Shown here piece after piece: positions 1-64,000 of a stretch of 64,000 nt of DNA (its first letter is position 1; every line of letters starts with the position of its first letter). The stretch covers positions 1,027,418-1,091,417 of the forward strand of contig NZ_FNHW01000001.1 in assembly GCF_900103485.1 (NCBI RefSeq). Direction: 5' to 3'. The notes under the pieces were generated by a model. The model was not told the DNA's origin. It ran no database searches and saw nothing but the letters and a program-made list of their open reading frames with translations. The DNA comes from Fictibacillus solisalsi (GTDB taxonomy: Bacteria; Bacillota; Bacilli; Bacillales; Fictibacillaceae). Made by a program: the position numbers and the translations under genes.

Positions 1-2247
1 CTTGAAATCCAGCCGCCATCAAACTACTATCATCTGATTGAAAAAGAACTGATACAGGATGAAATGGCGCTTCGTGAAATCATTGCCAACATCGTAAAGC
101 TCGGTGAAAAACTGGGCAAGCCGGTTGTAGCAACGGGAAATGTGCATTACCTGGATCCAAACGACGGCATCTATCGCAAGATTTTGATTTCAAGCCAGGG
201 CGGAGCCAATCCATTGAACCGACAGACGCTTCCGGATGTTTACTTCCGTACCACTGATGAAATGCAGGAATGCTTTTCATTCCTGGGCGAAGAAAAGGCA
301 AGGGAAGTGGTGGTCGATAATACCCAAAAGGTCGCAGACATGATCGAGGAGATCAAACCGATACCGGATGATCTGTTTACTCCGAAAATTCCGGGAGCGG
401 AAGATGATATACGTAATATGAGTTATTCCATGGCCCGCAGCATTTATGGGGAAAACCTTCCCGATATCGTTGAAAAGAGGTTGGAAAAAGAACTGAACAG
501 CATAATCGGACATGGATTTGCTGTTATCTACCTGATTTCGCATAAGCTTGTTAAAAAGTCTCTGGTGGATGGCTACCTGGTAGGTTCACGGGGATCAGTC
601 GGATCTTCCTTTGTTGCCACCATGACGGAGATTACTGAAGTTAACCCTCTTCCTCCGCATTATGTGTGTCCAGAATGCAAAGAATCTATCTTCTTTGATG
701 ATGGGTCCGTTGGTTCCGGGTTTGACCTTCCGGATAAAGAGTGCGCGAATTGTCATGTGCTCTATAAAAAGGATGGCCAGGATATTCCGTTTGAAACGTT
801 CCTTGGCTTTAAAGGAGACAAGGTACCCGATATTGACCTTAACTTCTCGGGTGAATATCAGCCGCGTGCCCATAATTACACAAAAGAACTGTTTGGTGAA
901 GATTATGTCTACCGTGCAGGAACAATAGGAACTGTTGCGGAGAAAACGGCGTATGGCTATGTTAAAGGGTATGCCTCAGACCATAACCTGACCTTCCGCT
1001 CTGCCGAGGTTGACCGGCTTGTATCGGGCTGTACCGGTGTGAAACGGACCACAGGACAGCATCCTGGCGGCATCATCGTTGTTCCGGATTACATGGATAT
1101 TTACGATTTCTGTCCTATTCAGTTTCCTGCCGATGATAAAAATTCCGAATGGAAAACGACACATTTTGATTTCCATTCCATCCATGACAACCTTTTGAAA
1201 CTCGATATTCTCGGGCACGATGATCCAACCGTGATCCGTATGCTGCAAGATTTGAGCGGCATTGATCCAAAAACGATTCCGGCTTCAGACCAGGAAGTTA
1301 TGAAAATCTTTTCCGGTCCTGAAGTGCTAGGGGTGACCGAAGACCAGGTCATGTGTAAAACGGGTACACTCGGCATTCCGGAATTTGGAACGAAGTTTGT
1401 CCGGCAGATGCTTGAGGAAACCAAGCCAAGCACCTTCTCCGAGCTTGTGCAGATTTCCGGTCTTTCCCACGGGACAGACGTATGGCTGAACAATGCCAAT
1501 GAGCTGATCGCTGATGGAACATGTGAGCTGAAAGACGTGATTGGCTGCCGTGACGATATCATGGTTTATCTGATTTATAAAGGCCTTGAACCGTCCCTTG
1601 CCTTCAAAATCATGGAAAGCGTGCGTAAGGGTAAAGGACTGATCCCTGAATGGGTGGAAGAAATGAAAAAGAACGACGTGCCGGACTGGTATATCGGGTC
1701 ATGCTTGAAGATCAAGTACATGTTCCCAAAAGCCCATGCTGCTGCCTATGTGTTGATGGCGGTCCGCATCGCCTACTTCAAGGTGCATTATCCAATTCTT
1801 TTTTACGCAGCATACTTTACCGTCCGTGCTGATGATTTTGATATTACAGCAATGGTAAAGGGATCTGCCGCCATTCGTTCCAAGATTGAAGAAATATCAG
1901 GCAAAGGGCTGGATGCCTCCACTAAGGAGAAGAACCTGCAAACGGTACTGGAGCTTGCTCTTGAAATGTGCGAACGCGGTTTTTCATTTGGCAAGGTAGA
2001 CCTCTACCGATCAAGCGCCACTGAGTTTTTGGTGGAAGGCAACCAGTTGATCCCGCCTTTCAATTCCATTGCGGGGCTTGGCACGAATGCTGCCATTAAT
2101 ATTGTGAAGGCACGTGAGGAAGGAGAGTTCCTTTCAAAAGAGGACCTTCAGCAGCGTGCACGCCTGTCAAAGACCATCATCGATTATCTGGATGAGCAAG
2201 GCTGTCTTACCGGGATGCCTGAAGCCAATCAGCTCTCCCTTTTCTAA
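1..2247 (+). CDS. polC: DNA polymerase III alpha subunit, PolC type (5' end outside window)
   Basis: C-terminal 748 residues of the Gram-positive replicative polymerase PolC; the reading frame is open from base 1, so the N-terminal and exonuclease parts lie upstream. A zinc site is visible as C223-x2-C226 and C248-x2-C251 of this fragment. The palm carries the catalytic aspartates in PDIDLNFS (D277, D279) and [10 protein letters not shown] (D402). The last residues, QLSLF, are a beta-clamp binding peptide, as expected for a replicase. The protein is the main leading-strand polymerase at the replication fork. It is followed by the rimP-nusA operon, as in B. subtilis, but a promoter and hairpin separate them. 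No anomaly seen in the visible half. Confidence 0.97.
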
Positions 2248-2279
2248 AGGCTGAAGGGGACAGACAGACAGCTGGCAAG

Positions 2280-2308
2280 TTGCATAAAGCCAAAGATTAT
2301 GATATAGT
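2280..2308 (+). promoter_or_regulatory. Sigma-A promoter of the rimP-nusA-infB operon
   Basis: TTGCAT at 2280-2285, 17-base spacer, TATAGT at 2303-2308, with a TGn extended -10 at 2300-2302. It lies in the 163-base polC-rimP gap and would start transcription near 2315, giving a leader of roughly 95 bases. Seen in sequence; activity is inferred. Confidence 0.75.
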
Positions 2309-2341
2309 AATTTTGGAAATACTTATGAATACCTTTCGGGA

Positions 2342-2365
2342 AAAGAGTGGGGAAACCCACTCTTT
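2342..2365 (+). terminator. Hairpin in the rimP leader (polC terminator or attenuator)
   Basis: Ten-base-pair stem, AAAGAGTGGG with CCCACTCTTT, closed by a GAAA tetraloop, followed by a broken T-rich tract (tcgtttcgtttt). It lies downstream of the putative rimP promoter, so it could end polC transcripts, attenuate the operon, or simply stabilise its mRNA. The T tract is interrupted, so termination should be partial. Confidence 0.55.
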
Positions 2366-2410
2366 CGTTTCGTTTTGGCAAAGGATTTTTTGGTTGAAGG
2401 GAGGATGTTT

Positions 2411-2884
2411 ATGAGCAAGAATATCACGGAAACTACCGAAGAGATCGTGACCCCGATTTTGGAAGAATTAAATCTTGAGCTGGTAGATATCGAGTTTGTA
2501 AAAGAAGGGAAAAACTGGTTCCTTCGCGTATTTATTGATAATGAAACAGGTGTAGACATTGAAGATTGCGGAACGGTAAGTGAACGCCTCAGTGAAAGGT
2601 TGGATGCAATCGATCCGATTGAACAGGCATACTTTCTTGAAGTATCTTCACCCGGTGTTGAACGCCCATTGAAAAAACCGGAGGACATGGCTAAGGCCGT
2701 AGGAAAAAATGTCCACATCAAAATGTATGAACAGATTGATGGTTCAAAAGAATTTGAAGGCAAACTGCTGGAATTCGATGGTGAAACGGTCAAACTGCAA
2801 ATTAAAGTGAAAACACGAAGTACGGAAGTGGAACTGCCATACAACAAGATAGCAAGTGCCAGACTTGCGGTTGTGTTCAATTAA
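2411..2884 (+). CDS. rimP: Ribosome maturation factor RimP
   Basis: 157-residue RimP (YlxS), which helps assemble the 30S subunit. The sequence holds the family signature [18 protein letters not shown] and [14 protein letters not shown] in the N-terminal alpha/beta domain, and a C-terminal SH3-like domain with [13 protein letters not shown]. The start is the ATG at 2411, preceded by GAAGGGAGG at 2396-2404 with six bases between; an in-frame ATG farther upstream lacks a good site and extends past the family's usual N-terminus ([11 protein letters not shown]). First gene of the operon with nusA, 17 bases upstream of it, which links ribosome assembly to transcription elongation factors. Confidence 0.96.
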
Positions 2885-2901
2885 CAAAGGGGAGAAGATG
2901 G

Positions 2902-3999
2902 ATGAGTAGCGAGCTATTAGATGCACTTACTTTTTTGGAGAAAGAAAAAGGAATCAGCAAAGATATTTTAATTGAAGCGATTGAAGCCGCTTTGATTTCT
3001 GCGTACAAACGGAATTTCCACCAGGCACAGAATGTGAGAGTGGATTTTAATACAACAACAGGAAGCATCAAAGTATTTGCCCGCAAAAACGTTGTAGAAG
3101 AAGTAACCGACCCGAGGCAGGAGCTTTCACTTGAGGAAGCACACAAGATTAACCCGCAATATGAATTGGATGATGTTGTGGAACTGGAGGTAACTCCACG
3201 TGATTTCGGCCGTATTGCGGCCCAAACCGCAAAACAGGTTGTGACTCAAAGGGTAAGGGAAGCGGAACGCGGCATTATTTTTTCCGAGTTTATCGATCGC
3301 GAGGAAGATATCATTACAGGTGTGGTACAGCGTCAGGACCATCGTTACATCTATGTGAACCTTGGACGTGTTGAAGCCTTGCTTCCTGCTGCTGAACAAA
3401 TGCCTGGTGAGAAATATACAACAAACGACCGTATTAAAGTTTTCATTACCAAGGTTGAAAAAACAACGAAGGGCCCACAAATTCTTGTATCAAGAACACA
3501 CCCTGGTTTATTAAAGCGCCTATTCGAACTCGAAGTGCCGGAAATCTATGATGGTACCGTTGAGGTAAAATCGATTGCCAGAGAAGCGGGAGACCGTTCC
3601 AAGATTGCCGTACATGCAGCAGACCCGGAAGTGGATCCAGTAGGATCTTGTGTCGGTCAAAAAGGCGGACGCGTCCAAACGATCGTTAACGAGCTCAATG
3701 GCGAAAAAATTGATATTGTCCGGTGGTCTGAAGACCCGGTTGTGTATGTAGCAAACGCGCTCAGCCCAGCCAAGGTGCTTGAGGTGCTTGTGAATGAAGA
3801 AGAAAAAATGACGACCGTTATCGTTCCCGATTACCAGCTTTCCCTTGCTATCGGGAAACGAGGGCAGAATGCAAGACTTGCAGCTAAACTAACTGGCTGG
3901 AAAATTGATATTAAAAGTCAGTCCGATGCAGAAGAATCCGGACTTTATAATGGTGAAGCTGCACAAGAAGAGTTTGAACCTACTGAAGAAGAACTGTAA
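2902..3999 (+). CDS. nusA: Transcription termination/antitermination factor NusA
   Basis: 365-residue NusA, which binds RNA polymerase and nascent RNA and modulates pausing and termination. Domain order is the N-terminal polymerase-binding domain (about 1-125), S1 domain (about 135-200), KH1 with GQKG at 252-255 and KH2 with GKRG at 318-321, then a short acidic tail rich in glutamate. It lacks the proteobacterial C-terminal repeats, as is normal for Firmicutes. Start ATG 2902 has AAAGGGGAG seven bases upstream; the nearby ATG at 2898 is out of frame. It is co-transcribed with rimP and followed by ylxR 21 bases downstream. Confidence 0.98.
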   Translation: MSSELLDALTFLEKEKGISKDILIEAIEAALISAYKRNFHQAQNVRVDFNTTTGSIKVFARKNVVEEVTDPRQELSLEEAHKINPQYELDDVVELEVTPRDFGRIAAQTAKQVVTQRVREAERGIIFSEFIDREEDIITGVVQRQDHRYIYVNLGRVEALLPAAEQMPGEKYTTNDRIKVFITKVEKTTKGPQILVSRTHPGLLKRLFELEVPEIYDGTVEVKSIAREAGDRSKIAVHAADPEVDPVGSCVGQKGGRVQTIVNELNGEKIDIVRWSEDPVVYVANALSPAKVLEVLVNEEEKMTTVIVPDYQLSLAIGKRGQNARLAAKLTGWKIDIKSQSDAEESGLYNGEAAQEEFEPTEEEL

Positions 4000-4020
4000 A
4001 GATACATGGGGGTGAGCCGG

Positions 4021-4278
4021 ATGAAAACACGGAAAATTCCGATGAGGAAATGTGTAGCCTGCCAGGAAATGAAAGAAAAAAAGCAATTGATCCGGATTGT
4101 CCGCTCTCCTGAAGGCGAAGTTTTCGTTGACCCAACGGGGAAAAAATCAGGAAGAGGCGCATATCTGTGCAATCAGGCGTCCTGCTTTGCCCTGGCGAAG
4201 AAAAAAGGCAGCCTCAACAATCAACTGAAAGCCCAGGTTCCGGATGAAGTGTTTGCTGAACTGGAAAAGGGAGTATAA
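4021..4278 (+). CDS. ylxR: YlxR-family RNA-binding protein (RnpM type)
   Basis: 85-residue protein of the YlxR/DUF448 family. Visible signatures are [25 protein letters not shown] near the N-terminus (in two halves, [10 protein letters not shown] and KKQLIRIV) and [15 protein letters not shown], the basic RNA-binding loop. In B. subtilis this family has been linked to binding and modulating RNase P RNA; that role is known for the family and not shown here. Start ATG 4021 follows GGGGGTGAG at about 4008-4015; a longer ATG start at 4006 has no site of its own. It sits between nusA and ylxQ, the usual place. Confidence 0.93.
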
Positions 4279-4282
4279 CCTA

Positions 4283-4585
4283 TTGAATATATCACCATGG
4301 GCTTCATTGCTTGGATTGGCCAACAGGGCAGGGAAATGCATCTCAGGGGAAGAGCTTGTTGTTAAAGCGGTACAGAAGCAACAGGCGAAATGCGTTCTTC
4401 TCTCCCAGGATGCATCGGACAATACGAAGAAAAAAATAACAGATAAATGCTCGTTTTACCGGGTAGAGGTAAAATGGATAGAGAACCGCTATTCTCTTGG
4501 TAATGCGATTGGTAAGGACCAGCGCGTGGTTGTTGCCGTAACCGATCAAGGATTTGCAAAAAAGTTAACAGCTTTACTTGATTAA
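4283..4585 (+). CDS. ylxQ: L7Ae-family K-turn RNA-binding protein YlxQ
   Basis: 100-residue L7Ae/L30e/S12e/Gadd45 fold protein (YlxQ, also called RplGA), which binds kink-turn [35 protein letters not shown] and [15 protein letters not shown] are family signatures. The likely start is TTG 4283, four bases after the ylxR stop, with AAGGGAG at 4267-4273; this reproduces the usual 100-residue length. An upstream in-frame ATG at 4244 would overlap ylxR and adds a non-conserved tail. Operon member between ylxR and infB; biological role in Bacillus remains unclear. Confidence 0.9.
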
Positions 4586-4604
4586 ATCATTCGGGGGTGA
4601 ACAT

Positions 4605-6845
4605 ATGAGTAAGATGCGTGTATATGAATATGCGAAAAAACAAAATGTTCAAAGCAAGGATATCATTGATAAACTGAAAAACATGAATGTGGATGTATCC
4701 AATCATATGTCGATGATCGATGAAGAAGCGATCCGAAAATTAAATGATGCCTATCAACCCAAAAATAAGAAAACAGAGGAGAAACATAAAATAGAACATA
4801 AAAAGAACCCATCCAATGTAAACAAAGTCGAAAATAGAAATGAGAGTAAAAAAGAGAACACTATGAAAATTAAAAAAGACGAAGCACCCAAGAAGAATAA
4901 TGGCAGCAATAACTCAAAACCGGGTCAAAAAAATAACAGCGGTCAGCAAAACGCTAAACCCGGCCAAAAAGGCGGAAACCGACCGGGGAACAGAAACAAC
5001 AACAGCAATCATAATAATAAAAACCGAAACAACAAAAACAACAACAGAGGTAAAATTGCTCCCGCTCCTCAGCCGAAGCCGACTCCGGTAACACCTGATA
5101 AGATTACTTTTTCCGAATCGCTTACTGTAAGTGAATTGGCGAAGAAACTGGTAAAAGAACCATCTGAAATTATTAAAAAATTGATGACTCTTGGTGTTAT
5201 GGCAACAATCAACCAAGAGCTTGATAAAGAAACCATTGAGCTCATTGCGGCAGATTACAATGTAGAAGTCGAAGAAGAAATCATCATCGACGTAACGGAA
5301 TTTGAGAATTACGAAAATAACGATAAAGAAGAGGATCTTACTATTCGTCCACCGGTGGTTACGATCATGGGCCACGTTGACCATGGGAAAACGACCTTGC
5401 TGGACTCCATACGAAACACAAAAGTAACCGCAAGTGAAGCAGGCGGGATTACTCAGCATATCGGTGCGTACCAGATCGAAGACAAAGGCAAGAAAATTAC
5501 GTTCCTCGATACTCCGGGGCATGCTGCGTTTACAACAATGCGTGCCAGAGGAGCACAAGTAACGGATATCACAATTCTTGTGGTTGCCGCCGATGATGGT
5601 GTTATGCCGCAAACCGTTGAGGCCATTAACCATGCTAAAGCTGCAGAAGTGCCTATTATTGTTGCCGTAAACAAAATGGATAAGGAAGCAGCCAATCCTG
5701 ACCGGGTTATGCAGGAACTGACCGAGCATGCCCTGATTCCGGAAGACTGGGGCGGCGATACCATTTTTGTTAATGTATCTGCGATTAAAGGGGAAGGAAT
5801 CGACGACTTAATCGAAATGATTCAGTTGGTGGCGGAAGTCGAAGAACTGAAAGCCAATCCAAACCGTGCAGCACAGGGTACGGTTATTGAGGCACAGCTT
5901 GATAAAGGCCGTGGATCAGTAGCTACGCTTCTCGTTCAAAACGGAACATTGAATGTCGGGGATCCGATTGTTGTCGGAAATACTTTCGGACGTGTTCGTG
6001 CCATGGTCAACGATATCGGACGACGTGTAAAAGTAGCAGGTCCATCTACTCCAGTTGAGATAACTGGATTAAATGATGTACCTCAGGCGGGCGATCAATT
6101 CATGGTATTTACCGATGAAAAGAAAGCACGCCAAATCGGTGAAGCACGCTCGAAAAAACAATTGGAAGCCCAACGTAAGGAATCTTCCAAATTGAATCTT
6201 GAAGATCTGTTCAATCAGATCAAAGAAGGCGATATCAAAGAAATCAATGTAATTATTAAAGCAGATGTTCAAGGCTCCGCCGAGGCGCTGGCCGGTTCCC
6301 TTCAAAAAATTGATGTGGAAGGCGTCAAGGTAAAGATCATTCATACGGGAGTAGGAGCGATAACTGAATCGGATATTATTCTTGCTTCTGCATCCAATGC
6401 GATTATTATCGGATTTAACGTACGCCCTGACAACAATGCTAAACGTACAGCAGAGGCTGAAAAAGTGGATGTACGTCTGCACAGAATCATTTATAACGTG
6501 ATTGAAGAAATTGAGTCAGCGATGAAAGGTATGCTTGACCCAGAGTTCGAAGAGAAGGTTATTGGACAGGTGGAAATCCGTACAACGTTTAAAGTATCAA
6601 AAGTCGGTACCATTGCCGGCTGTTATGTAACGGATGGTAAAGTTACCCGTGATTCTACCGTTCGCCTGATCCGAGATGGCGTTGTTATCTATGAAGGGAA
6701 AATTGATGCCCTCAAACGTTTTAAAGATGATGCAAAAGAAGTTAGTGCAGGCTACGAATGTGGTATAACATTAGAAAAGTTCAATGACATTAAAGAAGGA
6801 GATGTCATCGAAGCGTACATCATGGAAGAAATTAAACGGCCATGA
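4605..6845 (+). CDS. infB: Translation initiation factor IF-2
   Basis: 746-residue IF-2, the GTPase that brings initiator tRNA to the 30S subunit and promotes subunit joining. The N-terminal IF2N motif ([17 protein letters not shown]) is followed by a long lysine- and asparagine-rich linker (about 45-165), a second IF2N domain, and the G domain with GHVDHGKT at 256-263, DTPGH at 302-306 and NKMD at 356-359, then domains II-IV. Start ATG 4605 follows GGGGGTGA at 4593-4600; it matches the family N-terminus, whereas the longer in-frame start at 4578 overlaps ylxQ. The stop overlaps the ylxP start (ATGA). Confidence 0.98.
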
Positions 6846-7120
6846 TTGGTTTCCTGACTGTGGAATGCTTCATTTATGAGTCCCATTCCCTGAAGGATAA
6901 ACGCTCCGTTGTGAAAAAGGTCGTTACCCGGATAAGACAGCAATTTAATCTTGCTGTCTCCGAGACCGACTTTCATGATTTATGGCAGAGAACAGAACTT
7001 GGAATTGTAACCATTTCAAAGGACAAACTAATCGTGGAACAGGAACTTCAAAGGGCTATAAAATTGATCAGCAGTATTCCTGAGCTCGAAGTTACGTCTT
7101 CGGTTATCGAATGGTTATAA
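6842..7120 (+). CDS. ylxP: YlxP, DUF503 family protein
   Basis: 92-residue DUF503 protein. The conserved parts are [23 protein letters not shown] at the N-terminus ([11 protein letters not shown] is the family core) and [16 protein letters not shown] in the middle. It has a small ferredoxin-like fold in solved homologues and no firmly assigned function. The start codon overlaps the infB stop by four bases (ATGA), which implies translational coupling, and rbfA follows 26 bases later. Position inside the IF-2/RbfA operon suggests a role near ribosome assembly; this is inference only. Confidence 0.92.
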
Positions 7121-7146
7121 TGGCTAGATAGAAACGGGGTGTAAGA

Positions 7147-7518
7147 ATGAGTGAGATCCGATCCAACCGCATTGGAGAACAAATGAAAAAAGAACTGGGA
7201 GATATCATCGGCCGAAAGCTGAAAGATCCCCGCATAGGGTTTGTGACCGTTACCGGTGTCGAGGTGACGGGTGACCTGCAGCAGGCGACTGTATTTATTT
7301 CTGTTTTTGGTGATGATGAACAAAAGGAACAGACGCTGCGGGGTCTGGCCAAGGCTTCTGGTTTTATCCGAACTGAAATCGGCAAGCGAATCCGGTTGCG
7401 CAAAACGCCGGAAATTTCTTTTAAATTCGATGAATCCATCGAATATGGAAGCCGAATTGAGACATTGCTGACCGATATCAAAAGTTCGGATGAAGATAGT
7501 GATTACAATAAGAGATAG
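7147..7518 (+). CDS. rbfA: 30S ribosome-binding factor RbfA
   Basis: 123-residue cold-shock ribosome maturation factor with a KH-type fold that binds 16S rRNA helix 1 during late 30S assembly. The sequence has the family N-terminus [17 protein letters not shown], the [18 protein letters not shown] strand pair, and [19 protein letters not shown]. Start ATG 7147 has an ACGGGGTG site. It closes the rimP-to-rbfA operon; its stop codon lies in the 5' arm of a terminator-like hairpin. Confidence 0.96.
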
Positions 7519-7550
7519 GCAGGCCTTGGTTTGTCTGTCTCTTCTTTTTT
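7511..7550 (+). terminator. Putative terminator after rbfA
   Basis: An 11-base-pair stem (agagataggca with tgtctgtctct, two G-U pairs) with a ten-base loop, followed by ttcttttttg. The rbfA stop codon TAG lies in the 5' arm. I see no strong promoter before truB, so this may be a leaky terminator that lowers truB-ribF expression rather than a full stop. Confidence 0.65.
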
Positions 7551-7577
7551 GATGTATAAAAAGGTGGGTACCAACAA

Positions 7578-8501
7578 ATGGCAGGAATACAGCCAGAAGG
7601 CATTTTGCCTTTATTAAAACCGGCGGGAATGACATCCCATGACTGCGTGGCAAAGTTAAGAAAAATGCTGAAAACGAAAAAAGTGGGACATACGGGCACG
7701 CTCGATCCCGAAGTGACGGGCGTGCTTCCCGTCTGTGTCGGAAGAGCAACAAAAATTGCACAGTATATGTCCGACTATCCAAAATCCTATCAGGCGGAAG
7801 CCATGATCGGAAAAGCGACAACCACAGAGGATGCCCATGGCGATGTGGTGGAAGACAAGCCTGTCCCTGAGGGGGTGTCAGCTGAAGCTGTTAAAGATGC
7901 GCTGGTCTCACTGACAGGAAGAATCATGCAGGTTCCACCCATGTTTTCGGCTGTCAAAGTGAATGGTAAAAAGCTGTACCAATATGCAAGAGAGGGAATT
8001 GAAGTGGAAAGGCCGGCAAGGGAAACGACGATTTACGAGTTAAATCTTCTTTCAGAGGATGCATACTTTTTTGGCCCCTATCCCGTTTTCCCTTTCTTTG
8101 TCAGCTGCAGCAAAGGAACCTATGTAAGGACACTGGCGGTGGACATTGGGAAAAAACTGGGATATCCCGCCCACATGTCTCACTTGGTCCGCACCAGCTC
8201 AGGACCTTTTGATATGGGGGACTGCTTTACATTTGAACAGATTGAGCAGGCCATTCAGGATGGCAATACGAACGACCTTTTTCTTCCCATTGAAAAAGCC
8301 ATTGCACATTTTGACGCGATCACCTGTGATGAGGAGATGGAAGTGCGCATAAAGAATGGTGCCGTTCTCCCTATGGTATCTGAGGTGCAAAGCACACCGT
8401 TTGCCGTTTATAATAAACATGGAAAATGTATCGCTCTTTATAAACAACATCCGGAGAAACCAGGTATGATGAAACCGGAAAAAATTTTAGCCGTTGAGTA
8501 A
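7578..8501 (+). CDS. truB: tRNA pseudouridine(55) synthase TruB
   Basis: 307-residue enzyme that makes pseudouridine 55 in the T-loop of tRNAs. The catalytic aspartate is D43 in GHTGTLDPEVTGVLPV; other family blocks are GRIMQVPPMFSAVKVNGKKLYQYAR and CSKGTYVRTLAVDIG, and a C-terminal PUA-like part (about 235-307) binds the acceptor arm. Start ATG 7578 follows AAGGTGGG at 7561-7568. It precedes ribF by 24 bases, the same pair as in B. subtilis. Confidence 0.97.
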   Translation: MAGIQPEGILPLLKPAGMTSHDCVAKLRKMLKTKKVGHTGTLDPEVTGVLPVCVGRATKIAQYMSDYPKSYQAEAMIGKATTTEDAHGDVVEDKPVPEGVSAEAVKDALVSLTGRIMQVPPMFSAVKVNGKKLYQYAREGIEVERPARETTIYELNLLSEDAYFFGPYPVFPFFVSCSKGTYVRTLAVDIGKKLGYPAHMSHLVRTSSGPFDMGDCFTFEQIEQAIQDGNTNDLFLPIEKAIAHFDAITCDEEMEVRIKNGAVLPMVSEVQSTPFAVYNKHGKCIALYKQHPEKPGMMKPEKILAVE

Positions 8502-8525
8502 CACACAGAGTTAGAAGGTGGAGTT

Positions 8526-9464
8526 TTGAAAACAATAACGCTTACACATCCGCATCAATTCAATAAGTATGACCTTCCCCCAACCGTCATGGCCCTGGGG
8601 TATTTTGACGGCTTGCATCTTGGGCACCAGAAGGTAATTGGGACGGCAGCCGCCATTGCCCGGCAGGGAAATATGGCATCGGCAGTGATGTCCTTTCATC
8701 CGCATCCATCTGTGGTGCTTGGAAAAAAGGAAGCCCATGTCTCATATTTGACGCCAATTGAAAAGAAAAAGGAACTTTTGCATGAGCTCGGGATTGATAT
8801 CTTCTATCTTGTAGAGTTTAATGAAGAGTTTGCCTCTCTCTCACCCATGAGGTTTATTGAGGAATATCTTATTGGTCTTCATGTACAGCATGTTGTTGCA
8901 GGATTTGACTATACGTTCGGTAAATTTGGCAAAGGAAACATGGCCATGATGGAGGAAAGTGCCGGGGGTGCATTTTTTCAAACGGTGATTGAAAAGTTGG
9001 AGAAAAATGGACAGAAAATCAGTTCTACGCTTATTCGTAACTTGCTGAAGGATGGAAACATTGACGACATTCCCGAATATCTAGGAAGGCCGTACAGCAT
9101 TTCCGGTAAGGTGGTACACGGGGAGAGCAGAGGAACCTCCATTGGCTTTCCAACGGCCAATATTGATCCTCTTCCTGATTATTTAATACCCTCCAACGGA
9201 GTTTACATTGTACAGGCTGAAGTGGATGGTCGCCTATTGAATGGAGTAGCCAACATCGGCACCAAACCGACCTTTCATGAAAAGCGGGAGGCGTCAATCG
9301 AAGTGCATCTTTTTGATTTTTCCTCTAATATCTACGGTAAGGATGTGGAAGTATACTGGCTCTCCAGAATCAGGGACGAGAAAAAGTTTGAATCCGTGGA
9401 TGCCCTTATCGAACAAATTGGCGCAGACAAACAGGCAGGCATAAATTATTTTTATGAAAAGTAG
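8526..9464 (+). CDS. ribF: Bifunctional riboflavin kinase / FAD synthetase
   Basis: 312-residue enzyme (RibC in B. subtilis) that phosphorylates riboflavin to FMN and adenylates FMN to FAD. The N-terminal nucleotidyltransferase domain shows ALGYFDGLHLGHQKVI (HxGH-type), SFHPHPSVVLG and ISSTLIR; the C-terminal flavokinase domain (about 185-312) shows GESRGTSIGFPTANI and GVYIVQAEV followed by NGVANIGTKPTF. The start is a TTG at 8526 behind AGAAGGTGGAG at 8513-8523 and gives the family N-terminus MKTITLTHPHQF. The protein also sets FMN pools sensed by FMN riboswitches elsewhere. Confidence 0.97.
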   Translation: MKTITLTHPHQFNKYDLPPTVMALGYFDGLHLGHQKVIGTAAAIARQGNMASAVMSFHPHPSVVLGKKEAHVSYLTPIEKKKELLHELGIDIFYLVEFNEEFASLSPMRFIEEYLIGLHVQHVVAGFDYTFGKFGKGNMAMMEESAGGAFFQTVIEKLEKNGQKISSTLIRNLLKDGNIDDIPEYLGRPYSISGKVVHGESRGTSIGFPTANIDPLPDYLIPSNGVYIVQAEVDGRLLNGVANIGTKPTFHEKREASIEVHLFDFSSNIYGKDVEVYWLSRIRDEKKFESVDALIEQIGADKQAGINYFYEK

Positions 9465-9472
9465 GCTTGCTC

Positions 9473-9501
9473 TTGCATTATTCTTAAAAAAGAGGTAATC
9501 T
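9473..9501 (+). promoter_or_regulatory. Sigma-A promoter of rpsO
   Basis: TTGCAT at 9473-9478, 17-base spacer, TAATCT at 9496-9501, just downstream of the ribF stop. Transcription would start near 9508 and leave a 93-base untranslated leader. Confidence 0.75.
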
Positions 9502-9507
9502 ATTACC

Positions 9508-9600
9508 TGTACGTCAAGTACAAACAACCGCTGCTTGGCAGGACGATTCACCGACGCTTGCTCGGTAGACGGGGTTTATATTTTAAAGGAGGTGAACAGG
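9508..9600 (+). promoter_or_regulatory. rpsO 5' leader, probable S15 autoregulatory RNA
   Basis: The leader can fold three small hairpins: TGTAC/GTACA at 9508-9522, CTGC/GCAG at 9531-9541, and ACCGA/TCGGT at 9550-9566, before the GGAGGTG ribosome-binding site. In many bacteria, including a Geobacillus relative, S15 represses its own mRNA through such leaders. The match here is by position and foldability only. Confidence 0.45.
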
Positions 9601-9870
9601 ATGGCAATTTCTCAAGAACGTAAAAATGAACTGATCAGCGAGTTCAAAACTCATGATCTTGATACTGGATCTCCAGAAGTTCAGATCGCTATCCTTACAG
9701 AGCAGATTAACACTCTTAATGACCATTTGCGTACTCATAAAAAAGATCACCACTCACGTCGTGGCCTTTTGAAAATGGTAGGTAAGCGCCGTAACTTGCT
9801 AACGTATCTTCGTAACAAAGATATTACACGTTATCGTGAGCTTATCAATAAGCTTGGATTGCGTCGTTAA
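9601..9870 (+). CDS. rpsO: 30S ribosomal protein S15
   Basis: 89-residue S15, an early 16S rRNA binder that organises the three-way junction of helices 20-22 in the platform. Near-consensus S15 throughout, including [35 protein letters not shown] and [12 protein letters not shown]. Start ATG 9601 has a strong AAAGGAGGTG site; a longer in-frame ATG at 9535 lies in the structured leader and is not used. It has its own promoter upstream and a strong terminator immediately downstream, so it is a single-gene unit here. Confidence 0.98.
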
Positions 9871-9874
9871 TCGG

Positions 9875-9903
9875 AAAAGCGGGAATAAATTCCCGCTTTT
9901 TTT
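9875..9903 (+). terminator. Intrinsic terminator of rpsO
   Basis: An 11-base-pair stem, aaaagcgggaa with ttcccgctttt, loop taaa at 9886-9889, running into seven T residues. It separates rpsO from pnpA. Confidence 0.93.
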
Positions 9904-9977
9904 CTGTAAAAAAAACTTTATGCTTTTTAATTAAAGTGGCATGGAGAAATTTCCGCAATATGCCTACATTGGCTGCC

Positions 9978-10158
9978 TTGATTGTATGGAAGGTGCGAGA
10001 TCATCGAAAATGAACTTTACATTTTCTTCGTGAGATATTAAGCTGCCGAAGCTTTCCTTGTCCTGCGGGTAGCGTGACAGGTGAGACCACAAAAGTGCTT
10101 GCCCCGAGGTAGTAGCCGTTTACGCCGGTAAAAGTGAGCGGCCTGAAATGAAATCAAC
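9978..10158 (+). repeat. Dispersed intergenic repeat, copy A
   Basis: Starts TTGATTGTATGGAAGGTGCG and ends CCTGAAATGAAATCAA, so the termini TTGAT and ATCAA are inverted. The segment around 10005-10070 aligns with copy B at 15121-15184, sharing tgaac, attttctt, gaag and ttccttgtcc in the same order and spacing. The 3' end resembles copies B and C. The middle (acaggtgagacc, tgcttgcccgag) is missing from B. It lies downstream of rpsO, outside any gene. Confidence 0.6.
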
Positions 10159-10201
10159 CGCTCTCACAGATGCAACAACGTATGGCGAAAGCAATACTTT
10201 T

Positions 10202-10300
10202 AAAAAAGCTTAGTGCTTTTTATTTGCAAAAAAAGCTTAGTGCTTTTTATTTATAAAAAAAGCTTAGCTTTTTATTTATAAAAAAAAGCTTACATAGCAG
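10202..10300 (+). repeat. Tandem array of terminator-like mini-hairpins
   Basis: Four imperfect units spaced about 26 bases. Units 1 and 2 read aaaaaagcttagtgcttttt followed by attt, unit 3 is shortened to aaaaaaagcttagctttttattt, and unit 4 (from 10280) is truncated after aaaaaaaagctta. Each full unit folds as AAAAAGC/GCTTTTT with a 5-base loop and ends in T residues, like a weak intrinsic terminator. No CRISPR-like spacers are present. Confidence 0.8.
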
Positions 10301-10334
10301 ATTAACTGTATACTTAAAAGAGCTGGCCTAGTTT

Positions 10335-10367
10335 TTCTTTTTAGGAACGTTCAGTTTAGGATATAAT
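10335..10367 (+). promoter_or_regulatory. Promoter region of pnpA
   Basis: A consensus TATAAT lies at 10362-10367; the -35 region 17 bases upstream (ttttag, 10339-10344) is weak. It is the only good -10 between the rpsO terminator and pnpA, and would give a leader of about 40 bases. Confidence 0.55.
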
Positions 10368-10413
10368 AGTGACATAAATATTTCGTTTATTGTCGAGAGG
10401 AGTACCAATAGAA

Positions 10414-12534
10414 ATGGAACAAGAGAAACGTATTTTTTCTATGGACTGGGCAGGCAGAGAACTGTCTTTTGAAATTGGAAATCTTGCAAAGCAAGCGAAC
10501 GGAGCTGTATTTGTCAGATATGGTGATACTGCCGTTCTTTCTACAGCTGTGGCTTCAAAGGAGCCAAAGAACTTAAGCTTTTTCCCGCTTACAGTAAACT
10601 ACGAAGAGCGTCTGTACGCGGTTGGTAAAATTCCTGGCGGATTTATCAAGAGGGAAGGCCGCCCGAGCGAGAAAGCCATTCTCGCCAGCCGTCTGATTGA
10701 CCGTCCAATCCGTCCGCTTTTTGCTGATGGCTTCCGAAATGAAGTTCAGGTGGTCAGCACAGTGATGAGTGTAGACCAGGATTGTTCTTCAGAAATGGCT
10801 GCGATGATTGGATCATCTCTTTCATTGTCCATTTCAAACATCCCGTTTGAAGGGCCGATTGCCGGGGTCACTATTGGCCGTATCGATGGCGAATTTATCG
10901 TGAATCCAACGGTTGAACAGAACGAGAAAAGCGACATTAATCTTATTGTAGCAGGCACAAAGGATGCCATTAATATGGTAGAGGCTGGAGCCAAGGAAGT
11001 TCCTGAAGAAGTCATGCTAGAAGCGATCATGTTCGCCCACGAGGAAATCAAGAAATTGATTGCCTTCCAGGAAAAGATCGTAGAAGAGCTCGGAAAGGAA
11101 AAAATGGAAGTCGTGCTGCACGAAGTTGATCAAGAGCTTGTGGAGGAAGTGCGCAGCTTTATCGGTTCCGATTTGGCAGCGGCTGTTTCTGTTTTTGATA
11201 AGCAGGAACGACAGAGTGCGCTTGATGAGTTAAAAGAACGAGTGGTTGCTCATTATGAAGAAACCGATGAAGAAAAGGTGGATGAAGCCAAAGAAGTGCT
11301 TCAGCTTCTGATCAAAGGTGAAGTTAGACGACTTATTCTAAAGGAAAAAGTTCGTCCGGATGGAAGAAAGATCAATGAGATCCGCCCACTCTCCTCTGAT
11401 GTCAGCCTTCTGGCCCGTACGCATGGATCCGGGCTGTTTACACGCGGCCAAACTCAAGCATTGAGCGTTTGTACGCTTGGAGCATTGGGAGATGTACAGG
11501 TTCTTGACGGTTTGGGTGTGGAAGAATCCAAGCGCTTCATGCATCAATATAACTTCCCTCCATTCAGTGTTGGCGAAACCGGCTTTATGAGAGGACCGGG
11601 ACGCCGTGAAATCGGACATGGTGCGCTCGGGGAACGTGCTCTTGAAGCCGTCATCCCGTCTGAAGAAAGCTTCCCTTACACCATCCGACTTGTGTCTGAA
11701 GTTCTTGAATCCAACGGTTCCACCTCTCAGGCGAGCATTTGCGCAAGTACACTTGCTATGATGGATGCAGGTGTTCCCATTAAAGCTCCTGTAGCAGGTA
11801 TTGCGATGGGCTTAGTAAGCGACGGTGAAGATGTAACGGTTCTTACCGATATCCAGGGAATGGAAGACCATTTGGGAGATATGGACTTTAAAGTTGCCGG
11901 TACTGAAAAAGGTGTTACAGCATTACAGATGGATATTAAAATCTCCGGGATCAATCGTGAGATCTTGGAACAGGCTCTGACTCAGGCAAAAGAAGGGCGA
12001 ATGCACATCCTTTCCTCGATGCTTGACACACTGTCTGAACCAAGAAAACAACTGTCTACTTATGCTCCAAAAATTATAACAATGAAAATCAATCCGGATA
12101 AAATCAGAGACGTTATTGGGCCAAGCGGAAAAGTCATCAATAAGATTATTGAAGAAACCGGCGTGAAAATTGACATCGAGCAGGACGGCACTGTATTTAT
12201 CGCATCCGCCGACCAGGCGATGAACGAAAAAGCGCAAAAAATTATTGCTGATCTTGTTCGTGAAGTGCAAGTGGGCGAGTACTATGATGGTAAAGTGAAA
12301 CGCATTGAAAAGTTTGGTGCTTTCGTTGAACTCTTCGCTGGAAAAGACGGGCTTGTTCACATTTCTGAAATTGCCGAGGAGCGAATCGGCAAAGTGGAGG
12401 ATGTACTTAAACTTGGAGATATCATTCGCGTCAAGGTTACCGAGATTGACAACCAGGGACGTGTAAATCTTTCAAGAAAGGTTGTTTTGAAAGAAGAAAA
12501 GAAAGAACAGGAACAAAAGAATAGCGAACAATAA
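10414..12534 (+). CDS. pnpA: Polyribonucleotide nucleotidyltransferase (PNPase)
   Basis: 706-residue 3'-5' phosphorolytic exoribonuclease, trimeric, main mRNA-decay exonuclease in Bacillus. Two RNase PH domains (about 10-225 and 310-545) flank a helical linker; the second carries [21 protein letters not shown] and the [10 protein letters not shown] metal region. KH follows with GPSGK from residue 569 and then an S1 domain (about 620-690), with a lysine/glutamate tail. Start ATG 10414 lies 11 bases after GAGGAG; the upstream in-frame TTG at 10390 precedes that site and is rejected. It is separated from rpsO by a terminator and has its own promoter. Confidence 0.98.
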
Positions 12535-12556
12535 TCAAAACCGGTTTTGGACTGTA

Positions 12557-12603
12557 ACCCCTATTCCAATAATAGGGGTGCCGTTCATTACAACGGTTTT
12601 TTT
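12557..12603 (+). terminator. Double hairpin terminator of pnpA
   Basis: Two consecutive stems: acccctatt/aataggggt (loop ccaat, 12557-12579) and ccgtt/aacgg (12581-12596), the latter running into seven T residues. The second is the terminator proper; the first may protect the 3' end. Confidence 0.85.
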
Positions 12604-12656
12604 GTTTGTGATAAAGTTTGAAAATGCCATTATAGAGCATGGGCTCCATGTTCTAA

Positions 12657-12692
12657 CCCTCCCGGATTGGACATACCTTTTTAATGGGAGGG
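12657..12692 (+). promoter_or_regulatory. Possible ribosome-site-masking hairpin before ylxY
   Basis: CCCTCCC at 12657-12663 is exactly complementary to GGGAGGG at 12686-12692, which is the ribosome-binding site of ylxY. The intervening loop is 22 bases. If the upstream arm is transcribed, the site would be sequestered. Confidence 0.4.
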
Positions 12693-12699
12693 AAGTGAG

Positions 12700-13689
12700 A
12701 TGAAGAGAAATCTGCTGCATATGAGCATGATGGCCCTGATCTTTGCATTTGCTGTAGGTATGGTGCAAAACCCGTTTACCTCCACGTATGTTGATAAGAT
12801 GAAGGACCAGACGGCGGCGGTGTCCAAAATGCAGGGAAACAGCCTGTACGAACAGCTTCAGCAAAAATCGCCATCTTACCATAAAGCACCCATCGATGCA
12901 AAAATCGACAGGGTGTGGAAGGCGATCCCAGGTTATAACGGCATGGAACTGGATATTGATGCTTCGTACAAAAAATTAAAAGGAAGCAAAACGATCGACG
13001 AGAAAAAACTGGTGTTTAAACAAATTCCGCCAAAAGTGAAGCTGCAGGATCTGCCGCCTTCACCAATCTATAAAGGGAACCCCGAAAAACCCATGGTAAC
13101 GCTGCTTGTGAATGTGGCATGGGGTAATGAATACTTGCCTAAACTTTTAAAGATCATGAAAAAGTCCCATGTTCATACCACTTTTTTTCTTGACGGGTCG
13201 TGGGTCAAGAAGAATCCAAGTCTCGCAAAAATGATTCTGGATGAAGGGCATGAAATCGGAAACCATGCGTATACCCATCCGGATATGAAGCGATTGACAA
13301 ACAAGCGTATCAGGGAAGAGCTTGTCAGCACCAATCAAGTGATACAGGCGACGCTTGGAGACAGGAATAAAGTTCCTGTAAAATGGTTTGCACCGCCAAG
13401 CGGATCTTATCGAGATGACGTCGTTAAAATTGCTGCTGAAGAAAAAATGAGAACGATCATGTGGTCGGTGGACACGGTAGACTGGAGGAAGCCGGATCCG
13501 GGGGCAATGGCCCAGTCGGTGATAAGAAAACTGCATCCGGGAGCCATGATCCTTATGCATCCCACGTCATCAACTGCTGATGGCTTACAGCAAATCATCG
13601 ACGGCATTAAAGCAAAAGGATACGCTATTGGAACGGTAAGCGACCTGATGGATGAAAAACGCCTATACCTCAAGTCATCCGCTGAATAA
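12700..13689 (+). CDS. ylxY: YlxY-type polysaccharide deacetylase-like protein (probably non-catalytic)
   Basis: 329-residue exported protein with an N-terminal hydrophobic signal or anchor (about 8-24) and a NodB-fold domain (about 125-310). The NodB motif 1, normally TFDDGP, is replaced by VNVAWGNEYLP, so the catalytic and metal-binding aspartates are absent; motif 2 (NHAYTHPDM) is kept and WFAPPSGSY stands where R-x-PYG is usual. HPGAMILMHPT matches the C-terminal motif. Such degenerate YlxY proteins are conserved beside mlpA in Bacillus. Start ATG 12700 uses GGGAGGG at 12686. Function unknown; deacetylase activity is doubtful. Confidence 0.88.
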   Translation: MKRNLLHMSMMALIFAFAVGMVQNPFTSTYVDKMKDQTAAVSKMQGNSLYEQLQQKSPSYHKAPIDAKIDRVWKAIPGYNGMELDIDASYKKLKGSKTIDEKKLVFKQIPPKVKLQDLPPSPIYKGNPEKPMVTLLVNVAWGNEYLPKLLKIMKKSHVHTTFFLDGSWVKKNPSLAKMILDEGHEIGNHAYTHPDMKRLTNKRIREELVSTNQVIQATLGDRNKVPVKWFAPPSGSYRDDVVKIAAEEKMRTIMWSVDTVDWRKPDPGAMAQSVIRKLHPGAMILMHPTSSTADGLQQIIDGIKAKGYAIGTVSDLMDEKRLYLKSSAE

Positions 13690-13694
13690 CATTG

Positions 13695-13723
13695 TTGTAT
13701 GATAGGTATGTTAATGATATATT
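13695..13723 (+). promoter_or_regulatory. Sigma-A promoter of mlpA
   Basis: TTGTAT at 13695-13700, 17-base spacer, TATATT at 13718-13723, directly after the ylxY stop. No terminator separates ylxY from mlpA, so read-through is also likely. Confidence 0.6.
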
Positions 13724-13761
13724 GTTCCTAGAGATGGAATTACAGCTAGGGGGAAACAGGT

Positions 13762-15000
13762 TTGATTACTAGACATACGTGTCCAAACGGCGTGAGGGTC
13801 GTTTTGGAAAAGATTCCAACTGTCCGTTCCGTTGCGATCGGGGTATGGATCGGCACAGGTTCACGGTTTGAAGTTCCCGAAAATAATGGGGTTTCTCACT
13901 TTTTGGAGCACATGTTCTTTAAAGGAACAGCAACCCGAAGTGCAAGGGAAATCGCTGAATCATTTGACAGCATTGGCGGCCAGGTCAATGCGTTTACTTC
14001 CAAAGAATATACATGCTACTATGCAAAGGTACTCGATACTCATGCACCGAGAGCGCTGAATGTACTGTCCGATATGTTTTTTAACTCTGCCTTTGATGAG
14101 CAGGAGTTGTTAAAAGAAAAGAATGTCGTGCTCGAAGAGATTAAAATGTACGAAGATACTCCAGATGATATTGTTCATGATCTTCTCAGCAGGGCAAGCT
14201 TTCATCAGCATTCTCTCGGTTATCCGATTCTTGGTACGGAAAGTACGCTGAATACATTTACAGGGCAAACCCTACGCAATTATATGAAAGACTACTACAC
14301 ACCTGAAAATGTGGTGATTTCAGTGGCCGGGAATGTAGAAGAGAGCTTTATTAAGGAAATAGAAGATCTCTTTGGAAGCTATTCAGGCAGCCAGGCGGCT
14401 TCACGCCTGAATGCACCTGGCTTTCACAGTCAAAAGATTGCCCGCAAGAAGGAAACCGAACAGGCTCACCTTTGCCTCGGGTTCCCAGGGCTGTCCCTGA
14501 AAGACCCGGACACCTACTCTCTGATTGTGCTGAATAATATTTTTGGATCAAGCATGAGCAGCCGGTTGTTCCAGGAGGTTCGTGAGCAGCGCGGACTGGC
14601 CTACTCCGTGTTCTCCTACCATTCGGCTTATCAGGACAATGGTTTGTTTACAATTTATGGAGGGACGGCTCCCAATCAGCTTGATGAGCTGTATGATACC
14701 GTGAAGATGATTGTCAATGATCTTCAAGATAAGGGGATCACTGATAAAGAGCTGGTCAACTCCAAGGAACAAATCAAAGGCAGCTTGATGCTTAGTCTCG
14801 AAAGCACCAACAGCAGAATGAGCAGAAACGGAAAGAATGAGCTCATTTTGAATTACCATCGTTCACTCGATGAAATGGTTCAATTGATCGACGGGGTGAC
14901 AAAAGAAACGGTCGATTCACTGATTGAAAAAATATTCAGCAAGGAATGCTCCGCATCCCTTGTCAGCCCGACCGGTGAACTTCCAAAAGGATTGCAATAA
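13762..15000 (+). CDS. mlpA: M16 family zinc metalloprotease MlpA (YmxG)
   Basis: 412-residue pitrilysin-family (M16B) peptidase, homologous to mitochondrial processing peptidase beta. The inverted zinc motif HxxEH is intact as H46-F-L-E49-H50, followed by the third ligand region ENVVLEEIKMYED type (KEKNVVLEEIKMYEDTPDD). C-terminal inactive lobe includes RGLAYSVFSYHSAYQDNG. Start is TTG 13762 with an AGGGGGA site at 13748-13754, giving MITRHTCPNGVRVVLE. In B. subtilis ymxH follows; here a repeat-bearing gap follows instead. Confidence 0.95.
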   Translation: MITRHTCPNGVRVVLEKIPTVRSVAIGVWIGTGSRFEVPENNGVSHFLEHMFFKGTATRSAREIAESFDSIGGQVNAFTSKEYTCYYAKVLDTHAPRALNVLSDMFFNSAFDEQELLKEKNVVLEEIKMYEDTPDDIVHDLLSRASFHQHSLGYPILGTESTLNTFTGQTLRNYMKDYYTPENVVISVAGNVEESFIKEIEDLFGSYSGSQAASRLNAPGFHSQKIARKKETEQAHLCLGFPGLSLKDPDTYSLIVLNNIFGSSMSSRLFQEVREQRGLAYSVFSYHSAYQDNGLFTIYGGTAPNQLDELYDTVKMIVNDLQDKGITDKELVNSKEQIKGSLMLSLESTNSRMSRNGKNELILNYHRSLDEMVQLIDGVTKETVDSLIEKIFSKECSASLVSPTGELPKGLQ

Positions 15001-15001
15001 A

Positions 15002-15067
15002 GCCTGCAGCATGTCAGCTGCACCCTCAATGGCAGGGTGCAGCCGACATAAGCTGGAGGTTTTTTCT
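15002..15067 (+). terminator. Terminator of mlpA
   Basis: A long stem with the perfect core GCTGCACCCT/AGGGTGCAGC (loop caatggc), extended by TGTC/GACA and then by cctgcagc/gctggagg with one mismatch, before a six-T run. Seen in sequence. Confidence 0.85.
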
Positions 15068-15097
15068 TTTCATGTTTTCATTGCATCTTCATTGATG

Positions 15098-15215
15098 GAT
15101 TGGAGTAGAAGCTGCGATATCCTTGAAATGAACGTCATATTTTCTTTGTGTGATGCTCCGTTTCTGAAGTCTTCCTTGTCCTCCGGAAAACGAGCATCTG
15201 AAACGGAAACCAATC
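15098..15215 (+). repeat. Dispersed intergenic repeat, copy B
   Basis: Bounded by GATTGG (15098-15103) and CCAATC (15210-15215), an inverted terminal pair. The 5' part reads GATTGGAGTAGAAGCTGCGA and the 3' part CGGAAAACGAGCATCTGAAA. Both match the ends of copies A and C, and the internal tgaacgtcatattttcttt block matches copy A. Confidence 0.65.
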
Positions 15216-15392
15216 ACTAAAATAGCTAAAAAGATTACAAATACATGGATTCTTATTTTCCAATGGTAGACGGTAAAATAGGCTTGGACCTAGGTTGTCT
15301 ACTCAATCCCCAATCTTTTTCCTGAATATAATGATAGAGCAAATGAGAACGAATAACCGATTTTATTACTGTTGACTCCGGATTGGCACAGT

Positions 15393-15421
15393 AACCATCT
15401 AGGCAAAGTGTTCATATGATG
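15393..15421 (+). promoter_or_regulatory. Sigma-K-like promoter of dpaAB
   Basis: AACC at 15393-15396 followed after 16 bases by CATATGATG at 15413-15421, close to the sigma-K pattern AC-N16/17-CATAnnnTA. The spoVF operon is known to be a mother-cell sigma-K target in B. subtilis, which supports the assignment. Confidence 0.55.
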
Positions 15422-15486
15422 GTGTTGCGAACATGAACAAGGATTTCCCCTGTTTATATCGGAGTGACAGAGAAAGGGGAGGAAGC

Positions 15487-16386
15487 ATGTTAACTGACTT
15501 ACAAGTTGCCATATTTGGCGGTGATGCCAGACAACTGGAAGTGATTCGTAAATTGGCGGAACAAGGGGCAAATCTTGTTCTTGTGGGATTTGACCAGCTC
15601 GACCATGGATTTACAGGAGCTTCGAAATTGGATATTGGTGAAGTCGACTTTTCCAAATTGGATGTCATCATTCTTCCGGTGAATGGATCGGGCCCGAATG
15701 GAGAAATTGAAACCATTTTCTCAAATAAACGCATCGTACTTACTGCTGAGCATCTAAAAAGAACACCACAACACTGCCATGTGTATTCGGGTATCACGAA
15801 TTCCTATTTGAATAAAATTGTCTCACAAAGCGGCAAAGGGCATACACAGCTTTTTGACCGGGATGACGTTGCCATTTATAACAGCATCCCGACAGTCGAA
15901 GGCACGATAATGATGGTAATCCAGAATACGGATACGACCATTCACAATTCAAACACCGTTGTCCTCGGTTTCGGCCGGGTCGGCATGAGTGTGGCAAGAG
16001 CGTTTGATGCGCTTGGTGCCAATGTGAAAGTTGGGGCAAGAAAACCTGAACATTTGGCAAGAATCAGCGAAATGGGCTTTATACCTTTTCATCTTGATCA
16101 TCTGCAGAAAGAAGTGACCAACACGGATGTATGCATCAATACAATTCCGTTTCAAATTGTAACCTCCGATGTGATTTCTAAAATGCCCACTCAAACATTG
16201 ATTATAGATCTGGCTTCCAAGCCAGGTGGTACGGATTTCAAGTATGCTGAAAAAAGAGGTATTAAGGCATTGCTGGCACCAGGATTGCCGGGCATCGTCG
16301 CACCAAAGACAGCAGGGCAGATCCTTGGCAATGTTCTTTCCCAATTAATAGGGGAACAAATGAGTACTCGAAAGGGGAAAGTGTAA
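15487..16386 (+). CDS. dpaA: Dipicolinate synthase subunit A
   Basis: 299-residue SpoVFA. With DpaB it converts dihydrodipicolinate-level intermediate to dipicolinic acid in the mother cell during late sporulation; the product is loaded into the spore core with calcium. The C-terminal half has a Rossmann dinucleotide fold with VVLGFGRVGMSVARAF, and the segments GGDARQLEVI, YNSIPTVEGTIMM and LLAPGLPGIVAPKTAGQI are strongly conserved. Start ATG 15487 has AAAGGGGAGG at 15474-15482; an upstream in-frame ATG at 15433 has no good site. Stop overlaps the dpaB start by one base. Confidence 0.97.
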   Translation: MLTDLQVAIFGGDARQLEVIRKLAEQGANLVLVGFDQLDHGFTGASKLDIGEVDFSKLDVIILPVNGSGPNGEIETIFSNKRIVLTAEHLKRTPQHCHVYSGITNSYLNKIVSQSGKGHTQLFDRDDVAIYNSIPTVEGTIMMVIQNTDTTIHNSNTVVLGFGRVGMSVARAFDALGANVKVGARKPEHLARISEMGFIPFHLDHLQKEVTNTDVCINTIPFQIVTSDVISKMPTQTLIIDLASKPGGTDFKYAEKRGIKALLAPGLPGIVAPKTAGQILGNVLSQLIGEQMSTRKGKV

Positions 16387-16979
16387 TGAAGGTCCATGGT
16401 AAACACATAGGATTTGGTTTAACAGGTTCACACTGCACATATGATGCTGTATTTCCCGAAATCAAACGGCTGGTGGAAGAGGGAGCAAAGGTCACTCCGT
16501 TCGTTACGCATACCGTGCAAAACACAAATACCCGGTTCGGTGAAGGAGAAGAGTGGCTTGAAAAGATAACAAAACTTACAGGAACTGAACCCGTTAATTC
16601 GATTGTCAAAGCTGAACCGTTCGGACCGAGGACTCCTCTGGACTGCATGATCATTGCGCCGCTGACTGGGAACTCCATTAGCAAGTTTGCCAATGCCATG
16701 ACAGATTCGCCGGTTTTAATGGCTGCGAAAGCCACCATGAGGAACCAGTCACCAGTCGTTCTCGGAATATCGACCAATGACGGGCTTGGATTGAACGGAG
16801 TCAATATCATGAAGTTAATGGCTGCAAAAAACATTTATTTTGTGCCGTATGGCCAGGATGATCCAGTAAACAAGCAAAATTCACTGGTCGCCCATATGGA
16901 ATATCTCCTGGAAACGGTTGAGGCTGCACTCGATGGAAAACAGCTGCAGCCAGTTCTCCGAATGTTGCAATCGCAATAA
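16386..16979 (+). CDS. dpaB: Dipicolinate synthase subunit B
   Basis: 197-residue SpoVFB, a flavoprotein of the UbiX/EPIC-like decarboxylase fold, partner of DpaA in dipicolinate synthesis. Visible family parts are GKHIGFGLTGSHCTYDAV (flavin-binding loop), IIAPLTGNSISKFANAMTDS and MAAKATMRNQSPVVLGIS. The start overlaps the dpaA stop (TAATG), so the two subunits are translationally coupled. The aspartate-pathway genes that feed this reaction follow, starting with asd 190 bases downstream behind a separate promoter. Confidence 0.97.
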   Translation: MKVHGKHIGFGLTGSHCTYDAVFPEIKRLVEEGAKVTPFVTHTVQNTNTRFGEGEEWLEKITKLTGTEPVNSIVKAEPFGPRTPLDCMIIAPLTGNSISKFANAMTDSPVLMAAKATMRNQSPVVLGISTNDGLGLNGVNIMKLMAAKNIYFVPYGQDDPVNKQNSLVAHMEYLLETVEAALDGKQLQPVLRMLQSQ

Positions 16980-16993
16980 ATGATAAAAATAGC

Positions 16994-17021
16994 TTACCAA
17001 TGGCGCAAATTATGATAAAAT
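16994..17021 (+). promoter_or_regulatory. Sigma-A promoter of asd-dapG-dapA
   Basis: TTACCA at 16994-16999, 16-base spacer, TAAAAT at 17016-17021 with a TGa extended -10. Start near 17028 leaves a leader of about 140 bases before asd. Confidence 0.65.
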
Positions 17022-17095
17022 GTGAAATAAAATGTTTATTGGAAGCAAGTAATCTCTCATTTTGAAGCAGTGAAGGGAACAATGATGTTTCATAA

Positions 17096-17130
17096 GGGGA
17101 GAAACACTCGTTGTTTCTCCCTTTCTGTTT
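17096..17130 (+). terminator. Hairpin with T tract in the asd leader (possible attenuator)
   Basis: Ten-base-pair stem GGGGAGAAAC/GTTTCTCCCT, seven-base loop, then ttctgttt. It lies between the asd promoter and the asd start codon, so it could attenuate the operon, or end dpaAB transcripts. No T-box (no GGTGG-type bulge sequence) or lysine-riboswitch core was recognised. Confidence 0.5.
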
Positions 17131-17169
17131 TAAAGTCAAGTATGGAGAACAAAAAGGAGATAGTGTTAA

Positions 17170-18216
17170 ATGACTCAAAAAGGATTTCACGTAGCTGTAG
17201 TCGGAGCAACAGGTGCAGTCGGACAACAAATGCTTAAAACACTGGATGAAAGAAACTTTCCAATCGCAAAGCTGTCCCTTCTTGCGAGCAGCCGGTCTGC
17301 CGGAAGAAGTGTTGAGTATAAAGGGGAAAAAGTTGTTATTCAGGAAGCAACTCCGGACGCATTTGAAGGGGTTGATATTGCCTTGTTCTCTGCGGGCGGA
17401 TCCATTTCAAAGGAACTGGCACCGGAAGCGGTAAAGCGCGGAGCAGTGGTTATTGATAACACCAGTGCATACCGTATGGACGAAAACGTGCCATTGGTGG
17501 TACCTGAAGTAAATGAACAAGATATTGCCAAGCACCAGGGTATTATCGCCAATCCGAACTGCTCAACCATTCAAATGGTCGTTGCACTAAAACCCCTGCA
17601 GGAGAAGTACGGGTTGAATAAAGTGATTGTATCCACCTATCAGGCAGTTTCAGGAGCAGGTGCGAAAGCGATCAAGGAGCTTAAAACCCAATCTCAGGCG
17701 ATATTGGACGGAAACGAATTTACCCCTGAAATCCTGCCATGCGCCGGTGACAAGAAGCATTATCAGATTGCGTTCAACGCCGTGCCACAAATCGATAAAT
17801 TCGAGGATAATGGCTATACATTCGAAGAAATGAAAATGATTAATGAGACGAAAAAAATCATGCATATGCCATCACTTGAAGTGGCGGCTACCTGTGTCCG
17901 GCTTCCGGTAGAGACGGGCCATTCTGAATCCGTTTATGTCGAGCTTGGAGAAGATGTTTCTTCTGTTCATGAAATTAAGGAGCTTCTGTCTGCATCTGCC
18001 GGCATTACTCTACAGGATGATCCGGAACATCAAGTGTACCCGATGCCTGCCCACTGTGTTGGCAAAAATGATGTCTTCGTGGGACGCATCAGAAAAGACT
18101 TGGACCGCGAAAATGCGTTTCATATGTGGGTTGTATCCGACAACCTGTTAAAAGGTGCTGCCTGGAACTCGGTTCAGATTGCAGAAAGCCTTATTAAGCT
18201 CGGATTGCTGAACTAA
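17170..18216 (+). CDS. asd: Aspartate-semialdehyde dehydrogenase
   Basis: 348-residue NADPH-dependent enzyme that reduces aspartyl phosphate to aspartate semialdehyde, the branch point to lysine, diaminopimelate, threonine and methionine. N-terminal Rossmann motif [12 protein letters not shown]; catalytic cysteine C131 in NPNCSTIQM; substrate-side signatures [11 protein letters not shown] and [12 protein letters not shown]. Start ATG 17170 has AAAAGGAGA. It leads the asd-dapG-dapA unit, which supplies dihydrodipicolinate precursors for the cell wall and for DpaAB. Confidence 0.98.
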
Positions 18217-18236
18217 TTAAAGAAGGTGCTAACTTC

Positions 18237-19481
18237 ATGAAAATAATCATACAAAAATTTGGCGGCACATCTTTAAAAGATGAAAAAGGAAGAGAACTGG
18301 CTGCACAGCATGTGAGACGCGCGATAAGTGAAGGCTACAAGGTAGTATGTGTGGTATCAGCCATGGGACGTTCGGGCGATCCGTATGCCACCGATACATT
18401 GCTTCGGCTACTGGGAGAAAATGATCAACATGTGGAGAGCAGAGAATATGATCTGCTTCTTTCCTGTGGAGAAATTATCTCTTCTGTCGTGTTTTCCAAC
18501 CTTCTGAAATCAAAAGAAATTTCGGCTTCTGCTCTTACAGGTTCTCAGGCGGGATTCCGGACCAATGATGAGCACAAAAATGCCCGGATCACAGATATGC
18601 AGTGTGAGCGTCTGCAATGCATGCTTGAAACCTATGATGCTGTGGTTGTTGCAGGATTTCAGGGAGAAGCTGCCAACGGAGACGTCACCACGCTGGGCCG
18701 TGGTGGCAGCGATACCTCCGCTTCGGCTTTAGGTGCCGCTCTTGGCGCTGAATATATTGATATATTTACAGATGTAGAAGGGGTCATGACGGCGGATCCA
18801 CGGATTGTAGAGGACGCGCAGCCACTATCCGTTGTCACGTATAATGAAATCTGCAACATGGCCTATCAGGGGGCAAAAGTTATCCACCCGCGAGCGGTTG
18901 AGATTGCCATGCAGGCGAAGGTTCCCCTCAGAATCCGGTCCACCTATTCAGAACTTCCGGGAACATTGGTGACTTCAGCCACGTCCAAGGGAGCGGGAAG
19001 GGATGTCCAGGATCATGTCATAACCGGCATTGCCCATGTTCCAAAGGTAACTCAGATCAAGGTGTTTGCCAGGGATGCACAATATGATTTGCACACGACC
19101 GTGTTTAAGGCAATGGCGAAAGAGCAGATATCCGTGGACTTTTTTAACATTAGTCCAAAAGGTGTCGTGTATACGGTAATGGAAAATATGGCCGAGCATG
19201 CTGAGAAGGTGCTGCGCGAACACGGCTACTCACCAGAAATCACCAGAAGCTGTGCCAAAGTATCCGCAGTAGGTGCCGGTATGTCAGGCGTTCCTGGTGT
19301 AACAGCAAGGATCGTTGAAGCGCTGGTCAATGAAAACATACAGATACTGCAATCCGCAGATTCGCATACTACCATTTGGGTGCTTGTCAGACAGGATGAT
19401 ATGGTCAAAGCGGTGAATGCTCTGCACAGAGCTTTTGAACTGCACAACATCCATTCAAAAGGCCGGCAGCTGTCAGAATAA
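18237..19481 (+). CDS. dapG: Aspartokinase I (diaminopimelate-sensitive type)
   Basis: 414-residue monofunctional aspartokinase that phosphorylates aspartate. The N-terminal amino-acid kinase domain starts IIIQKFGGTS with the KFGGTS motif at 7-12, and has GRGGSDTSASALGAAL and FTDVEGVMTADPR. Two ACT domains occupy the C-terminal third (KVSAVGAGMSGVPGVTARIVEAL and SADSHTTIWVLV). In B. subtilis the DapG isozyme is inhibited by meso-diaminopimelate; the lysine-sensitive LysC is a separate gene. It is 20 bases after asd and 46 before dapA, in one unit. Confidence 0.96.
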   Translation: MKIIIQKFGGTSLKDEKGRELAAQHVRRAISEGYKVVCVVSAMGRSGDPYATDTLLRLLGENDQHVESREYDLLLSCGEIISSVVFSNLLKSKEISASALTGSQAGFRTNDEHKNARITDMQCERLQCMLETYDAVVVAGFQGEAANGDVTTLGRGGSDTSASALGAALGAEYIDIFTDVEGVMTADPRIVEDAQPLSVVTYNEICNMAYQGAKVIHPRAVEIAMQAKVPLRIRSTYSELPGTLVTSATSKGAGRDVQDHVITGIAHVPKVTQIKVFARDAQYDLHTTVFKAMAKEQISVDFFNISPKGVVYTVMENMAEHAEKVLREHGYSPEITRSCAKVSAVGAGMSGVPGVTARIVEALVNENIQILQSADSHTTIWVLVRQDDMVKAVNALHRAFELHNIHSKGRQLSE

Positions 19482-19527
19482 GTACGAAAAACGGATGTTG
19501 ATTGCAAGATTTAAGGAGCTGATATTC

Positions 19528-20397
19528 ATGCATTTTGGAAACGTAAGTACCGCCATGGTTACACCCTTTGACAGTAAAGGAAACATTGATTTTACCAAAA
19601 CAACAAAGCTGGTCAATTATTTGATTGGAAACGGCAGTGACAGCCTTGTTGTCGCAGGGACGACCGGTGAGTCTCCAACATTGTCAACAGAAGAAAAACT
19701 TGCCCTGTTCCGCCATGTTGTAAAAGTGGTAGACAAGAGAGTACCGGTGATTGCCGGTACAGGCAGCAACAACACAAGAGCTTCCATCGATTTAACAAAA
19801 AAGGCGGAAGAAACAGGCGTCGACGCGATCATGATCGTTGCTCCGTATTATAATAAACCGAGCCAGGAAGGAATCATTGCACATTTCAAGGCGATTGCAG
19901 AAGTAACCTCACTGCCGATTATGGCGTATAATGTTCCCGGCCGTACGATTGTACATTTTACTGCAGAAACAGTGATCGAGCTGTCCAAAATTCCGAATGT
20001 CATCGCGATTAAGGATGCAGGGGGTAATTTGGGGGATATGAGCCGGATCATTGAAGAAACAGAAGATTTTCAACTCTACAGCGGTGATGACGGCATGACG
20101 CTGCCTGTATTATCCATTGGGGGCACAGGGATCGTATCGGTAGCCTCCCATGTGATTGGAAACGAAATGCAACAAATGGTTACGGCCTATAAACAAGGAA
20201 ACGTGGCGGAAGCAGCAAGACTACACCGGCAGCTGCTTCCTGTTATGGATGAGCTGTTCAAAGCACCAAGTCCTGCTCCGGTAAAAACGGCTCTCCAGTT
20301 TAAGGGGCTTGATGTTGGCAGTGTGAGACTTCCTTTATTGCCTCTAAACCACCAGCAGCGGGAATCACTATCTCAAGTAATGAATATTTCATTGTAA
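19528..20397 (+). CDS. dapA: 4-hydroxy-tetrahydrodipicolinate synthase
   Basis: 289-residue TIM-barrel aldolase that condenses pyruvate with aspartate semialdehyde. The Schiff-base lysine is K162 in NVIAIKDAGGNLGD; GTTGESPTLS and YNVPGRT supply the active-site threonines and tyrosine. Start ATG 19528 has AAGGAG at 19513-19518 and gives MHFGNVSTAMVTPF; a longer in-frame start overlaps dapG and is rejected. Last gene of the asd-dapG-dapA unit, closed by a strong terminator. Its product feeds both lysine/peptidoglycan and dipicolinate. Confidence 0.97.
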   Translation: MHFGNVSTAMVTPFDSKGNIDFTKTTKLVNYLIGNGSDSLVVAGTTGESPTLSTEEKLALFRHVVKVVDKRVPVIAGTGSNNTRASIDLTKKAEETGVDAIMIVAPYYNKPSQEGIIAHFKAIAEVTSLPIMAYNVPGRTIVHFTAETVIELSKIPNVIAIKDAGGNLGDMSRIIEETEDFQLYSGDDGMTLPVLSIGGTGIVSVASHVIGNEMQQMVTAYKQGNVAEAARLHRQLLPVMDELFKAPSPAPVKTALQFKGLDVGSVRLPLLPLNHQQRESLSQVMNISL

Positions 20398-20424
20398 AAA
20401 GCGGCCTTTGTGCCGCTTTTTTTT
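20396..20424 (+). terminator. Terminator of dapA
   Basis: aaaaagcggc/gccgctttt stem with loop ctttgt and eight T residues at 20417-20424, starting at the dapA stop codon. Confidence 0.93.
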
Positions 20425-20475
20425 ACTCTCTGGAATTATGTGGGGCTATTCGCACAAGAATTCTCCATTCATATG

Positions 20476-20574
20476 TTAATAGGAGCGGAAGAGGCGGGAT
20501 ACAGGCTGGAAAAGCGGGACAGATGCTCCTCTGACCGCCCGCGGAAAGCGAGCATCCTAAAAACAGGAATCAAA
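20476..20574 (+). repeat. Dispersed intergenic repeat, copy C
   Basis: 5' part TTAATAGGAGCGGAAGAGGC resembles the start of copies A and B; the 3' part GCGGAAAGCGAGCATCCT followed by aaaaacaggaatcaaa matches the end of copy B almost base for base. The A/B central block is absent. The internal GACCGCCCGCGGAAAGCG segment is the best-preserved part. Confidence 0.6.
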
Positions 20575-20627
20575 CACCTCCTAAAAGCAACGAAGGCAAA
20601 AAGACAATAAAGAAAAAACAGTTCTCC

Positions 20628-20657
20628 TTGTATTCGCTTTCGAACATAAGCTATAAT
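20628..20657 (+). promoter_or_regulatory. Sigma-A promoter of rnjB
   Basis: TTGTAT at 20628-20633, 18-base spacer, consensus TATAAT at 20652-20657; predicted leader about 50 bases. Confidence 0.7.
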
Positions 20658-20714
20658 AAATGCAAGTGACGTGAACGGAGAAATACATAACCAACAACTA
20701 GGAGGATTATTACA

Positions 20715-22388
20715 TTGACAACAAAACAACAAAATAGCGATAAAGTAAGAGTTTTTGCTCTGGGCGGTATAGGGGAAATCGGCAAAAACATGTATGTGGT
20801 CGAAGCGGGGGAAGATATCTTTGTCCTGGATGCGGGACTCATGTTTCCGCAAGAAGAGATGCTGGGCATCGATATTGTGATTCCTGACATTACTTACCTT
20901 GTACAAAACAAGGACAGGGTAAAGGGAATCTTTCTGACTCACGCACACGAGGACCATATCGGCGGCCTTCCTTTTATTTTAAAGCAGCTTCCTGTTCCGG
21001 TTTATGGAACGAAGCTTACCCTGGGGCTTGTAGACGCAAAGCTTAAAGAAGCTGGGCTTCAACGGAGCACGAAGACCTTTTTGGTGAGTTCTGATTCCGT
21101 CCTTGACTTTGGCGAACATAAAGTCACTTTTTTTGGTACCAATCACAGTATTCCTGATTCCGTCGGCATTGCCGTTCACACGCCGCAGGGGATCATTGTA
21201 AATACTGGGGACTTCAAGATCGATCAGTCTCCGATCGATGGTAAGCATACGGAATTTGCCAAAATTTCAGAGCTGAGCCAAAAAGGAGTGCTTTGTCTTC
21301 TATCAGACAGCACCAATGCTGAAAGACCAGGGATGACAGGGTCGGAAAAATCTGTGGGCCATGAAATTGACAATGTGTTCGAGGAGGCAAAAGGCCGTGT
21401 AATTATTGCTTCATTTGCCTCCAACGTTCATCGAATCCAGCAAATTTTTACTGCAGCTGCGAAAACCAACCGAAAGATCATCATTACCGGCAGAAGCATG
21501 GTAAAAGTCGTGGATATCGCGTCAGACCTGGGTTATCTGAACATTGAGAAAGACAGTATTATCTCTATCGATCAGATAAATAATTATGCCGAAGACCGGA
21601 TTGTTATTCTTACAACGGGCAGCCAGGGAGAGCAAATGGCCGCTCTTTCACGCATGGCGCATAAAGCCCACAAACAAATTGCGATAAGGCATACTGATAC
21701 AGTAGTCATAGCAGCTACTCCGATCCCGGGGAACGAACGCTCTGTGGCACGTATTGTGGATCTTCTTATGCGGACGGGAGCAGAGGTTGTTTTTGGACAG
21801 CGTAAAGTTCACGTTTCCGGTCACGGAAGCCAGGAAGAATTAAAACTGATGCTAAGCCTGATGAAGCCTAAATACTTCATCCCCGTTCACGGTGAATATA
21901 AAATGCAGAAAGCCCACCAAAACCTGGCACTTCAGGTAGGTGTGGCCCCGGAAAATATATTTATTCTTGAAAAAGGCGAAGTGGTTGAATTTACAGATGG
22001 AATGGCCAAACGAACAGGAAAAGTGCCAGCCGGCAATGTACTGGTTGATGGACTTGGAGTCGGGGATATTGGCAATATCGTTCTCCGCGACCGGAAACTG
22101 CTATCCCAGGATGGCATACTCGTCGTCGTGGTTACGATCAGCAAAGCTTCCAACCAGATTATCTCGGGACCGGAAATTATCTCTCGCGGTTTTGTGTATG
22201 TACGCGAAAGTGAGGAGCTCCTTCATGAAGCCAATTCACTTGTAACGGAGGTTCTTGACCGATGCATGCAGGAAAAAGTAAAAGACTGGTCTTCCTTAAA
22301 ATCCAATATGCGTGATTCATTAAGCCATTATCTGTATGATAAAACACGGCGCCGCCCAATGATCATGCCAATTATCATGGAAATTTAA
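20715..22388 (+). CDS. rnjB: Ribonuclease J2
   Basis: 557-residue metallo-beta-lactamase/beta-CASP ribonuclease. Order: beta-lactamase core, beta-CASP insert (about 200-370, NVHRIQQIF, TGSQGEQMAAL), core again with HVSGHGSQEELKLM and HGEYKM, then a C-terminal domain. The metal motif HAHEDH at 76-81 is complete. It is assigned J2 by its position before tepA and spoIIIE. In B. subtilis J2 this motif is degenerate (HGHDEN, from memory). Start TTG 20715 has GGAGG at 20701-20705. Acts in mRNA and rRNA processing with RNase J1. Confidence 0.9.
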   Translation: MTTKQQNSDKVRVFALGGIGEIGKNMYVVEAGEDIFVLDAGLMFPQEEMLGIDIVIPDITYLVQNKDRVKGIFLTHAHEDHIGGLPFILKQLPVPVYGTKLTLGLVDAKLKEAGLQRSTKTFLVSSDSVLDFGEHKVTFFGTNHSIPDSVGIAVHTPQGIIVNTGDFKIDQSPIDGKHTEFAKISELSQKGVLCLLSDSTNAERPGMTGSEKSVGHEIDNVFEEAKGRVIIASFASNVHRIQQIFTAAAKTNRKIIITGRSMVKVVDIASDLGYLNIEKDSIISIDQINNYAEDRIVILTTGSQGEQMAALSRMAHKAHKQIAIRHTDTVVIAATPIPGNERSVARIVDLLMRTGAEVVFGQRKVHVSGHGSQEELKLMLSLMKPKYFIPVHGEYKMQKAHQNLALQVGVAPENIFILEKGEVVEFTDGMAKRTGKVPAGNVLVDGLGVGDIGNIVLRDRKLLSQDGILVVVVTISKASNQIISGPEIISRGFVYVRESEELLHEANSLVTEVLDRCMQEKVKDWSSLKSNMRDSLSHYLYDKTRRRPMIMPIIMEI

Positions 22389-22413
22389 GCCTGCGATGCC
22401 GCAGGCCTTTTTT
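22389..22413 (+). terminator. Terminator of rnjB
   Basis: gcctgc/gcaggc stem with loop gatgcc, then ccttttttc, starting at the rnjB stop codon. Confidence 0.88.
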
Positions 22414-22418
22414 CTTCC

Positions 22419-22447
22419 GAATGAAAATAATCCGTGCGTTCATACTA
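22419..22447 (+). promoter_or_regulatory. Sigma-G-like promoter of tepA-ylzJ
   Basis: CATACTA at 22441-22447 fits the sigma-F/G -10 pattern CATnnTA exactly; GAATG at 22419-22423, 17 bases upstream, is a one-mismatch -35. Forespore expression of tepA is reported for B. subtilis as far as I recall; the call rests on the motif and that. Confidence 0.5.
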
Positions 22448-22481
22448 AAAGAAAATGGATATCAACCCAGGGGGTTTTTGT

Positions 22482-23237
22482 ATGAACCGCACGACGAATA
22501 ATTTTAATGGAGAACAAGAACCAAAACGCGAAGAAAATAACGAACAAAGCAGTCTGGTTAACAAGCTGCAGGCTCTTGGTCAAACCAACGTTCCGCAAAT
22601 GGAAGGCTCAAGCATTCATTGCCTGACCATTGTCGGTCAAATTGAAGGACATGTTCAGCTGCCGCCCAACAACAAGACAACCAAATATGAACACCTCATC
22701 CCGCAGCTGGTGGCAATCGAACAAAACCCGAAAATTGAAGGGCTTCTCATTATTTTGAATACGGTTGGCGGTGATGTAGAAGCCGGGCTTGCAATTTCAG
22801 AAATGATCGCCTCTCTTTCAAAGCCTTCTGTATCGCTCGTGCTTGGTGGCGGCCATTCAATTGGAGTGCCGATAGCCGTGAGCGCCGATTATTCTTTTAT
22901 AGCGGAAACCGCAACAATGACGATTCATCCCGTTCGGCTGACCGGACTTGTAATCGGTGTTCCACAGACGTTTGAATATATGGATAAAATGCAGGATAGG
23001 GTCATCAATTTTGTGACCTCACATTCGGATATTACCGAGGAAAAGTTTAAGGAACTGATGTTTTCCAAAGGCAATTTAACCCGTGACATTGGAACAAACG
23101 TGATTGGAAAGGATGCCGTCAGCGACGGACTGATCAACGAAGTGGGCGGAGTGGGGCAGGCCATTTCGAAGCTGAATGAACTGATGGAACAGAACCGGAA
23201 ATCCAAACCCGAGAACGGGTTAGAGGTGATCCAATGA
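22482..23237 (+). CDS. tepA: ClpP-like serine protease TepA
   Basis: 251-residue member of the ClpP/crotonase fold. [58 protein letters not shown] (serine region) and TMTIHPVR (histidine region) are visible. It was first named translocation-enhancing protein and later implicated in breaking down small acid-soluble spore proteins after germination; both come from B. subtilis work. Start ATG 22482 follows CAGGGGGT at 22468-22475; an in-frame ATG at 22455 lacks a site. The stop overlaps the ylzJ start (ATGA). Confidence 0.93.
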
Positions 23238-23467
23238 TATGGTATACGCTCATGCCCTTTGAAATGATGTTTCCGCAGAACAGCACAGCAAAAGAACAAA
23301 CCCAGCCGATGACCGTCCTTTACAACAACATTCCGCTTCTTGTGGAGCAAGTTTCACCCATGGAATATAAAGTAGTCCGTGTGATCAGTACAGATCCGGC
23401 GCATTTTATGGACGAATCTTGCGGACCTGGGCAGATTCTGTCGATGAACACATTTGTAAACCCATAG
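23234..23467 (+). CDS. ylzJ: YlzJ-like small protein
   Basis: 77-residue protein of the YlzJ family, of unknown function. It starts [14 protein letters not shown] and has a central [16 protein letters not shown] stretch and a C-terminal GPGQIL. The start overlaps the tepA stop by four bases, so the two are translated together, and it may share tepA's forespore timing. No signal peptide or membrane segment is visible. Confidence 0.88.
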
Positions 23468-23485
23468 AAAACATGTGTGCCCCTG

Positions 23486-23494
23486 TGATATAAT
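23486..23494 (+). promoter_or_regulatory. Extended -10 promoter before spoIIIE
   Basis: TGaTATAAT at 23486-23494; the -35 region is poor. It lies right after ylzJ and 66 bases before spoIIIE. Confidence 0.5.
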
Positions 23495-23505
23495 AATGGA
23501 CAAAG

Positions 23506-23540
23506 AAGCAGCCCTCTAGTGGCTGCTTTAGTTGGTTTTT
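23506..23540 (+). terminator. Hairpin in the ylzJ-spoIIIE gap
   Basis: aagcagcc/ggctgctt stem (8 base pairs, loop ctctagt) followed by tagttggttttt. Could end the tepA-ylzJ transcript or attenuate spoIIIE, since the putative spoIIIE promoter is upstream of it. Confidence 0.5.
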
Positions 23541-23559
23541 AGGAAAAAGAGGTGAAAGA

Positions 23560-25914
23560 ATGGCAAAACGCAATAAAAAAACATCAAAAAAGACATCGGC
23601 CTGGAAAGAACAGTTGAGCTTTGAGCTCGCTGGCCTTCTTTTGCTTGCTTTAACACTGCTTGCCCTTGCCAAAATGGGGAAAGTCGGGCAGGCATTTGTG
23701 CAGTTTTTAAAATTTTTCAGCGGAGAATGGTACGGAGTCCTGCTGATCGGAACCCTTGTCATGGCCATCTATCTGATTTGGAAGCGAAAATCACCGCCGG
23801 TTTGGGGAAAACGGTTGGCAGGCTTTTATTTATTTTACATATCCATGCTGATTCTCAGTCATCTGAAATTGTTTTCTCTTCTTTCCAAGCAGGGAAAATG
23901 GTCGGATCCTTCCGTCATCCGAAACACCTGGGAGATTTATTGGTCACAGCTGTCGGGAAGTATACCGCAGGGAGATCTTGGCGGAGGCATGATCGGGGCA
24001 GTGGGCTTTGCAATGTTTCATTTTCTGTTCGGTGTACAAGGTTCGGCGGTCATCCTAGTTTTTGTCATGATCATTGCCATTATATTAATTACCGGAAAGT
24101 CGTTGTCAGGTGTCATCGCAAAATTGGCAGAAGCAGCCGGCAGCCTTTATTCAACCGCTTATGAATCGTTTCAAAACAAACGGCAGGAGCTGAGAGAAAA
24201 CCGGAAAAAGGTACAGAGACAAACGCCTTCAAGATCGCAAGAACCGGCTGAAGGCCATCATGAAACTCGAACAATGGATGAAGAATACGAACCCATTATC
24301 GAAGATTTCACAAGGAACGTTCATGGCGATGAAAGCCCGGCGGTACAGCTGAAATTTGGTTCCAAAGGCTTTCACGAAGAACCGGAAACTCAAAATGAAA
24401 CCAGCCACGCTCCAACTGATAATAAGCAAGACGGACTTCCTGCCAGTTTTGAACAGACGGAAGAAGAACATAATGAAAACTATTTGCTCCCTTCCATGGA
24501 TTTGCTAGTCAGGCCGACTTCAACTGGTCAGCATAAGGAACGTCAATATTCGGCAAGCAAAAGCAACGCAAAGAAACTGGAGAAAACCTTTGAAAGCTTT
24601 GGGGTAAAAGCTAGAGTGCTGAAGGTTCATCTTGGCCCGGCGGTAACGAAATATGAAGTGTATCCAGATGTAGGAGTAAAGGTAAGTAAAATCGTTAACC
24701 TTGCCGATGATATCGCCTTGGCTCTAGCCGCGAAAGATATCCGGATCGAAGCTCCTATTCCCGGAAAATCAGCGGTCGGTATTGAGGTTCCTAACCAGGA
24801 GGTAGCCACGGTTACGCTGCGTGAAGTCCTTGAATCAAGCCAATATCAAAAGCAAACCTCAAAACTTGCGATCGGGCTAGGAAGGGATATCTCGGGGGAA
24901 CCTATTTTTGCCGAGTTATCAAGAATGCCTCACCTCCTGGTCGCCGGGGCTACAGGAAGCGGGAAAAGTGTGTGTATTAATGGCATCATTACAAGCATAT
25001 TGATGAGAGCCAAACCCCATGAAGTGAAAATGATGATGATTGACCCGAAAATGGTTGAACTCAACGTGTATAACGGGGTTCCCCATCTCTTGGCTCCGGT
25101 TGTTACAGAGCCGAAAAAGGCTGCGCAGGCATTGAAACGGGTGGTTAGTGAAATGGAACGCCGTTATGAATTGTTTTCGCACACAGGGACCCGGAATATC
25201 GAAGGGTACAATGAAGGCATACGCAGAGCCAATAATGAAAGCGATGCGAAACAGCCAACCCTGCCTTATATTGTCGTGATTGTGGACGAGCTGGCAGATT
25301 TGATGATGGTGGCTTCAGGAGATGTGGAAGATGCCATTATTCGTCTTGCCCAGATGGCACGTGCAGCAGGAATCCATCTGATCATCGCCACCCAGCGGCC
25401 TTCAGTGGATGTTATTACAGGAATAATTAAAGCCAATATTCCGTCCAGAATTGCGTTCAGTGTTTCTTCCCAGACGGACTCGCGTACCATTCTTGATATG
25501 GGCGGCGCAGAAAAGCTGCTGGGCCGGGGTGATATGCTCTTTTTCCCTTCCGGATCGTCCAAACCTACAAGGGTTCAAGGGGCATTCCTATCAGATCAGG
25601 AAGTGGAAAAAATTGTTGAGTTTGTGATTGGACAGCAAAAAGCACAATACCAGAAGGATATGATACCAACGGAAGAAGCACAGGTAACGATGGAAGTGGA
25701 GGATGACCTGTTCCCCGAAGCGGTGAAGCTTGTAGTGGACATGCAGACGGCCTCTGTTTCCATGCTTCAGCGGCGCTTCCGCATCGGCTATTCACGGGCG
25801 GCCAGGCTGGTGGATGCAATGGAGGCAAAGGGAGTCATAGGGCCTTATGAGGGCAGCAAGCCAAGGGAAGTATTGCTTACATCTCTACCGGAACAAAACC
25901 AGGCATCAAGTTAA
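23560..25914 (+). CDS. spoIIIE: DNA translocase SpoIIIE (FtsK family)
   Basis: 784-residue septal DNA pump that moves the forespore chromosome through the sporulation septum. Four hydrophobic N-terminal segments (about 20-180), an acidic/glutamine-rich linker (about 190-310), an alpha and beta motor domain with Walker A GATGSGKS at 463-470, Walker [12 protein letters not shown] and [12 protein letters not shown], and the C-terminal gamma winged helix (about 715-775) with [17 protein letters not shown], which reads SRS/KOPS-type polarity sequences. Length matches B. subtilis SpoIIIE. Start ATG 23560 has AAAGAGGTG. Confidence 0.97.
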
Positions 25915-25949
25915 AAAACAGAACCCCAAAACACGGGGTTCTGTTTTTT
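25913..25949 (+). terminator. Terminator of spoIIIE
   Basis: aacagaacccc/ggggttctgtt stem with a seven-base loop, flanked by six A and six T residues; could work in both directions. Confidence 0.93.
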
Positions 25950-26135
25950 AACCTGCCTTTTCTGAATAATGTGTATATTCCCGTTTTAAAAAAATCTCAA
26001 AAAATAGTATTTATTTCTCATGATAAAAATGATATATTAATGTCGATTATTTTATTTATTTGTCAAAAAAATTTTACACTTAAAAAAACAGTACATTATT
26101 AATGGTTTTGATTGTCTATCGAGGTGAGTAAAAAC

Positions 26136-26861
26136 GTGTCCATTAAGACGGATCATCGTCTGCTGTATTTAAAAGTCATTGAGAAATTGAAAGCCGACAT
26201 TGAAAATGGCACTTATGAGGAAGGAGAAAAGCTTCCATCCGAATTTGAGCTGTCAAAACAGTTGGGCATCAGCAGGGCGACATTACGAGAAGCGCTGCGC
26301 ATCCTTGAAGACGAAAATATTCTGATCAGAAAACATGGTGTTGGGACCTTTGTTAGGACCAGAGCCCTATTTTCTTCCGGAATTGAAGAACTCTTCAGTG
26401 TGACAGAAATGATTGAACGGGCGGGAAAAAAAGCTGATACTGTTTTTGTTTCGTCGGTAGTGGTCCCTGCTGTGGATGACCTGAAACATCAGTTTAAACT
26501 TCCGCCGGACGGTGAAATCAATGTAGTGGAACGGGTAAGGACCGCTGATAGTGAGCCGGTTGTTTACTGCATCGACCAAATGCCGGCAACGTTCATGCCT
26601 GCCGAATCGCAGCATAAGTACCTTTCCATGCTCGAAATGCTTGAAAGAGAAGCAGGCAAGCGTGTTATGTATGCCGTTACAACGATTGAACCTCTCGGAT
26701 TTCATGAACGGATTTCAGAGATCCTGGAATGTCCCGAAGAAGCCTCACTTCTTGTACTAAAGCAAATGCATTATGACCAGAATGATGAGCCGGTTTTATA
26801 TTCCTGCAATTATTTTAGAGCCGATAAATTTAATTTCACAGTTGTCAGAAAACGATTATAG
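26136..26861 (+). CDS. ymfC: GntR/HutC-family transcriptional regulator (YmfC-like)
   Basis: 241-residue regulator: an N-terminal GntR winged helix (about 8-75; [30 protein letters not shown]) and a C-terminal UTRA effector domain (about 90-235; [35 protein letters not shown]). Start GTG 26136 has GAGGTGAG at 26120-26127; TTG 26112 and GTG 26127 lie upstream or inside that site. It stands 91 bases before a nucleoside ABC operon, so it may regulate it; in B. subtilis ymfC has other neighbours. The AT-rich 186 bases before it probably hold its promoter, but no good -35/-10 pair stood out. Confidence 0.9.
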
Positions 26862-26903
26862 TAAGTTTATCCTATTTAGGGGGTGATGTGCTACACCGTT
26901 TGC

Positions 26904-26933
26904 TTGATGTGTTATGAGTGTTATCCGTATAAA
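26904..26933 (+). promoter_or_regulatory. Putative promoter of the nup operon
   Basis: TTGATG at 26904-26909, 18-base spacer, TATAAA at 26928-26933. TGATGTG occurs at 26884-26890 and again at 26905-26911, two helical turns apart, and could be a regulator site. Confidence 0.5.
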
Positions 26934-26952
26934 AAATTAGGGGGAAAAACAA

Positions 26953-28023
26953 TTGAAAAAGAGAACCGGGGTTTTATTAAGTCTTGCTTTAGCAGCTGGT
27001 ACACTGCTTTCTGCCTGTGGGAAAGATGACGGCGGAGGATCAAATGCCGATGGTAAGAAGGATGCATTTAAGGTGGCCATGGTCACCGACACTGGCGGTG
27101 TAGACGATAAGTCCTTTAACCAATCCGCTTGGGAAGGGCTCCAAAAATTCGGTAAAGACAACGATTTGAAAAAAGGAACAGGCTTTAAATATCTCCAATC
27201 CACGGCTGCGAGTGATTACGCTCCCAACCTTAACTCATTAGTACGCGATAATTACAAGCTTGTTTACGGAATCGGATTCCTGATGCAGCAGGACATCCAG
27301 AAGGTGGCTAAACAGCAGCCAAAAGCACAACTTGCTCTTGTTGACTCTGTTGTTCCGGAAAAGAACGTGGCCAGCATCACATTCAAAGAACATGAAGGTT
27401 CATTCCTTGTCGGTCTGATCGCCGGCACACAGACGAAAACCAATAAAGTCGGGTTCGTCGGCGGCGTGGACAGTGAATTGATCAAAAAGTTTGAAAACGG
27501 ATTTAAAGCTGGTGTAAAAACAGCGAATCCAAAAGCTGAGATTTTTGTTCAATATGCAGGTGACTTCAATAAAGCAGAAAAAGGCCAGGCCATTGCCAAT
27601 ACTTTCTACGGAAAAGGCGCTGATATTATCTATCATGCAGCTGGCGGAACAGGAAAAGGTGTATTTACAGAAGCAAAGAACCGTTCCAAAAATGGCGAAA
27701 AGGTTTGGGTTATCGGAGTTGACCGTGACCAGCACGAAGAAGGAATGCCAGAAAATGTAACATTGACTTCCATGGTTAAGCGTGTGGACAAGGCGGTTGA
27801 AGAAGTTTCCAAGCAAACAATGGACGGAAAGTTCCCTGGAGGAAAAACGGTAGAATTCGGACTTGACCAAGACGGTGTGGGAATTGCCCCTCATAAAGAG
27901 AATGTTTCCAAAGACGCTCTTGCCAAAGTTGATGAGTATAAAAAGAAAATCCAGGACGGTGACATCACAGTCCCTAAGACAGACAAAGAGTATAAGACAT
28001 TTGAAGCTAACATGAAAAAGTAA
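26953..28023 (+). CDS. nupN: Nucleoside-binding lipoprotein (BMP family, NupN type)
   Basis: 356-residue substrate-binding lipoprotein of a nucleoside/purine ABC importer. It has a signal peptide with lipobox L-S-A-C and lipidated C22, then a Bmp/PnrA-type domain starting FKVAMVTDTGGVDDKSFNQSAWEG, the hallmark of the family, with YGIGFLMQ and YHAAGGTGKGVF later. Start TTG 26953 has TTAGGGGGAA at 26938-26946. It leads nupN-nupO-nupP-nupQ; a stem-loop after it may keep its mRNA more abundant than the rest. Ligand is inferred as nucleosides from the B. subtilis YufN (NupN) homologue. Confidence 0.92.
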   Translation: MKKRTGVLLSLALAAGTLLSACGKDDGGGSNADGKKDAFKVAMVTDTGGVDDKSFNQSAWEGLQKFGKDNDLKKGTGFKYLQSTAASDYAPNLNSLVRDNYKLVYGIGFLMQQDIQKVAKQQPKAQLALVDSVVPEKNVASITFKEHEGSFLVGLIAGTQTKTNKVGFVGGVDSELIKKFENGFKAGVKTANPKAEIFVQYAGDFNKAEKGQAIANTFYGKGADIIYHAAGGTGKGVFTEAKNRSKNGEKVWVIGVDRDQHEEGMPENVTLTSMVKRVDKAVEEVSKQTMDGKFPGGKTVEFGLDQDGVGIAPHKENVSKDALAKVDEYKKKIQDGDITVPKTDKEYKTFEANMKK

Positions 28024-28034
28024 ATGCTAAAAAG

Positions 28035-28064
28035 TAAAGGCTGGTATTCGTTTACTGGCCTTTA
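28035..28064 (+). terminator. Stem-loop between nupN and nupO
   Basis: TAAAGGCTGGT/ACTGGCCTTTA, 11 base pairs with two G-U pairs, eight-base loop, followed by only a short T-rich stretch. More likely a partial terminator or 3'-end stabiliser than a full stop. Confidence 0.55.
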
Positions 28065-28136
28065 TTTACGCCGTAAAAGGTTAGACTTCTGACTCCTAGA
28101 AAGACCAAGAATAAAAGTCATTAAGGGGTGAACTTG

Positions 28137-29675
28137 GTGGAATATGTTATCGAAATGAGAAACATACGCAAAGAATTTCCTGGAATTGTTGCCAACGACA
28201 ATGTCACATTGCAGGTGAAAAAAGGTGAGATTCATGCGCTTTTGGGTGAAAACGGAGCCGGAAAATCAACCTTGATGAACGTGCTCTTCGGTTTGTATCA
28301 GCCAGAGCAGGGTGAAATCTATGTAAAAGGAAAACCCATCTCCATTACTGATCCAAATGTAGCCAACCGGCTTGGAATCGGCATGGTGCATCAGCACTTT
28401 ATGCTTGTTGAAAATTTTACTGTAACAGAAAATATTATATTAGGCAAAGAAATCACTACCGGAGGACGTGTGGATTTAAAAAAAGCGGCCAAGGAAGTCA
28501 AGGCACTTTCTGACCGCTATGGTTTATCGGTAGATCCAAACGCAAAGATTGAAAATATTTCGGTGGGTATGCAGCAACGGGTGGAAATTTTGAAAACGCT
28601 GTATCGCGGAGCTGAAATCCTTATCTTTGACGAGCCTACAGCTGTACTGACGCCGCAGGAAATTCATGAATTAATGGAAATCATGAAGAAGCTCGTAGCG
28701 GAAGGGAAATCCATTATCCTCATCACGCATAAGCTCAAAGAAATTATGGAGGCATGCGATAGATGTACCGTCATCAGAAGGGGACGCGGCATTGGCACCG
28801 TTGATGTGGCAGAAACGAATCCCGATAAGCTTGCTGCCATGATGGTAGGACGCGAAGTTAATTTTAAAGTGGATAAAACGGACGCTTCACCGAAGCACAC
28901 CGTTCTTAAGATCCAGAACCTCGTTGTAGAGGATGCGAGAAAAGTACCGGTAGTCGATGGCCTTAACCTGGAGATTAAAGCGGGGGAAATCCTCGGTATC
29001 GCAGGGGTTGACGGTAACGGACAGACGGAGCTTTTAGAAGCTATTACAGGCCTAAGAAAAGCTGTCAAGGGAACCGTTGAGCTTAACGGTAAGAGCATTA
29101 CCAACCATAAACCAAGAAAGGTTACGGAAGCAGGGCTTGGCCACATCCCCCAGGACCGGCATAAACATGGTCTTGTTCTGGATTTTTCCATTGGAACAAA
29201 TATGGTTCTGCAAACGTACTATCAGCAGCCTTTCTCAAAACATAAAATTCTTAAATTCCCGGCGATTTTTGAGAAAGCCAATCAACTCATCAAAGAATTT
29301 GATGTTCGAACGCCAAGTGAGCATACATTGGCCCGAGCGTTATCGGGAGGCAATCAGCAAAAAGCGATCATTGCCAGGGAAGTGGACAGAAGTCCAGACT
29401 TTTTGATTGCGGCCCAGCCAACCCGGGGACTTGATGTTGGGGCGATCGAATTTATCCACTCAAAGCTCATACAGGAGCGAGATAAAGGAAAAGCCGTACT
29501 TCTGCTTTCCTTTGAACTCGATGAAGTAATGAATGTCAGTGACCGGATCGCTGTCATCTATGAAGGGAAAATTGTAGCCATCGTTGATCCGAAGGAAACG
29601 ACGGAACAAGAGCTCGGGCTGCTTATGGCAGGCGGGAAGAAACAAAAAGCAGGTGATCGTAGTGAATCTCATTAA
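28137..29675 (+). CDS. nupO: Nucleoside ABC transporter ATP-binding protein (NupO type)
   Basis: 512-residue duplicated ATPase of the sugar/nucleoside importer class. Domain 1 has Walker A GENGAGKST, Q-loop HQHFML, signature NISVGMQQR and Walker B ILIFDEPTAVLT. Domain 2 has a degenerate Walker A GVDGNGQTEL, ALSGGNQQK signature and LIAAQPTRGLD in place of the DEP Walker B, as is usual in this class. Start GTG 28137 (MEYVIEMRNIRKEFPG) has AAGGGGTGA at 28123-28131; TTG 28134 is possible. The last 14 bases overlap nupP, implying coupling. Confidence 0.93.
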   Translation: MEYVIEMRNIRKEFPGIVANDNVTLQVKKGEIHALLGENGAGKSTLMNVLFGLYQPEQGEIYVKGKPISITDPNVANRLGIGMVHQHFMLVENFTVTENIILGKEITTGGRVDLKKAAKEVKALSDRYGLSVDPNAKIENISVGMQQRVEILKTLYRGAEILIFDEPTAVLTPQEIHELMEIMKKLVAEGKSIILITHKLKEIMEACDRCTVIRRGRGIGTVDVAETNPDKLAAMMVGREVNFKVDKTDASPKHTVLKIQNLVVEDARKVPVVDGLNLEIKAGEILGIAGVDGNGQTELLEAITGLRKAVKGTVELNGKSITNHKPRKVTEAGLGHIPQDRHKHGLVLDFSIGTNMVLQTYYQQPFSKHKILKFPAIFEKANQLIKEFDVRTPSEHTLARALSGGNQQKAIIAREVDRSPDFLIAAQPTRGLDVGAIEFIHSKLIQERDKGKAVLLLSFELDEVMNVSDRIAVIYEGKIVAIVDPKETTEQELGLLMAGGKKQKAGDRSESH

Positions 29676-30717
29676 AGGCCGTTTATTTCATATTCTTGTA
29701 CCCGTTGTTTCGGTTTTATTGGGGCTTCTAATCGGCGGCATAATCATGCTTGTCAGCAATTACAACCCGATTTCAGCCTATGCTGCGCTTATTGACGGCA
29801 TATTCGGGAATGGCTATAACCTTGGTGAAACCATACGTGCGGCATCTCCGCTTATTTTGTCGGGGCTAGCTGTTGCTTTTGCTTTCAGAACCGGCCTTTT
29901 TAACATCGGAGTTGAAGGGCAGCTGCTCGTCGGCTGGCTCGCTTCGGTTTATGTTGGCATTCATTTTGATCTTCCTAAAGTGATTCACCTTCCGTTTGCC
30001 ATTTTGGCAGGTGCAGCCGCGGGTGCACTGTGGGGAGTCATTCCCGGTTTTTTGAAAGCAAAGTTTAAAGTACATGAAGTTATCACAACGATCATGATGA
30101 ACTATATTGCGCTCTATACGACCAACGGAATCATTCGCGCTTACATGCTGGCGCCTGGGGAGCGGACAAAGGATATTAAAGAAACTGCGTCTCTGGCTTC
30201 ACCGTGGCTGCAGCAGCTTACCGAGTTTTCAAGGCTTCACTATGGCATTGTGGTAGCCATTCTGGCTGCACTGATCATGTGGTTCATTTTATGGAAGACC
30301 ACGACGGGATATGAATTAAGGGCCGTGGGATTCAATCAGCATGCTTCACAATATGCGGGAATCAATGTGTCAAAAAACATCGTGCTCGCCATGGCCATTT
30401 CTGGTGCATTTGCCGGTGCGGCGGGAACGATGGAAGGACTTGGAACTTATCAATACATGACCATCAATAACGCGTTTACAGGGGTCGGTTTTGACGGCAT
30501 TGCGGTCTCCCTGCTTGGTGCCAATGGCTCTGTCGGCATTATTATTGCTGCCTTGCTGTTTGGGGGGCTCAAGATCGGATCGCTTACCATGCAATCCGCA
30601 GCAGGCGTGCCGACGGAACTTGTAGGAATTGTCATCGCACTTATCATTTTCTTTGTGGCGTCAAGCTACCTGATTCGATGGCTGACCAACCGATTTACAA
30701 AAGGGGGTAAAATCTGA
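29662..30717 (+). CDS. nupP: Nucleoside ABC transporter permease (NupP type)
   Basis: 351-residue membrane permease of the BPD_transp_2 (LivHM/RbsC-like) class, about nine or ten hydrophobic segments. GLAVAFAFRTGLFNIGVEGQ is the highly conserved family block; HEVITTIMMNYIAL and AVGFNQHASQYAGINVSKN follow. Start GTG 29662 (VNLIKGRLFHILVP) lies inside the end of nupO with AGGTGAT at 29651-29657; a longer frame reaching 29584 overlaps nupO fully. Its stop shares a base with the nupQ start. Confidence 0.92.
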   Translation: MNLIKGRLFHILVPVVSVLLGLLIGGIIMLVSNYNPISAYAALIDGIFGNGYNLGETIRAASPLILSGLAVAFAFRTGLFNIGVEGQLLVGWLASVYVGIHFDLPKVIHLPFAILAGAAAGALWGVIPGFLKAKFKVHEVITTIMMNYIALYTTNGIIRAYMLAPGERTKDIKETASLASPWLQQLTEFSRLHYGIVVAILAALIMWFILWKTTTGYELRAVGFNQHASQYAGINVSKNIVLAMAISGAFAGAAGTMEGLGTYQYMTINNAFTGVGFDGIAVSLLGANGSVGIIIAALLFGGLKIGSLTMQSAAGVPTELVGIVIALIIFFVASSYLIRWLTNRFTKGGKI

Positions 30718-31679
30718 TGGATTTCTTTCAAATTCTTGCCCTTATCGTTCCAGCTGCAATCGTATCGGCAGCTCCGCTTATTCTCACGGCGCTTGGTGGA
30801 GTGCTTAGTGAACGTTCAGGCGTGGTTAACATCGGCCTTGAAGGGCTGATGATGTTCGGTGCCTTTATCGGAGCTATTTTTACGCATTATGGTGAACAGT
30901 GGGGACTTGGAGGCGGTTCTCCATGGATGAGTTTCGTGGTTGCTATTGTCGCCGGAGCCTTATTTGCCGTACCGCACGCGGTGGCCAGCATTTCTCTGAA
31001 AGCCGACCAGGTGGTCAGCGGTGTGGCACTTAACTTTTTGGCTGCAGGTCTCTCCATCTTTTTGACAAAGAAATTGTTTGGAGCCGGGCAGACGCCGGAT
31101 ATCCAGGAACGGATTGGAAAGGGTGATGTTCCTGTGCTGTCTAAGATTCCGGTGATCGGAGATCTGCTTTTCTCCAATGCGTATTCTACATCGTTTGTTG
31201 CGGTATTCCTTGCCTTTGTCGTGTGGTATATCATTTATAAAACGCCGTTCGGGCTTCGCCTCCGGTCTGTCGGGGAGCACCCGATGGCTGCAGATACCAT
31301 GGGGATCAACGTCATTAAAACGCGATACATTTCAGTAATCATGGGAGGCGCGTTTGCAGGACTCGGAGGAGCCATCTATGTGGCTTCCATCGCTGGGAAC
31401 TTCACGGGTTCCACCATTTCCGGCCAAGGTTTCATGGCTCTTGCCGCCATGATCTTCGGGAAATGGCATCCGCTGGGTGCCATGGGTGCGGCTCTCTTTT
31501 TTGGTCTTGCCCAGAGCTTGAGCATTACAGGAGAACAAATTCCGCTCCTGAAAGATATTCCTGATGTGTATCTTCTGATTTTGCCTTATGTTTTGACCAT
31601 TCTTGCCCTTGCCGGATTTGTCGGCAGAGCGGATGCACCAAAAGCATCCGGACAGCCTTACGAAAAAGGCAAACGATAA
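30717..31679 (+). CDS. nupQ: Nucleoside ABC transporter permease (NupQ type)
   Basis: 320-residue second permease of the same importer, hydrophobic throughout. Conserved blocks are GVLSERSGVVNIGLEGLMM, LKADQVVSGVALNFLAAGL and RLRSVGEHPMAADTMGINV. The start overlaps the nupP stop (TGATG). Together with NupP it should form the heterodimeric channel served by NupN and NupO. It ends the operon and is followed by a terminator. Substrate is inferred from the B. subtilis homologue. Confidence 0.93.
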   Translation: MDFFQILALIVPAAIVSAAPLILTALGGVLSERSGVVNIGLEGLMMFGAFIGAIFTHYGEQWGLGGGSPWMSFVVAIVAGALFAVPHAVASISLKADQVVSGVALNFLAAGLSIFLTKKLFGAGQTPDIQERIGKGDVPVLSKIPVIGDLLFSNAYSTSFVAVFLAFVVWYIIYKTPFGLRLRSVGEHPMAADTMGINVIKTRYISVIMGGAFAGLGGAIYVASIAGNFTGSTISGQGFMALAAMIFGKWHPLGAMGAALFFGLAQSLSITGEQIPLLKDIPDVYLLILPYVLTILALAGFVGRADAPKASGQPYEKGKR

Positions 31680-31684
31680 GAACC

Positions 31685-31722
31685 AGAGCCTGTTTCCCTT
31701 GGGGAGCAGGCTCTTTATTTCT
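31685..31722 (+). terminator. Terminator of the nup operon
   Basis: agagcctg/caggctct stem, with CCC/GGG pairing in its loop, then tttatttctt. Confidence 0.75.
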
Positions 31723-31771
31723 TCTTCAGGCAGGAAAAGTCATGTTTGCTATGGAAAGTGGGTACACTAGA

Positions 31772-31788
31772 AAGTATGATTCATACTT
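31772..31788. promoter_or_regulatory. Perfect palindrome upstream of ymfF
   Basis: AAGTATGA-T-TCATACTT, eight-base arms around one base, ending five bases before the ymfF ribosome-binding site AAAGGAGG. With no room for an RNA loop it looks like a DNA operator, of unknown owner. Confidence 0.45.
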
Positions 31789-31807
31789 ATAAAAAGGAGG
31801 AACCGAA

Positions 31808-33088
31808 ATGACACTTGTAGACCATCACGTGGCGGATTTGCCCGGAATGACCTTACATACGATCGAAACAACCAAATATAAGACCACTTCTTTAATACTG
31901 CAGATTAAAAGCCCGATTACAGAAGAAGAAGTAACCAAAAGAGCCTTGCTTCCCTATGTGCTGCAAAGCGGCACTGAACGCTATCCGAGCAGCAAAGAGC
32001 TTCGTGCTGCACTTGATAGCCTTTACGGGGCAACGCTTGGAGTGGACCTTTCCAAAAAAGGTGAATACCAGATCATCACCTTGCGAATGGATGTGGCGAA
32101 TGAAAAATTTTTGAGCGACAACACGCCCTTGCTTGACCGGGCGTTTGCATTGCTTTCCCAGGTGCTCCTGAAGCCGGCCAAACAAGGTGAAGCGTTCCTG
32201 CCCCGGATAGTTCAAAAGGAAAAGCGGTCGTTAAAACAGCAGATTGAATCGATTTATGACGATAAAATGAGATATGCCAACAAGCGCCTGATTGAAGAAA
32301 TGTTTGAAGAAGAACCGTACCGCTTCAATGTATACGGCAGTAAGCAGGAAGTGGATCCAATCACGCCCGAAACACTGTATGACTATTACCAAAAAGTAAT
32401 AAAAGAAGATGAAATTCATCTTTATGCGGTCGGTGATGTTTCAAAGGATGCACTGCAGGAATTGGCAAAAAAACATTTTGAATTTCCACAGGACAGAACG
32501 GAACCGAAACGAACCTCTCCATCTGGCAAGCAAAGGGTGGACGAAGTTAAGGAAATTTTTGAAGAACAGGAAGTGCAGCAAGGAAAGCTGCATATGGGTT
32601 ATAGAACCTATATCACATATAGCGATCCGGAATACCTTGCCCTTCAGGTATTCAATGGGGTGTTCGGCGGATTTTCACATTCTAAGCTGTTTATGAACGT
32701 TCGTGAAAAAGAGAGCCTCGCATATTATGCTGCTTCACGCTTTGAAAGTCATAAAGGCATCATTTTTGTGATGTCAGGCATTGAGACCAATAACTATGAA
32801 AAAACCGTGAAAATCATCAATGAACAGCTCGAGGAAGTTCGAAACGGAAACATTACCGACGGGGAACTTGAACAGACGAAAGCTATGATTAGAAACCAAA
32901 TCCTAGAAACCGTAGATGATTCAACCGGCCTGGTGGAGGTTCTTTATCATGAAGTGGTTTCCCGCCATAAACGGACCATCGAGGAATGGCTCGAAGGCAT
33001 TCAGAATGTCACGAAGGAACAAGTCAGGGATGTCTCCCAAAAGATTCAGCTGGATACCATTTATTTCTTAAAAGGGAGGGGAGAATGA
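31808..33088 (+). CDS. ymfF: M16-family peptidase-like protein YmfF (inactive subunit)
   Basis: 426-residue pitrilysin-fold protein. The zinc motif HxxEH is absent: the region that should hold it reads ALLPYVLQSGTERYPS. Other fold features remain, for example VYGSKQEVDPITPETLYDYYQ, HMGYRTYITYSDPEYLALQVFNG in part and EKESLAYYAASRFE. Start ATG 31808 follows AAAGGAGGAACC. Its end overlaps ymfH, which has the intact motif, so the two probably form a heterodimer like other M16 pairs. Homologues stand at the same place in B. subtilis. Confidence 0.92.
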   Translation: MTLVDHHVADLPGMTLHTIETTKYKTTSLILQIKSPITEEEVTKRALLPYVLQSGTERYPSSKELRAALDSLYGATLGVDLSKKGEYQIITLRMDVANEKFLSDNTPLLDRAFALLSQVLLKPAKQGEAFLPRIVQKEKRSLKQQIESIYDDKMRYANKRLIEEMFEEEPYRFNVYGSKQEVDPITPETLYDYYQKVIKEDEIHLYAVGDVSKDALQELAKKHFEFPQDRTEPKRTSPSGKQRVDEVKEIFEEQEVQQGKLHMGYRTYITYSDPEYLALQVFNGVFGGFSHSKLFMNVREKESLAYYAASRFESHKGIIFVMSGIETNNYEKTVKIINEQLEEVRNGNITDGELEQTKAMIRNQILETVDDSTGLVEVLYHEVVSRHKRTIEEWLEGIQNVTKEQVRDVSQKIQLDTIYFLKGRGE

Positions 33089-34377
33089 TGGAACAAATCC
33101 ATTTTAACCAGCTTAAAGAAACTTTGAACCACAAAACTCTTCCGAACGGCCTGAAAGTGTATATCCTGGAAAAAAAGGATTTTAACAAAACATATGCTAC
33201 ATTCACGACTCACTATGGTTCAGTGGACAACCACTTTGTCCCGCTTGGGAAACAGGAAAAGGTGAAAGTTCCGGATGGCATAGCCCATTTTCTAGAGCAT
33301 AAGCTTTTTGAAAAGGAGCATGGGGACGTTTTCCAGGACTTCAGCAAGCAGGGAGCATCCGCGAACGCGTTTACCACGTTTAACCGCACTGCCTACTTAT
33401 TTTCAACGACCGGCGACGTGGAAAAAAACTTGACCACTCTTATTGATTTTGTTCAGGCACCATATTTTACAGAAAAAACGGTGGAAAAGGAAAAAGGAAT
33501 AATCGGACAGGAAATAAGGATGTATGATGATAATCCGGACTGGCGGGTGTACTTTGGCCTGATTGCCAATATGTACAAAAATCATCCTGTGGCTATTGAT
33601 ATCGCGGGAACGGTGGAATCCATTGCAAAAATCACGAAGGATGATCTGTACGAATGCTACAATACCTTTTATCATCCGAGCAATATGCTCCTCTTTATTG
33701 TCGGCCCGGTTGATGCTGAAAAAATTATGGATCTTGTGGAAAAAAACCAGGCAGGCAAGGATTACAAAGACCAGCCGCCGATCGATCGCTTTTTTGAGGA
33801 AGAACCGGCTGAACCGGCCAACAGAAAAGAGGTGCTGCACATGCCTGTGCAAACGCCAAAGTGCTATATGGGATATAAGGAGAAGCGGCCGCAGCGAAGC
33901 GGGAAAGACCTCCTTGTCCGTGAATTGTCCATCAACCTGTTATTGGAGATGATGTTGGGCAAAAGCACAAAAAATTATGAAAAACTATATGAAGAAGGCT
34001 TAATTGATCCTTCCTTTTCGTTTGACTATACCGAAGAGATGGGATTTGGCTTTTCCATGATCGGCGGGGATACAACCGACCCGGATACGTTTGCACAGCG
34101 TATTTCCGAAATGGTAAATGAATTCAAACAGCAATCACTGAATGAAGAAGATCTTGAACGGGCGAGGAAAAAGAAAATCGGCTCGTTTCTCAGAGCGCTG
34201 AATTCTCCTGAATTTATTGCCAACCAATTTACCCGGTATGAATTTAATGAGATGAATCTTTTTGATGTAATCCCTACTTTTGAGGAACTGACCGTCAAGC
34301 AGCTTCAGGACGCGTTAAACGACCATTTTCAGGATAGCCAGCTGACCGTTTGTCAGGTAAAGAAGAAACAGTCATAA
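33085..34377 (+). CDS. ymfH: M16-family zinc metallopeptidase YmfH
   Basis: 430-residue pitrilysin-family peptidase with an intact inverted zinc motif, H68-F-L-E71-H72, and the distal glutamate region EKEKGIIGQEIRMYDDNPDW. Start ATG 33085 overlaps the ymfF stop (ATGA); a second ATG at 33088 is equally well placed behind AGGGAGGGG. A longer frame reaching 32986 lies within ymfF and is rejected. Likely the catalytic partner of YmfF. Substrate unknown. Confidence 0.93.
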   Translation: MMEQIHFNQLKETLNHKTLPNGLKVYILEKKDFNKTYATFTTHYGSVDNHFVPLGKQEKVKVPDGIAHFLEHKLFEKEHGDVFQDFSKQGASANAFTTFNRTAYLFSTTGDVEKNLTTLIDFVQAPYFTEKTVEKEKGIIGQEIRMYDDNPDWRVYFGLIANMYKNHPVAIDIAGTVESIAKITKDDLYECYNTFYHPSNMLLFIVGPVDAEKIMDLVEKNQAGKDYKDQPPIDRFFEEEPAEPANRKEVLHMPVQTPKCYMGYKEKRPQRSGKDLLVRELSINLLLEMMLGKSTKNYEKLYEEGLIDPSFSFDYTEEMGFGFSMIGGDTTDPDTFAQRISEMVNEFKQQSLNEEDLERARKKKIGSFLRALNSPEFIANQFTRYEFNEMNLFDVIPTFEELTVKQLQDALNDHFQDSQLTVCQVKKKQS

Positions 34378-34391
34378 TGAAAGAAAAAAGA

Positions 34392-34421
34392 GCATCCCTG
34401 CGCAGAGCGGGGATGTTTTTT
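34392..34421 (+). terminator. Terminator after ymfH
   Basis: gcatccct/ggggatgt stem (two G-U pairs) with further gc/gc pairing inside, followed by six T residues; 16 bases before the ymfI start, so probably leaky. Confidence 0.75.
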
Positions 34422-34437
34422 AAGCAGGTGAATAAAA

Positions 34438-35166
34438 ATGTCAAAATGGGTTCTTGTGACCGGGGCGAGCGGCGGAATTGGCTCCAGCATTTCCCGCGTG
34501 CTGGCAGCGGCTGGCTACTCCCTCATTCTTCATTACAATCAGGGGGCAGAGCAGGCAAAACAGCTTGAAAAAGAGCTTGTTGATCGATACCAGACCGAAA
34601 TTTTACTACTGCAGGCAGACTTGTCACTGAAGGAAGGCACAGAAAAACTGCTTTCCTCCCTGTTTGTCCCTGTGGGTGCCGTGATCCATAATAGTGCCTC
34701 CTCCTATTATGGGCTGCTGACCGATATGGAGCAGGAAACGATGGAAAGGATGATCCACCTTAATCTTACCAGTCCCATTATGATCACGAAGCATGTGCTA
34801 CCCCAAATGGTCAAAAGAGGAAAAGGGAATATTATCGCTGTTTCATCAGTTTGGGGAGCGGCTGGTGCTTCTTGCGAAGTGCTTTATTCCGCCTTGAAAG
34901 GCGGATTGAATACCTTTGTTAAGGCGATGGCTAAAGAAGCCGCCCCAAGCGGTATTCGGGTAAACGGCATTGCACCAGGCGCTGTGGAAACAAAAATGAT
35001 GAGCGGGTTTTCTGAAGAAGAGCTTCAGAACCTGAACGATGAGATTCCCGCAGGACGTCTCGGAAAACCGGAAGAGATTGCCGAAATCGCTCTGTTTTTA
35101 CTTTCCGATAAATCCTCCTATATAAATGGCCATGTAATTACCGCGAGCGGTGGGTGGTATAGTTAA
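34438..35166 (+). CDS. ymfI: Short-chain dehydrogenase/reductase YmfI
   Basis: 242-residue classical SDR. N-terminal cofactor motif TGASGGIG (about 8-15), NSASSYYG in place of the usual NNAG, catalytic serine in AVSSVWG, and Y150-x3-K154 in YSALKGG. Extended PGAVETKM and SSYINGHVITASGGW complete the fold. Homologues resemble 3-oxoacyl-ACP reductase, but the substrate is not known. Start ATG 34438 has AAGCAGGTG. It lies between ymfH and ymfJ as in B. subtilis. Confidence 0.92.
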   Translation: MSKWVLVTGASGGIGSSISRVLAAAGYSLILHYNQGAEQAKQLEKELVDRYQTEILLLQADLSLKEGTEKLLSSLFVPVGAVIHNSASSYYGLLTDMEQETMERMIHLNLTSPIMITKHVLPQMVKRGKGNIIAVSSVWGAAGASCEVLYSALKGGLNTFVKAMAKEAAPSGIRVNGIAPGAVETKMMSGFSEEELQNLNDEIPAGRLGKPEEIAEIALFLLSDKSSYINGHVITASGGWYS

Positions 35167-35245
35167 AATTTGTCCTTGGGCATGCATAATTCACCTTTCT
35201 TCTTGAAATATTAAGGGATGTACCATATTTTAAGGAGGAACAAAC

Positions 35246-35497
35246 ATGTCTGTATTAGATAACTTTGGACAATGGAAGAGTTTTCTCTCTGACCGCCTTG
35301 AACATGCTCAAGGGCAAGGGATGGATCAATCAACAGTTTCCAACCTCGCTACAGAGATCGGCGGATACCTTGCATCCCATGTTGACCCTAAAAATTCTGA
35401 GGAAAAAGTTCTTGCTGATCTTTGGAATGTGGCCAGCGACGAGGAAAAACATGCCATTGCCAACATGATGGTAAAAATGGTTCAGAAGGATAGCTGA
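35246..35497 (+). CDS. ymfJ: YmfJ, DUF3243 protein
   Basis: 83-residue acidic protein of the DUF3243 family, nearly all helical by composition. Conserved stretch NLATEIGGYLASHVDPKNSEEKVL lies in the middle (split here as NLATEIGGYL and SHVDPKN). Start ATG 35246 has AAGGAGGAA. It is a monocistronic unit: 79 bases after ymfI and closed by a perfect 15-base-pair terminator. Function unknown. Confidence 0.92.
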   Translation: MSVLDNFGQWKSFLSDRLEHAQGQGMDQSTVSNLATEIGGYLASHVDPKNSEEKVLADLWNVASDEEKHAIANMMVKMVQKDS

Positions 35498-35501
35498 CTT
35501 T

Positions 35502-35544
35502 AAAGGATGTTAAGAATTTTTCTTAACATCCTTTTATTTTTTCT
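35502..35544 (+). terminator. Terminator of ymfJ
   Basis: Perfect 15-base-pair stem (aaaggatgttaagaa with its complement), loop ttt, then tattttttc. Confidence 0.93.
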
Positions 35545-35621
35545 TTCATAATAATTTGAAATCAGATATTATTAAGTAATGAAGCGGTAATCAATACGGA
35601 AAAATGAAAGGGAGTTGAAGA

Positions 35622-36395
35622 ATGGACGAACAGGAATGGTACCTTGAATATGAAATCAATAAAAATCGTCCTGGGCTCCTTGGTGATATATCATCTCTTT
35701 TGGGAATGCTTGGAATCAATATCGTGACGATTAATGGCGTGGACAATGGGAGGCGGGGTCTTCTCCTCTTGGTAGACAAACAGGAGAAGGTGGAACGGCT
35801 TCGCTCAATCCTTCAATCCATGGATAATATTACGGTTACAAAATTCCGGAAGCCAAAGCTGCGAGACATTTTGGCAGTGCGGCATGGACGATACATACAA
35901 CGTGATGCGGACGACAAAAAAACATTCCGGTTTGTCAGGGATGAATTGGGCCTGCTTGTCGATTTTTTGGCCGAGCTTTATAAAGTGGAAGGCCACAAGC
36001 TGATTGGTATCCGGGGCATGCCGCGCGTAGGCAAAACCGAATCCATTGTTGCGTCAAGTGTTTGTGCGAGCAAAAAATGGGTATTTATATCTTCTACGCT
36101 TCTTAAACAAACCATGCGTGTTCAGCTGGCTGACGATGAATACAGTACAAACAATGTTTATATCATTGATGGCATTGTATCGTCACGCCGTTCCAATGAG
36201 CGGCACTGGCAGCTTATCCGAGAAATTATGCGCATGCCTACAGCAAAAGTGATTGAGCATCCTGATGTGTTCGTTCAACAAACGGAATACAGCATGGATG
36301 ATTTTGATTATATTATTGAATTGCGAAACGACCCGAACGAAGCAATCACGTATGAAGTAATCGAAACAGATGTAGGATTTTCCGCATTTGAATGA
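35622..36395 (+). CDS. ymfK: YmfK, DUF3388 protein with ACT-like and P-loop parts
   Basis: 257-residue conserved protein of unknown function. Residues 5-75 look like an ACT-type regulatory domain (YEINKNRPGLLGDISSLLGMLGINI, given here as RPGLLGDISSLLGMLGINI). A Walker A motif GMPRVGKT occupies 132-139, followed by SSTLLKQTMR and NVYIIDGIVSS, a plausible Walker B region without the usual double acid. This suggests a ligand-sensing nucleotide-binding protein; no activity is established. Start ATG 35622 has GAAAGGGAG. It precedes ymfM by 25 bases and is conserved there in Bacillus. Confidence 0.9.
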   Translation: MDEQEWYLEYEINKNRPGLLGDISSLLGMLGINIVTINGVDNGRRGLLLLVDKQEKVERLRSILQSMDNITVTKFRKPKLRDILAVRHGRYIQRDADDKKTFRFVRDELGLLVDFLAELYKVEGHKLIGIRGMPRVGKTESIVASSVCASKKWVFISSTLLKQTMRVQLADDEYSTNNVYIIDGIVSSRRSNERHWQLIREIMRMPTAKVIEHPDVFVQQTEYSMDDFDYIIELRNDPNEAITYEVIETDVGFSAFE

Positions 36396-36420
36396 CTTCA
36401 ATTAGTGGAAGGTGGTAAAC

Positions 36421-37314
36421 TTGACTGAACTAGGAAATTTTTTGCGAGAGAAACGGGAGGAGAAAGGGTTTTCCCTTGAACAGCTCCAAACGGAAACTAA
36501 AATTCAAAAACGATACCTGCAGGCCATTGAGGAAGGGCGGTATGAAGTCCTGCCCGGTTCCTTCTATGCCAGGGCGTTTATAAAAAATTACAGCGAAACC
36601 GTCGGGTTGGATTATGAAGAAGTTTTCGAGCGGTTTGAATCTGAAATCCCTAAAGCCGAAAAGGAACCGACCGAGTTTATTCCCCGCTCAGAACGAAACA
36701 AACAGTCGCTCGATGGCAGTGAATCGGTCTTTAAAACCTGGCTTCCCATAGTGCTGGTTTCTGCTGTTATTCTTGCTGTCCTTGTCGGCGTTTGGGCGTA
36801 TCTTGCCAATCGTGACTCAGGAGCCAACAGCAATTCGAATGGCTCGAATCCCGCGTCTGTCGAGATCGATAATAGCAAAAACGCAGAAAAAGACAGTGCG
36901 GAAAAGGCAAAGGAAGAAAAGAAAGAACCGGTAAAGAAAACACCGGAAAAACCGAAAGAACAAAAGAAACCAGAAAAGAAAGAAGCGGTTCTGGTGAAAA
37001 AAGGCACTCAGGGGATTACCACTACATACGAACTCAAGGAAGCGGATGAATTCAAGATTGCCTTTAAAATGAACGGATCTGTATATATGGATGTAAAAGC
37101 AGATTCAAAACAACTGGCAAGCAAGATGTTTAAGAAAGGCGAAACCGCCAAGTATGATTTAACCGGTAAAAAAGAGGTTGAACTGAATATCGGAGCCGCC
37201 AATTTTGCGAAGTTAACGATTAATGGTAAACCGTTCTCCTACCCGATTCCTACCGAAAAACGAGGGATCCACCAGAGAATTGTCATTAAAAACACGGCTT
37301 TCAGCAAACAATAA
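36421..37314 (+). CDS. ymfM: RodZ-like cytoskeletal membrane protein YmfM
   Basis: 297-residue RodZ homologue. An N-terminal Cro/CI-type helix-turn-helix (about 1-70; LGNFLREKREEKGFSLEQLQ), one transmembrane helix (about 108-128; WLPIVLVSAVILAVLVGVWA), a charged K/E/P linker (about 145-195), and an extracytoplasmic DUF4115 domain. RodZ bridges MreB filaments and the rod-shape machinery. Start TTG 36421 follows GGAAGGTGG at 36407-36415; GTG 36412 lies inside that site. It precedes pgsA by 47 bases, the usual arrangement. Confidence 0.92.
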   Translation: MTELGNFLREKREEKGFSLEQLQTETKIQKRYLQAIEEGRYEVLPGSFYARAFIKNYSETVGLDYEEVFERFESEIPKAEKEPTEFIPRSERNKQSLDGSESVFKTWLPIVLVSAVILAVLVGVWAYLANRDSGANSNSNGSNPASVEIDNSKNAEKDSAEKAKEEKKEPVKKTPEKPKEQKKPEKKEAVLVKKGTQGITTTYELKEADEFKIAFKMNGSVYMDVKADSKQLASKMFKKGETAKYDLTGKKEVELNIGAANFAKLTINGKPFSYPIPTEKRGIHQRIVIKNTAFSKQ

Positions 37315-37361
37315 TCTACAGGTAACGCCGTGTACGCGCTGTCAAAATTGGAGGAAAGAAA

Positions 37362-37940
37362 ATGAATTTGCCAAATAAAATTACTATTTCACGTATTTTT
37401 TTAATCCCAGTCTTCATGATTGTGCTGCTTGCCGGTTTCGAATGGGGAACCGTCACATGGATTGGCGTGGATCTTCCGGTCACCCACCTGGTGGCTGCCC
37501 TGATCTTTATTGTTGCATCCTGTACCGATTGGGTGGACGGCTATTACGCCCGCAAGCTCGGCCTGGTGACCAATTTCGGGAAATTTTTGGATCCGCTGGC
37601 GGATAAATTGCTCGTAACTGCCGCGTTTGTGGCCCTTGTCCAGCTTGGTTATGCACCGGCCTGGATGGTCATCATTATCCTCAGCCGCGAATTTGCCGTC
37701 ACCGGCATCCGTCTCGTTGCAGCGGCTGAAGGTGCAGTCATCGCAGCAAGCCAGATGGGGAAATTGAAGACATGGATTCAGATTATTGCCATATCTGCCT
37801 TGCTATTGCACAATATTCCGTTTGCATGGATCGGGGTACCTTTCGCCCAAATCAGCATGTGGGCGGCTACATTGATTACCCTTTATTCAGGGTGGGAATA
37901 TCTTATTCAAAATAAAGAAGTTATGCTAAAATCAAAATAA
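37362..37940 (+). CDS. pgsA: CDP-diacylglycerol--glycerol-3-phosphate phosphatidyltransferase
   Basis: 192-residue integral membrane enzyme that makes phosphatidylglycerol phosphate. The CDP-alcohol phosphotransferase motif DG-x2-AR-x8-G-x3-D-x3-D is complete (DGYYARKLG then GKFLDPLAD). About five or six hydrophobic helices. Start ATG 37362 has GGAGGAAAG. Essential for anionic lipid and lipoteichoic-acid supply in Bacillus. Ends with a strong terminator. Confidence 0.96.
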
Positions 37941-37947
37941 CAGCATG

Positions 37948-37981
37948 AACAGGAGAACCATACCATTCTCCTGTTTTTTTA
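37948..37981 (+). terminator. Terminator of pgsA
   Basis: aacaggagaa/ttctcctgtt stem, loop ccatacca, followed by a run of T residues. Confidence 0.92.
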
Positions 37982-38025
37982 TTAGATCGAAAGTTTATTA
38001 CATATCCATACGGGGGAATACGCCA

Positions 38026-39267
38026 ATGAATGCAGAAATTATTGCTGTCGGAAGCGAGCTTCTTTTAGGACAGATTGCAAACACCAATGCCCAATTTATT
38101 TCATCCGAACTGGCTGAGGCCGGAATCAATGTTTTTTACCATTCCGTAGTGGGTGATAATCCGGGTCGTTTGGAAACGGTCATCCAAAACGCCCAGACAA
38201 GGTCAAACCTGATCATTTTCACCGGCGGTCTCGGCCCGACAAAAGATGATTTAACCAAAGAAACTATTGCCGCGGTTTTGGGAAAACAATTGGTGTATGA
38301 TGAGGAAGCAATGGAAGGAATCGAGCTGTATTACAAGAGAACAGGAAGAACGATGACCGAAAATAACAGAAAACAGGCCCTGGTGCTTGAGGGTTCAGCC
38401 GTATTGCCCAACAAAAACGGCATGGCGCCGGGCATGGCCCTTGAAGCGGGTGGAATAACGTATATGCTCCTTCCCGGACCGCCGAAGGAAATGCGCCCGA
38501 TGTTCAGGAATTTCGGTATCACCTATCTCACCGCCAAGCTTCCCGGCGTTGAACCGATCGTATCGAGAGTCCTGCGCTTTTTTGGTATCGGTGAATCGCT
38601 CCTTGAAGCCACACTGCAGGACATTATCGATGAGCAGACCAACCCGACCGTAGCGCCGCTCGCCGGCAGTCACGAAGTCACCTTGAGACTTTCCGCCAAA
38701 TTCAAGGATAAACATATGGCACACGTTCAGCTGGACCTGCTTGAAGAACGCATTAAAGAGCGGGTTGGTGAATTTTTGTACGGCTATGGCGAAACAAGTC
38801 TGACAGAAACAACAGCAGAATATTTAAAAAGAAGCAAACTTACCGTCTCTTCTGCTGAGAGCCTTACCGGCGGATGGTTCGGGCAGCAGATGACCGAATT
38901 GCCCGGCAGTTCAGCATTCTACAAAGGTTCTGTGGTTTGCTACAGCAATGAGATGAAAGAAAAGCTGCTCGGTGTCAGCCCGGACGTTCTCTCATCCCAG
39001 GGAGCCGTTAGCCCTGACACAGCTAAGCAAATGGCGGATAACATCCGCAAGCTGACTGGTTCGGATATCGGCATCAGCTTTACCGGGGTGGCAGGACCGG
39101 ACAAAAGTGAAGGCAAGGAGCCGGGCACCGTATTTATCGGTTTGTCTGACAAGAACGGCACTGAGGTATTCTCACTCAGCTTATCCGGGTCACGGGCAAG
39201 CATAAGGGAGCGGTCGATAAAGCACGGATTGTTCTTTTTATTGTCAAAGGTCAAAAAAGATCAATGA
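38026..39267 (+). CDS. cinA: CinA, competence/damage-inducible protein
   Basis: 413-residue protein with an N-terminal MoCF/MoaB-like domain (about 1-170; [21 protein letters not shown] in part, [15 protein letters not shown]) and a C-terminal CinA domain (about 250-410; [21 protein letters not shown]), whose homologues deamidate nicotinamide mononucleotide. In Bacillus it is linked to recA and induced in competence. Start ATG 38026 has GGGGGAA at 38012-38018; an in-frame ATG at 37945 lies in the pgsA terminator and is rejected. recA follows after its own LexA-controlled promoter. Confidence 0.95.
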
Positions 39268-39272
39268 AAAAT

Positions 39273-39286
39273 CGAATAAATGTTCG
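39273..39286. promoter_or_regulatory. LexA (DinR) operator of recA
   Basis: CGAATAAATGTTCG matches the Bacillus SOS box CGAAC-N4-GTTCG at nine of ten half-site positions and lies just before the recA -35, as in B. subtilis. Confidence 0.85.
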
Positions 39287-39294
39287 CAAAAAGA

Positions 39295-39323
39295 TTGGCA
39301 AATGAGCAGAAAAGAAGTAAAAT
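39295..39323 (+). promoter_or_regulatory. Sigma-A promoter of recA
   Basis: TTGGCA at 39295-39300, 17-base spacer, TAAAAT at 39318-39323; the leader is about 60 bases. Confidence 0.8.
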
Positions 39324-39390
39324 AGAACTATAGGAAATGACATCATTTTGTACTTACATGTGCAATGATATAAATTTGAGGAGTGATTAC

Positions 39391-40443
39391 ATGAGCGACC
39401 GCAAAGCGGCACTTGACATGGCCTTGCGCCAGATCGAAAAGCAATTCGGAAAAGGTTCCATCATGAAACTTGGCGAGCAGGCTGAACAGAGAGTCTCCAC
39501 CATCTCGAGCGGATCTTTGGCGCTTGATATCGCGCTTGGTGTTGGCGGATATCCACGGGGAAGAATCATTGAAGTTTATGGACCTGAATCTTCCGGTAAA
39601 ACAACCGTTGCGCTTCATGCGATAGCTGAAGTCCAGAAAAACGGCGGACAAGCCGCTTTTATTGATGCAGAGCATGCCCTTGACCCGGTGTATGCCCAAA
39701 AACTTGGCGTGAACATCGACGAGCTTTTGCTGTCACAGCCGGATACAGGCGAACAGGCGCTTGAGATTGCCGAAGCCCTAGTCCGAAGCGGTGCGGTGGA
39801 TATTCTGATCATTGACTCTGTTGCCGCTCTTGTTCCAAAAGCGGAAATTGAAGGCGAAATGGGAGATTCCCATGTGGGTCTTCAGGCGAGATTGATGTCC
39901 CAGGCTTTGCGTAAGCTTTCCGGAGCAATCAGCAAATCCAAAACCATTGCGGTGTTTATCAACCAGATTCGAGAAAAAGTAGGTGTTATGTTCGGAAACC
40001 CTGAAACCACTCCGGGTGGACGTGCGCTTAAGTTTTATTCTTCTGTCCGTCTTGAAGTCCGCCGTGCGGAAACGCTCAAGCAGGGAACGGATATGGTAGG
40101 GAACAAAACAAGAATCAAAGTGGTTAAAAACAAGGTTGCACCTCCGTTTAAACAGGCAGAGGTGGACATTATGTACGGCGAAGGGATTTCAAGAGAAGGG
40201 GAAATCCTTGATATTGGCTCCGATATTGATGTAGTTCAAAAGAGCGGAGCCTGGTACTCCTTTGAAGGAGACCGTCTCGGCCAGGGCAGGGAGAACTCCA
40301 AGCAATTCTTAAAGGAAAATGAAGAAGTGGCTGAAGAAATTATCACCCAGATCAGAAGCTATTATCAATTGGGCGGGGAAGTCAATACCGTTGATGCTGC
40401 TGCCCGGCCGGAAGAAGAAGAGGAATTTGAGCTAACCGAATAG
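39391..40443 (+). CDS. recA: Recombinase RecA
   Basis: 350-residue RecA, the ATP-dependent strand-exchange protein and co-protease for LexA. Walker A GPESSGKT at 64-71, Walker [14 protein letters not shown]1 [21 protein letters not shown] region and L2 [22 protein letters not shown] region all present, with a short acidic C-terminus ([10 protein letters not shown]). Start ATG 39391 has GAGGAGTG; an in-frame ATG at 39337 has no site. Under SOS control through the upstream LexA box, with a strong terminator downstream. No intein or insertion. Confidence 0.98.
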
Positions 40444-40452
40444 TACCCAATG

Positions 40453-40483
40453 GCCGTACATCCTGCATGTACGGCTTTTTTTT
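40453..40483 (+). terminator. Terminator of recA
   Basis: gccgtacat/atgtacggc stem, loop cctgc, eight T residues at 40476-40483. Confidence 0.94.
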
Positions 40484-40751
40484 GCAGTCTGATAACGACG
40501 GTTGTGTGCGGAATTTTAGATTGGAAAGAATTAAAACTTGCCAATTTCATAAGGAAGATTTATTATAGGTGATTTGACATCTCTTGACATAATGGGCTGT
40601 AATTTATAAAATGAAGATATACTTTGATTTCACTTGAAATTAAATGATATGAGCTTAAATTGAGAATGGCATGACTAGTGCACAACACTTTGTTACACGA
40701 ATGATGCTTATGACCCAGTACAAAAAGTAGATAGCAAGAGGAGGTGGAAAC
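40484..40751 (+). other. recA-rny gap with the rny promoter and long leader
   Basis: Together with the recA terminator this is a 308-base stretch without a gene. It contains the strong rny promoter (40584-40612) and a leader of about 130 bases. No further conserved structure was recognised; no open frame has a ribosome-binding site. Confidence 0.7.
40584..40612 (+). promoter_or_regulatory. Strong sigma-A promoter of rny
   Basis: Consensus TTGACA at 40584-40589, 17-base spacer, TAAAAT at 40607-40612. A second TTGACAT at 40574-40580 repeats the -35 hexamer one helical turn upstream. Confidence 0.85.
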
Positions 40752-42320
40752 ATGGAAACAACATTTATTGTCTTCATCTCCAGTTTGCTTGTCTCAGCAG
40801 GTGTCGGTGCAGTTGTCGGATATCTTGTTAGGAAAAAGATCGCCGAAGCGAAAATTTCGAGCGCTGAAAATGCTGCAGCCCAAATCGTCGAAGATGCAAA
40901 ACGAGACGGTGAAGCGAGCAAGAAGGAAGCGCTGCTTGAAGCAAAAGATGAAATCCATAAGCTCAGAACAGAAGCAGAGCGCGAAATTCGAGATCGCAGA
41001 AATGAGCTTCAAAGACAAGAACAACGATTGGTTCAAAAAGAAGAGATTCTGGACAGAAAAAGTGAGACTCTTGATAAAAAAGAGGAATCATTGGAGAAAC
41101 GCGAGGAGTCTCTCACCAAAAAACAACGACAAATTGAAGAGATTGAAAGCAAAGTGGAGGAGTTGCTCAGAGAGCAGCAAAAAGAATTGGAACGCATATC
41201 CGGCTTTACGCGTGAAGAAGCAAAGCTGATCATCATGGGAGAAGTGGAAAACGAAGTTTCACACGAAATGGCTATGATGGTGAAAGATATGGAAAACCGC
41301 GCCAAGGAAGAAGGAGACAAGAAAGCGAAAGAAATTCTTTCTCTGGCCATCCAACGCTGTGCGGCTGACCACGTTGCTGAAACGACGGTTTCCGTCGTTA
41401 ACCTGCCAAATGATGAGATGAAGGGACGGATTATCGGGCGTGAAGGACGAAACATCCGAACACTGGAAACGCTCACAGGCATTGATTTAATCATCGATGA
41501 TACACCTGAAGCGGTAATTCTTTCAGGTTTCGACCCGATCCGTCGGGAAATTGCCCGTATGGCGCTTGATAAGCTGGTACAGGATGGAAGGATTCACCCG
41601 GCGCGTATTGAAGAAATGGTGGAGAAATCCCGCCGTGAAGTGGATGAATACATCCGGGAGGTTGGTGAACAGACTACATTTGAAGTTGGTGTTCATGGCC
41701 TTCACCCAGACTTGATAAAGATTTTAGGCCGATTAAAATATCGTACGAGTTATGGACAGAACGTGTTGAAGCATTCAACGGAAGTGGCTTATCTTACCGG
41801 GCTCATGGCTGCAGAAATTGGAGAAGATGTTCATTTGGCACGCCGAGCAGGCTTGCTTCATGACATCGGAAAAGCCATTGACCATGAAGTGGAAGGAAGC
41901 CACGTGGACATCGGCGTGGAACTGGCGACAAAGTATAAAGAACATCCAGTGGTGATCAATTCAATTGCATCCCACCATGGAGATACAGAACCAACGTCCA
42001 TCATTGCGACGCTGGTAGCCGCAGCTGATGCATTATCGGCAGCAAGGCCGGGTGCACGCCGTGAAACGCTTGAAACCTACATTCGCCGTTTGGAAAAGCT
42101 CGAAGAGATTTCCGAATCCTTTGACGGCGTGGAAAAATCTTTCGCCATTCAGGCCGGTAGAGAAATCCGAATCATGGTTAAACCTGATTTGATCGATGAT
42201 GTGGCTTCTTACCGTCTGGCACGCGATATTACGAAAAAAATTGAAAATGAACTGGATTATCCGGGACATATTAAAGTTACAGTCATTCGGGAAACAAGAG
42301 CAGTTGAGTACGCAAAATAA
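40752..42320 (+). CDS. rny: Ribonuclease Y
   Basis: 522-residue membrane-anchored endoribonuclease that starts mRNA turnover and matures selected operon mRNAs. N-terminal transmembrane helix (about 5-25), long charged coiled coil (about 30-190), KH domain with GREG at 229-232, and HD domain with H370-D371 in [12 protein letters not shown]. Start ATG 40752 has GAGGAGGTGG. The RicA (YmcA) cofactor that steers RNase Y in B. subtilis is encoded in this same window at 49387. ymdB follows, as in B. subtilis. Confidence 0.98.
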
Positions 42321-42349
42321 AGTGGTGAAAACCACTTTATTTTGTTTTT
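42317..42349 (+). terminator. Terminator of rny
   Basis: ataaagtggt/accactttat stem with a GAAA tetraloop, starting at the rny stop codon, then tttgttttt. Confidence 0.9.
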
Positions 42350-42380
42350 ATGCAGAGTTTGATTGAAAAAGGAGAGCTTG

Positions 42381-43175
42381 ATGAAGATTTTATTTATAGG
42401 GGATGTTGTAGGGGCCCCGGGAAGAAAGATGATTGATTCGTACCTGCCGAAGCTGAAGCGCAAGTACCAGCCGCTTGTTACCATTGTAAATGGTGAAAAC
42501 GCGGCTCACGGCAGAGGAATTACTGGCAAAATCGTAAAAGGAATATTTGAAGCGGGTGCTCAGGCGATTACTCTTGGCAACCATGCGTGGGACAATAAGG
42601 AAATCTTTGAGATTATTGATACAACTCCACAGCTTGTCCGTCCGGCCAACTTTCCGAAGGGGGCACCGGGCAGCGGTTCCGCTATTTTAAAGATGAACCA
42701 GCTTGAGGTGGGTATTATCAATCTGCAAGGAAGAACTTTCCTGCCACCCCTGGATTGCCCGTTTGAAAAAGCCGAAGAGCTGATACGCGAAATGCGCAAA
42801 CGGACACCGATTATCTTTGTGGACTTCCATGCAGAGGCAACCAGCGAAAAACAAGCAATGGGATGGTTTTTGGATGGTAAGGTGACGGCGGTTGTAGGAA
42901 CCCACACACACGTTCAAACCGCCGATCAGCGGATATTGCCGGAAGGAACGGCTTATTTGACGGATGTCGGCATGACCGGCCCCTATGACGGAATCCTTGG
43001 AATGGACCGGGAAGCGGTGATAAAAAAGTTTGTTACCAGTTTACCGGTAAGGTTTGAAGTATCTTCCGGACGGGAACAGTTAAGTGGCGTATTAATAGAG
43101 TGTGATCCTGCAACTGGAAAAGCTAAAAGTATCAAGACCATTCTTATTAACGATGACCACCCGTTTTTTGAATAA
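42381..43175 (+). CDS. ymdB: YmdB metallophosphoesterase (2',3'-cyclic-nucleotide phosphodiesterase)
   Basis: 264-residue dinuclear-metal phosphodiesterase. Metal-ligand motifs are GDVVGAPGR at the N-terminus, NGENAAHGRG, LGNHAWDNKE, FHAEATSEK and GTHTHVQTAD. In B. subtilis YmdB is needed for biofilm formation and switches late adaptive gene expression. Start ATG 42381 has AAAGGAG; an in-frame TTG at 42363 lies before that site. Length equals the B. subtilis protein. It follows rny after a terminator, so it may rely on read-through or an unseen promoter. Confidence 0.96.
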   Translation: MKILFIGDVVGAPGRKMIDSYLPKLKRKYQPLVTIVNGENAAHGRGITGKIVKGIFEAGAQAITLGNHAWDNKEIFEIIDTTPQLVRPANFPKGAPGSGSAILKMNQLEVGIINLQGRTFLPPLDCPFEKAEELIREMRKRTPIIFVDFHAEATSEKQAMGWFLDGKVTAVVGTHTHVQTADQRILPEGTAYLTDVGMTGPYDGILGMDREAVIKKFVTSLPVRFEVSSGREQLSGVLIECDPATGKAKSIKTILINDDHPFFE

Positions 43176-43238
43176 AAGGCGAATCGGCATGCCGTATACA
43201 CGCTCAGGTTCATTGATCTGAATGAAACTTTTCCATCT

Positions 43239-43268
43239 GCAGGAATACGGGCTCTTACCAATGAATAT
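43239..43268 (+). promoter_or_regulatory. Sigma-H promoter of spoVS
   Basis: GCAGGAATA at 43239-43247, 12-base spacer, AATGAATAT at 43260-43268: a full match to the sigma-H pattern RnAGGawww-N12-RnnGAATww. spoVS is a known sigma-H target in B. subtilis. Confidence 0.85.
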
Positions 43269-43307
43269 AGTAGAATTGGTATCAGATCTCTAAGGAGGTA
43301 CAAATTA

Positions 43308-43568
43308 ATGGAAATATTAAAAGTTTCAGCAAAATCCAACCCTAATTCTGTAGCTGGTGCGCTTGCCGGAGTCCTTCGTGAACGTGGAGGGGCTGAAATA
43401 CAGGCAATTGGGGCAGGTGCATTAAACCAAGCCGTTAAGGCAGTAGCCATTGCACGAGGATTTGTAGCACCCAGCGGAGTCGACCTCATTTGTATTCCTG
43501 CTTTTACGGATATTCTGATCGATGGAGAGGAACGGACTGCGATCAAGCTGATCGTAGAACCTCGTTAA
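43308..43568 (+). CDS. spoVS: Stage V sporulation protein S
   Basis: 86-residue SpoVS, an Alba-like small protein, nearly invariant in spore formers. The sequence MEILKVSAKSNPNSVAGALA through LIVEPR is the family consensus. In B. subtilis its loss blocks sporulation at stage V and it affects septation. Start ATG 43308 has TAAGGAGGT. It is a single-gene unit with a sigma-H promoter and a long hairpin terminator. Confidence 0.97.
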   Translation: MEILKVSAKSNPNSVAGALAGVLRERGGAEIQAIGAGALNQAVKAVAIARGFVAPSGVDLICIPAFTDILIDGEERTAIKLIVEPR

Positions 43569-43586
43569 TTGAAAAAAACCATGGAC

Positions 43587-43624
43587 TGGCCTGTTTGCAT
43601 GAATTCATGTGAACAGGCCATTTT
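43587..43624 (+). terminator. Terminator of spoVS
   Basis: Long, almost uninterrupted stem: tggcctgtt/aacaggcca with the palindrome CATGAATTCATG inside, then four T residues. The T tract is short. Confidence 0.75.
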
Positions 43625-43658
43625 CACGGAAGGCTTATGGATTTATTTCCGAGAATGC

Positions 43659-43687
43659 TTGCTTTTTTGTGAAGATAGGGCTAGAAT
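43659..43687 (+). promoter_or_regulatory. Sigma-A promoter of korAB
   Basis: TTGCTT at 43659-43664, 17-base spacer, TAGAAT at 43682-43687; leader about 165 bases with no recognised riboswitch. Confidence 0.7.
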
Positions 43688-43702
43688 TGTAAGCGTTTAG
43701 TA
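43687..43702. promoter_or_regulatory. Candidate CcpA (cre) site over the korAB start point
   Basis: TTGTAAGCGTTTAGTA fits the cre pattern WTGNNARCGNWWWCAW except at two positions near the right end. It overlaps the -10 and predicted start, where CcpA binding represses. Confidence 0.45.
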
Positions 43703-43858
43703 CATATTTAAACACACAAACTTATACCCATCTCAAGAATCAGCGCGCTTATTTTCGACAGGAAAAGAGCGTATTTTTATACATTGAGATTTATTTTTAT
43801 TTCTCCAATGAAGCTGTGGATGAGTATACGGATGAAAAGAATAGAAGGGGTGGAGTAC

Positions 43859-45595
43859 ATGATTGATCAACTTTCCTGGAAAGTTGGCGGACAGCAAGGG
43901 GAAGGAATCGACAGTACCGGTGAAATTTTTGCCATGGCCTTAAACCGGCTTGGATACTATCTATACAGCTACCGGCACTTTTCTTCTCGTATTAAAGGCG
44001 GCCATACGAATAATAAAATCCGCGTCAGCACAAAGCAAACCAGATCGATTTCCGATGATCTGGATATTCTTGTCGCATTTGACCAGGAAACGATCGATGT
44101 TAATATACATGAAATGCGGGACGGCGGTGTCGTCATTGGTGATGCTAAATTCAACCCGGTCGTACCTGAAGGGTCAAAGGTCAGGCTTTTTTCCGTGCCG
44201 TTTACGGAGATTGCCAACGAGCTCGGAACATCGCTCATGAAAAACATGGTAGCCATCGGGGCAACCAGTGCGGTTCTTGATCTTCCCGCTGAGGCGTATA
44301 CCGAAGTAGTGGAAGAAATCTTTTTGCGAAAAGGCGCTAAAGTCGTGGAAAAGAACATGGAAGCCATCAAAAGAGGTGCGGCTTACTTTACAGAGGCTGC
44401 CGGCGGACCTCTTGCAGGCTTCCAGCTGAACAAGGCGGATGGCCAAAAACGGATGTTTATGATTGGCAATGATGCGATCGCTCTTGGTTTTGTCGCAGGT
44501 GGCGTGCGTTTCATGTCTGCTTACCCGATTACACCGGCGTCTGAAATTATGGAATACCTGATTAAAAAGCTTCCCCAGTTCGGCGGAACCGTTATCCAGA
44601 CAGAGGATGAGATTGCGGCGGCCACTATGGCAATCGGTGCGAACTATGCTGGTGTTCGTACGGTTACTTCTTCTGCAGGACCGGGTTTGTCCCTGATGAT
44701 GGAATCCATCGGCCTTGCAGGCATGACCGAAACGCCGCTAGTGATCGTCGATACGCAGCGCGGGGGCCCGAGTACAGGACTTCCTACCAAACAGGAACAA
44801 TCGGACTTGATGGCCATGATTTATGGCACCCATGGAGAAATTCCAAAGGTCGTTATGGCGCCAAGCACGGCAGAGGAAGCCTTTTATGATGCGGTGGAAG
44901 CCCTGAATATTGCCGAAGAATATCAATGTCCTGTAATTCTTTTGACCGATCTTCAACTTTCTCTCGGCAAGCAGTCGGTTGAACCGCTTGATTTTGGAAA
45001 AGTTGAGATCCGCCGAGGCACGTTAGACTTGAACGCTGAGCTGCCAGAAGTGGAAGGCGGTTATTTTAAACGATATGAAGTAACAGAATCAGGCGTTTCC
45101 CCTCGTGTCATTCCTGGGATGAAAAACGGTATTCATCATGTTACCGGGGTAGAGCACGATGAGACGGGCAAGCCTTCCGAAGTGGCAGGCAACCGCCTGA
45201 AGCAAATGGACAAACGCTTGAGAAAGCTAAAAAATTTAACATTCAATACACCAGTCGTTAAATACACACCGAACGAGGAAGCAGATTTGCTGCTCGTTGG
45301 CTTTAACTCCACCCGGGGTGTGATTGAAGAAATCATTCCTCGTCTGGAAGCAGAAGGACTTAAGGTGAACCATGCGCACCTTCGCCTGATTCATCCGTTC
45401 CCGCTTAAAGAAATGAAAGAATTGGTGGATTCAGCGAAAAAAGTAGCGGTTATCGAAAATAACGCAACAGGTCAGCTTGCCAACATTCTCAAGATGAACC
45501 TTGGATCACATGAAAAGATTGAAAGCATCTTGAAATATGATGGTAATCCTTTCCTTCCATCGGAAGTTTTCAATAAATGCAAGGAGCTGGTTTAA
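43859..45595 (+). CDS. korA: 2-oxoacid:acceptor oxidoreductase, alpha subunit (fused gamma-alpha)
   Basis: 578-residue large subunit of a thiamine-dependent 2-oxoacid:ferredoxin oxidoreductase (2-oxoglutarate or pyruvate). The gamma domain is at the N-terminus (about 5-190; WKVGGQQGEGIDSTGEIFA, HFSSRIKGGHT) and the alpha domain follows (about 200-575; YPITPASEIMEYL, SSAGPGLSLM, GGPSTGLPTKQEQSD). It carries no iron-sulphur ferredoxin domain. Start ATG 43859 has AAGGGGTGGAG at 43845-43855; an in-frame ATG at 43784 has no good site. korB starts one base after its stop. The exact 2-oxoacid cannot be read from sequence alone. Confidence 0.9.
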   Translation: MIDQLSWKVGGQQGEGIDSTGEIFAMALNRLGYYLYSYRHFSSRIKGGHTNNKIRVSTKQTRSISDDLDILVAFDQETIDVNIHEMRDGGVVIGDAKFNPVVPEGSKVRLFSVPFTEIANELGTSLMKNMVAIGATSAVLDLPAEAYTEVVEEIFLRKGAKVVEKNMEAIKRGAAYFTEAAGGPLAGFQLNKADGQKRMFMIGNDAIALGFVAGGVRFMSAYPITPASEIMEYLIKKLPQFGGTVIQTEDEIAAATMAIGANYAGVRTVTSSAGPGLSLMMESIGLAGMTETPLVIVDTQRGGPSTGLPTKQEQSDLMAMIYGTHGEIPKVVMAPSTAEEAFYDAVEALNIAEEYQCPVILLTDLQLSLGKQSVEPLDFGKVEIRRGTLDLNAELPEVEGGYFKRYEVTESGVSPRVIPGMKNGIHHVTGVEHDETGKPSEVAGNRLKQMDKRLRKLKNLTFNTPVVKYTPNEEADLLLVGFNSTRGVIEEIIPRLEAEGLKVNHAHLRLIHPFPLKEMKELVDSAKKVAVIENNATGQLANILKMNLGSHEKIESILKYDGNPFLPSEVFNKCKELV

Positions 45596-46462
45596 GTGGC
45601 GACGTTTAAAGAATTCAGAAACTCAGTAAAACCGAATTGGTGCCCCGGCTGCGGAGATTTCTCCGTTCAGGCATCCATACAGCGGGCAGCAGCCAACGTC
45701 GGTCTTGAACCGGATGATCTCGCTGTCATTTCCGGCATCGGCTGTTCCGGACGTATCTCCGGTTATATCAAATCCTACGGCTTCCACGGCATTCACGGAC
45801 GCGTGCTGCCGATTGCCCAGGGCGTTAAAATGGCGAATCGTGACCTGACCGTTATTGCTTCCGGTGGGGACGGCGATGGATTTGCCATCGGTATGGGCCA
45901 TACGGTTCATGCAATTCGCCGAAACATTGATGTCACGTACATCGTAATGGACAATCAAATCTACGGGTTAACCAAAGGACAAACGTCTCCGCGTTCTGCT
46001 GAAGGCTTTAAGACAAAAAGTACACCGGAAGGTTCTGTGGAATCAGCCATCGGAATCATGGAGCTTGCCCTTACCGCAGGCGCCACTTTTGTGGCACAGA
46101 GCTTTTCCAGTGATTTAAAAGAACTGACTGCGATCATTCAAAAAGGGATCGAGCACAAAGGGTTCTCCCTTATTAATGTGTTCTCGCCTTGCGTGACGTA
46201 CAATAAAGTGAACACATATGACTGGTTTAAAGAGCACTTAACCAGTCTAGATACGATCGAAGGATATGATTCCTCCAACCGCATGCAGGCGATGCAAACC
46301 TTAATGGAGCATGACGGACTGGTTAAGGGGATCATCTATCAAAACACAGAGAAACCATCCTACCAGGATTTGGCTCACGGCTACAGCCAGGATGCACTCG
46401 CTCATGCCGACCTCAAAATGGATGAGCAGAAATTCAATGAGCTAGTGGCAGAATTCATGTAA
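45596..46462 (+). CDS. korB: 2-oxoacid:acceptor oxidoreductase, beta subunit
   Basis: 288-residue thiamine-diphosphate-binding subunit. C16-P-G-C19-G near the N-terminus belongs to the [4Fe-4S] ligands, and GGDGDGFAIGMGH with MDNQIYGLTKGQTSP is the diphosphate and metal motif. It partners KorA to decarboxylate a 2-oxoacid to its CoA ester while reducing ferredoxin. GTG start 45596 abuts the korA stop, with AAGGAG at 45581-45586. The operon ends in a strong bidirectional terminator. Confidence 0.92.
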   Translation: MATFKEFRNSVKPNWCPGCGDFSVQASIQRAAANVGLEPDDLAVISGIGCSGRISGYIKSYGFHGIHGRVLPIAQGVKMANRDLTVIASGGDGDGFAIGMGHTVHAIRRNIDVTYIVMDNQIYGLTKGQTSPRSAEGFKTKSTPEGSVESAIGIMELALTAGATFVAQSFSSDLKELTAIIQKGIEHKGFSLINVFSPCVTYNKVNTYDWFKEHLTSLDTIEGYDSSNRMQAMQTLMEHDGLVKGIIYQNTEKPSYQDLAHGYSQDALAHADLKMDEQKFNELVAEFM

Positions 46463-46463
46463 A

Positions 46464-46502
46464 AAAAAGGCATCCTGAACCATGTTCAGGATGCCTTTTT
46501 TT
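46464..46502. terminator. Bidirectional terminator between korB and the MFS gene
   Basis: Near-perfect stem aaaaaaaggcatcctgaac with its complement around the loop cat, A-rich on the left and T-rich on the right, so it can end transcripts from both sides. It encodes the last residues of the minus-strand MFS protein. Confidence 0.93.
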
Positions 46503-47679
46503 GCTGTGAAAGCGCCAGACGCAGCTTTTTGTTTCTTGCGATGGAAACCATGTTGATCAAGAGAAAGATCATCGTAATGTAAAAGATGTCTTTAATATTA
46601 TAGGTGGCTGCAATAAAGGTGCCGAGCAGCGGGCCCAGCAGATTTCCGAGAAAGCGGGCCGATGAACTGAGGCCGAAAGCCGTTGCCTGAAGATGAGCGG
46701 GCGCGAGTTTTTTTACAAGCACATTTAACGAAGGAATCATCCCCCCGATAAAGAGGCCGAGGAGAAACCTTCCCGCAAGGAGCACCTTGACATCGGTAGC
46801 CAGGACTTGCGGCAGAAAAGCGAGGGCGGCCATAATCAGGGAGAAAATGAGCACCTTCCGCTGGCCGATTTTATCGCCGATTCTTCCCAGTATGGGTGAA
46901 CCAATGAGGTTGGCGATCCCGGTTACCGCGCTGATTAAACCGACAATCAGCGTTAAATGCTGGCCATGGTAAATGGTTCTTGTGTAAAGCGTGATGATCG
47001 GCTGAATGCTCATCATGGCAAGCTGGGTAATGGCAGCGGCAATAAAAATAGGAAAAAGCGGTCGCAATGCTTTGTATTCCTTTTTCTGCTTTTGAACCTT
47101 TTTCGTCTTCACAGATACATCTTCTTGAATGAGAAACAGAACGACCAGGCCGGCGATCAAAATGAGCCCTCCTGTAACGAAAAAGACGCCTTCAAAGCCG
47201 AACACTTCCGATAAAAAGCCACCGATCAAGGGACCGACAAGCGTTCCGACGATCTGGCCGGTTTGCAGGGTGCCCAGCGATTTGCCGGCGTGCTCATCAG
47301 GTGTAACGGAGGCCTGAAGGGAGATGCTCATGGAAATAAAACCCGAAAACAATCCGTTAATTAGACGCAGAATCAATAACTGGCCCGGCCCGGTGACGAA
47401 GCCCATCAATGCGGTAATGGAACCCATCCCGATCGCAGAGCGGATAAGCATGACTTTTCGCCCGTAGCGGTCGGCGAGTGAGCCCCAGAGCGGCTGAAAC
47501 AAAAAGGAGGTAATAAACTGGGCTGAAAAAATCCATCCGGTCCAATGCTCCACCTGCTGGAGGTTATGGACGCCAAGCTTTTCAATATACAGGGGTAAAA
47601 AGGGAATGATCAGACTCATGCCGGCCGCAATGAGAAAGTTGGCCGGCCAGAGGATCCATAAGGAGCGTTTCCAATACAT
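46486..47679 (-). CDS. MFS multidrug-type efflux transporter
   Basis: 397-residue major facilitator of the drug:proton antiporter (12-helix) class. Motif A is GSLADRYGRK between helices 2 and 3, motif repeated as GRIGDKIGQRK between helices 8 and 9, and a charged loop (KTKKVQKQKKEYK) divides the two halves. Closest in look to Bacillus YfmO/NorA-like exporters; the substrate is unknown. The start at 47679 on the minus strand has AAAGAGATGATGG upstream. It lies alone against the flow of its neighbours, and its C-terminal Q-Q-K-K-A-S is encoded by the terminator stem. Confidence 0.88.
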   Translation of the reverse strand: MYWKRSLWILWPANFLIAAGMSLIIPFLPLYIEKLGVHNLQQVEHWTGWIFSAQFITSFLFQPLWGSLADRYGRKVMLIRSAIGMGSITALMGFVTGPGQLLILRLINGLFSGFISMSISLQASVTPDEHAGKSLGTLQTGQIVGTLVGPLIGGFLSEVFGFEGVFFVTGGLILIAGLVVLFLIQEDVSVKTKKVQKQKKEYKALRPLFPIFIAAAITQLAMMSIQPIITLYTRTIYHGQHLTLIVGLISAVTGIANLIGSPILGRIGDKIGQRKVLIFSLIMAALAFLPQVLATDVKVLLAGRFLLGLFIGGMIPSLNVLVKKLAPAHLQATAFGLSSSARFLGNLLGPLLGTFIAATYNIKDIFYITMIFLLINMVSIARNKKLRLALSQQKKAS

Positions 47680-47717
47680 AAACCATCATCTCTTTCGTTT
47701 GCAAAGTATCTGATTCT

Positions 47718-47746
47718 ATTTTACTCCTATTCATTAATAAAGTGAA
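47718..47746 (-). promoter_or_regulatory. Sigma-A promoter of the MFS gene
   Basis: On the minus strand TTCACT (47746-47741), 17-base spacer, TAAAAT (47723-47718), giving a short leader of about 30 bases. Confidence 0.65.
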
Positions 47747-47808
47747 ATATAAGTATAGTTAAATACAGAGCCATTACCATGGCAAACATTCCTTTTGAGC
47801 GGGAAGTC

Positions 47809-47817
47809 TGTTATAAT
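47809..47817 (+). promoter_or_regulatory. Extended -10 promoter of miaB-ymcA
   Basis: TGtTATAAT at 47809-47817 with a weak -35 region; 50 bases before the miaB start. Confidence 0.6.
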
Positions 47818-47866
47818 ATTGAAGTTATGAAAGAAACGGCCCCAGAACGTTTAGGGAGGAATTGCA

Positions 47867-49384
47867 TTGAATCAACCAGGATCAACACCTGCGAAAGATA
47901 AAGAAAAAACGACGAAGGACTATGCCAGCTATTTTCAGACAACCTATCAGCCTCCGTCATTGAAGGACGCGAAAAAACGCGGGAAAGAACAAATTAACAT
48001 CGTAAAAGATTTTGCCGTCGATGAAGACTTGAAAAAAATTGGTGCCGGCAAAAAATTCTATATCAGAACCTATGGCTGCCAGATGAATGAACATGACACC
48101 GAGGTCATGGCTGGCATTCTGTCCGATATGAGCTATGAAGCAACAACAGACATAATGGAAGCAGACTTGATTTTGCTGAATACTTGCGCCATCCGGGAAA
48201 ATGCGGAAAACAAAGTGTTTGGTGAACTCGGCCACTTAAAACCGATGAAGGTTGAAAATCCCGATCTTTTAATCGGGGTGTGCGGCTGCATGTCCCAAGA
48301 AGAATCGGTGGTAAATAAGCTTCTTAAAACGTATGACCAGGTGGACATGATCTTCGGCACCCACAACATCCACAGACTGCCTCAAATCGTAAAAGAAGCC
48401 TACTTCTCCAAAGAACGGGTCGTGGAAGTGTGGTCCAAAGAGGGAGATATCGTTGAGAACCTCCCGCGTGTGCGCAAAGGCAACATTAAGGGCTGGGTCA
48501 ACATCATGTACGGCTGTGACAAGTTCTGTACGTACTGCATCGTTCCGTATACCCGTGGAAAGGAAAGGAGCCGCCGCCCGGAAGATATTATTGAGGAAGT
48601 AAGGCACCTGGCCCGCAACGGCTATCAGGAAGTCACTCTGCTCGGGCAGAACGTCAATGCGTATGGCAAAGACTTTGAGGACATGGAATACGGGCTCGGC
48701 GATCTTATGGATGAAATTCGTAAAATCGATATCCCGAGAGTCCGGTTTACAACCAGTCATCCCCGTGACTTTGACGACCATTTGATCGAAGTGCTCGCCA
48801 AGGGAGGAAACCTTGTGGAGCATATTCACCTGCCGGTCCAGCACGGGAACAGTGACATTTTAAAGCTCATGGCCAGAAAATACACCCGCGAACATTTCCT
48901 TGAGCTGGCGGGCAAAATCAAGAAGGCGATCCCGAATGCTTCGTTCACGACAGACATCATTGTCGGGTTTCCAAACGAAACCGAAGAACAGTTCCAGGAT
49001 ACCTTATCTCTTGTAAAAGAAGTGGAATTTGACGCAGCTTATTCGTTCATCTATTCGCCAAGAGAAGGGACACCTGCTGCGAAGATGAAGGATAATGTGC
49101 CGCTTGAAGTAAAAAAGGACAGACTGCAGCGGTTAAATGCTGTACTGAACGAAATTTCCCTCCGCAAGAACCAGGCATATCTTGATACCGTTGTCGAGGT
49201 GCTCGTTGAAGGGGAAAGCAAGAAGAATCCGGATGTCCTGTCCGGTCATACGGCTTCCAATAAAGTTGTAAACTTCAGAGGGCCGAAGCATTTGATTGGA
49301 AAGATTGTCAAAGTTCATATTACAGATGCAAAAACATGGACATTAAGCGGTGATTTAGCAGACGAAAAGGCGGGAGTGGTTTAA
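47867..49384 (+). CDS. miaB: tRNA-2-methylthio-N6-dimethylallyladenosine synthase MiaB
   Basis: 505-residue radical SAM methylthiotransferase that thiomethylates i6A37 of tRNAs. The N-terminal MTTase domain has cluster cysteines in [18 protein letters not shown] and GVCGCM. The radical SAM motif is C217-x3-C221-x2-C224 (GCDKFCTYC). A C-terminal TRAM domain binds tRNA. Start TTG 47867 follows AGGGAGG at 47853-47859. The i6A substrate is made by MiaA, encoded at 55382. ymcA starts two bases after the stop. Confidence 0.97.
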
Positions 49385-49386
49385 GG

Positions 49387-49818
49387 ATGAGCTATACAAA
49401 AAGCGATATTCTAGACAAAGCAAAAGAATTGGCCGAAATGATTGCCCAAACCGAAGAAGTGGATTTCTTTAAAAGAGCGGAACAGCAAATTAATGAAAAC
49501 AGAAATGTATCCACACTGGTTGCCCGTATCAAGCAACTTCAAAAGGAAGCAGTCAACCTTCAGCATTACGGCAAGCATGAAGCACATAAAGAAATGGAAG
49601 CCAAAATTGACGCCCTAATGGCGGAAATGGACAGCATTCCGGTTGTTCAGGAATTCAAGCAGTCACAATCGGATGTGAACGATATTTTACAGATGGTGTC
49701 TCATACCATTTCCAATACCGTTACCGACGAAATCATTGAATCGACCGGCGGAGACCAGTTAAAAGGAACCACTGGATCAGCTGAAAGCTGTTCAAGCGGC
49801 AGCTGCGGCTGCCACTAA
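49387..49818 (+). CDS. ymcA: YmcA (RicA), RNase Y specificity and biofilm factor
   Basis: 143-residue helical YlbF/YmcA-family protein. In B. subtilis YmcA forms the Ric complex with YlbF and YaaT, carries iron-sulphur clusters, and directs RNase Y to polycistronic mRNAs; it is also needed for competence, sporulation and biofilms. The tail here ends ESCSSGSCGCH, with C-x4-C-x-C, fitting cluster binding. Start ATG 49387 with GGAG-like site inside the miaB end. Two bases after miaB and thus co-transcribed. Confidence 0.93.
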   Translation: MSYTKSDILDKAKELAEMIAQTEEVDFFKRAEQQINENRNVSTLVARIKQLQKEAVNLQHYGKHEAHKEMEAKIDALMAEMDSIPVVQEFKQSQSDVNDILQMVSHTISNTVTDEIIESTGGDQLKGTTGSAESCSSGSCGCH

Positions 49819-49822
49819 GGTG

Positions 49823-49860
49823 AAAGAGCAGGAGAATCTTACATTCTCCTGCTCTTTTTT
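49823..49860 (+). terminator. Terminator of miaB-ymcA
   Basis: Perfect 15-base-pair stem (aaagagcaggagaat and complement), loop cttac, then T residues to 49861. Confidence 0.95.
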
Positions 49861-49977
49861 TTATGATTTTTTTAATTTCACGTACCGTATTATAAATATA
49901 AAAATTTAAAAAACAGGTCACCATCTGGGCATCTTACATAAACTGTATTAACCGGATTTATAAAAAAAATAGTTAGC

Positions 49978-50005
49978 ACACTAGTCATTCGCCCTGCATA
50001 GGATG
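49978..50005 (+). promoter_or_regulatory. Sigma-K-like promoter of cotE
   Basis: ACAC at 49978-49981, 15-base spacer, CATAGGATG at 49997-50005, near the sigma-K pattern. cotE has sigma-E and sigma-K promoters in B. subtilis; I did not find a convincing sigma-E one in the AT-rich gap. Confidence 0.45.
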
Positions 50006-50037
50006 AAATGAAGATTGGAAGAGGAGGGGTTAAGTCT

Positions 50038-50610
50038 ATGGCCAACATAGATCAAGATCTGAATTACAGAGAGATAATCTGCAAAGCTGTATGCGGCAAG
50101 GGACGGAAATTCTCTCAGTCGACACATACGATCACTCCGAGTCATAAACCGACGAGCATTCTGGGAAGCTGGATCATCAATCATACCTATAAAGCTACCA
50201 GGTCGGCGGATGACAGCGTGACAGTGGAAGGCAGATATGATGTGAACATTTGGTATTCATACAACAATAACACGAAAACGGAAGTATGCACGGAAACCGT
50301 GGGCTATAAGGATGAAATTATTCTGAGTACAAAAGATGAACATGCCACGGGCAAGGACCTTGAGGTATCTGCACGCTGCATTCAGGCCCCGAACACGCTC
50401 GAATGCACCATTTCGCCGAACGGCAGCCGTATGGTTATTCAGTGTGAACGGGAATTTGTGTGTGATGTGATTGGCGAAACGAAGGTATGTGTTTATGTCA
50501 ACTCCGATGCCAAGCCGGATGAGTGGGAAGATAAGGATTGGGATTACGGGCTCGACGATGAGGATGTTGAAGATATCGACCAGTTCTTCATGGGCGAACT
50601 GGAGGAATAA
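50038..50610 (+). CDS. cotE: Outer spore coat morphogenetic protein CotE
   Basis: 190-residue CotE, which assembles on the forespore surface and recruits outer coat proteins. NYREIICKAVCGKGRKFSQST, ILGSWIINH, NIWYSYNNNTKTEV and CTISPNGSRMVIQCEREF are recognisable, with the acidic C-terminus (DWDYGLDDEDVEDID). It holds eight cysteines (15, 19, 84, 114, 123, 136, 142, 151), more than the three I recall for B. subtilis CotE and at other positions. Start ATG 50038 has GAGGAGGGG; an in-frame ATG at 50008 lies before that site. Confidence 0.94.
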   Translation: MANIDQDLNYREIICKAVCGKGRKFSQSTHTITPSHKPTSILGSWIINHTYKATRSADDSVTVEGRYDVNIWYSYNNNTKTEVCTETVGYKDEIILSTKDEHATGKDLEVSARCIQAPNTLECTISPNGSRMVIQCEREFVCDVIGETKVCVYVNSDAKPDEWEDKDWDYGLDDEDVEDIDQFFMGELEE

Positions 50611-50615
50611 AAGCA

Positions 50616-50648
50616 CAAGGAAGAAGGAGCCTTCTTCCTTGCTTTTTT
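50616..50648 (+). terminator. Terminator of cotE
   Basis: caaggaagaag/cttcttccttg, 11 base pairs, loop gagc, then cttttttat. Confidence 0.92.
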
Positions 50649-50693
50649 ATTGTGGGAAAGGATTTGTTTTCTTAAGTCTTCGCAATCGTACTA

Positions 50694-50702
50694 TGCTATA
50701 AT
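50694..50702 (+). promoter_or_regulatory. Extended -10 promoter of mutS-mutL
   Basis: TGcTATAAT ending at 50702; the -35 region (about 50674-50679) is poor. It lies 38 bases before mutS. Confidence 0.6.
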
Positions 50703-50740
50703 GAACTATTGAAAAAAGTACTTAGAAGTTAGGTGAAAGC

Positions 50741-53320
50741 ATGGCCCAATATACTCCCATGATGCAGCAGTATTTAAAAATCAAATCGTCGCACCGTGAC
50801 GCTTTTTTATTTTTCAGGCTCGGCGATTTTTATGAAATGTTTTTTGAGGATGCGGTAAAGGCATCTCAGTTCCTTGAAATTACACTGACAAGCAGAGATG
50901 GCGGAACGTCCGACCGCATTCCAATGTGCGGCGTGCCCCACCATTCTGCCGCCAACTATATTAAACAGCTCGTGGAAGCTGGCCATAAAGTGGCCATCTG
51001 CGAGCAGGTGGAAGACCCGAAAGCGGCAAAAGGAGTCGTAAAACGGGAAGTGATCCAAATCATTACACCAGGAACGGTCATGGATCACAACCTTCTGAAA
51101 GAAACGGAAAATAATTTTATCGCCGCCGTGGCCTGTGGCGAGGAAGAATACAGCATCGTGCTGAATGACTTGTCCACTGGTGAACTGAAAGGGTATCAGT
51201 TCAGAGGAGACTCCTCCATGCTGCTGCAAGAGGTACAGGCTCTTCATGCACGGGAAGTCATATTGTCTGCTTCGGTTTATGAAGAGATTGCCGAACCGCT
51301 CCGGCTTCGTTATCAGATCACAAGCTCCATTCAGGATGAAGGGGAAGTACCAGGTCCCTTTGCGCATTTACTCGCGGAAAATGAAAGTCTGCTTCTGAAG
51401 GAAGCATGCGGACGTTTGTTTCACTATTTGCTGCACACCCAAAAACGGGCATTGGATCATATTCAGCCGGTCAGTGTTCAGCATCTCAATGAATACATGA
51501 AGCTAGACAGCTTCTCGAAACGAAACCTGGAGCTTGTGGAAACGAACCGGGCAAAAGGCAAGAAAGGTTCTCTGTTATGGCTTCTTGACCGTACAGTAAC
51601 AGGGATGGGAAGCCGAAGACTAAAGCAATGGATTGAACAGCCTCTGCTTATACCTGAACGGATCAAACAGCGGCTTGGGGTAGTGGAAGAACTGATGCAG
51701 GAGTTTTTCGTCCGGCAGGAGCTTCGCGACCAGCTCAAAAAAGTGTATGATCTGGAGCGGCTGGCAGGAAAAGTGTCATTCGGGAACATAACAGCACGCG
51801 ACCTGATTCAATTAAAGCACACACTCGGAAGCGTGCCGGGAATCAAACAGAGCCTTTCACAGCTGAAAAATCCATACAGCCTCAAGATTTCGGATAAGAT
51901 GGATGTGCACGAAGATTTATTTGACTATCTTGAGCGTTCGCTGCATGATGATCCCCCTCTTTCGATTAAAGAAGGCGGAATTATTAAAGATGGTTACCAT
52001 GAAGAACTGGATACATATCGGGATGCCAGTGTGAATGGAAAAGCATGGATCGCTTCCCTTGAACAAAGAGAACGAAATGAAACGGGAATCAAATCTTTAA
52101 AGATTGGCTACAACCGCATCTTTGGATATTTTATAGAAATCACCCGGTCCAACTTATCGCTGATCCCGGAAGGCCGCTATGAGCGAAAACAGACGCTTGC
52201 CAATGCTGAGCGGTTTGTTACTCCCGATCTTAAAGAAAAAGAGCGTCTTATTCTTGAAGCTGAGGAAAAGATGGTTGCGCTCGAATATGATTTGTTTTTA
52301 CAGGTAAGAGAACACGTAAAAAGCTATATCCAATCTCTTCAGGAGCTGGCCAAACAGCTTAGTGAAATTGACGTCCTTCAGGCGTTTGCCACAGTCAGTG
52401 AGGAGCAGCGTTATGTGAAGCCGGTTATTTCAGATTTAAACCAGGTAGAAATCATCAACGGTCGCCATCCGGTGGTGGAAAAGGTGATGGACGCCCAAGA
52501 GTATGTGCCCAATGATATCCGTTTAAACTCCGATCGGTCCATGCTGTTGATAACAGGACCCAACATGGCCGGGAAAAGCACGTACATGAGACAACTGGCA
52601 TTGACCGCCATTATGATGCAGATCGGCTGCTTTGTACCAGCCGATCAGGCAGAGCTCCCGCTTTTTGACCAAATTTTCACCCGAATTGGAGCGGCGGATG
52701 ACCTAGTAGGCGGGCAAAGTACATTTATGGTGGAAATGCTTGAAACGCGGTACGCCTTGAAAAAAGCAACGAGCGCAAGCCTCATTCTGCTGGATGAAAT
52801 CGGAAGAGGAACATCTACCTATGACGGAATGGCTCTGGCTCAGTCCATCGTTGAATACATTCATCACCATATCGGAGCCAAGACGCTCTTTTCCACCCAT
52901 TATCATGAACTGACCGTACTGGAGTCAGAACTTGATTCATTGAAAAACGTGTATGTGTCGGCGATTGAGGAGCAAGGGAAATTGGTGTTCCTTCATAAAG
53001 TTATTGATGGACAAGCCGACAAAAGCTTTGGTATTCATGTTGCACAGCTGGCAGAATTGCCAACAGGTGTCATCGAACGGGCGAAGGAAATCTTGCTGGA
53101 ATTCGAATCCTTCGACCATTCGCCTAAAAAAGCAGTGAAAGAGGTTGAAAAGGCAGCTGAAGAGGACACCCAGTTAAGCCTGTTTGCCGATGAAACCCGC
53201 ACCAACAAAAAAAGGGAAACTTCAGTGGTGGAGCAAGAGCTGAAAACTCTGAATCTCTTGGAGATGACACCTCTCGATGCGATGAATGCATTGTTTAAAC
53301 TGCAAAAGAAAGTGAAATAA
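50741..53320 (+). CDS. mutS: DNA mismatch repair protein MutS
   Basis: 859-residue mismatch sensor. N-terminal mismatch-binding domain with the F-x-E wedge in [11 protein letters not shown], connector and lever (core) domains, clamp, then the ABC ATPase with Walker A GPNMAGKS at 606-613, [15 protein letters not shown] (Walker B and signature) and FSTHYHELT. The C-terminal tail carries QLSLF, a beta-clamp binding peptide, as in B. subtilis. Start ATG 50741 has TTAGGTGAAAG. mutL follows 13 bases later. Confidence 0.98.
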
Positions 53321-53333
53321 AGGAGACGATCAA

Positions 53334-55268
53334 GTGGGAAAAATTATCCAACTGGACGATCACCTATCCAATAAAATTGCGGCAGGTGAGGTCGTTGAGC
53401 GTCCTGCATCTGTCGTGAAGGAACTTGTGGAAAATTCAATCGATGCCCACTCTACCCGCATTGAAATCGAGCTGGAAGAGGGAGGGCTCACTCTCATTCG
53501 GATCATTGACAACGGAGACGGCATTGAACCCGAGGACTGCAAGCTTGCCTTCAGCCGGCACGCCACGAGTAAAATAAAAGAAGAGCAGGACCTGTTTCAG
53601 ATCCGCACGATGGGCTTTCGCGGAGAGGCGCTGCCTTCTATTGCCTCTGTTTCCCACATGGAAATGAGCACAGGAACAGGAAATGGACCGGGGACAACTC
53701 TTGTGCTGGTAAATGGAGAGGTCCAGTCTCATTCTTCCACCAACGCGAGAAAAGGAACAGACATTACCGTCCGCCATTTATTTTATAACACGCCGGCCAG
53801 ACTGAAACACATGAAGACGATCAATACAGAGCTCGGAAACATTTCTGATGTGATCAACCGGCTTGCGATGGGCCATCCGGACATCTCATTCCGGCTGCGG
53901 CATAATGGACGTGATATGTTAAACACGAATGGCAGCGGTAATGTGTTAAATGTCATCGCAGCCGTTTACGGTATGAATGTTGCCAGAAATATGGTCCCTG
54001 TGTCCGCCAAATCCCTGGACTATGAAATCGATGGTTATATTGCAAAGCCGGAAATTACGAGAGCTTCAAGAAATTATGTTTCCTTGTTTATGAACGGCAG
54101 ATATATCAAAAATTATAATGTCCAGCGTGCCATCCAGCAGGCGTATCATACACTCTTGCCGATTGGCAGGCATCCGGTCGTTGCTCTGTCCATCACAATG
54201 GATCCGTCCATTATTGATGTAAACGTTCATCCTTCCAAGCTGGAAGCGAGGCTGAGCAAAGAACCGGAGCTCACCGGTCTCATTGAAGAAGAAGTGAGAA
54301 ACGTACTTCGGTCACTCAGGCTGATTCCCGAACCGGTGAGGATGGAACGGAAACCGCAAAAGGACTATTCAGAACAAGGATCCTTTTCGTTTGAACACCG
54401 GTTATCTTCTCCGGAAAACACGAACACCAGCACCAGCACCATTACTGAAGAAGCAGAAGCTCCTGAAAAAGCTCAGGGATGGAACGAAACTCCAAAGGTG
54501 CAGGAAGCACCAGCGAGTTTCAGTCCTGTGCAGCCGGCAACAAGCCATGCACCAGACTCCATTGCAGAGGTGGAAAAGTCTTCTGGAGCAGAAATCCTTG
54601 AAGAACCGTTGATACTCCAAAAGGCACCATCACTGGAAGCGGAACCTGTGGTAAAGCCACAGGAACAACCGGAGGAAAAGAAGGAAAAAATTCCTGTCAT
54701 GTATCCGATTGGACAAATGCATGGAACCTATATCATTGCTCAGAATGAAGAAGGCATGTATCTTATCGACCAGCATGCTGCACAGGAACGGATCAAATAT
54801 GAATTTTTCAGGGAAAAAGTAGGGCAGGTCGGTTCAGAGCTGCAGGAGCTGATGATCCCGCTCACCTTTCAGTTTACAAGCAAGGAAGCACTGACGATCA
54901 ATGAAAACCTTGAGGCTCTCGAGCATGTGGGGGTTTTTCTAGAACCCTTCGGATCCGGTACATTCATTGTTAAAGCTCACCCTCAATGGTTTCCGTCGGG
55001 CTATGAACAGGAAAGCATTGAGGACCTGATCGGTCAGGTATTAAAAGATAAAAAGGCAGATATTAAAAAATTACGTGAAAAAGCGGCGATTATGATGTCC
55101 TGTAAAGGATCCATTAAAGCCAATCATCATCTGCGCAATGATGAAATATTCTCGCTGCTTGAGACACTCCGAAAGAGTGAAGATCCTTATACATGTCCAC
55201 ATGGCCGGCCAATCATCGTGCATTTTTCAACCTACGAAATGGAAAAGATGTTCAAACGCGTCATGTAA
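53334..55268 (+). CDS. mutL: DNA mismatch repair endonuclease MutL
   Basis: 644-residue MutL. N-terminal GHKL ATPase with [23 protein letters not shown] (in parts), DNGDGI and GFRGEAL; a proline/glutamate/threonine-rich linker (about 340-455); and a C-terminal nuclease domain with D479-QHAAQE485-x4-E490, plus [10 protein letters not shown] and CPHGRP, the zinc-site motifs. These mark an active endonuclease MutL, as expected in a bacterium without MutH. Start GTG 53334 has AAAGGAGACG at 53319-53328, overlapping the mutS stop region. Confidence 0.97.
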
Positions 55269-55273
55269 TCCCT

Positions 55274-55317
55274 AAAACCGGTGCTTCATTTATAAAGGCA
55301 CCGCCTTTTGGTTTTTT
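55274..55317 (+). terminator. Terminator of mutL
   Basis: CGGTGC/GCACCG stem (55279-55303), with outer aaaacc/ggtttt pairing, followed by gttttttg. Confidence 0.7.
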
Positions 55318-55336
55318 GAGAGTTTTCGTATATGAT
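55308..55336 (+). promoter_or_regulatory. Putative promoter of miaA-hfq
   Basis: TTGGTT at 55308-55313, 17-base spacer, TATGAT at 55331-55336; the -35 overlaps the end of the mutL terminator. Confidence 0.55.
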
Positions 55337-55381
55337 AGGAAGAAACAAGGTAAAATCAATGAACGATTGATAGGAGTTTTT

Positions 55382-56347
55382 ATGAAAGAACGATTGATTG
55401 TAATTGTCGGTCCCACGGCGGTCGGTAAAACAAAAACCGGAATAGAGCTGGCTAAAGCGTTGAACGGTGAGGTAATCAGCGGGGATTCCATGCAGATTTA
55501 CAGGGGCATGGACATCGGCACAGCGAAAATTTCTAAAGAAGAAATGGAAGGTATTCCGCATCACTTGATTGATATAAAAGATCCATGTGAATCCTTTTCT
55601 GCGGCAGAATTTCAGGAACGGGCTAAAACCTGTATCACCGATATCAACAAGCGCGGTAAATTACCCATCATTGTAGGGGGGACCGGGCTGTACATCCGTT
55701 CGGTTACCCATAAATATGTGTTTTCAACCGCATCCGGAGATGAACAATACCGCCAAAAGCTTGAGGATCTGCTTTCAGAAAAAGGGCCGGACTGGCTTTA
55801 CGCCTTTCTGCAGGAAAAAGATCCTGAGAGCGCAATGCGCATCCATCCCAACAATGTGAGAAGGGTGATGCGAGCGCTTGAAATATATCATGTGACAGGG
55901 AAAACAATGACAGAGACCCTCAGGGAGCAGGAACAATCACAAGATACACCCTATGACTTAAGATTAATCGGGCTCTCCATGGACCGCAGCCTGCTGTACG
56001 AACGCATCAATGATCGTGTCGATCAAATGATGTCACAAGGACTCTTGGAAGAAGCAGAGCGTTTATTTCGGGAAGGAGTCCGGGACTGCCAGTCGGTTCA
56101 GGCGATCGGCTATAAAGAGATCTATGAATATCTTGAAGGGCGTATGACGTTAGAAGGAGCCGTGGAACTCCTGAAGCGGAATTCTAGACGATACGCTAAG
56201 CGTCAGTATACCTGGTTTAGAAATCAGATGGATATCCAATGGTTTGATATGTCCGCTTTAAACTTTTACGAGAAATTTAATGAAATCAGATTATTTGTAG
56301 AAGGAAAAGAAAAGAACTTGTCGAATGACTATTCTAATGGCAAATGA
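55382..56347 (+). CDS. miaA: tRNA dimethylallyltransferase MiaA
   Basis: 321-residue enzyme that adds dimethylallyl to A37 of tRNAs reading UNN codons, making the substrate for MiaB. P-loop GPTAVGKT at 10-17, [32 protein letters not shown] and the C-terminal [15 protein letters not shown] are all visible. Start ATG 55382 has ATAGGAG; the in-frame frame reaching 55193 overlaps mutL and is rejected. hfq follows 14 bases after the stop. Confidence 0.97.
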
Positions 56348-56361
56348 GGAGGACTGTATAC

Positions 56362-56589
56362 ATGAAGCAAGCGATCAATATCCAGGATCAGTATTTGAAC
56401 CAATTACGACGGGAAAATATCTATGTGACTGTATATTTACTAAATGGTTTTCAACTTAAAGGGCTGGTGAAAGGGTTCGATAACTTTACGGTCATCCTGG
56501 AATCAGAAGGAAAACAACACTTAATATACAAGCATGCCATCTCAACTTTCACGCCTCATCGTCCGGTGGAGCTGCCGGCTGAAAATTGA
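56362..56589 (+). CDS. hfq: RNA chaperone Hfq
   Basis: 75-residue Sm-like hexamer-forming RNA chaperone. Sm1 ([25 protein letters not shown] in parts: [20 protein letters not shown]) and Sm2 (LIYKHAIST) are intact, preceded by the N-terminal helix [15 protein letters not shown]. Start ATG 56362 has GAGGAGG at 56346-56352; an in-frame ATG at 56344 overlaps miaA. It has the short C-terminus typical of Bacillus Hfq. Confidence 0.97.
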
Positions 56590-56613
56590 TACATAGGTAC
56601 GTTGGGAATTTTT

Positions 56614-56648
56614 AAAAAACCTTGCTGAACGTTCAGCAAGGTTTTTTT
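56614..56648. terminator. Bidirectional terminator between hfq and the recombinase-like gene
   Basis: Perfect palindromic stem aaaaaaccttgctgaac with its complement, A run on the left and seven T residues on the right. It closes hfq and the convergent minus-strand gene, whose stop codon touches it. Confidence 0.94.
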
Positions 56649-57624
56649 ATGTTGGTATTACCTGTAGGTAATTATAGTATCGGCGAAGGCTTAAGGGGGA
56701 CCTGAATCCATACTTCGTTTTCATGGTTTCAAAATCGAGTCCAGCCTTTACATCATTCAGGATGCACGTTCTCCTCAGATGCTGTGCAGATATCCCCTTG
56801 CGTAAACCGGATCTCTCAATTTCCAGCCGGATCATTTTTTGTACCGCAATCTCGGTGAGCGGTTTAGGGGAATGTGTTTTGTATACCCATCGGTAGGTTC
56901 CCCGCTGATAGTCAAAAGCGGCCAGGAAGTGATCGTTGGAATACCATGCCGGACGAACGGCCTGCGGGATGGTCTCATAATAGGAATAAAGCAACGTCTG
57001 GTCATTTTTCTCTAATGGTATTTCTCGGGTAAGGCTCGTTTCTGAGGGAACATGCACATACCCTTTTGTGAAGTTGATATGTTTCATTTTGAGTGAGGTG
57101 AGTTCATGCAGTGTTAATCCATAATACGCAAGCAACATAATGATTGACTGGTTGCGGTCGATCAGCATGTGGCGGTATTTTTGCTGATTTTCCGTCAGGC
57201 CCTTATACGAACGGACGGTTTCAAACAGCTGTTGAAGCTCATCACTTGTGATGAAGTCTTCTTCCGTAAAGCAAGCGTCGTCCTTTGGACCGATTTCAAC
57301 GCCGCTTACCGGATTGAAAGAAAGGTTCCCCAAACTGATCTGAAACTGGACGAGTTGCTTGAGCACTGTCAGCACACGCTGAAGAGTGCGAAGCGAATAA
57401 TGACGTTCCTTCATTAAAAAATCAAAGTACGATTGAAAGTCTTTGGTTTGCAGCGACTGAAAGACTGAAAAACTGTCCTCTTTTTTGACGACGCGCATCC
57501 AGGCCAAAAAGTCATTCACATCATAAAAATATCGCCTGATGGTACTTTCCTGTCTGCCTTTCTTCTCCAATGCTTCTAAATAAACAGCCGAATAGCGTGG
57601 CAAGGAATCGATTAGCGGAAACAT
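56647..57624 (-). CDS. Tyrosine recombinase-fold protein lacking most catalytic residues
   Basis: 325-residue protein with the two-domain layout of XerC/XerD-type integrases: an N-terminal SAM-like core-binding domain (about 8-105) and a C-terminal domain (about 125-320). By alignment from memory with XerD, only Arg II (R284 in QHLRRT) and a C-terminal tyrosine (Y316 or Y317) are kept. Arg I is T171 in GLTLHEL, the beta-hairpin lysine is E195, the HxLRH histidines are Q281 and R285, and His III is F307. Strand exchange is therefore doubtful. Start at 57624 has ACGGAGG upstream. It has its own promoter and no phage genes around it. Confidence 0.78.
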   Translation of the reverse strand: MFPLIDSLPRYSAVYLEALEKKGRQESTIRRYFYDVNDFLAWMRVVKKEDSFSVFQSLQTKDFQSYFDFLMKERHYSLRTLQRVLTVLKQLVQFQISLGNLSFNPVSGVEIGPKDDACFTEEDFITSDELQQLFETVRSYKGLTENQQKYRHMLIDRNQSIIMLLAYYGLTLHELTSLKMKHINFTKGYVHVPSETSLTREIPLEKNDQTLLYSYYETIPQAVRPAWYSNDHFLAAFDYQRGTYRWVYKTHSPKPLTEIAVQKMIRLEIERSGLRKGISAQHLRRTCILNDVKAGLDFETMKTKYGFRSPLSLRRYYNYLQVIPT

Positions 57625-57650
57625 AGCAACCTCCGTATGGCGTTTTTTTC

Positions 57651-57659
57651 ATTATACCA
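57651..57659 (-). promoter_or_regulatory. Extended -10 promoter of the recombinase-like gene
   Basis: Minus strand TGgTATAAT with TATAAT at 57656-57651, 27 bases before the start codon; no good -35. Confidence 0.55.
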
Positions 57660-57754
57660 ATATGTACCTCCATGAGCACATATTAACAAAATGAATATTT
57701 GCGTGTGTAAGATTGAACACTAACCGTAACAATGAAAAAGAGAGGGTTTTTTCC

Positions 57755-58330
57755 ATGAGAAACTATTTGCTAGTCATTGGAGCGGCTATCATGATTTCGG
57801 GTTGTTCAGGACAAGAACTTGACCTGGATCAAGATAAAAATTACAAAGCACCGACGAAGGTCAACATGAAGAAATTGCCGAACTCACAAAATGATGCTCC
57901 CAATGTGAATGAAAAAAACTATGAGGCGAAAAATGCGAAGGAAATTCATGATCTGGCAGTAACCGTACCAGGGGTGAAACAAGCAGATGTCATTGTGAGC
58001 GGCATTTATACGCTCGTGGGAATTACACCCGAGAAACAACTTTCTCAGAAACAAAAGGACCGTTTGCGGTTGAAGGTCTACCAGAACATTAAGGGCAATG
58101 AGCACGGAAAGAATGCTGCGATTACAGCTGATCCCGCACTTATTAAGGAAATGAGGGGGATTCAGAAAAAAATTGATGATGGCGATACGCTGAATACGGA
58201 TGACGTTTACAATAAACTGGGGATTTTAATTGGCAAAATTGTCCCGCCGTCCAATCAGGCGAAGAGAAATGAACAAAAAGACATGGACCGGATGAAGCAC
58301 AATAATCGGGGAAGGCAAGTGTACGAATAA
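57755..58330 (+). CDS. YhcN/YlaJ-family sporulation lipoprotein
   Basis: 191-residue lipoprotein with a short signal peptide and lipobox I-S-G-C, lipidated at C17. The mature part contains VPGVKQADVIVSGIYTLVGI, the core of the YhcN/YlaJ (PF09580) domain, followed by a basic tail (MKHNNRGRQVYE). Family members are found in spore membranes and affect germination or outgrowth. Start ATG 57755 has GAGAGG; an in-frame ATG at 57713 lies before that site. It diverges from the recombinase-like gene and converges on the YitT-like gene. Confidence 0.8.
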   Translation: MRNYLLVIGAAIMISGCSGQELDLDQDKNYKAPTKVNMKKLPNSQNDAPNVNEKNYEAKNAKEIHDLAVTVPGVKQADVIVSGIYTLVGITPEKQLSQKQKDRLRLKVYQNIKGNEHGKNAAITADPALIKEMRGIQKKIDDGDTLNTDDVYNKLGILIGKIVPPSNQAKRNEQKDMDRMKHNNRGRQVYE

Positions 58331-58360
58331 AACTATTTCCCGGAGAAGCGCAAAAAATGA

Positions 58361-58430
58361 CAAAAACCCCTATGGTTTTTCAAAAGAAAAACCCCTAAGG
58401 TTTTTCCAAAGAAAAACATAGGGGTTTTTG
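58361..58430. terminator. Branched bidirectional terminator
   Basis: Outer 14-base-pair stem CAAAAACCCCTATG (58361-58374) with CATAGGGGTTTTTG (58417-58430). Inside lie two smaller hairpins, GTTTTTC/GAAAAAC at 58375-58392 and again at 58400-58417, because the 25-base unit cccctatggtttttcaaaag is repeated as cccctaaggtttttccaaag. It sits between convergent genes and has T runs on both strands. Confidence 0.85.
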
Positions 58431-58439
58431 TGTTTTGGC

Positions 58440-59051
58440 TTAAAGTGAAGCTTCAACCGGGATATCATTTTCGTCCGATTTGGCCCCCTGCTGCGGTTTG
58501 AACTTACCGGCAAGGAAACTTGCAATTGAAATGGTGATTATGGAATAGAGTGCATTTACTATTCCGACCATCAACGAGGCAGACAAAACGATAAGAAAAT
58601 CGGTGATGAACAGTGTCTTTCCGCGATTGATGGAAAGATGCTGATCCATATAAACGGCTAAAATATGGATGCCTCCAAGAGAAGCTCCGTTATTCAGGAC
58701 AAGTACTACTCCGCTTCCAATGATCAGTCCGGATGCAACGGCAATAAATATCGGATGGACACCATTTGTCGGAGCAATCTTCAAAAAGCCGTTGATAATG
58801 GAAATCAGAGAGATGCAAAGCAATGTGTAAACAGAAAACAACATGCCCAACCTTTTTACCGATAAAATAAAGAAGGGAAGGTTAATGACAAAAAACCAAA
58901 CGCCCCAGGAAATCCCCGTTGAAAAGGTTAACAGGGTGGAAATGCCAGCTGTGCCTCCAAACGTGAGATGGGAAATGGTCAGCAGCTTTGTCCCGAAAGC
59001 GGTTAAAAACAGTCCGGTAATCACCAGTAAAGCCTTTTTGATAAAATACAT
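58440..59051 (-). CDS. Short YitT-like membrane protein
   Basis: 203-residue integral membrane protein of the YitT/DUF161 family, five or six hydrophobic segments. FGTKLLTISHLTFGGTAGISTLL, GVWFFVINLPFFIL, GSGVVLVLNNGASLGGIHILA and SINRGKTLFITDFLIVL match the family pattern. It lacks the C-terminal cytoplasmic DUF2179 domain found in the roughly 280-residue YitT proteins. Start at 59051 (MYFIKKALL) has AAAGGAA nine bases upstream; ATG at 59057 is too close to that site. Function unknown. Confidence 0.82.
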   Translation of the reverse strand: MYFIKKALLVITGLFLTAFGTKLLTISHLTFGGTAGISTLLTFSTGISWGVWFFVINLPFFILSVKRLGMLFSVYTLLCISLISIINGFLKIAPTNGVHPIFIAVASGLIIGSGVVLVLNNGASLGGIHILAVYMDQHLSINRGKTLFITDFLIVLSASLMVGIVNALYSIITISIASFLAGKFKPQQGAKSDENDIPVEASL

Positions 59052-59362
59052 TTTCATCGTTCCTTTATTCGCAACTAACTTCAACAATAAGGCAGCTAGA
59101 AATATTAGTCAATACAATTCTTCGGTTAAATATACATTGAAATTTCTGAAAATACTGTTTATCTGAACATTTAATTCGCAATTTTTGAATAAAAATACAT
59201 TTTTAAGTATAAAGATTTAGGGTCCCGAGTTGTTCTCCAAGCCCGTATAATTGCCAGTCTCAAGAATACATTAGAATGAGGGCAGGAAAAGATAGGCATT
59301 TGTCACCCATAAACAATGTCATGCGTATATTAATTTTAGACAGCTAAAGAGAGGTGAATCTC
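59052..59362. other. YitT-spoVK divergent gap
   Basis: A 311-base AT-rich divergent intergenic region. It holds the yitT-like promoter (59084-59112, minus) and presumably the sporulation promoter of spoVK, which I could not place with confidence. No gene or repeat was recognised. Confidence 0.6.
59084..59112 (-). promoter_or_regulatory. Sigma-A promoter of the YitT-like gene
   Basis: On the minus strand TTGACT (59112-59107), 17-base spacer, TATTGT (59089-59084). Confidence 0.6.
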
Positions 59363-60316
59363 TTGCATGATTCCATGACATTTAAAAAGAAGACCCAGAT
59401 CAACATTATCCTGAACCAGAATACGGAAAGAGAAAAGTTGGAAGACGCGCCTGTTTCTGCACCAAAGGAAGGGCAACAGCTTGAAAAGCATCTTCCATTA
59501 AAAAAAATGGAACAGGAAATGTCATCATTGGTTGGCATGGAGGAACTGAAGAATTTTATTAAGGAAATCTATGCATGGCTTTATGTCAATAAATGCAGAG
59601 AAAATCAAGGGCTGAAGGTTGAAAAGCAAGTGCTTCACATGATGTTTAAGGGAAATCCGGGAACAGGAAAGACGACTGTCGCCCGTTTGCTTGGAAGCCT
59701 GTTCCATGAAATGAATGTTCTTTCGAAGGGGCACCTGATCGAGGTGGAGCGTGCGGATCTGGTCGGGGAATATATCGGCCATACCGCCCAGAAAACAAGA
59801 GACCTTCTAAAAAAGGCGATGGGCGGGATCTTGTTTATTGACGAGGCCTACTCGCTCGCCCGCGGTGGCGAAAAGGATTTTGGGAAAGAAGCGATTGATA
59901 CCCTTGTAAAAGCGATGGAAGACCAGCAGCACGATTTCATCCTGATTCTAGCCGGTTATTCGGGAGAGATGGACCGCTTCCTGAAACTAAATCCAGGTTT
60001 GCCGTCACGCTTTCCCATCATGGTCACGTTCCCCGATTACTCGGTTGATGAACTCATGGAAATCTCCAGGAAAATGGTTGCCGAACGGCAGTATATCATG
60101 GCCAAAGATTCGGAGTGGAAGCTGCGGCAGCATCTGCAACGCGTGTGTGCGGCTGGTGAAAAATCCTTTTCAAACGGTAGGTACATTCGCAACATTATCG
60201 AAAAAGCGGTGAGAAAACAATCGGTCCGGTTGTTAAAAGAGGAACGGACGGATAAAAAATCATTGATGACACTAACGGCAGACGACCTGCATCTGGAAGA
60301 GAAACAAGGAATTTGA
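59363..60316 (+). CDS. spoVK: Stage V sporulation protein K, CbbX-like AAA+ ATPase
   Basis: 317-residue AAA+ ATPase of the CbbX/SpoVK family. Walker A GNPGTGKT at 97-104, Walker B GGILFIDEAYSL, sensor 1 LILAGYSGEMD, arginine finger region PGLPSRFP. Needed for spore maturation (cortex stage) in B. subtilis; its client is not known. Start TTG 59363 has AGAGGTGA at 59350-59357; GTG 59354 lies inside the site and ATG 59375 is farther in. It precedes hflX by 41 bases. Confidence 0.93.
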   Translation: MHDSMTFKKKTQINIILNQNTEREKLEDAPVSAPKEGQQLEKHLPLKKMEQEMSSLVGMEELKNFIKEIYAWLYVNKCRENQGLKVEKQVLHMMFKGNPGTGKTTVARLLGSLFHEMNVLSKGHLIEVERADLVGEYIGHTAQKTRDLLKKAMGGILFIDEAYSLARGGEKDFGKEAIDTLVKAMEDQQHDFILILAGYSGEMDRFLKLNPGLPSRFPIMVTFPDYSVDELMEISRKMVAERQYIMAKDSEWKLRQHLQRVCAAGEKSFSNGRYIRNIIEKAVRKQSVRLLKEERTDKKSLMTLTADDLHLEEKQGI

Positions 60317-60357
60317 TATGATGAACGTATGATAAAAAACGAAAGCAGGTTGATTTT

Positions 60358-61596
60358 TTGGAAGATACCACGCATTCTCAAGAAGAGAAAGCCATCCTCG
60401 TTGGCTGCCAGCTGCCAGGGCAAACCGACGAGCGATTTTTTTATTCCATGGAAGAGCTGGAGTCGTTGACAAAAACGGCTCAGGGACAAGCTGTGGCCAC
60501 GGTTACACAAAAAAGGGAACGATACGATGCGTCCACCTTCATCGGGAAAGGAAAGATTGAAGAAATTGTCGCTCTTGAAGAAGAGCTGGAAGCCGATCTT
60601 ATTATTTTCAATGATGAGCTTACACCAGCGCAAAACCGGAATTTATCCCGTTATTTTGATGCGCGGATCATTGATCGCACACAGCTGATCTTGGATATTT
60701 TTGCGACCCGTGCTCGCTCCAGGGAAGGTAAGCTGCAGGTCGAACTGGCGCAGCTGCAATACATCCTGCCAAGGCTTGCAGGAATTGGTACGTCGATGTC
60801 GCGTCTTGGAGGCGGGATTGGCACCAGGGGTCCAGGGGAAACCAAGCTTGAACAGGACAGGCGGCATATCCGCACGAAGATTACTGATATTAAACGCCAG
60901 CTGGAAGATATCGTTCACCACCGGGAACGATACAGGGAAAGGCGGAAGGAAAACCAGGCCATCCAAGCAGCTCTGGTCGGCTATACCAACGCGGGTAAAT
61001 CTACGCTTTTCAACGGATTGACACGGGCAGACAGCTATGAAGAAAACTTGCTGTTTGCTACCCTTGATCCATTAACGAGAAAAATGCGTCTTCCTTCCGG
61101 ATTGCAGGTGCTTGTCACCGACACTGTAGGATTCATTCAGGACTTGCCCACTTCACTGATTGCTGCATTTCGTTCGACACTTGAAGAAGTAAAAGAAGCG
61201 GATGTACTCATCCATGTTATCGACGGGTCGAGCGAAGACCGGGGACAGCATGAAGAAACGGTGCTGTCGATCCTAAAGGAACTGGGTGCCGCATCCATTC
61301 CCATGGTGACCGTGTTTAATAAGAAGGATCTATTTAATGAAGGCTTTATTCCGGCTGCTTCAACATCCATATCCATCTCTGCCTTTGAGAGTGGGGATTT
61401 GCAGCGTTTAAAAGAAGTCATCGAAACAGAAATGAAAAAGCAAATGGATTACTATCATATTTTTGTTCCGGCTTCAGAAGGCAAAACACTGTCCATGCTG
61501 AAAACAACGACCATATTGCTGGAGCAAAGATTTGAAGAAGAAACTCAATCGTATGAATGTAAAGGCTATGCTTTACCATCCACGAAATTACAATAA
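60358..61596 (+). CDS. hflX: Ribosome-associated GTPase HflX
   Basis: 412-residue HflX GTPase, which splits stalled or hibernating ribosomes. N-terminal HflX domain with [10 protein letters not shown] and [17 protein letters not shown], the glycine-rich [18 protein letters not shown] loop, then G domain: G1 GYTNAGKS at 208-215, G3 DTVGFI, G4 NKKD. Start TTG 60358 with an AGCAGGTTGA site. B. subtilis homologue is YnbA. Followed by ynbB after 12 bases. Confidence 0.95.
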
Positions 61597-61608
61597 AAGG
61601 AGCACCAC

Positions 61609-62874
61609 ATGTTTTCACAGTTTCAAAACGGAGAAAGATTACAAACCTTAACAAGGGCTACAGAAGAAAAAATTCGCGGTCAGCATGAGAAGATTCAGCA
61701 GACCGCCGAATTCAATCAGTTAAAAGTATTAAAAAGCTTTAGAGAACAAAAGGTGAGTGATTTTCATTTCACTCCCTCCACCGGGTACGGGTATGACGAT
61801 GCCGGCCGAGATACGCTTGAAAAGGTGTATGCCCAGGTATTCGGAGGAGAAGCAGCGCTTGTACGGCCACAGATTATTTCGGGCACTCACGCCATTTCTC
61901 TGTCTCTATTCGGTGTTTTGCTGCCGGGGGACGAGCTTCTCTATATTACCGGAAAGCCCTACGATACACTTGAAGAAATTGTGGGGATTCGAGGAAAAGG
62001 GACCGGTTCGTTAAAAGAATATGATATTACCTACCAGCATACCGAGCTGACTCCTTCCGGACGCCCGGATTTCAAAGCCATTCGAAATGCTATTTCTGAC
62101 AAAACTCGAATGATCGGTATTCAGCGATCAAAAGGCTATGCGGACCGGACATCTTTTACAATTGAAGAAATTCGGGAGATGATTTCATTCGTAAAGGAAA
62201 TCAAGCCCGATGTAGTGGTGTTTGTGGATAATTGCTATGGAGAGTTTGTAGAAGAAAAGGAGCCATGCGAAGTTGGAGCAGATCTGGTTGCCGGTTCACT
62301 TATCAAGAACCCGGGCGGTGGGCTTGCCAAAACCGGCGGTTACATCGCAGGAAAGAAAGAACTGGTGGAACGGTGTTCATACAGGCTCACATCACCAGGA
62401 ATAGGAGCGGAAGCAGGCGCTTCTTTATACAGCCTGCTTGAAATGTACCAGGGGTTCTTTTTGGCACCGCACGTTACCGCACAGGCGTTAAAAGGTGCCG
62501 TTTTTACAGCTGCTCTCCTTGAAAGTCTTGGAATGGAGACCAATCCCGCATGGAATGAAGAGCGTACTGACTTGATTCAGTCGGTTAAATTCAATGATGA
62601 AAAACGAATGGTATCTTTTTGCCAGGCGATTCAGCTGGTTTCACCGGTTAATGCCCATGCGGTTCCTTATCCCGGCTATATGCCCGGTTATGAACATGAT
62701 GTGATCATGGCAGCAGGAACGTTTATCCAGGGAGCGAGCATTGAACTCACAGCTGATGGACCAATCCGTCCGCCATACATAGCCTATGTTCAGGGCGGCC
62801 TTACCTATGAGCATGTCAAAATCGCCATTTTGACGGCTATCGACCAATTAATGGAACAAAATCTGCTTCATTAA
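61609..62874 (+). CDS. ynbB: YnbB, PLP-dependent aluminium-resistance/methionine gamma-lyase-like protein
   Basis: 421-residue fold-type I PLP enzyme of the YnbB (aluminium resistance) family. PLP-site context is visible in GTHAISLSLFGVL, VVVFVDNCYGEF and VAGSLIKNPGGGLAKTGGY, with the Schiff-base lysine probably in SLIKNPGGG. The reaction has not been established; resemblance is to cystathionine-type lyases. Start ATG 61609 has AAAGGAGC. It lies between hflX and glnR, as in B. subtilis. Confidence 0.9.
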   Translation: MFSQFQNGERLQTLTRATEEKIRGQHEKIQQTAEFNQLKVLKSFREQKVSDFHFTPSTGYGYDDAGRDTLEKVYAQVFGGEAALVRPQIISGTHAISLSLFGVLLPGDELLYITGKPYDTLEEIVGIRGKGTGSLKEYDITYQHTELTPSGRPDFKAIRNAISDKTRMIGIQRSKGYADRTSFTIEEIREMISFVKEIKPDVVVFVDNCYGEFVEEKEPCEVGADLVAGSLIKNPGGGLAKTGGYIAGKKELVERCSYRLTSPGIGAEAGASLYSLLEMYQGFFLAPHVTAQALKGAVFTAALLESLGMETNPAWNEERTDLIQSVKFNDEKRMVSFCQAIQLVSPVNAHAVPYPGYMPGYEHDVIMAAGTFIQGASIELTADGPIRPPYIAYVQGGLTYEHVKIAILTAIDQLMEQNLLH

Positions 62875-62904
62875 ACGAATATAAAATATTTTTTGATAAT
62901 TTTA

Positions 62905-62921
62905 TGTTATTTCTTCTCACA
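62905..62921. promoter_or_regulatory. GlnR/TnrA box 1 of glnRA
   Basis: TGTTATTTCTTCTCACA, a full match to TGTNA-N7-TNACA, centred about 28 bases upstream of box 2. Confidence 0.85.
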
Positions 62922-62926
62922 TTGTA

Positions 62927-62955
62927 TTGACATGTTAGGTTATGTGACATAAGAT
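62927..62955 (+). promoter_or_regulatory. glnRA promoter with GlnR box 2 as its spacer
   Basis: Consensus TTGACA at 62927-62932, 17-base spacer, TAAGAT at 62950-62955. The whole spacer, TGTTAGGTTATGTGACA (62933-62949), is itself a full GlnR/TnrA box, so bound GlnR would block polymerase. Confidence 0.9.
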
Positions 62956-62981
62956 AAAAGTAGTTGGAAGGAGGGCTTACG

Positions 62982-63377
62982 ATGATGAATGATGATACAC
63001 GGCGGAATCAACCTTTATTTCCGATCAGTATTGTTATGAAGCTAACTGAATTATCTGCCCGGCAAATTCGATATTATGAAGAACATGAACTGATTAACCC
63101 GGCTCGTACAGACGGCAACCGGAGAATGTTCTCTTTCAACGATGTGGATAAATTGCTGGAAATCAAGTCTCTGATTGAACAAGGCGTCAATCTTGCAGGA
63201 ATCAAGCGTGTGTTTGAGCTGAACCAGCAAGCGGTTAGCCTTTTGAAAAATGAGGTTAAGAACGAGCAAGTGTCTGACGCTGCCATACACCGCCGATTAA
63301 AGCGCGACTTGATGCATGCGGGCAGACTGGGGAAGACGTCCTTGATCCAGGGGGAACTATCCCGCTTTTTCCACTAA
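62982..63377 (+). CDS. glnR: Nitrogen repressor GlnR (MerR family)
   Basis: 131-residue MerR-type repressor of the glnRA operon. N-terminal winged helix with [26 protein letters not shown] (core [17 protein letters not shown]) and [16 protein letters not shown]; the C-terminal tail, ending GELSRFFH, senses feedback-inhibited glutamine synthetase in B. subtilis. Start ATG 62982 has AAGGAGGG at 62968-62975; ATG 62985 is also possible. Two GlnR boxes in its promoter show autoregulation. It precedes glnA by 45 bases. Confidence 0.96.
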
Positions 63378-63422
63378 TCTTACCAACGAATGCTGTATTC
63401 AATTTCTAAGGAGGAGTAACAA

Positions 63423-64000
63423 TTGGCTAAATTTACAAGAGAAGACATCATGCAAATTGCAAAAGATGAAAATGTACGTTTCATTCGCCTTCAGTTTACC
63501 GATCTTTTGGGCGTAATCAAGAACGTAGAAATTCCTATCGGACAATTGGAAAAGGCATTGGATAATAAGATGATGTTTGACGGTTCTTCTATCGAAGGAT
63601 TTGTGCGCATCGAGGAATCCGATATGCTTCTTTACCCTGATTTAGACACATGGGTTGTATTCCCTTGGACATCTGAAAAAGGAAAAGTAGCGCGTCTGAT
63701 CTGTGATATCTACAATCCGGATGGCACACCATTTGCCGGCGACCCTCGCGGAATTTTGAAACGAGTACTGAAAGAAATGGAAGATTTGGGCTTCACGGAT
63801 TTCAACATCGGGCCTGAACCAGAATTCTTCCTCTTTAAAAATGATGAAAAAGGCGAGCCGACACTTGAGCTTAACGACAAAGGCGGATATTTTGACCTTG
63901 CGCCTACAGACCTTGGTGAAAACTGCCGTCGCGATATCGTTCTTGAGCTTGAGGACATGGGCTTTGAAATTGAAGCATCTCACCATGAAGTAGCTCCTGG
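63423..64000 (+). CDS. glnA: Glutamine synthetase, type I (3' end outside window)
   Basis: First 192 full codons of GlnA, open to the window end. It begins [18 protein letters not shown], with [18 protein letters not shown] and GPEPEFFLF (metal-binding glutamates) and ends in ASHHEVAPG, all class I-alpha signatures. The enzyme makes glutamine from glutamate and ammonia, and in its feedback-inhibited form controls GlnR and TnrA. Start TTG 63423 has AAGGAGGAG upstream. Co-transcribed with glnR. Confidence 0.97.

Follow-up and report, generated by a model that had tools for sequence, protein, structure and literature searches.

The window, by which we mean the whole 64,000-nucleotide stretch of Fictibacillus solisalsi DNA that was analysed, carries on its minus strand an open reading frame that runs intact from an ATG to a stop codon and encodes a protein of 325 amino acids. 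The frame converges on hfq, and on its other side spoVK is the neighbouring gene in many relatives. The features of the locus are as follows.

56362..56589, plus strand: hfq, the conserved convergent neighbour (from reading of the locus)
56614..56647, no strand assigned: putative bidirectional hairpin terminator common to hfq (plus) and the integrase-fold gene (minus) (from folding energy)
56647..57624, minus strand: integrase-fold gene without a recombinase active site, 325 amino acids, the gene studied here
56650..57264, minus strand: C-terminal catalytic-fold domain, about residues 121-325 (Pfam Phage_integrase over 124-318; alignments)
56854..56934, minus strand: family-specific conserved stretch, residues 231-257 (columns identical in 70 of 70 orthologues; short strands in the model)
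57301..57624, minus strand: N-terminal core-binding (SAM-like) domain, about residues 1-108 (Pfam Phage_int_SAM_4 over 16-92; model helices between 2 and 108)
57630..57635, minus strand: putative ribosome-binding site CGGAGG (from the sequence)
57651..57659, minus strand: putative extended -10 promoter element TGGTATAAT (conserved upstream in relatives)
59354..60316, plus strand: spoVK, the next gene on the other side in many relatives (from reading of the locus; Pfam AAA domain)

We take the neighbouring genes to be miaA, hfq, yitT, spoVK, hflX and a gene for a YhcN/YlaJ lipoprotein; Pfam confirmed the lipoprotein and the AAA domain of SpoVK, and no phage genes were found among the neighbours at the locus. 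Upstream of the frame lies a promoter-like extended -10 element. Among 71 relatives, made up of 70 chromosomal loci plus an IMG/VR copy, 50 have an exact TGnTATAAT in the 90 nt upstream; base-shuffled sequences gave 0.4 on average and 3 at most. A generic promoter scan that requires a -35 element did not list TGGTATAAT. The hairpin between the two convergent genes folds with -20 kcal/mol (z -6.2) on one strand and -20.5 kcal/mol (z -9.2) on the other, and a generic terminator scan called none at this site, perhaps because the stem absorbs the T run.

Both halves of the protein scored above the Pfam cut-offs (Phage_integrase, 6.1e-11; Phage_int_SAM_4, 2.5e-7), and a structure model likewise contained the core-binding and catalytic-domain folds. 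An earlier sequence-only reading had described an intact frame with the two-domain layout of XerC/D-type recombinases, its own promoter and terminator and no phage context, and on each of these points the present analysis agrees. The protein shares this layout and profile similarity with XerC, XerD and XerA (NCBIfam E 1e-17 to 2e-19 for XerC/XerD), but differs from them in its lost active site, in an extra stretch at residues 238-248 and in falling far below the curated NCBIfam cut-offs: XerD 70 bits against 329.6, XerC 64.1 against 335.15, XerA 64.7 against 220, XerS 31.1 against 267 and NF002685 31.7 against 178. Six relatives were also far below the XerC/XerD/XerA-like cut-offs, and thus no curated NCBIfam model names the family. 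NF002685 is presumably a chromosomal, Xer-like streptococcal protein, XerD-like and said to lack active-site residues, which we assume to lie at a locus other than the hfq-linked one; it differs by the score given above. The host genome encodes separate, complete XerC- and XerD-like proteins, so that the gene studied here is an extra.

Active site and predicted fold

Active-site columns were placed by aligning the protein with the host XerC and XerD and with ten catalytically complete relatives; the fold search yields ranges rather than residue pairs, so residue positions rest on this sequence alignment. The earlier reading had assigned, by comparison with XerD, T171 to the Arg I position, E195 to the lysine, Q281 and R285 to the two histidines of HxLRH and F307 to His III, leaving Arg II (R284) and a C-terminal tyrosine as sole survivors. 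The alignment reproduced every one of these assignments and placed the tyrosine at Y316, such that two of six catalytic residues are kept.

The same columns were then counted in 70 chromosomal orthologues, the split frame of locus L103 being excluded. A complete set, R-K-H-R-(H/W)-Y, was present in 0 of 70, and the maximum of four residues was reached by four proteins. Arg I is lost in 67 orthologues (T in 55, S in 10, R in 3, C in 1, Q in 1), His II in 65 (Q in 56, H in 5, K in 5, M in 2, R in 2) and His III in all 70 (L in 38, F in 23, M in 8, Y in 1). The lysine column holds K in 13 of 70, where the alignment is loose and some lysine falls within 193-199 in 34 of 70. Arg II is invariant (R in 70 of 70), and the tyrosine column reads Y in 61, F in 6, C in 2 and H in 1, a loss in nine. 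In contrast, ten group-2 relatives retain 6 of 6 catalytic residues. Group 2 is a second, catalytically complete Xer-like family encountered in at least 10 of 199 genomes of the order (loci L076-L085, for example L079 at 3959-5050), and in a tree rooted on Xer its members are the nearest catalytic relatives of the family studied here.

Nine further copies, L153 of family f36 and eight of family f62, carry arginine at Arg I and lack His II as well as a histidine at the His III column, suggesting that His II was lost before Arg I. Seven of the eight f62 copies have a histidine one residue past the His III column; the alignment there leaves some room, and the loss in these copies is correspondingly less complete.

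Conservation in the 70-orthologue alignment is dense over about residues 219-257, with columns 237, 238, 241, 243, 248, 253 and 254 invariant in 70 of 70, and within this region residues 238-248 have no counterpart in the host XerC or XerD. The stretch could be a partner- or DNA-contact element. A different use would be catalytic: the protein might still recombine DNA through a rearranged active site that employs, for example, the invariant R241 of this stretch. The 70 of 70 conservation of R241, the invariance of Arg II, the tyrosine in 61 of 70 and the f62 copies, with their Arg I and, in seven of eight, the displaced histidine, speak for such an enzyme. On the other side, nine of the 70 orthologues have Phe, Cys or His in place of the nucleophile and no conserved single substitute for His II and His III was seen, and we regard continued catalysis as very improbable.

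An AlphaFold2 model of the protein was accepted with a pLDDT of 88.1 and a pTM of 0.63. Besides the window protein, the alignment behind this model comprised three orthologues from Fictibacillus, two from IMG/VR and four catalytic Xer-like proteins of viruses, and these last four may draw the model towards Xer; a first model from six sequences, orthologues only, had reached a pLDDT of 61. The top Foldseek match of the accepted model was XerA (E 2.6e-12). By VIA-align, the model matched XerA (Z 18.5, rmsd 11.2), Tn1549 integrase with DNA (18.4), XerH with difH (17.5) and phi3T SroF with DNA (15.2, rmsd 5.1 over 274 residues), followed by YopR/MrpR without DNA (12.9-13.3, rmsd near 16). The predicted structure, for which the earlier reading had proposed comparison with DNA complexes, thus resembles DNA-bound recombinases at Z 15-18.

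Distribution, inheritance and selection

All 34 family genomes examined carried an orthologue; the nearest named relatives of the host are F. fluitans and F. enclensis, at 92% identity each. Across the order, 57 of 199 genomes matched at E 1e-30, and 53 remained once four had been removed (two with a group-2 protein only, L104 with an off-locus chromosomal copy and L105 with a plasmid copy), leaving the chromosomal type absent from 146 of 199. A draw of 299 genomes from the class gave 28 matches at E 1e-45, namely the host, one genome of f36 and 26 of f62. Family and order combined yielded a chromosomal-type match in 80 genomes, of which 71 loci were read first.

The position of the gene is largely fixed. 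Of the 71 loci, 69 have a convergent hfq downstream of the gene, at a distance of no more than about 0.8 kb in 68 of these and of 2.4 kb, with one ORF between, in L095; the two exceptions are L067, where hfq is about 7 kb away, and L096, with none within about 13.9 kb. The 72nd locus, L153, also has hfq. Members of f62, which appears to be Exiguobacterium, have the gene adjoining hflX in 8 of 8 loci read; at one of these loci, L160, hfq was observed as well. In 142 genomes of the order no match was obtained. Twenty of these were inspected, and in 16 hfq lay 162-834 nt upstream of the spoVK match, some with ORFs of 61 to 227 amino acids between the two; in the remaining four, hfq was not found upstream of spoVK within the stretch examined. 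On a combined SpoVK and MiaA tree (66 rows, one dropped), presence of the gene required 7 changes, compared with 17.3 when shuffled, that is, presence is clustered. Many forks of this tree are weak, and old vertical inheritance with losses fits the pattern better than repeated arrival.

As an unrelated observation on spoVK, two loci from different families, L164 (genome G075, 11017-15257) and L095 (genome G138, 5008-8685), have inserts of about 3.2 kb and 2.6 kb, respectively, that split the gene. Each insert has an ORF resembling, by eye, an aldo-keto reductase and a large serine recombinase, the latter recognised in L164 by Pfam Resolvase and Recombinase domains and in L095 by eye from the similarity of its ORF. 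Each looks like a skin-type element inside a sporulation gene.

The f62 lineage keeps the gene, and spoIVA was not found in any of six f62 genomes tested (the Bacillus subtilis control and G000 were positive), although Spo0A_C was present in all six. This retention argues against a purely sporulation role, and sporulation as sole function was not supported.

Frameshift or absence in close relatives would indicate decay, and the orthologues collected from beside hfq in other genomes give the opposite picture: every family genome carries the gene, frames are full-length in 70 of 71 loci, and the catalytic losses are common to them. The sole split copy is L103, where the adjacent spoVK is also split, which suggests a sequencing error. 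An internal stop initially flagged in L064, L069, L070 and L071 proved to be the natural gene end, giving frames of 320-327 amino acids. Purifying selection, raised in the earlier reading as a further check, was evident. The two closest comparisons with the window gene gave dN/dS values of 0.074 and 0.105, and three other pairs gave 0.093, 0.045 (dS 1.3) and 0.277 (dS only 0.04); more distant pairs were saturated and left out, limiting the estimate to these five. Ratios were thus about 0.05-0.1 in four of five pairs, similar in most pairs to those of miaA (0.065, 0.083, 0.098, 0.059 and 0.121 in the same five).

Catalytic loss is therefore a conserved state and not decay. That the gene is what remains of a decaying mobile element might be argued from its integrase fold, its plasmid relatives and the single close pair with a ratio of 0.28, yet the low dN/dS of the other four pairs, the full-length frames and the fixed position make this scarcely credible, and on the same grounds decay or sequencing error of the gene was rejected.

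Plasmid and phage relatives

Searching 72,556 plasmid records with the window protein returned 52 matches, 43 of them from Priestia. A Bacillus arachidis relative used as query returned 50 plasmid matches, including Rossellomorea, which was not listed by the first search. Arg I and His III were absent in 15 of 15 plasmid relatives read. In a quick tree rooted on Xer, the chromosomal and plasmid proteins grouped together (SH-aLRT 100), separated by a long branch from group 2 and Xer, indicating that most of the catalytic loss predates the split between the two branches. Plasmid rows nested among chromosomal rows with weak support in this tree, which took in part of the loci.

Relatives on plasmids often lie in replication or arbitrium modules, 11 of 15 being near a replication initiator or an arbitrium receptor. 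On seven Priestia rep_cluster_237 plasmids the relative is 169-180 bp downstream of the replication initiation gene in 7 of 7, and the one Priestia initiator checked is a Rep3 protein. A gene for the AimR receptor is upstream of the relative in four plasmids (two from Anoxybacillus, one from B. arachidis and Priestia pG5MAi6_3), and one relative, from Rossellomorea, is beside ParA. Three plasmids (two from Virgibacillus and the unannotated C02 record) had no initiator, AimR or ParA in the stretch read. In the four with AimR (L107, L108, L169 and L170) this arbitrium receptor gene and the dead integrase are no more than about 3 kb apart, with ParM or FtsK/SpoIIIE-domain genes nearby.

These positions raise the alternative that chromosomal and plasmid genes alike encode replication, partition or incompatibility factors, which would govern copying or segregation by binding DNA close to origins or centromeres. 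The invariant Priestia arrangement agrees with this, as does a replicase or partition gene near the relative in B. arachidis, Anoxybacillus B7M1 and Rossellomorea. The plasmid position would equally fit a repressor, however, and no origin genes were found within 14 kb around the chromosomal gene; such a factor is accordingly unlikely.

Similarity to the XerC/XerD profiles, together with the complete XerC- and XerD-like genes of the host, also invites the idea of a non-catalytic accessory subunit of these or of another recombinase, shaping dif synapsis. To our knowledge, known XerC/XerD systems need no third recombinase subunit; the gene is missing from most of the order sample, and the 14 annotated stretches read around plasmid relatives show no neighbouring site-specific recombinase, so we consider an accessory subunit quite improbable.

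Phage records offered little. A search of 50,697 produced six weak matches only (22.7-29.5% identity), the Anoxybacillus plasmid protein had no match in any phage record, and the Anoxybacillus and B. arachidis plasmid proteins had no relative in IMG/VR. Two IMG/VR contigs with 46% matches had been candidates for a phage origin; they carry spoVK, hflX and ynbB beside the gene and look like host flanks, and that origin was rejected. PHROGs annotates the protein as an integrase and nothing further, and annotated plasmid relatives are labelled integrase or tyrosine-type recombinase with a DNA-recombination term. For this family, plasmid relatives included, such labels are probably wrong.

A candidate DNA-binding regulator

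The closest known parallels are found in SPbeta-like phages. By sequence, phi3T YopR is the SroF chain of PDB 9rd5, and SroF we take, from PDB titles (9RD5), to be a dead recombinase acting as a phage repressor. The window protein resembles MrpR/SroF (PDB 8A0A, 9RD5) in its recombinase fold, in the loss of most catalytic residues, in its length of about 320 amino acids and in structural similarity at Z 13-15. According to PMC10516654, MrpR (YopR) is the master repressor of SPbeta, a monomer in solution that binds a 15-bp element and did not recombine SPbeta att sites in vitro; its Table 3 gives the tyrosine as kept and Arg I and both histidine positions as lost. The window protein thus has the tyrosine and these three losses in common with MrpR, but lacks the lysine that MrpR keeps. 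MrpR is, moreover, encoded by a prophage, whereas the gene studied here is at a chromosomal miaA-hfq-spoVK locus outside any SPbeta-like prophage. Sequence homology to phi3T SroF/YopR was not detectable by blastp (E 0.28), and no YopR chain came up when PDB sequences were searched with a profile at E 0.01. The protein probably functions like MrpR/SroF while standing outside that sequence family.

The earlier reading had proposed that a maintained but non-catalytic fold is reused as a DNA-binding or architectural factor. The conserved losses and the selection bear out a maintained, non-catalytic fold, and its predicted reuse for binding DNA is supported by the fold, a basic pI (median 9.05 in 70 orthologues), the invariant Arg II and the MrpR/SroF precedent. 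The gene may accordingly be seen as the chromosomal representative of a tyrosine-recombinase-fold family that is old, has been inherited mainly by vertical descent and no longer cuts DNA. Its core-binding and catalytic-type domains would clamp a DNA site, where the invariant Arg II could still hold a phosphate. With Arg I, His II and His III gone, phosphotyrosine chemistry would not take place, and by analogy with MrpR/SroF the bound protein would act as a regulator, most likely of transcription. Both steps, from fold to binding and from binding to regulation, are ones that we infer.

We consider a chromosomal, non-cutting DNA-binding regulator a reasonably probable reading of the gene. Several of the observations above count against it, namely the absence of the chromosomal type from 146 of 199 order genomes, the use of four catalytic viral proteins in the alignment of the good model and the low confidence of the six-sequence one, the failure to detect homology to SroF/YopR, the close pair with dN/dS 0.28, and the retention of Arg I with a displaced histidine in seven of eight f62 copies. 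By title or abstract start, no paper devoted to the hfq-linked gene was found. More speculatively, Bacilli may possess a widespread family of DNA-binding proteins that have the integrase fold but do not cut, with one branch long fixed between hfq and spoVK/hflX as a host regulator and the other in replication-partition or arbitrium modules of plasmids or phage-plasmids; the host copy might then control chromosome maintenance or confer immunity against elements carrying the plasmid branch. This wider scheme is possible, and we hold it tentatively. The gene offers a chromosomal, syntenic and testable candidate that ties a fixed host gene to plasmid replication and arbitrium modules.

A search for an operator among upstream inverted repeats gave a mean best score of 3.37 in 71 regions of 150 nt, against 3.44 in dinucleotide-shuffled sequence, and pointed to none; the window's own upstream region has a weak repeat confined to its closest relatives. 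As the MrpR motif is a single 15-bp element (PMC10516654), an inverted-repeat scan is not decisive. Many families conserve, close to the gene and upstream of spoVK (for example at L062, L072, L093 and L131), a 15-bp sequence that reads TGTGACAAATGCCTA, or TAGGCATTTGTCACA in the orientation of spoVK, and it occurs with up to 3 mismatches in 34 of 72 loci. Its distance tracks spoVK, and at the same threshold 11 of 20 genomes that lack the integrase-fold gene have it upstream of spoVK, compared with 0 of 20 on the other strand. We therefore take it as a spoVK element and rejected it as an operator of the integrase-fold gene. No motif around that gene is more widely conserved, and its attribution to spoVK also counts against a regulator.

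A narrower candidate was found in genus g2 (L013-L020 and L022-L029), where all 16 aligned species share an identical AAATATGCAAAA upstream of the extended -10 and 15 of them an identical leader, AGAGGTTATAGGAGGCAATT. The conservation of AAATATGCAAAA and the leader seems to exceed what a promoter needs, and would be consistent with a binding site for this protein or for another regulator.
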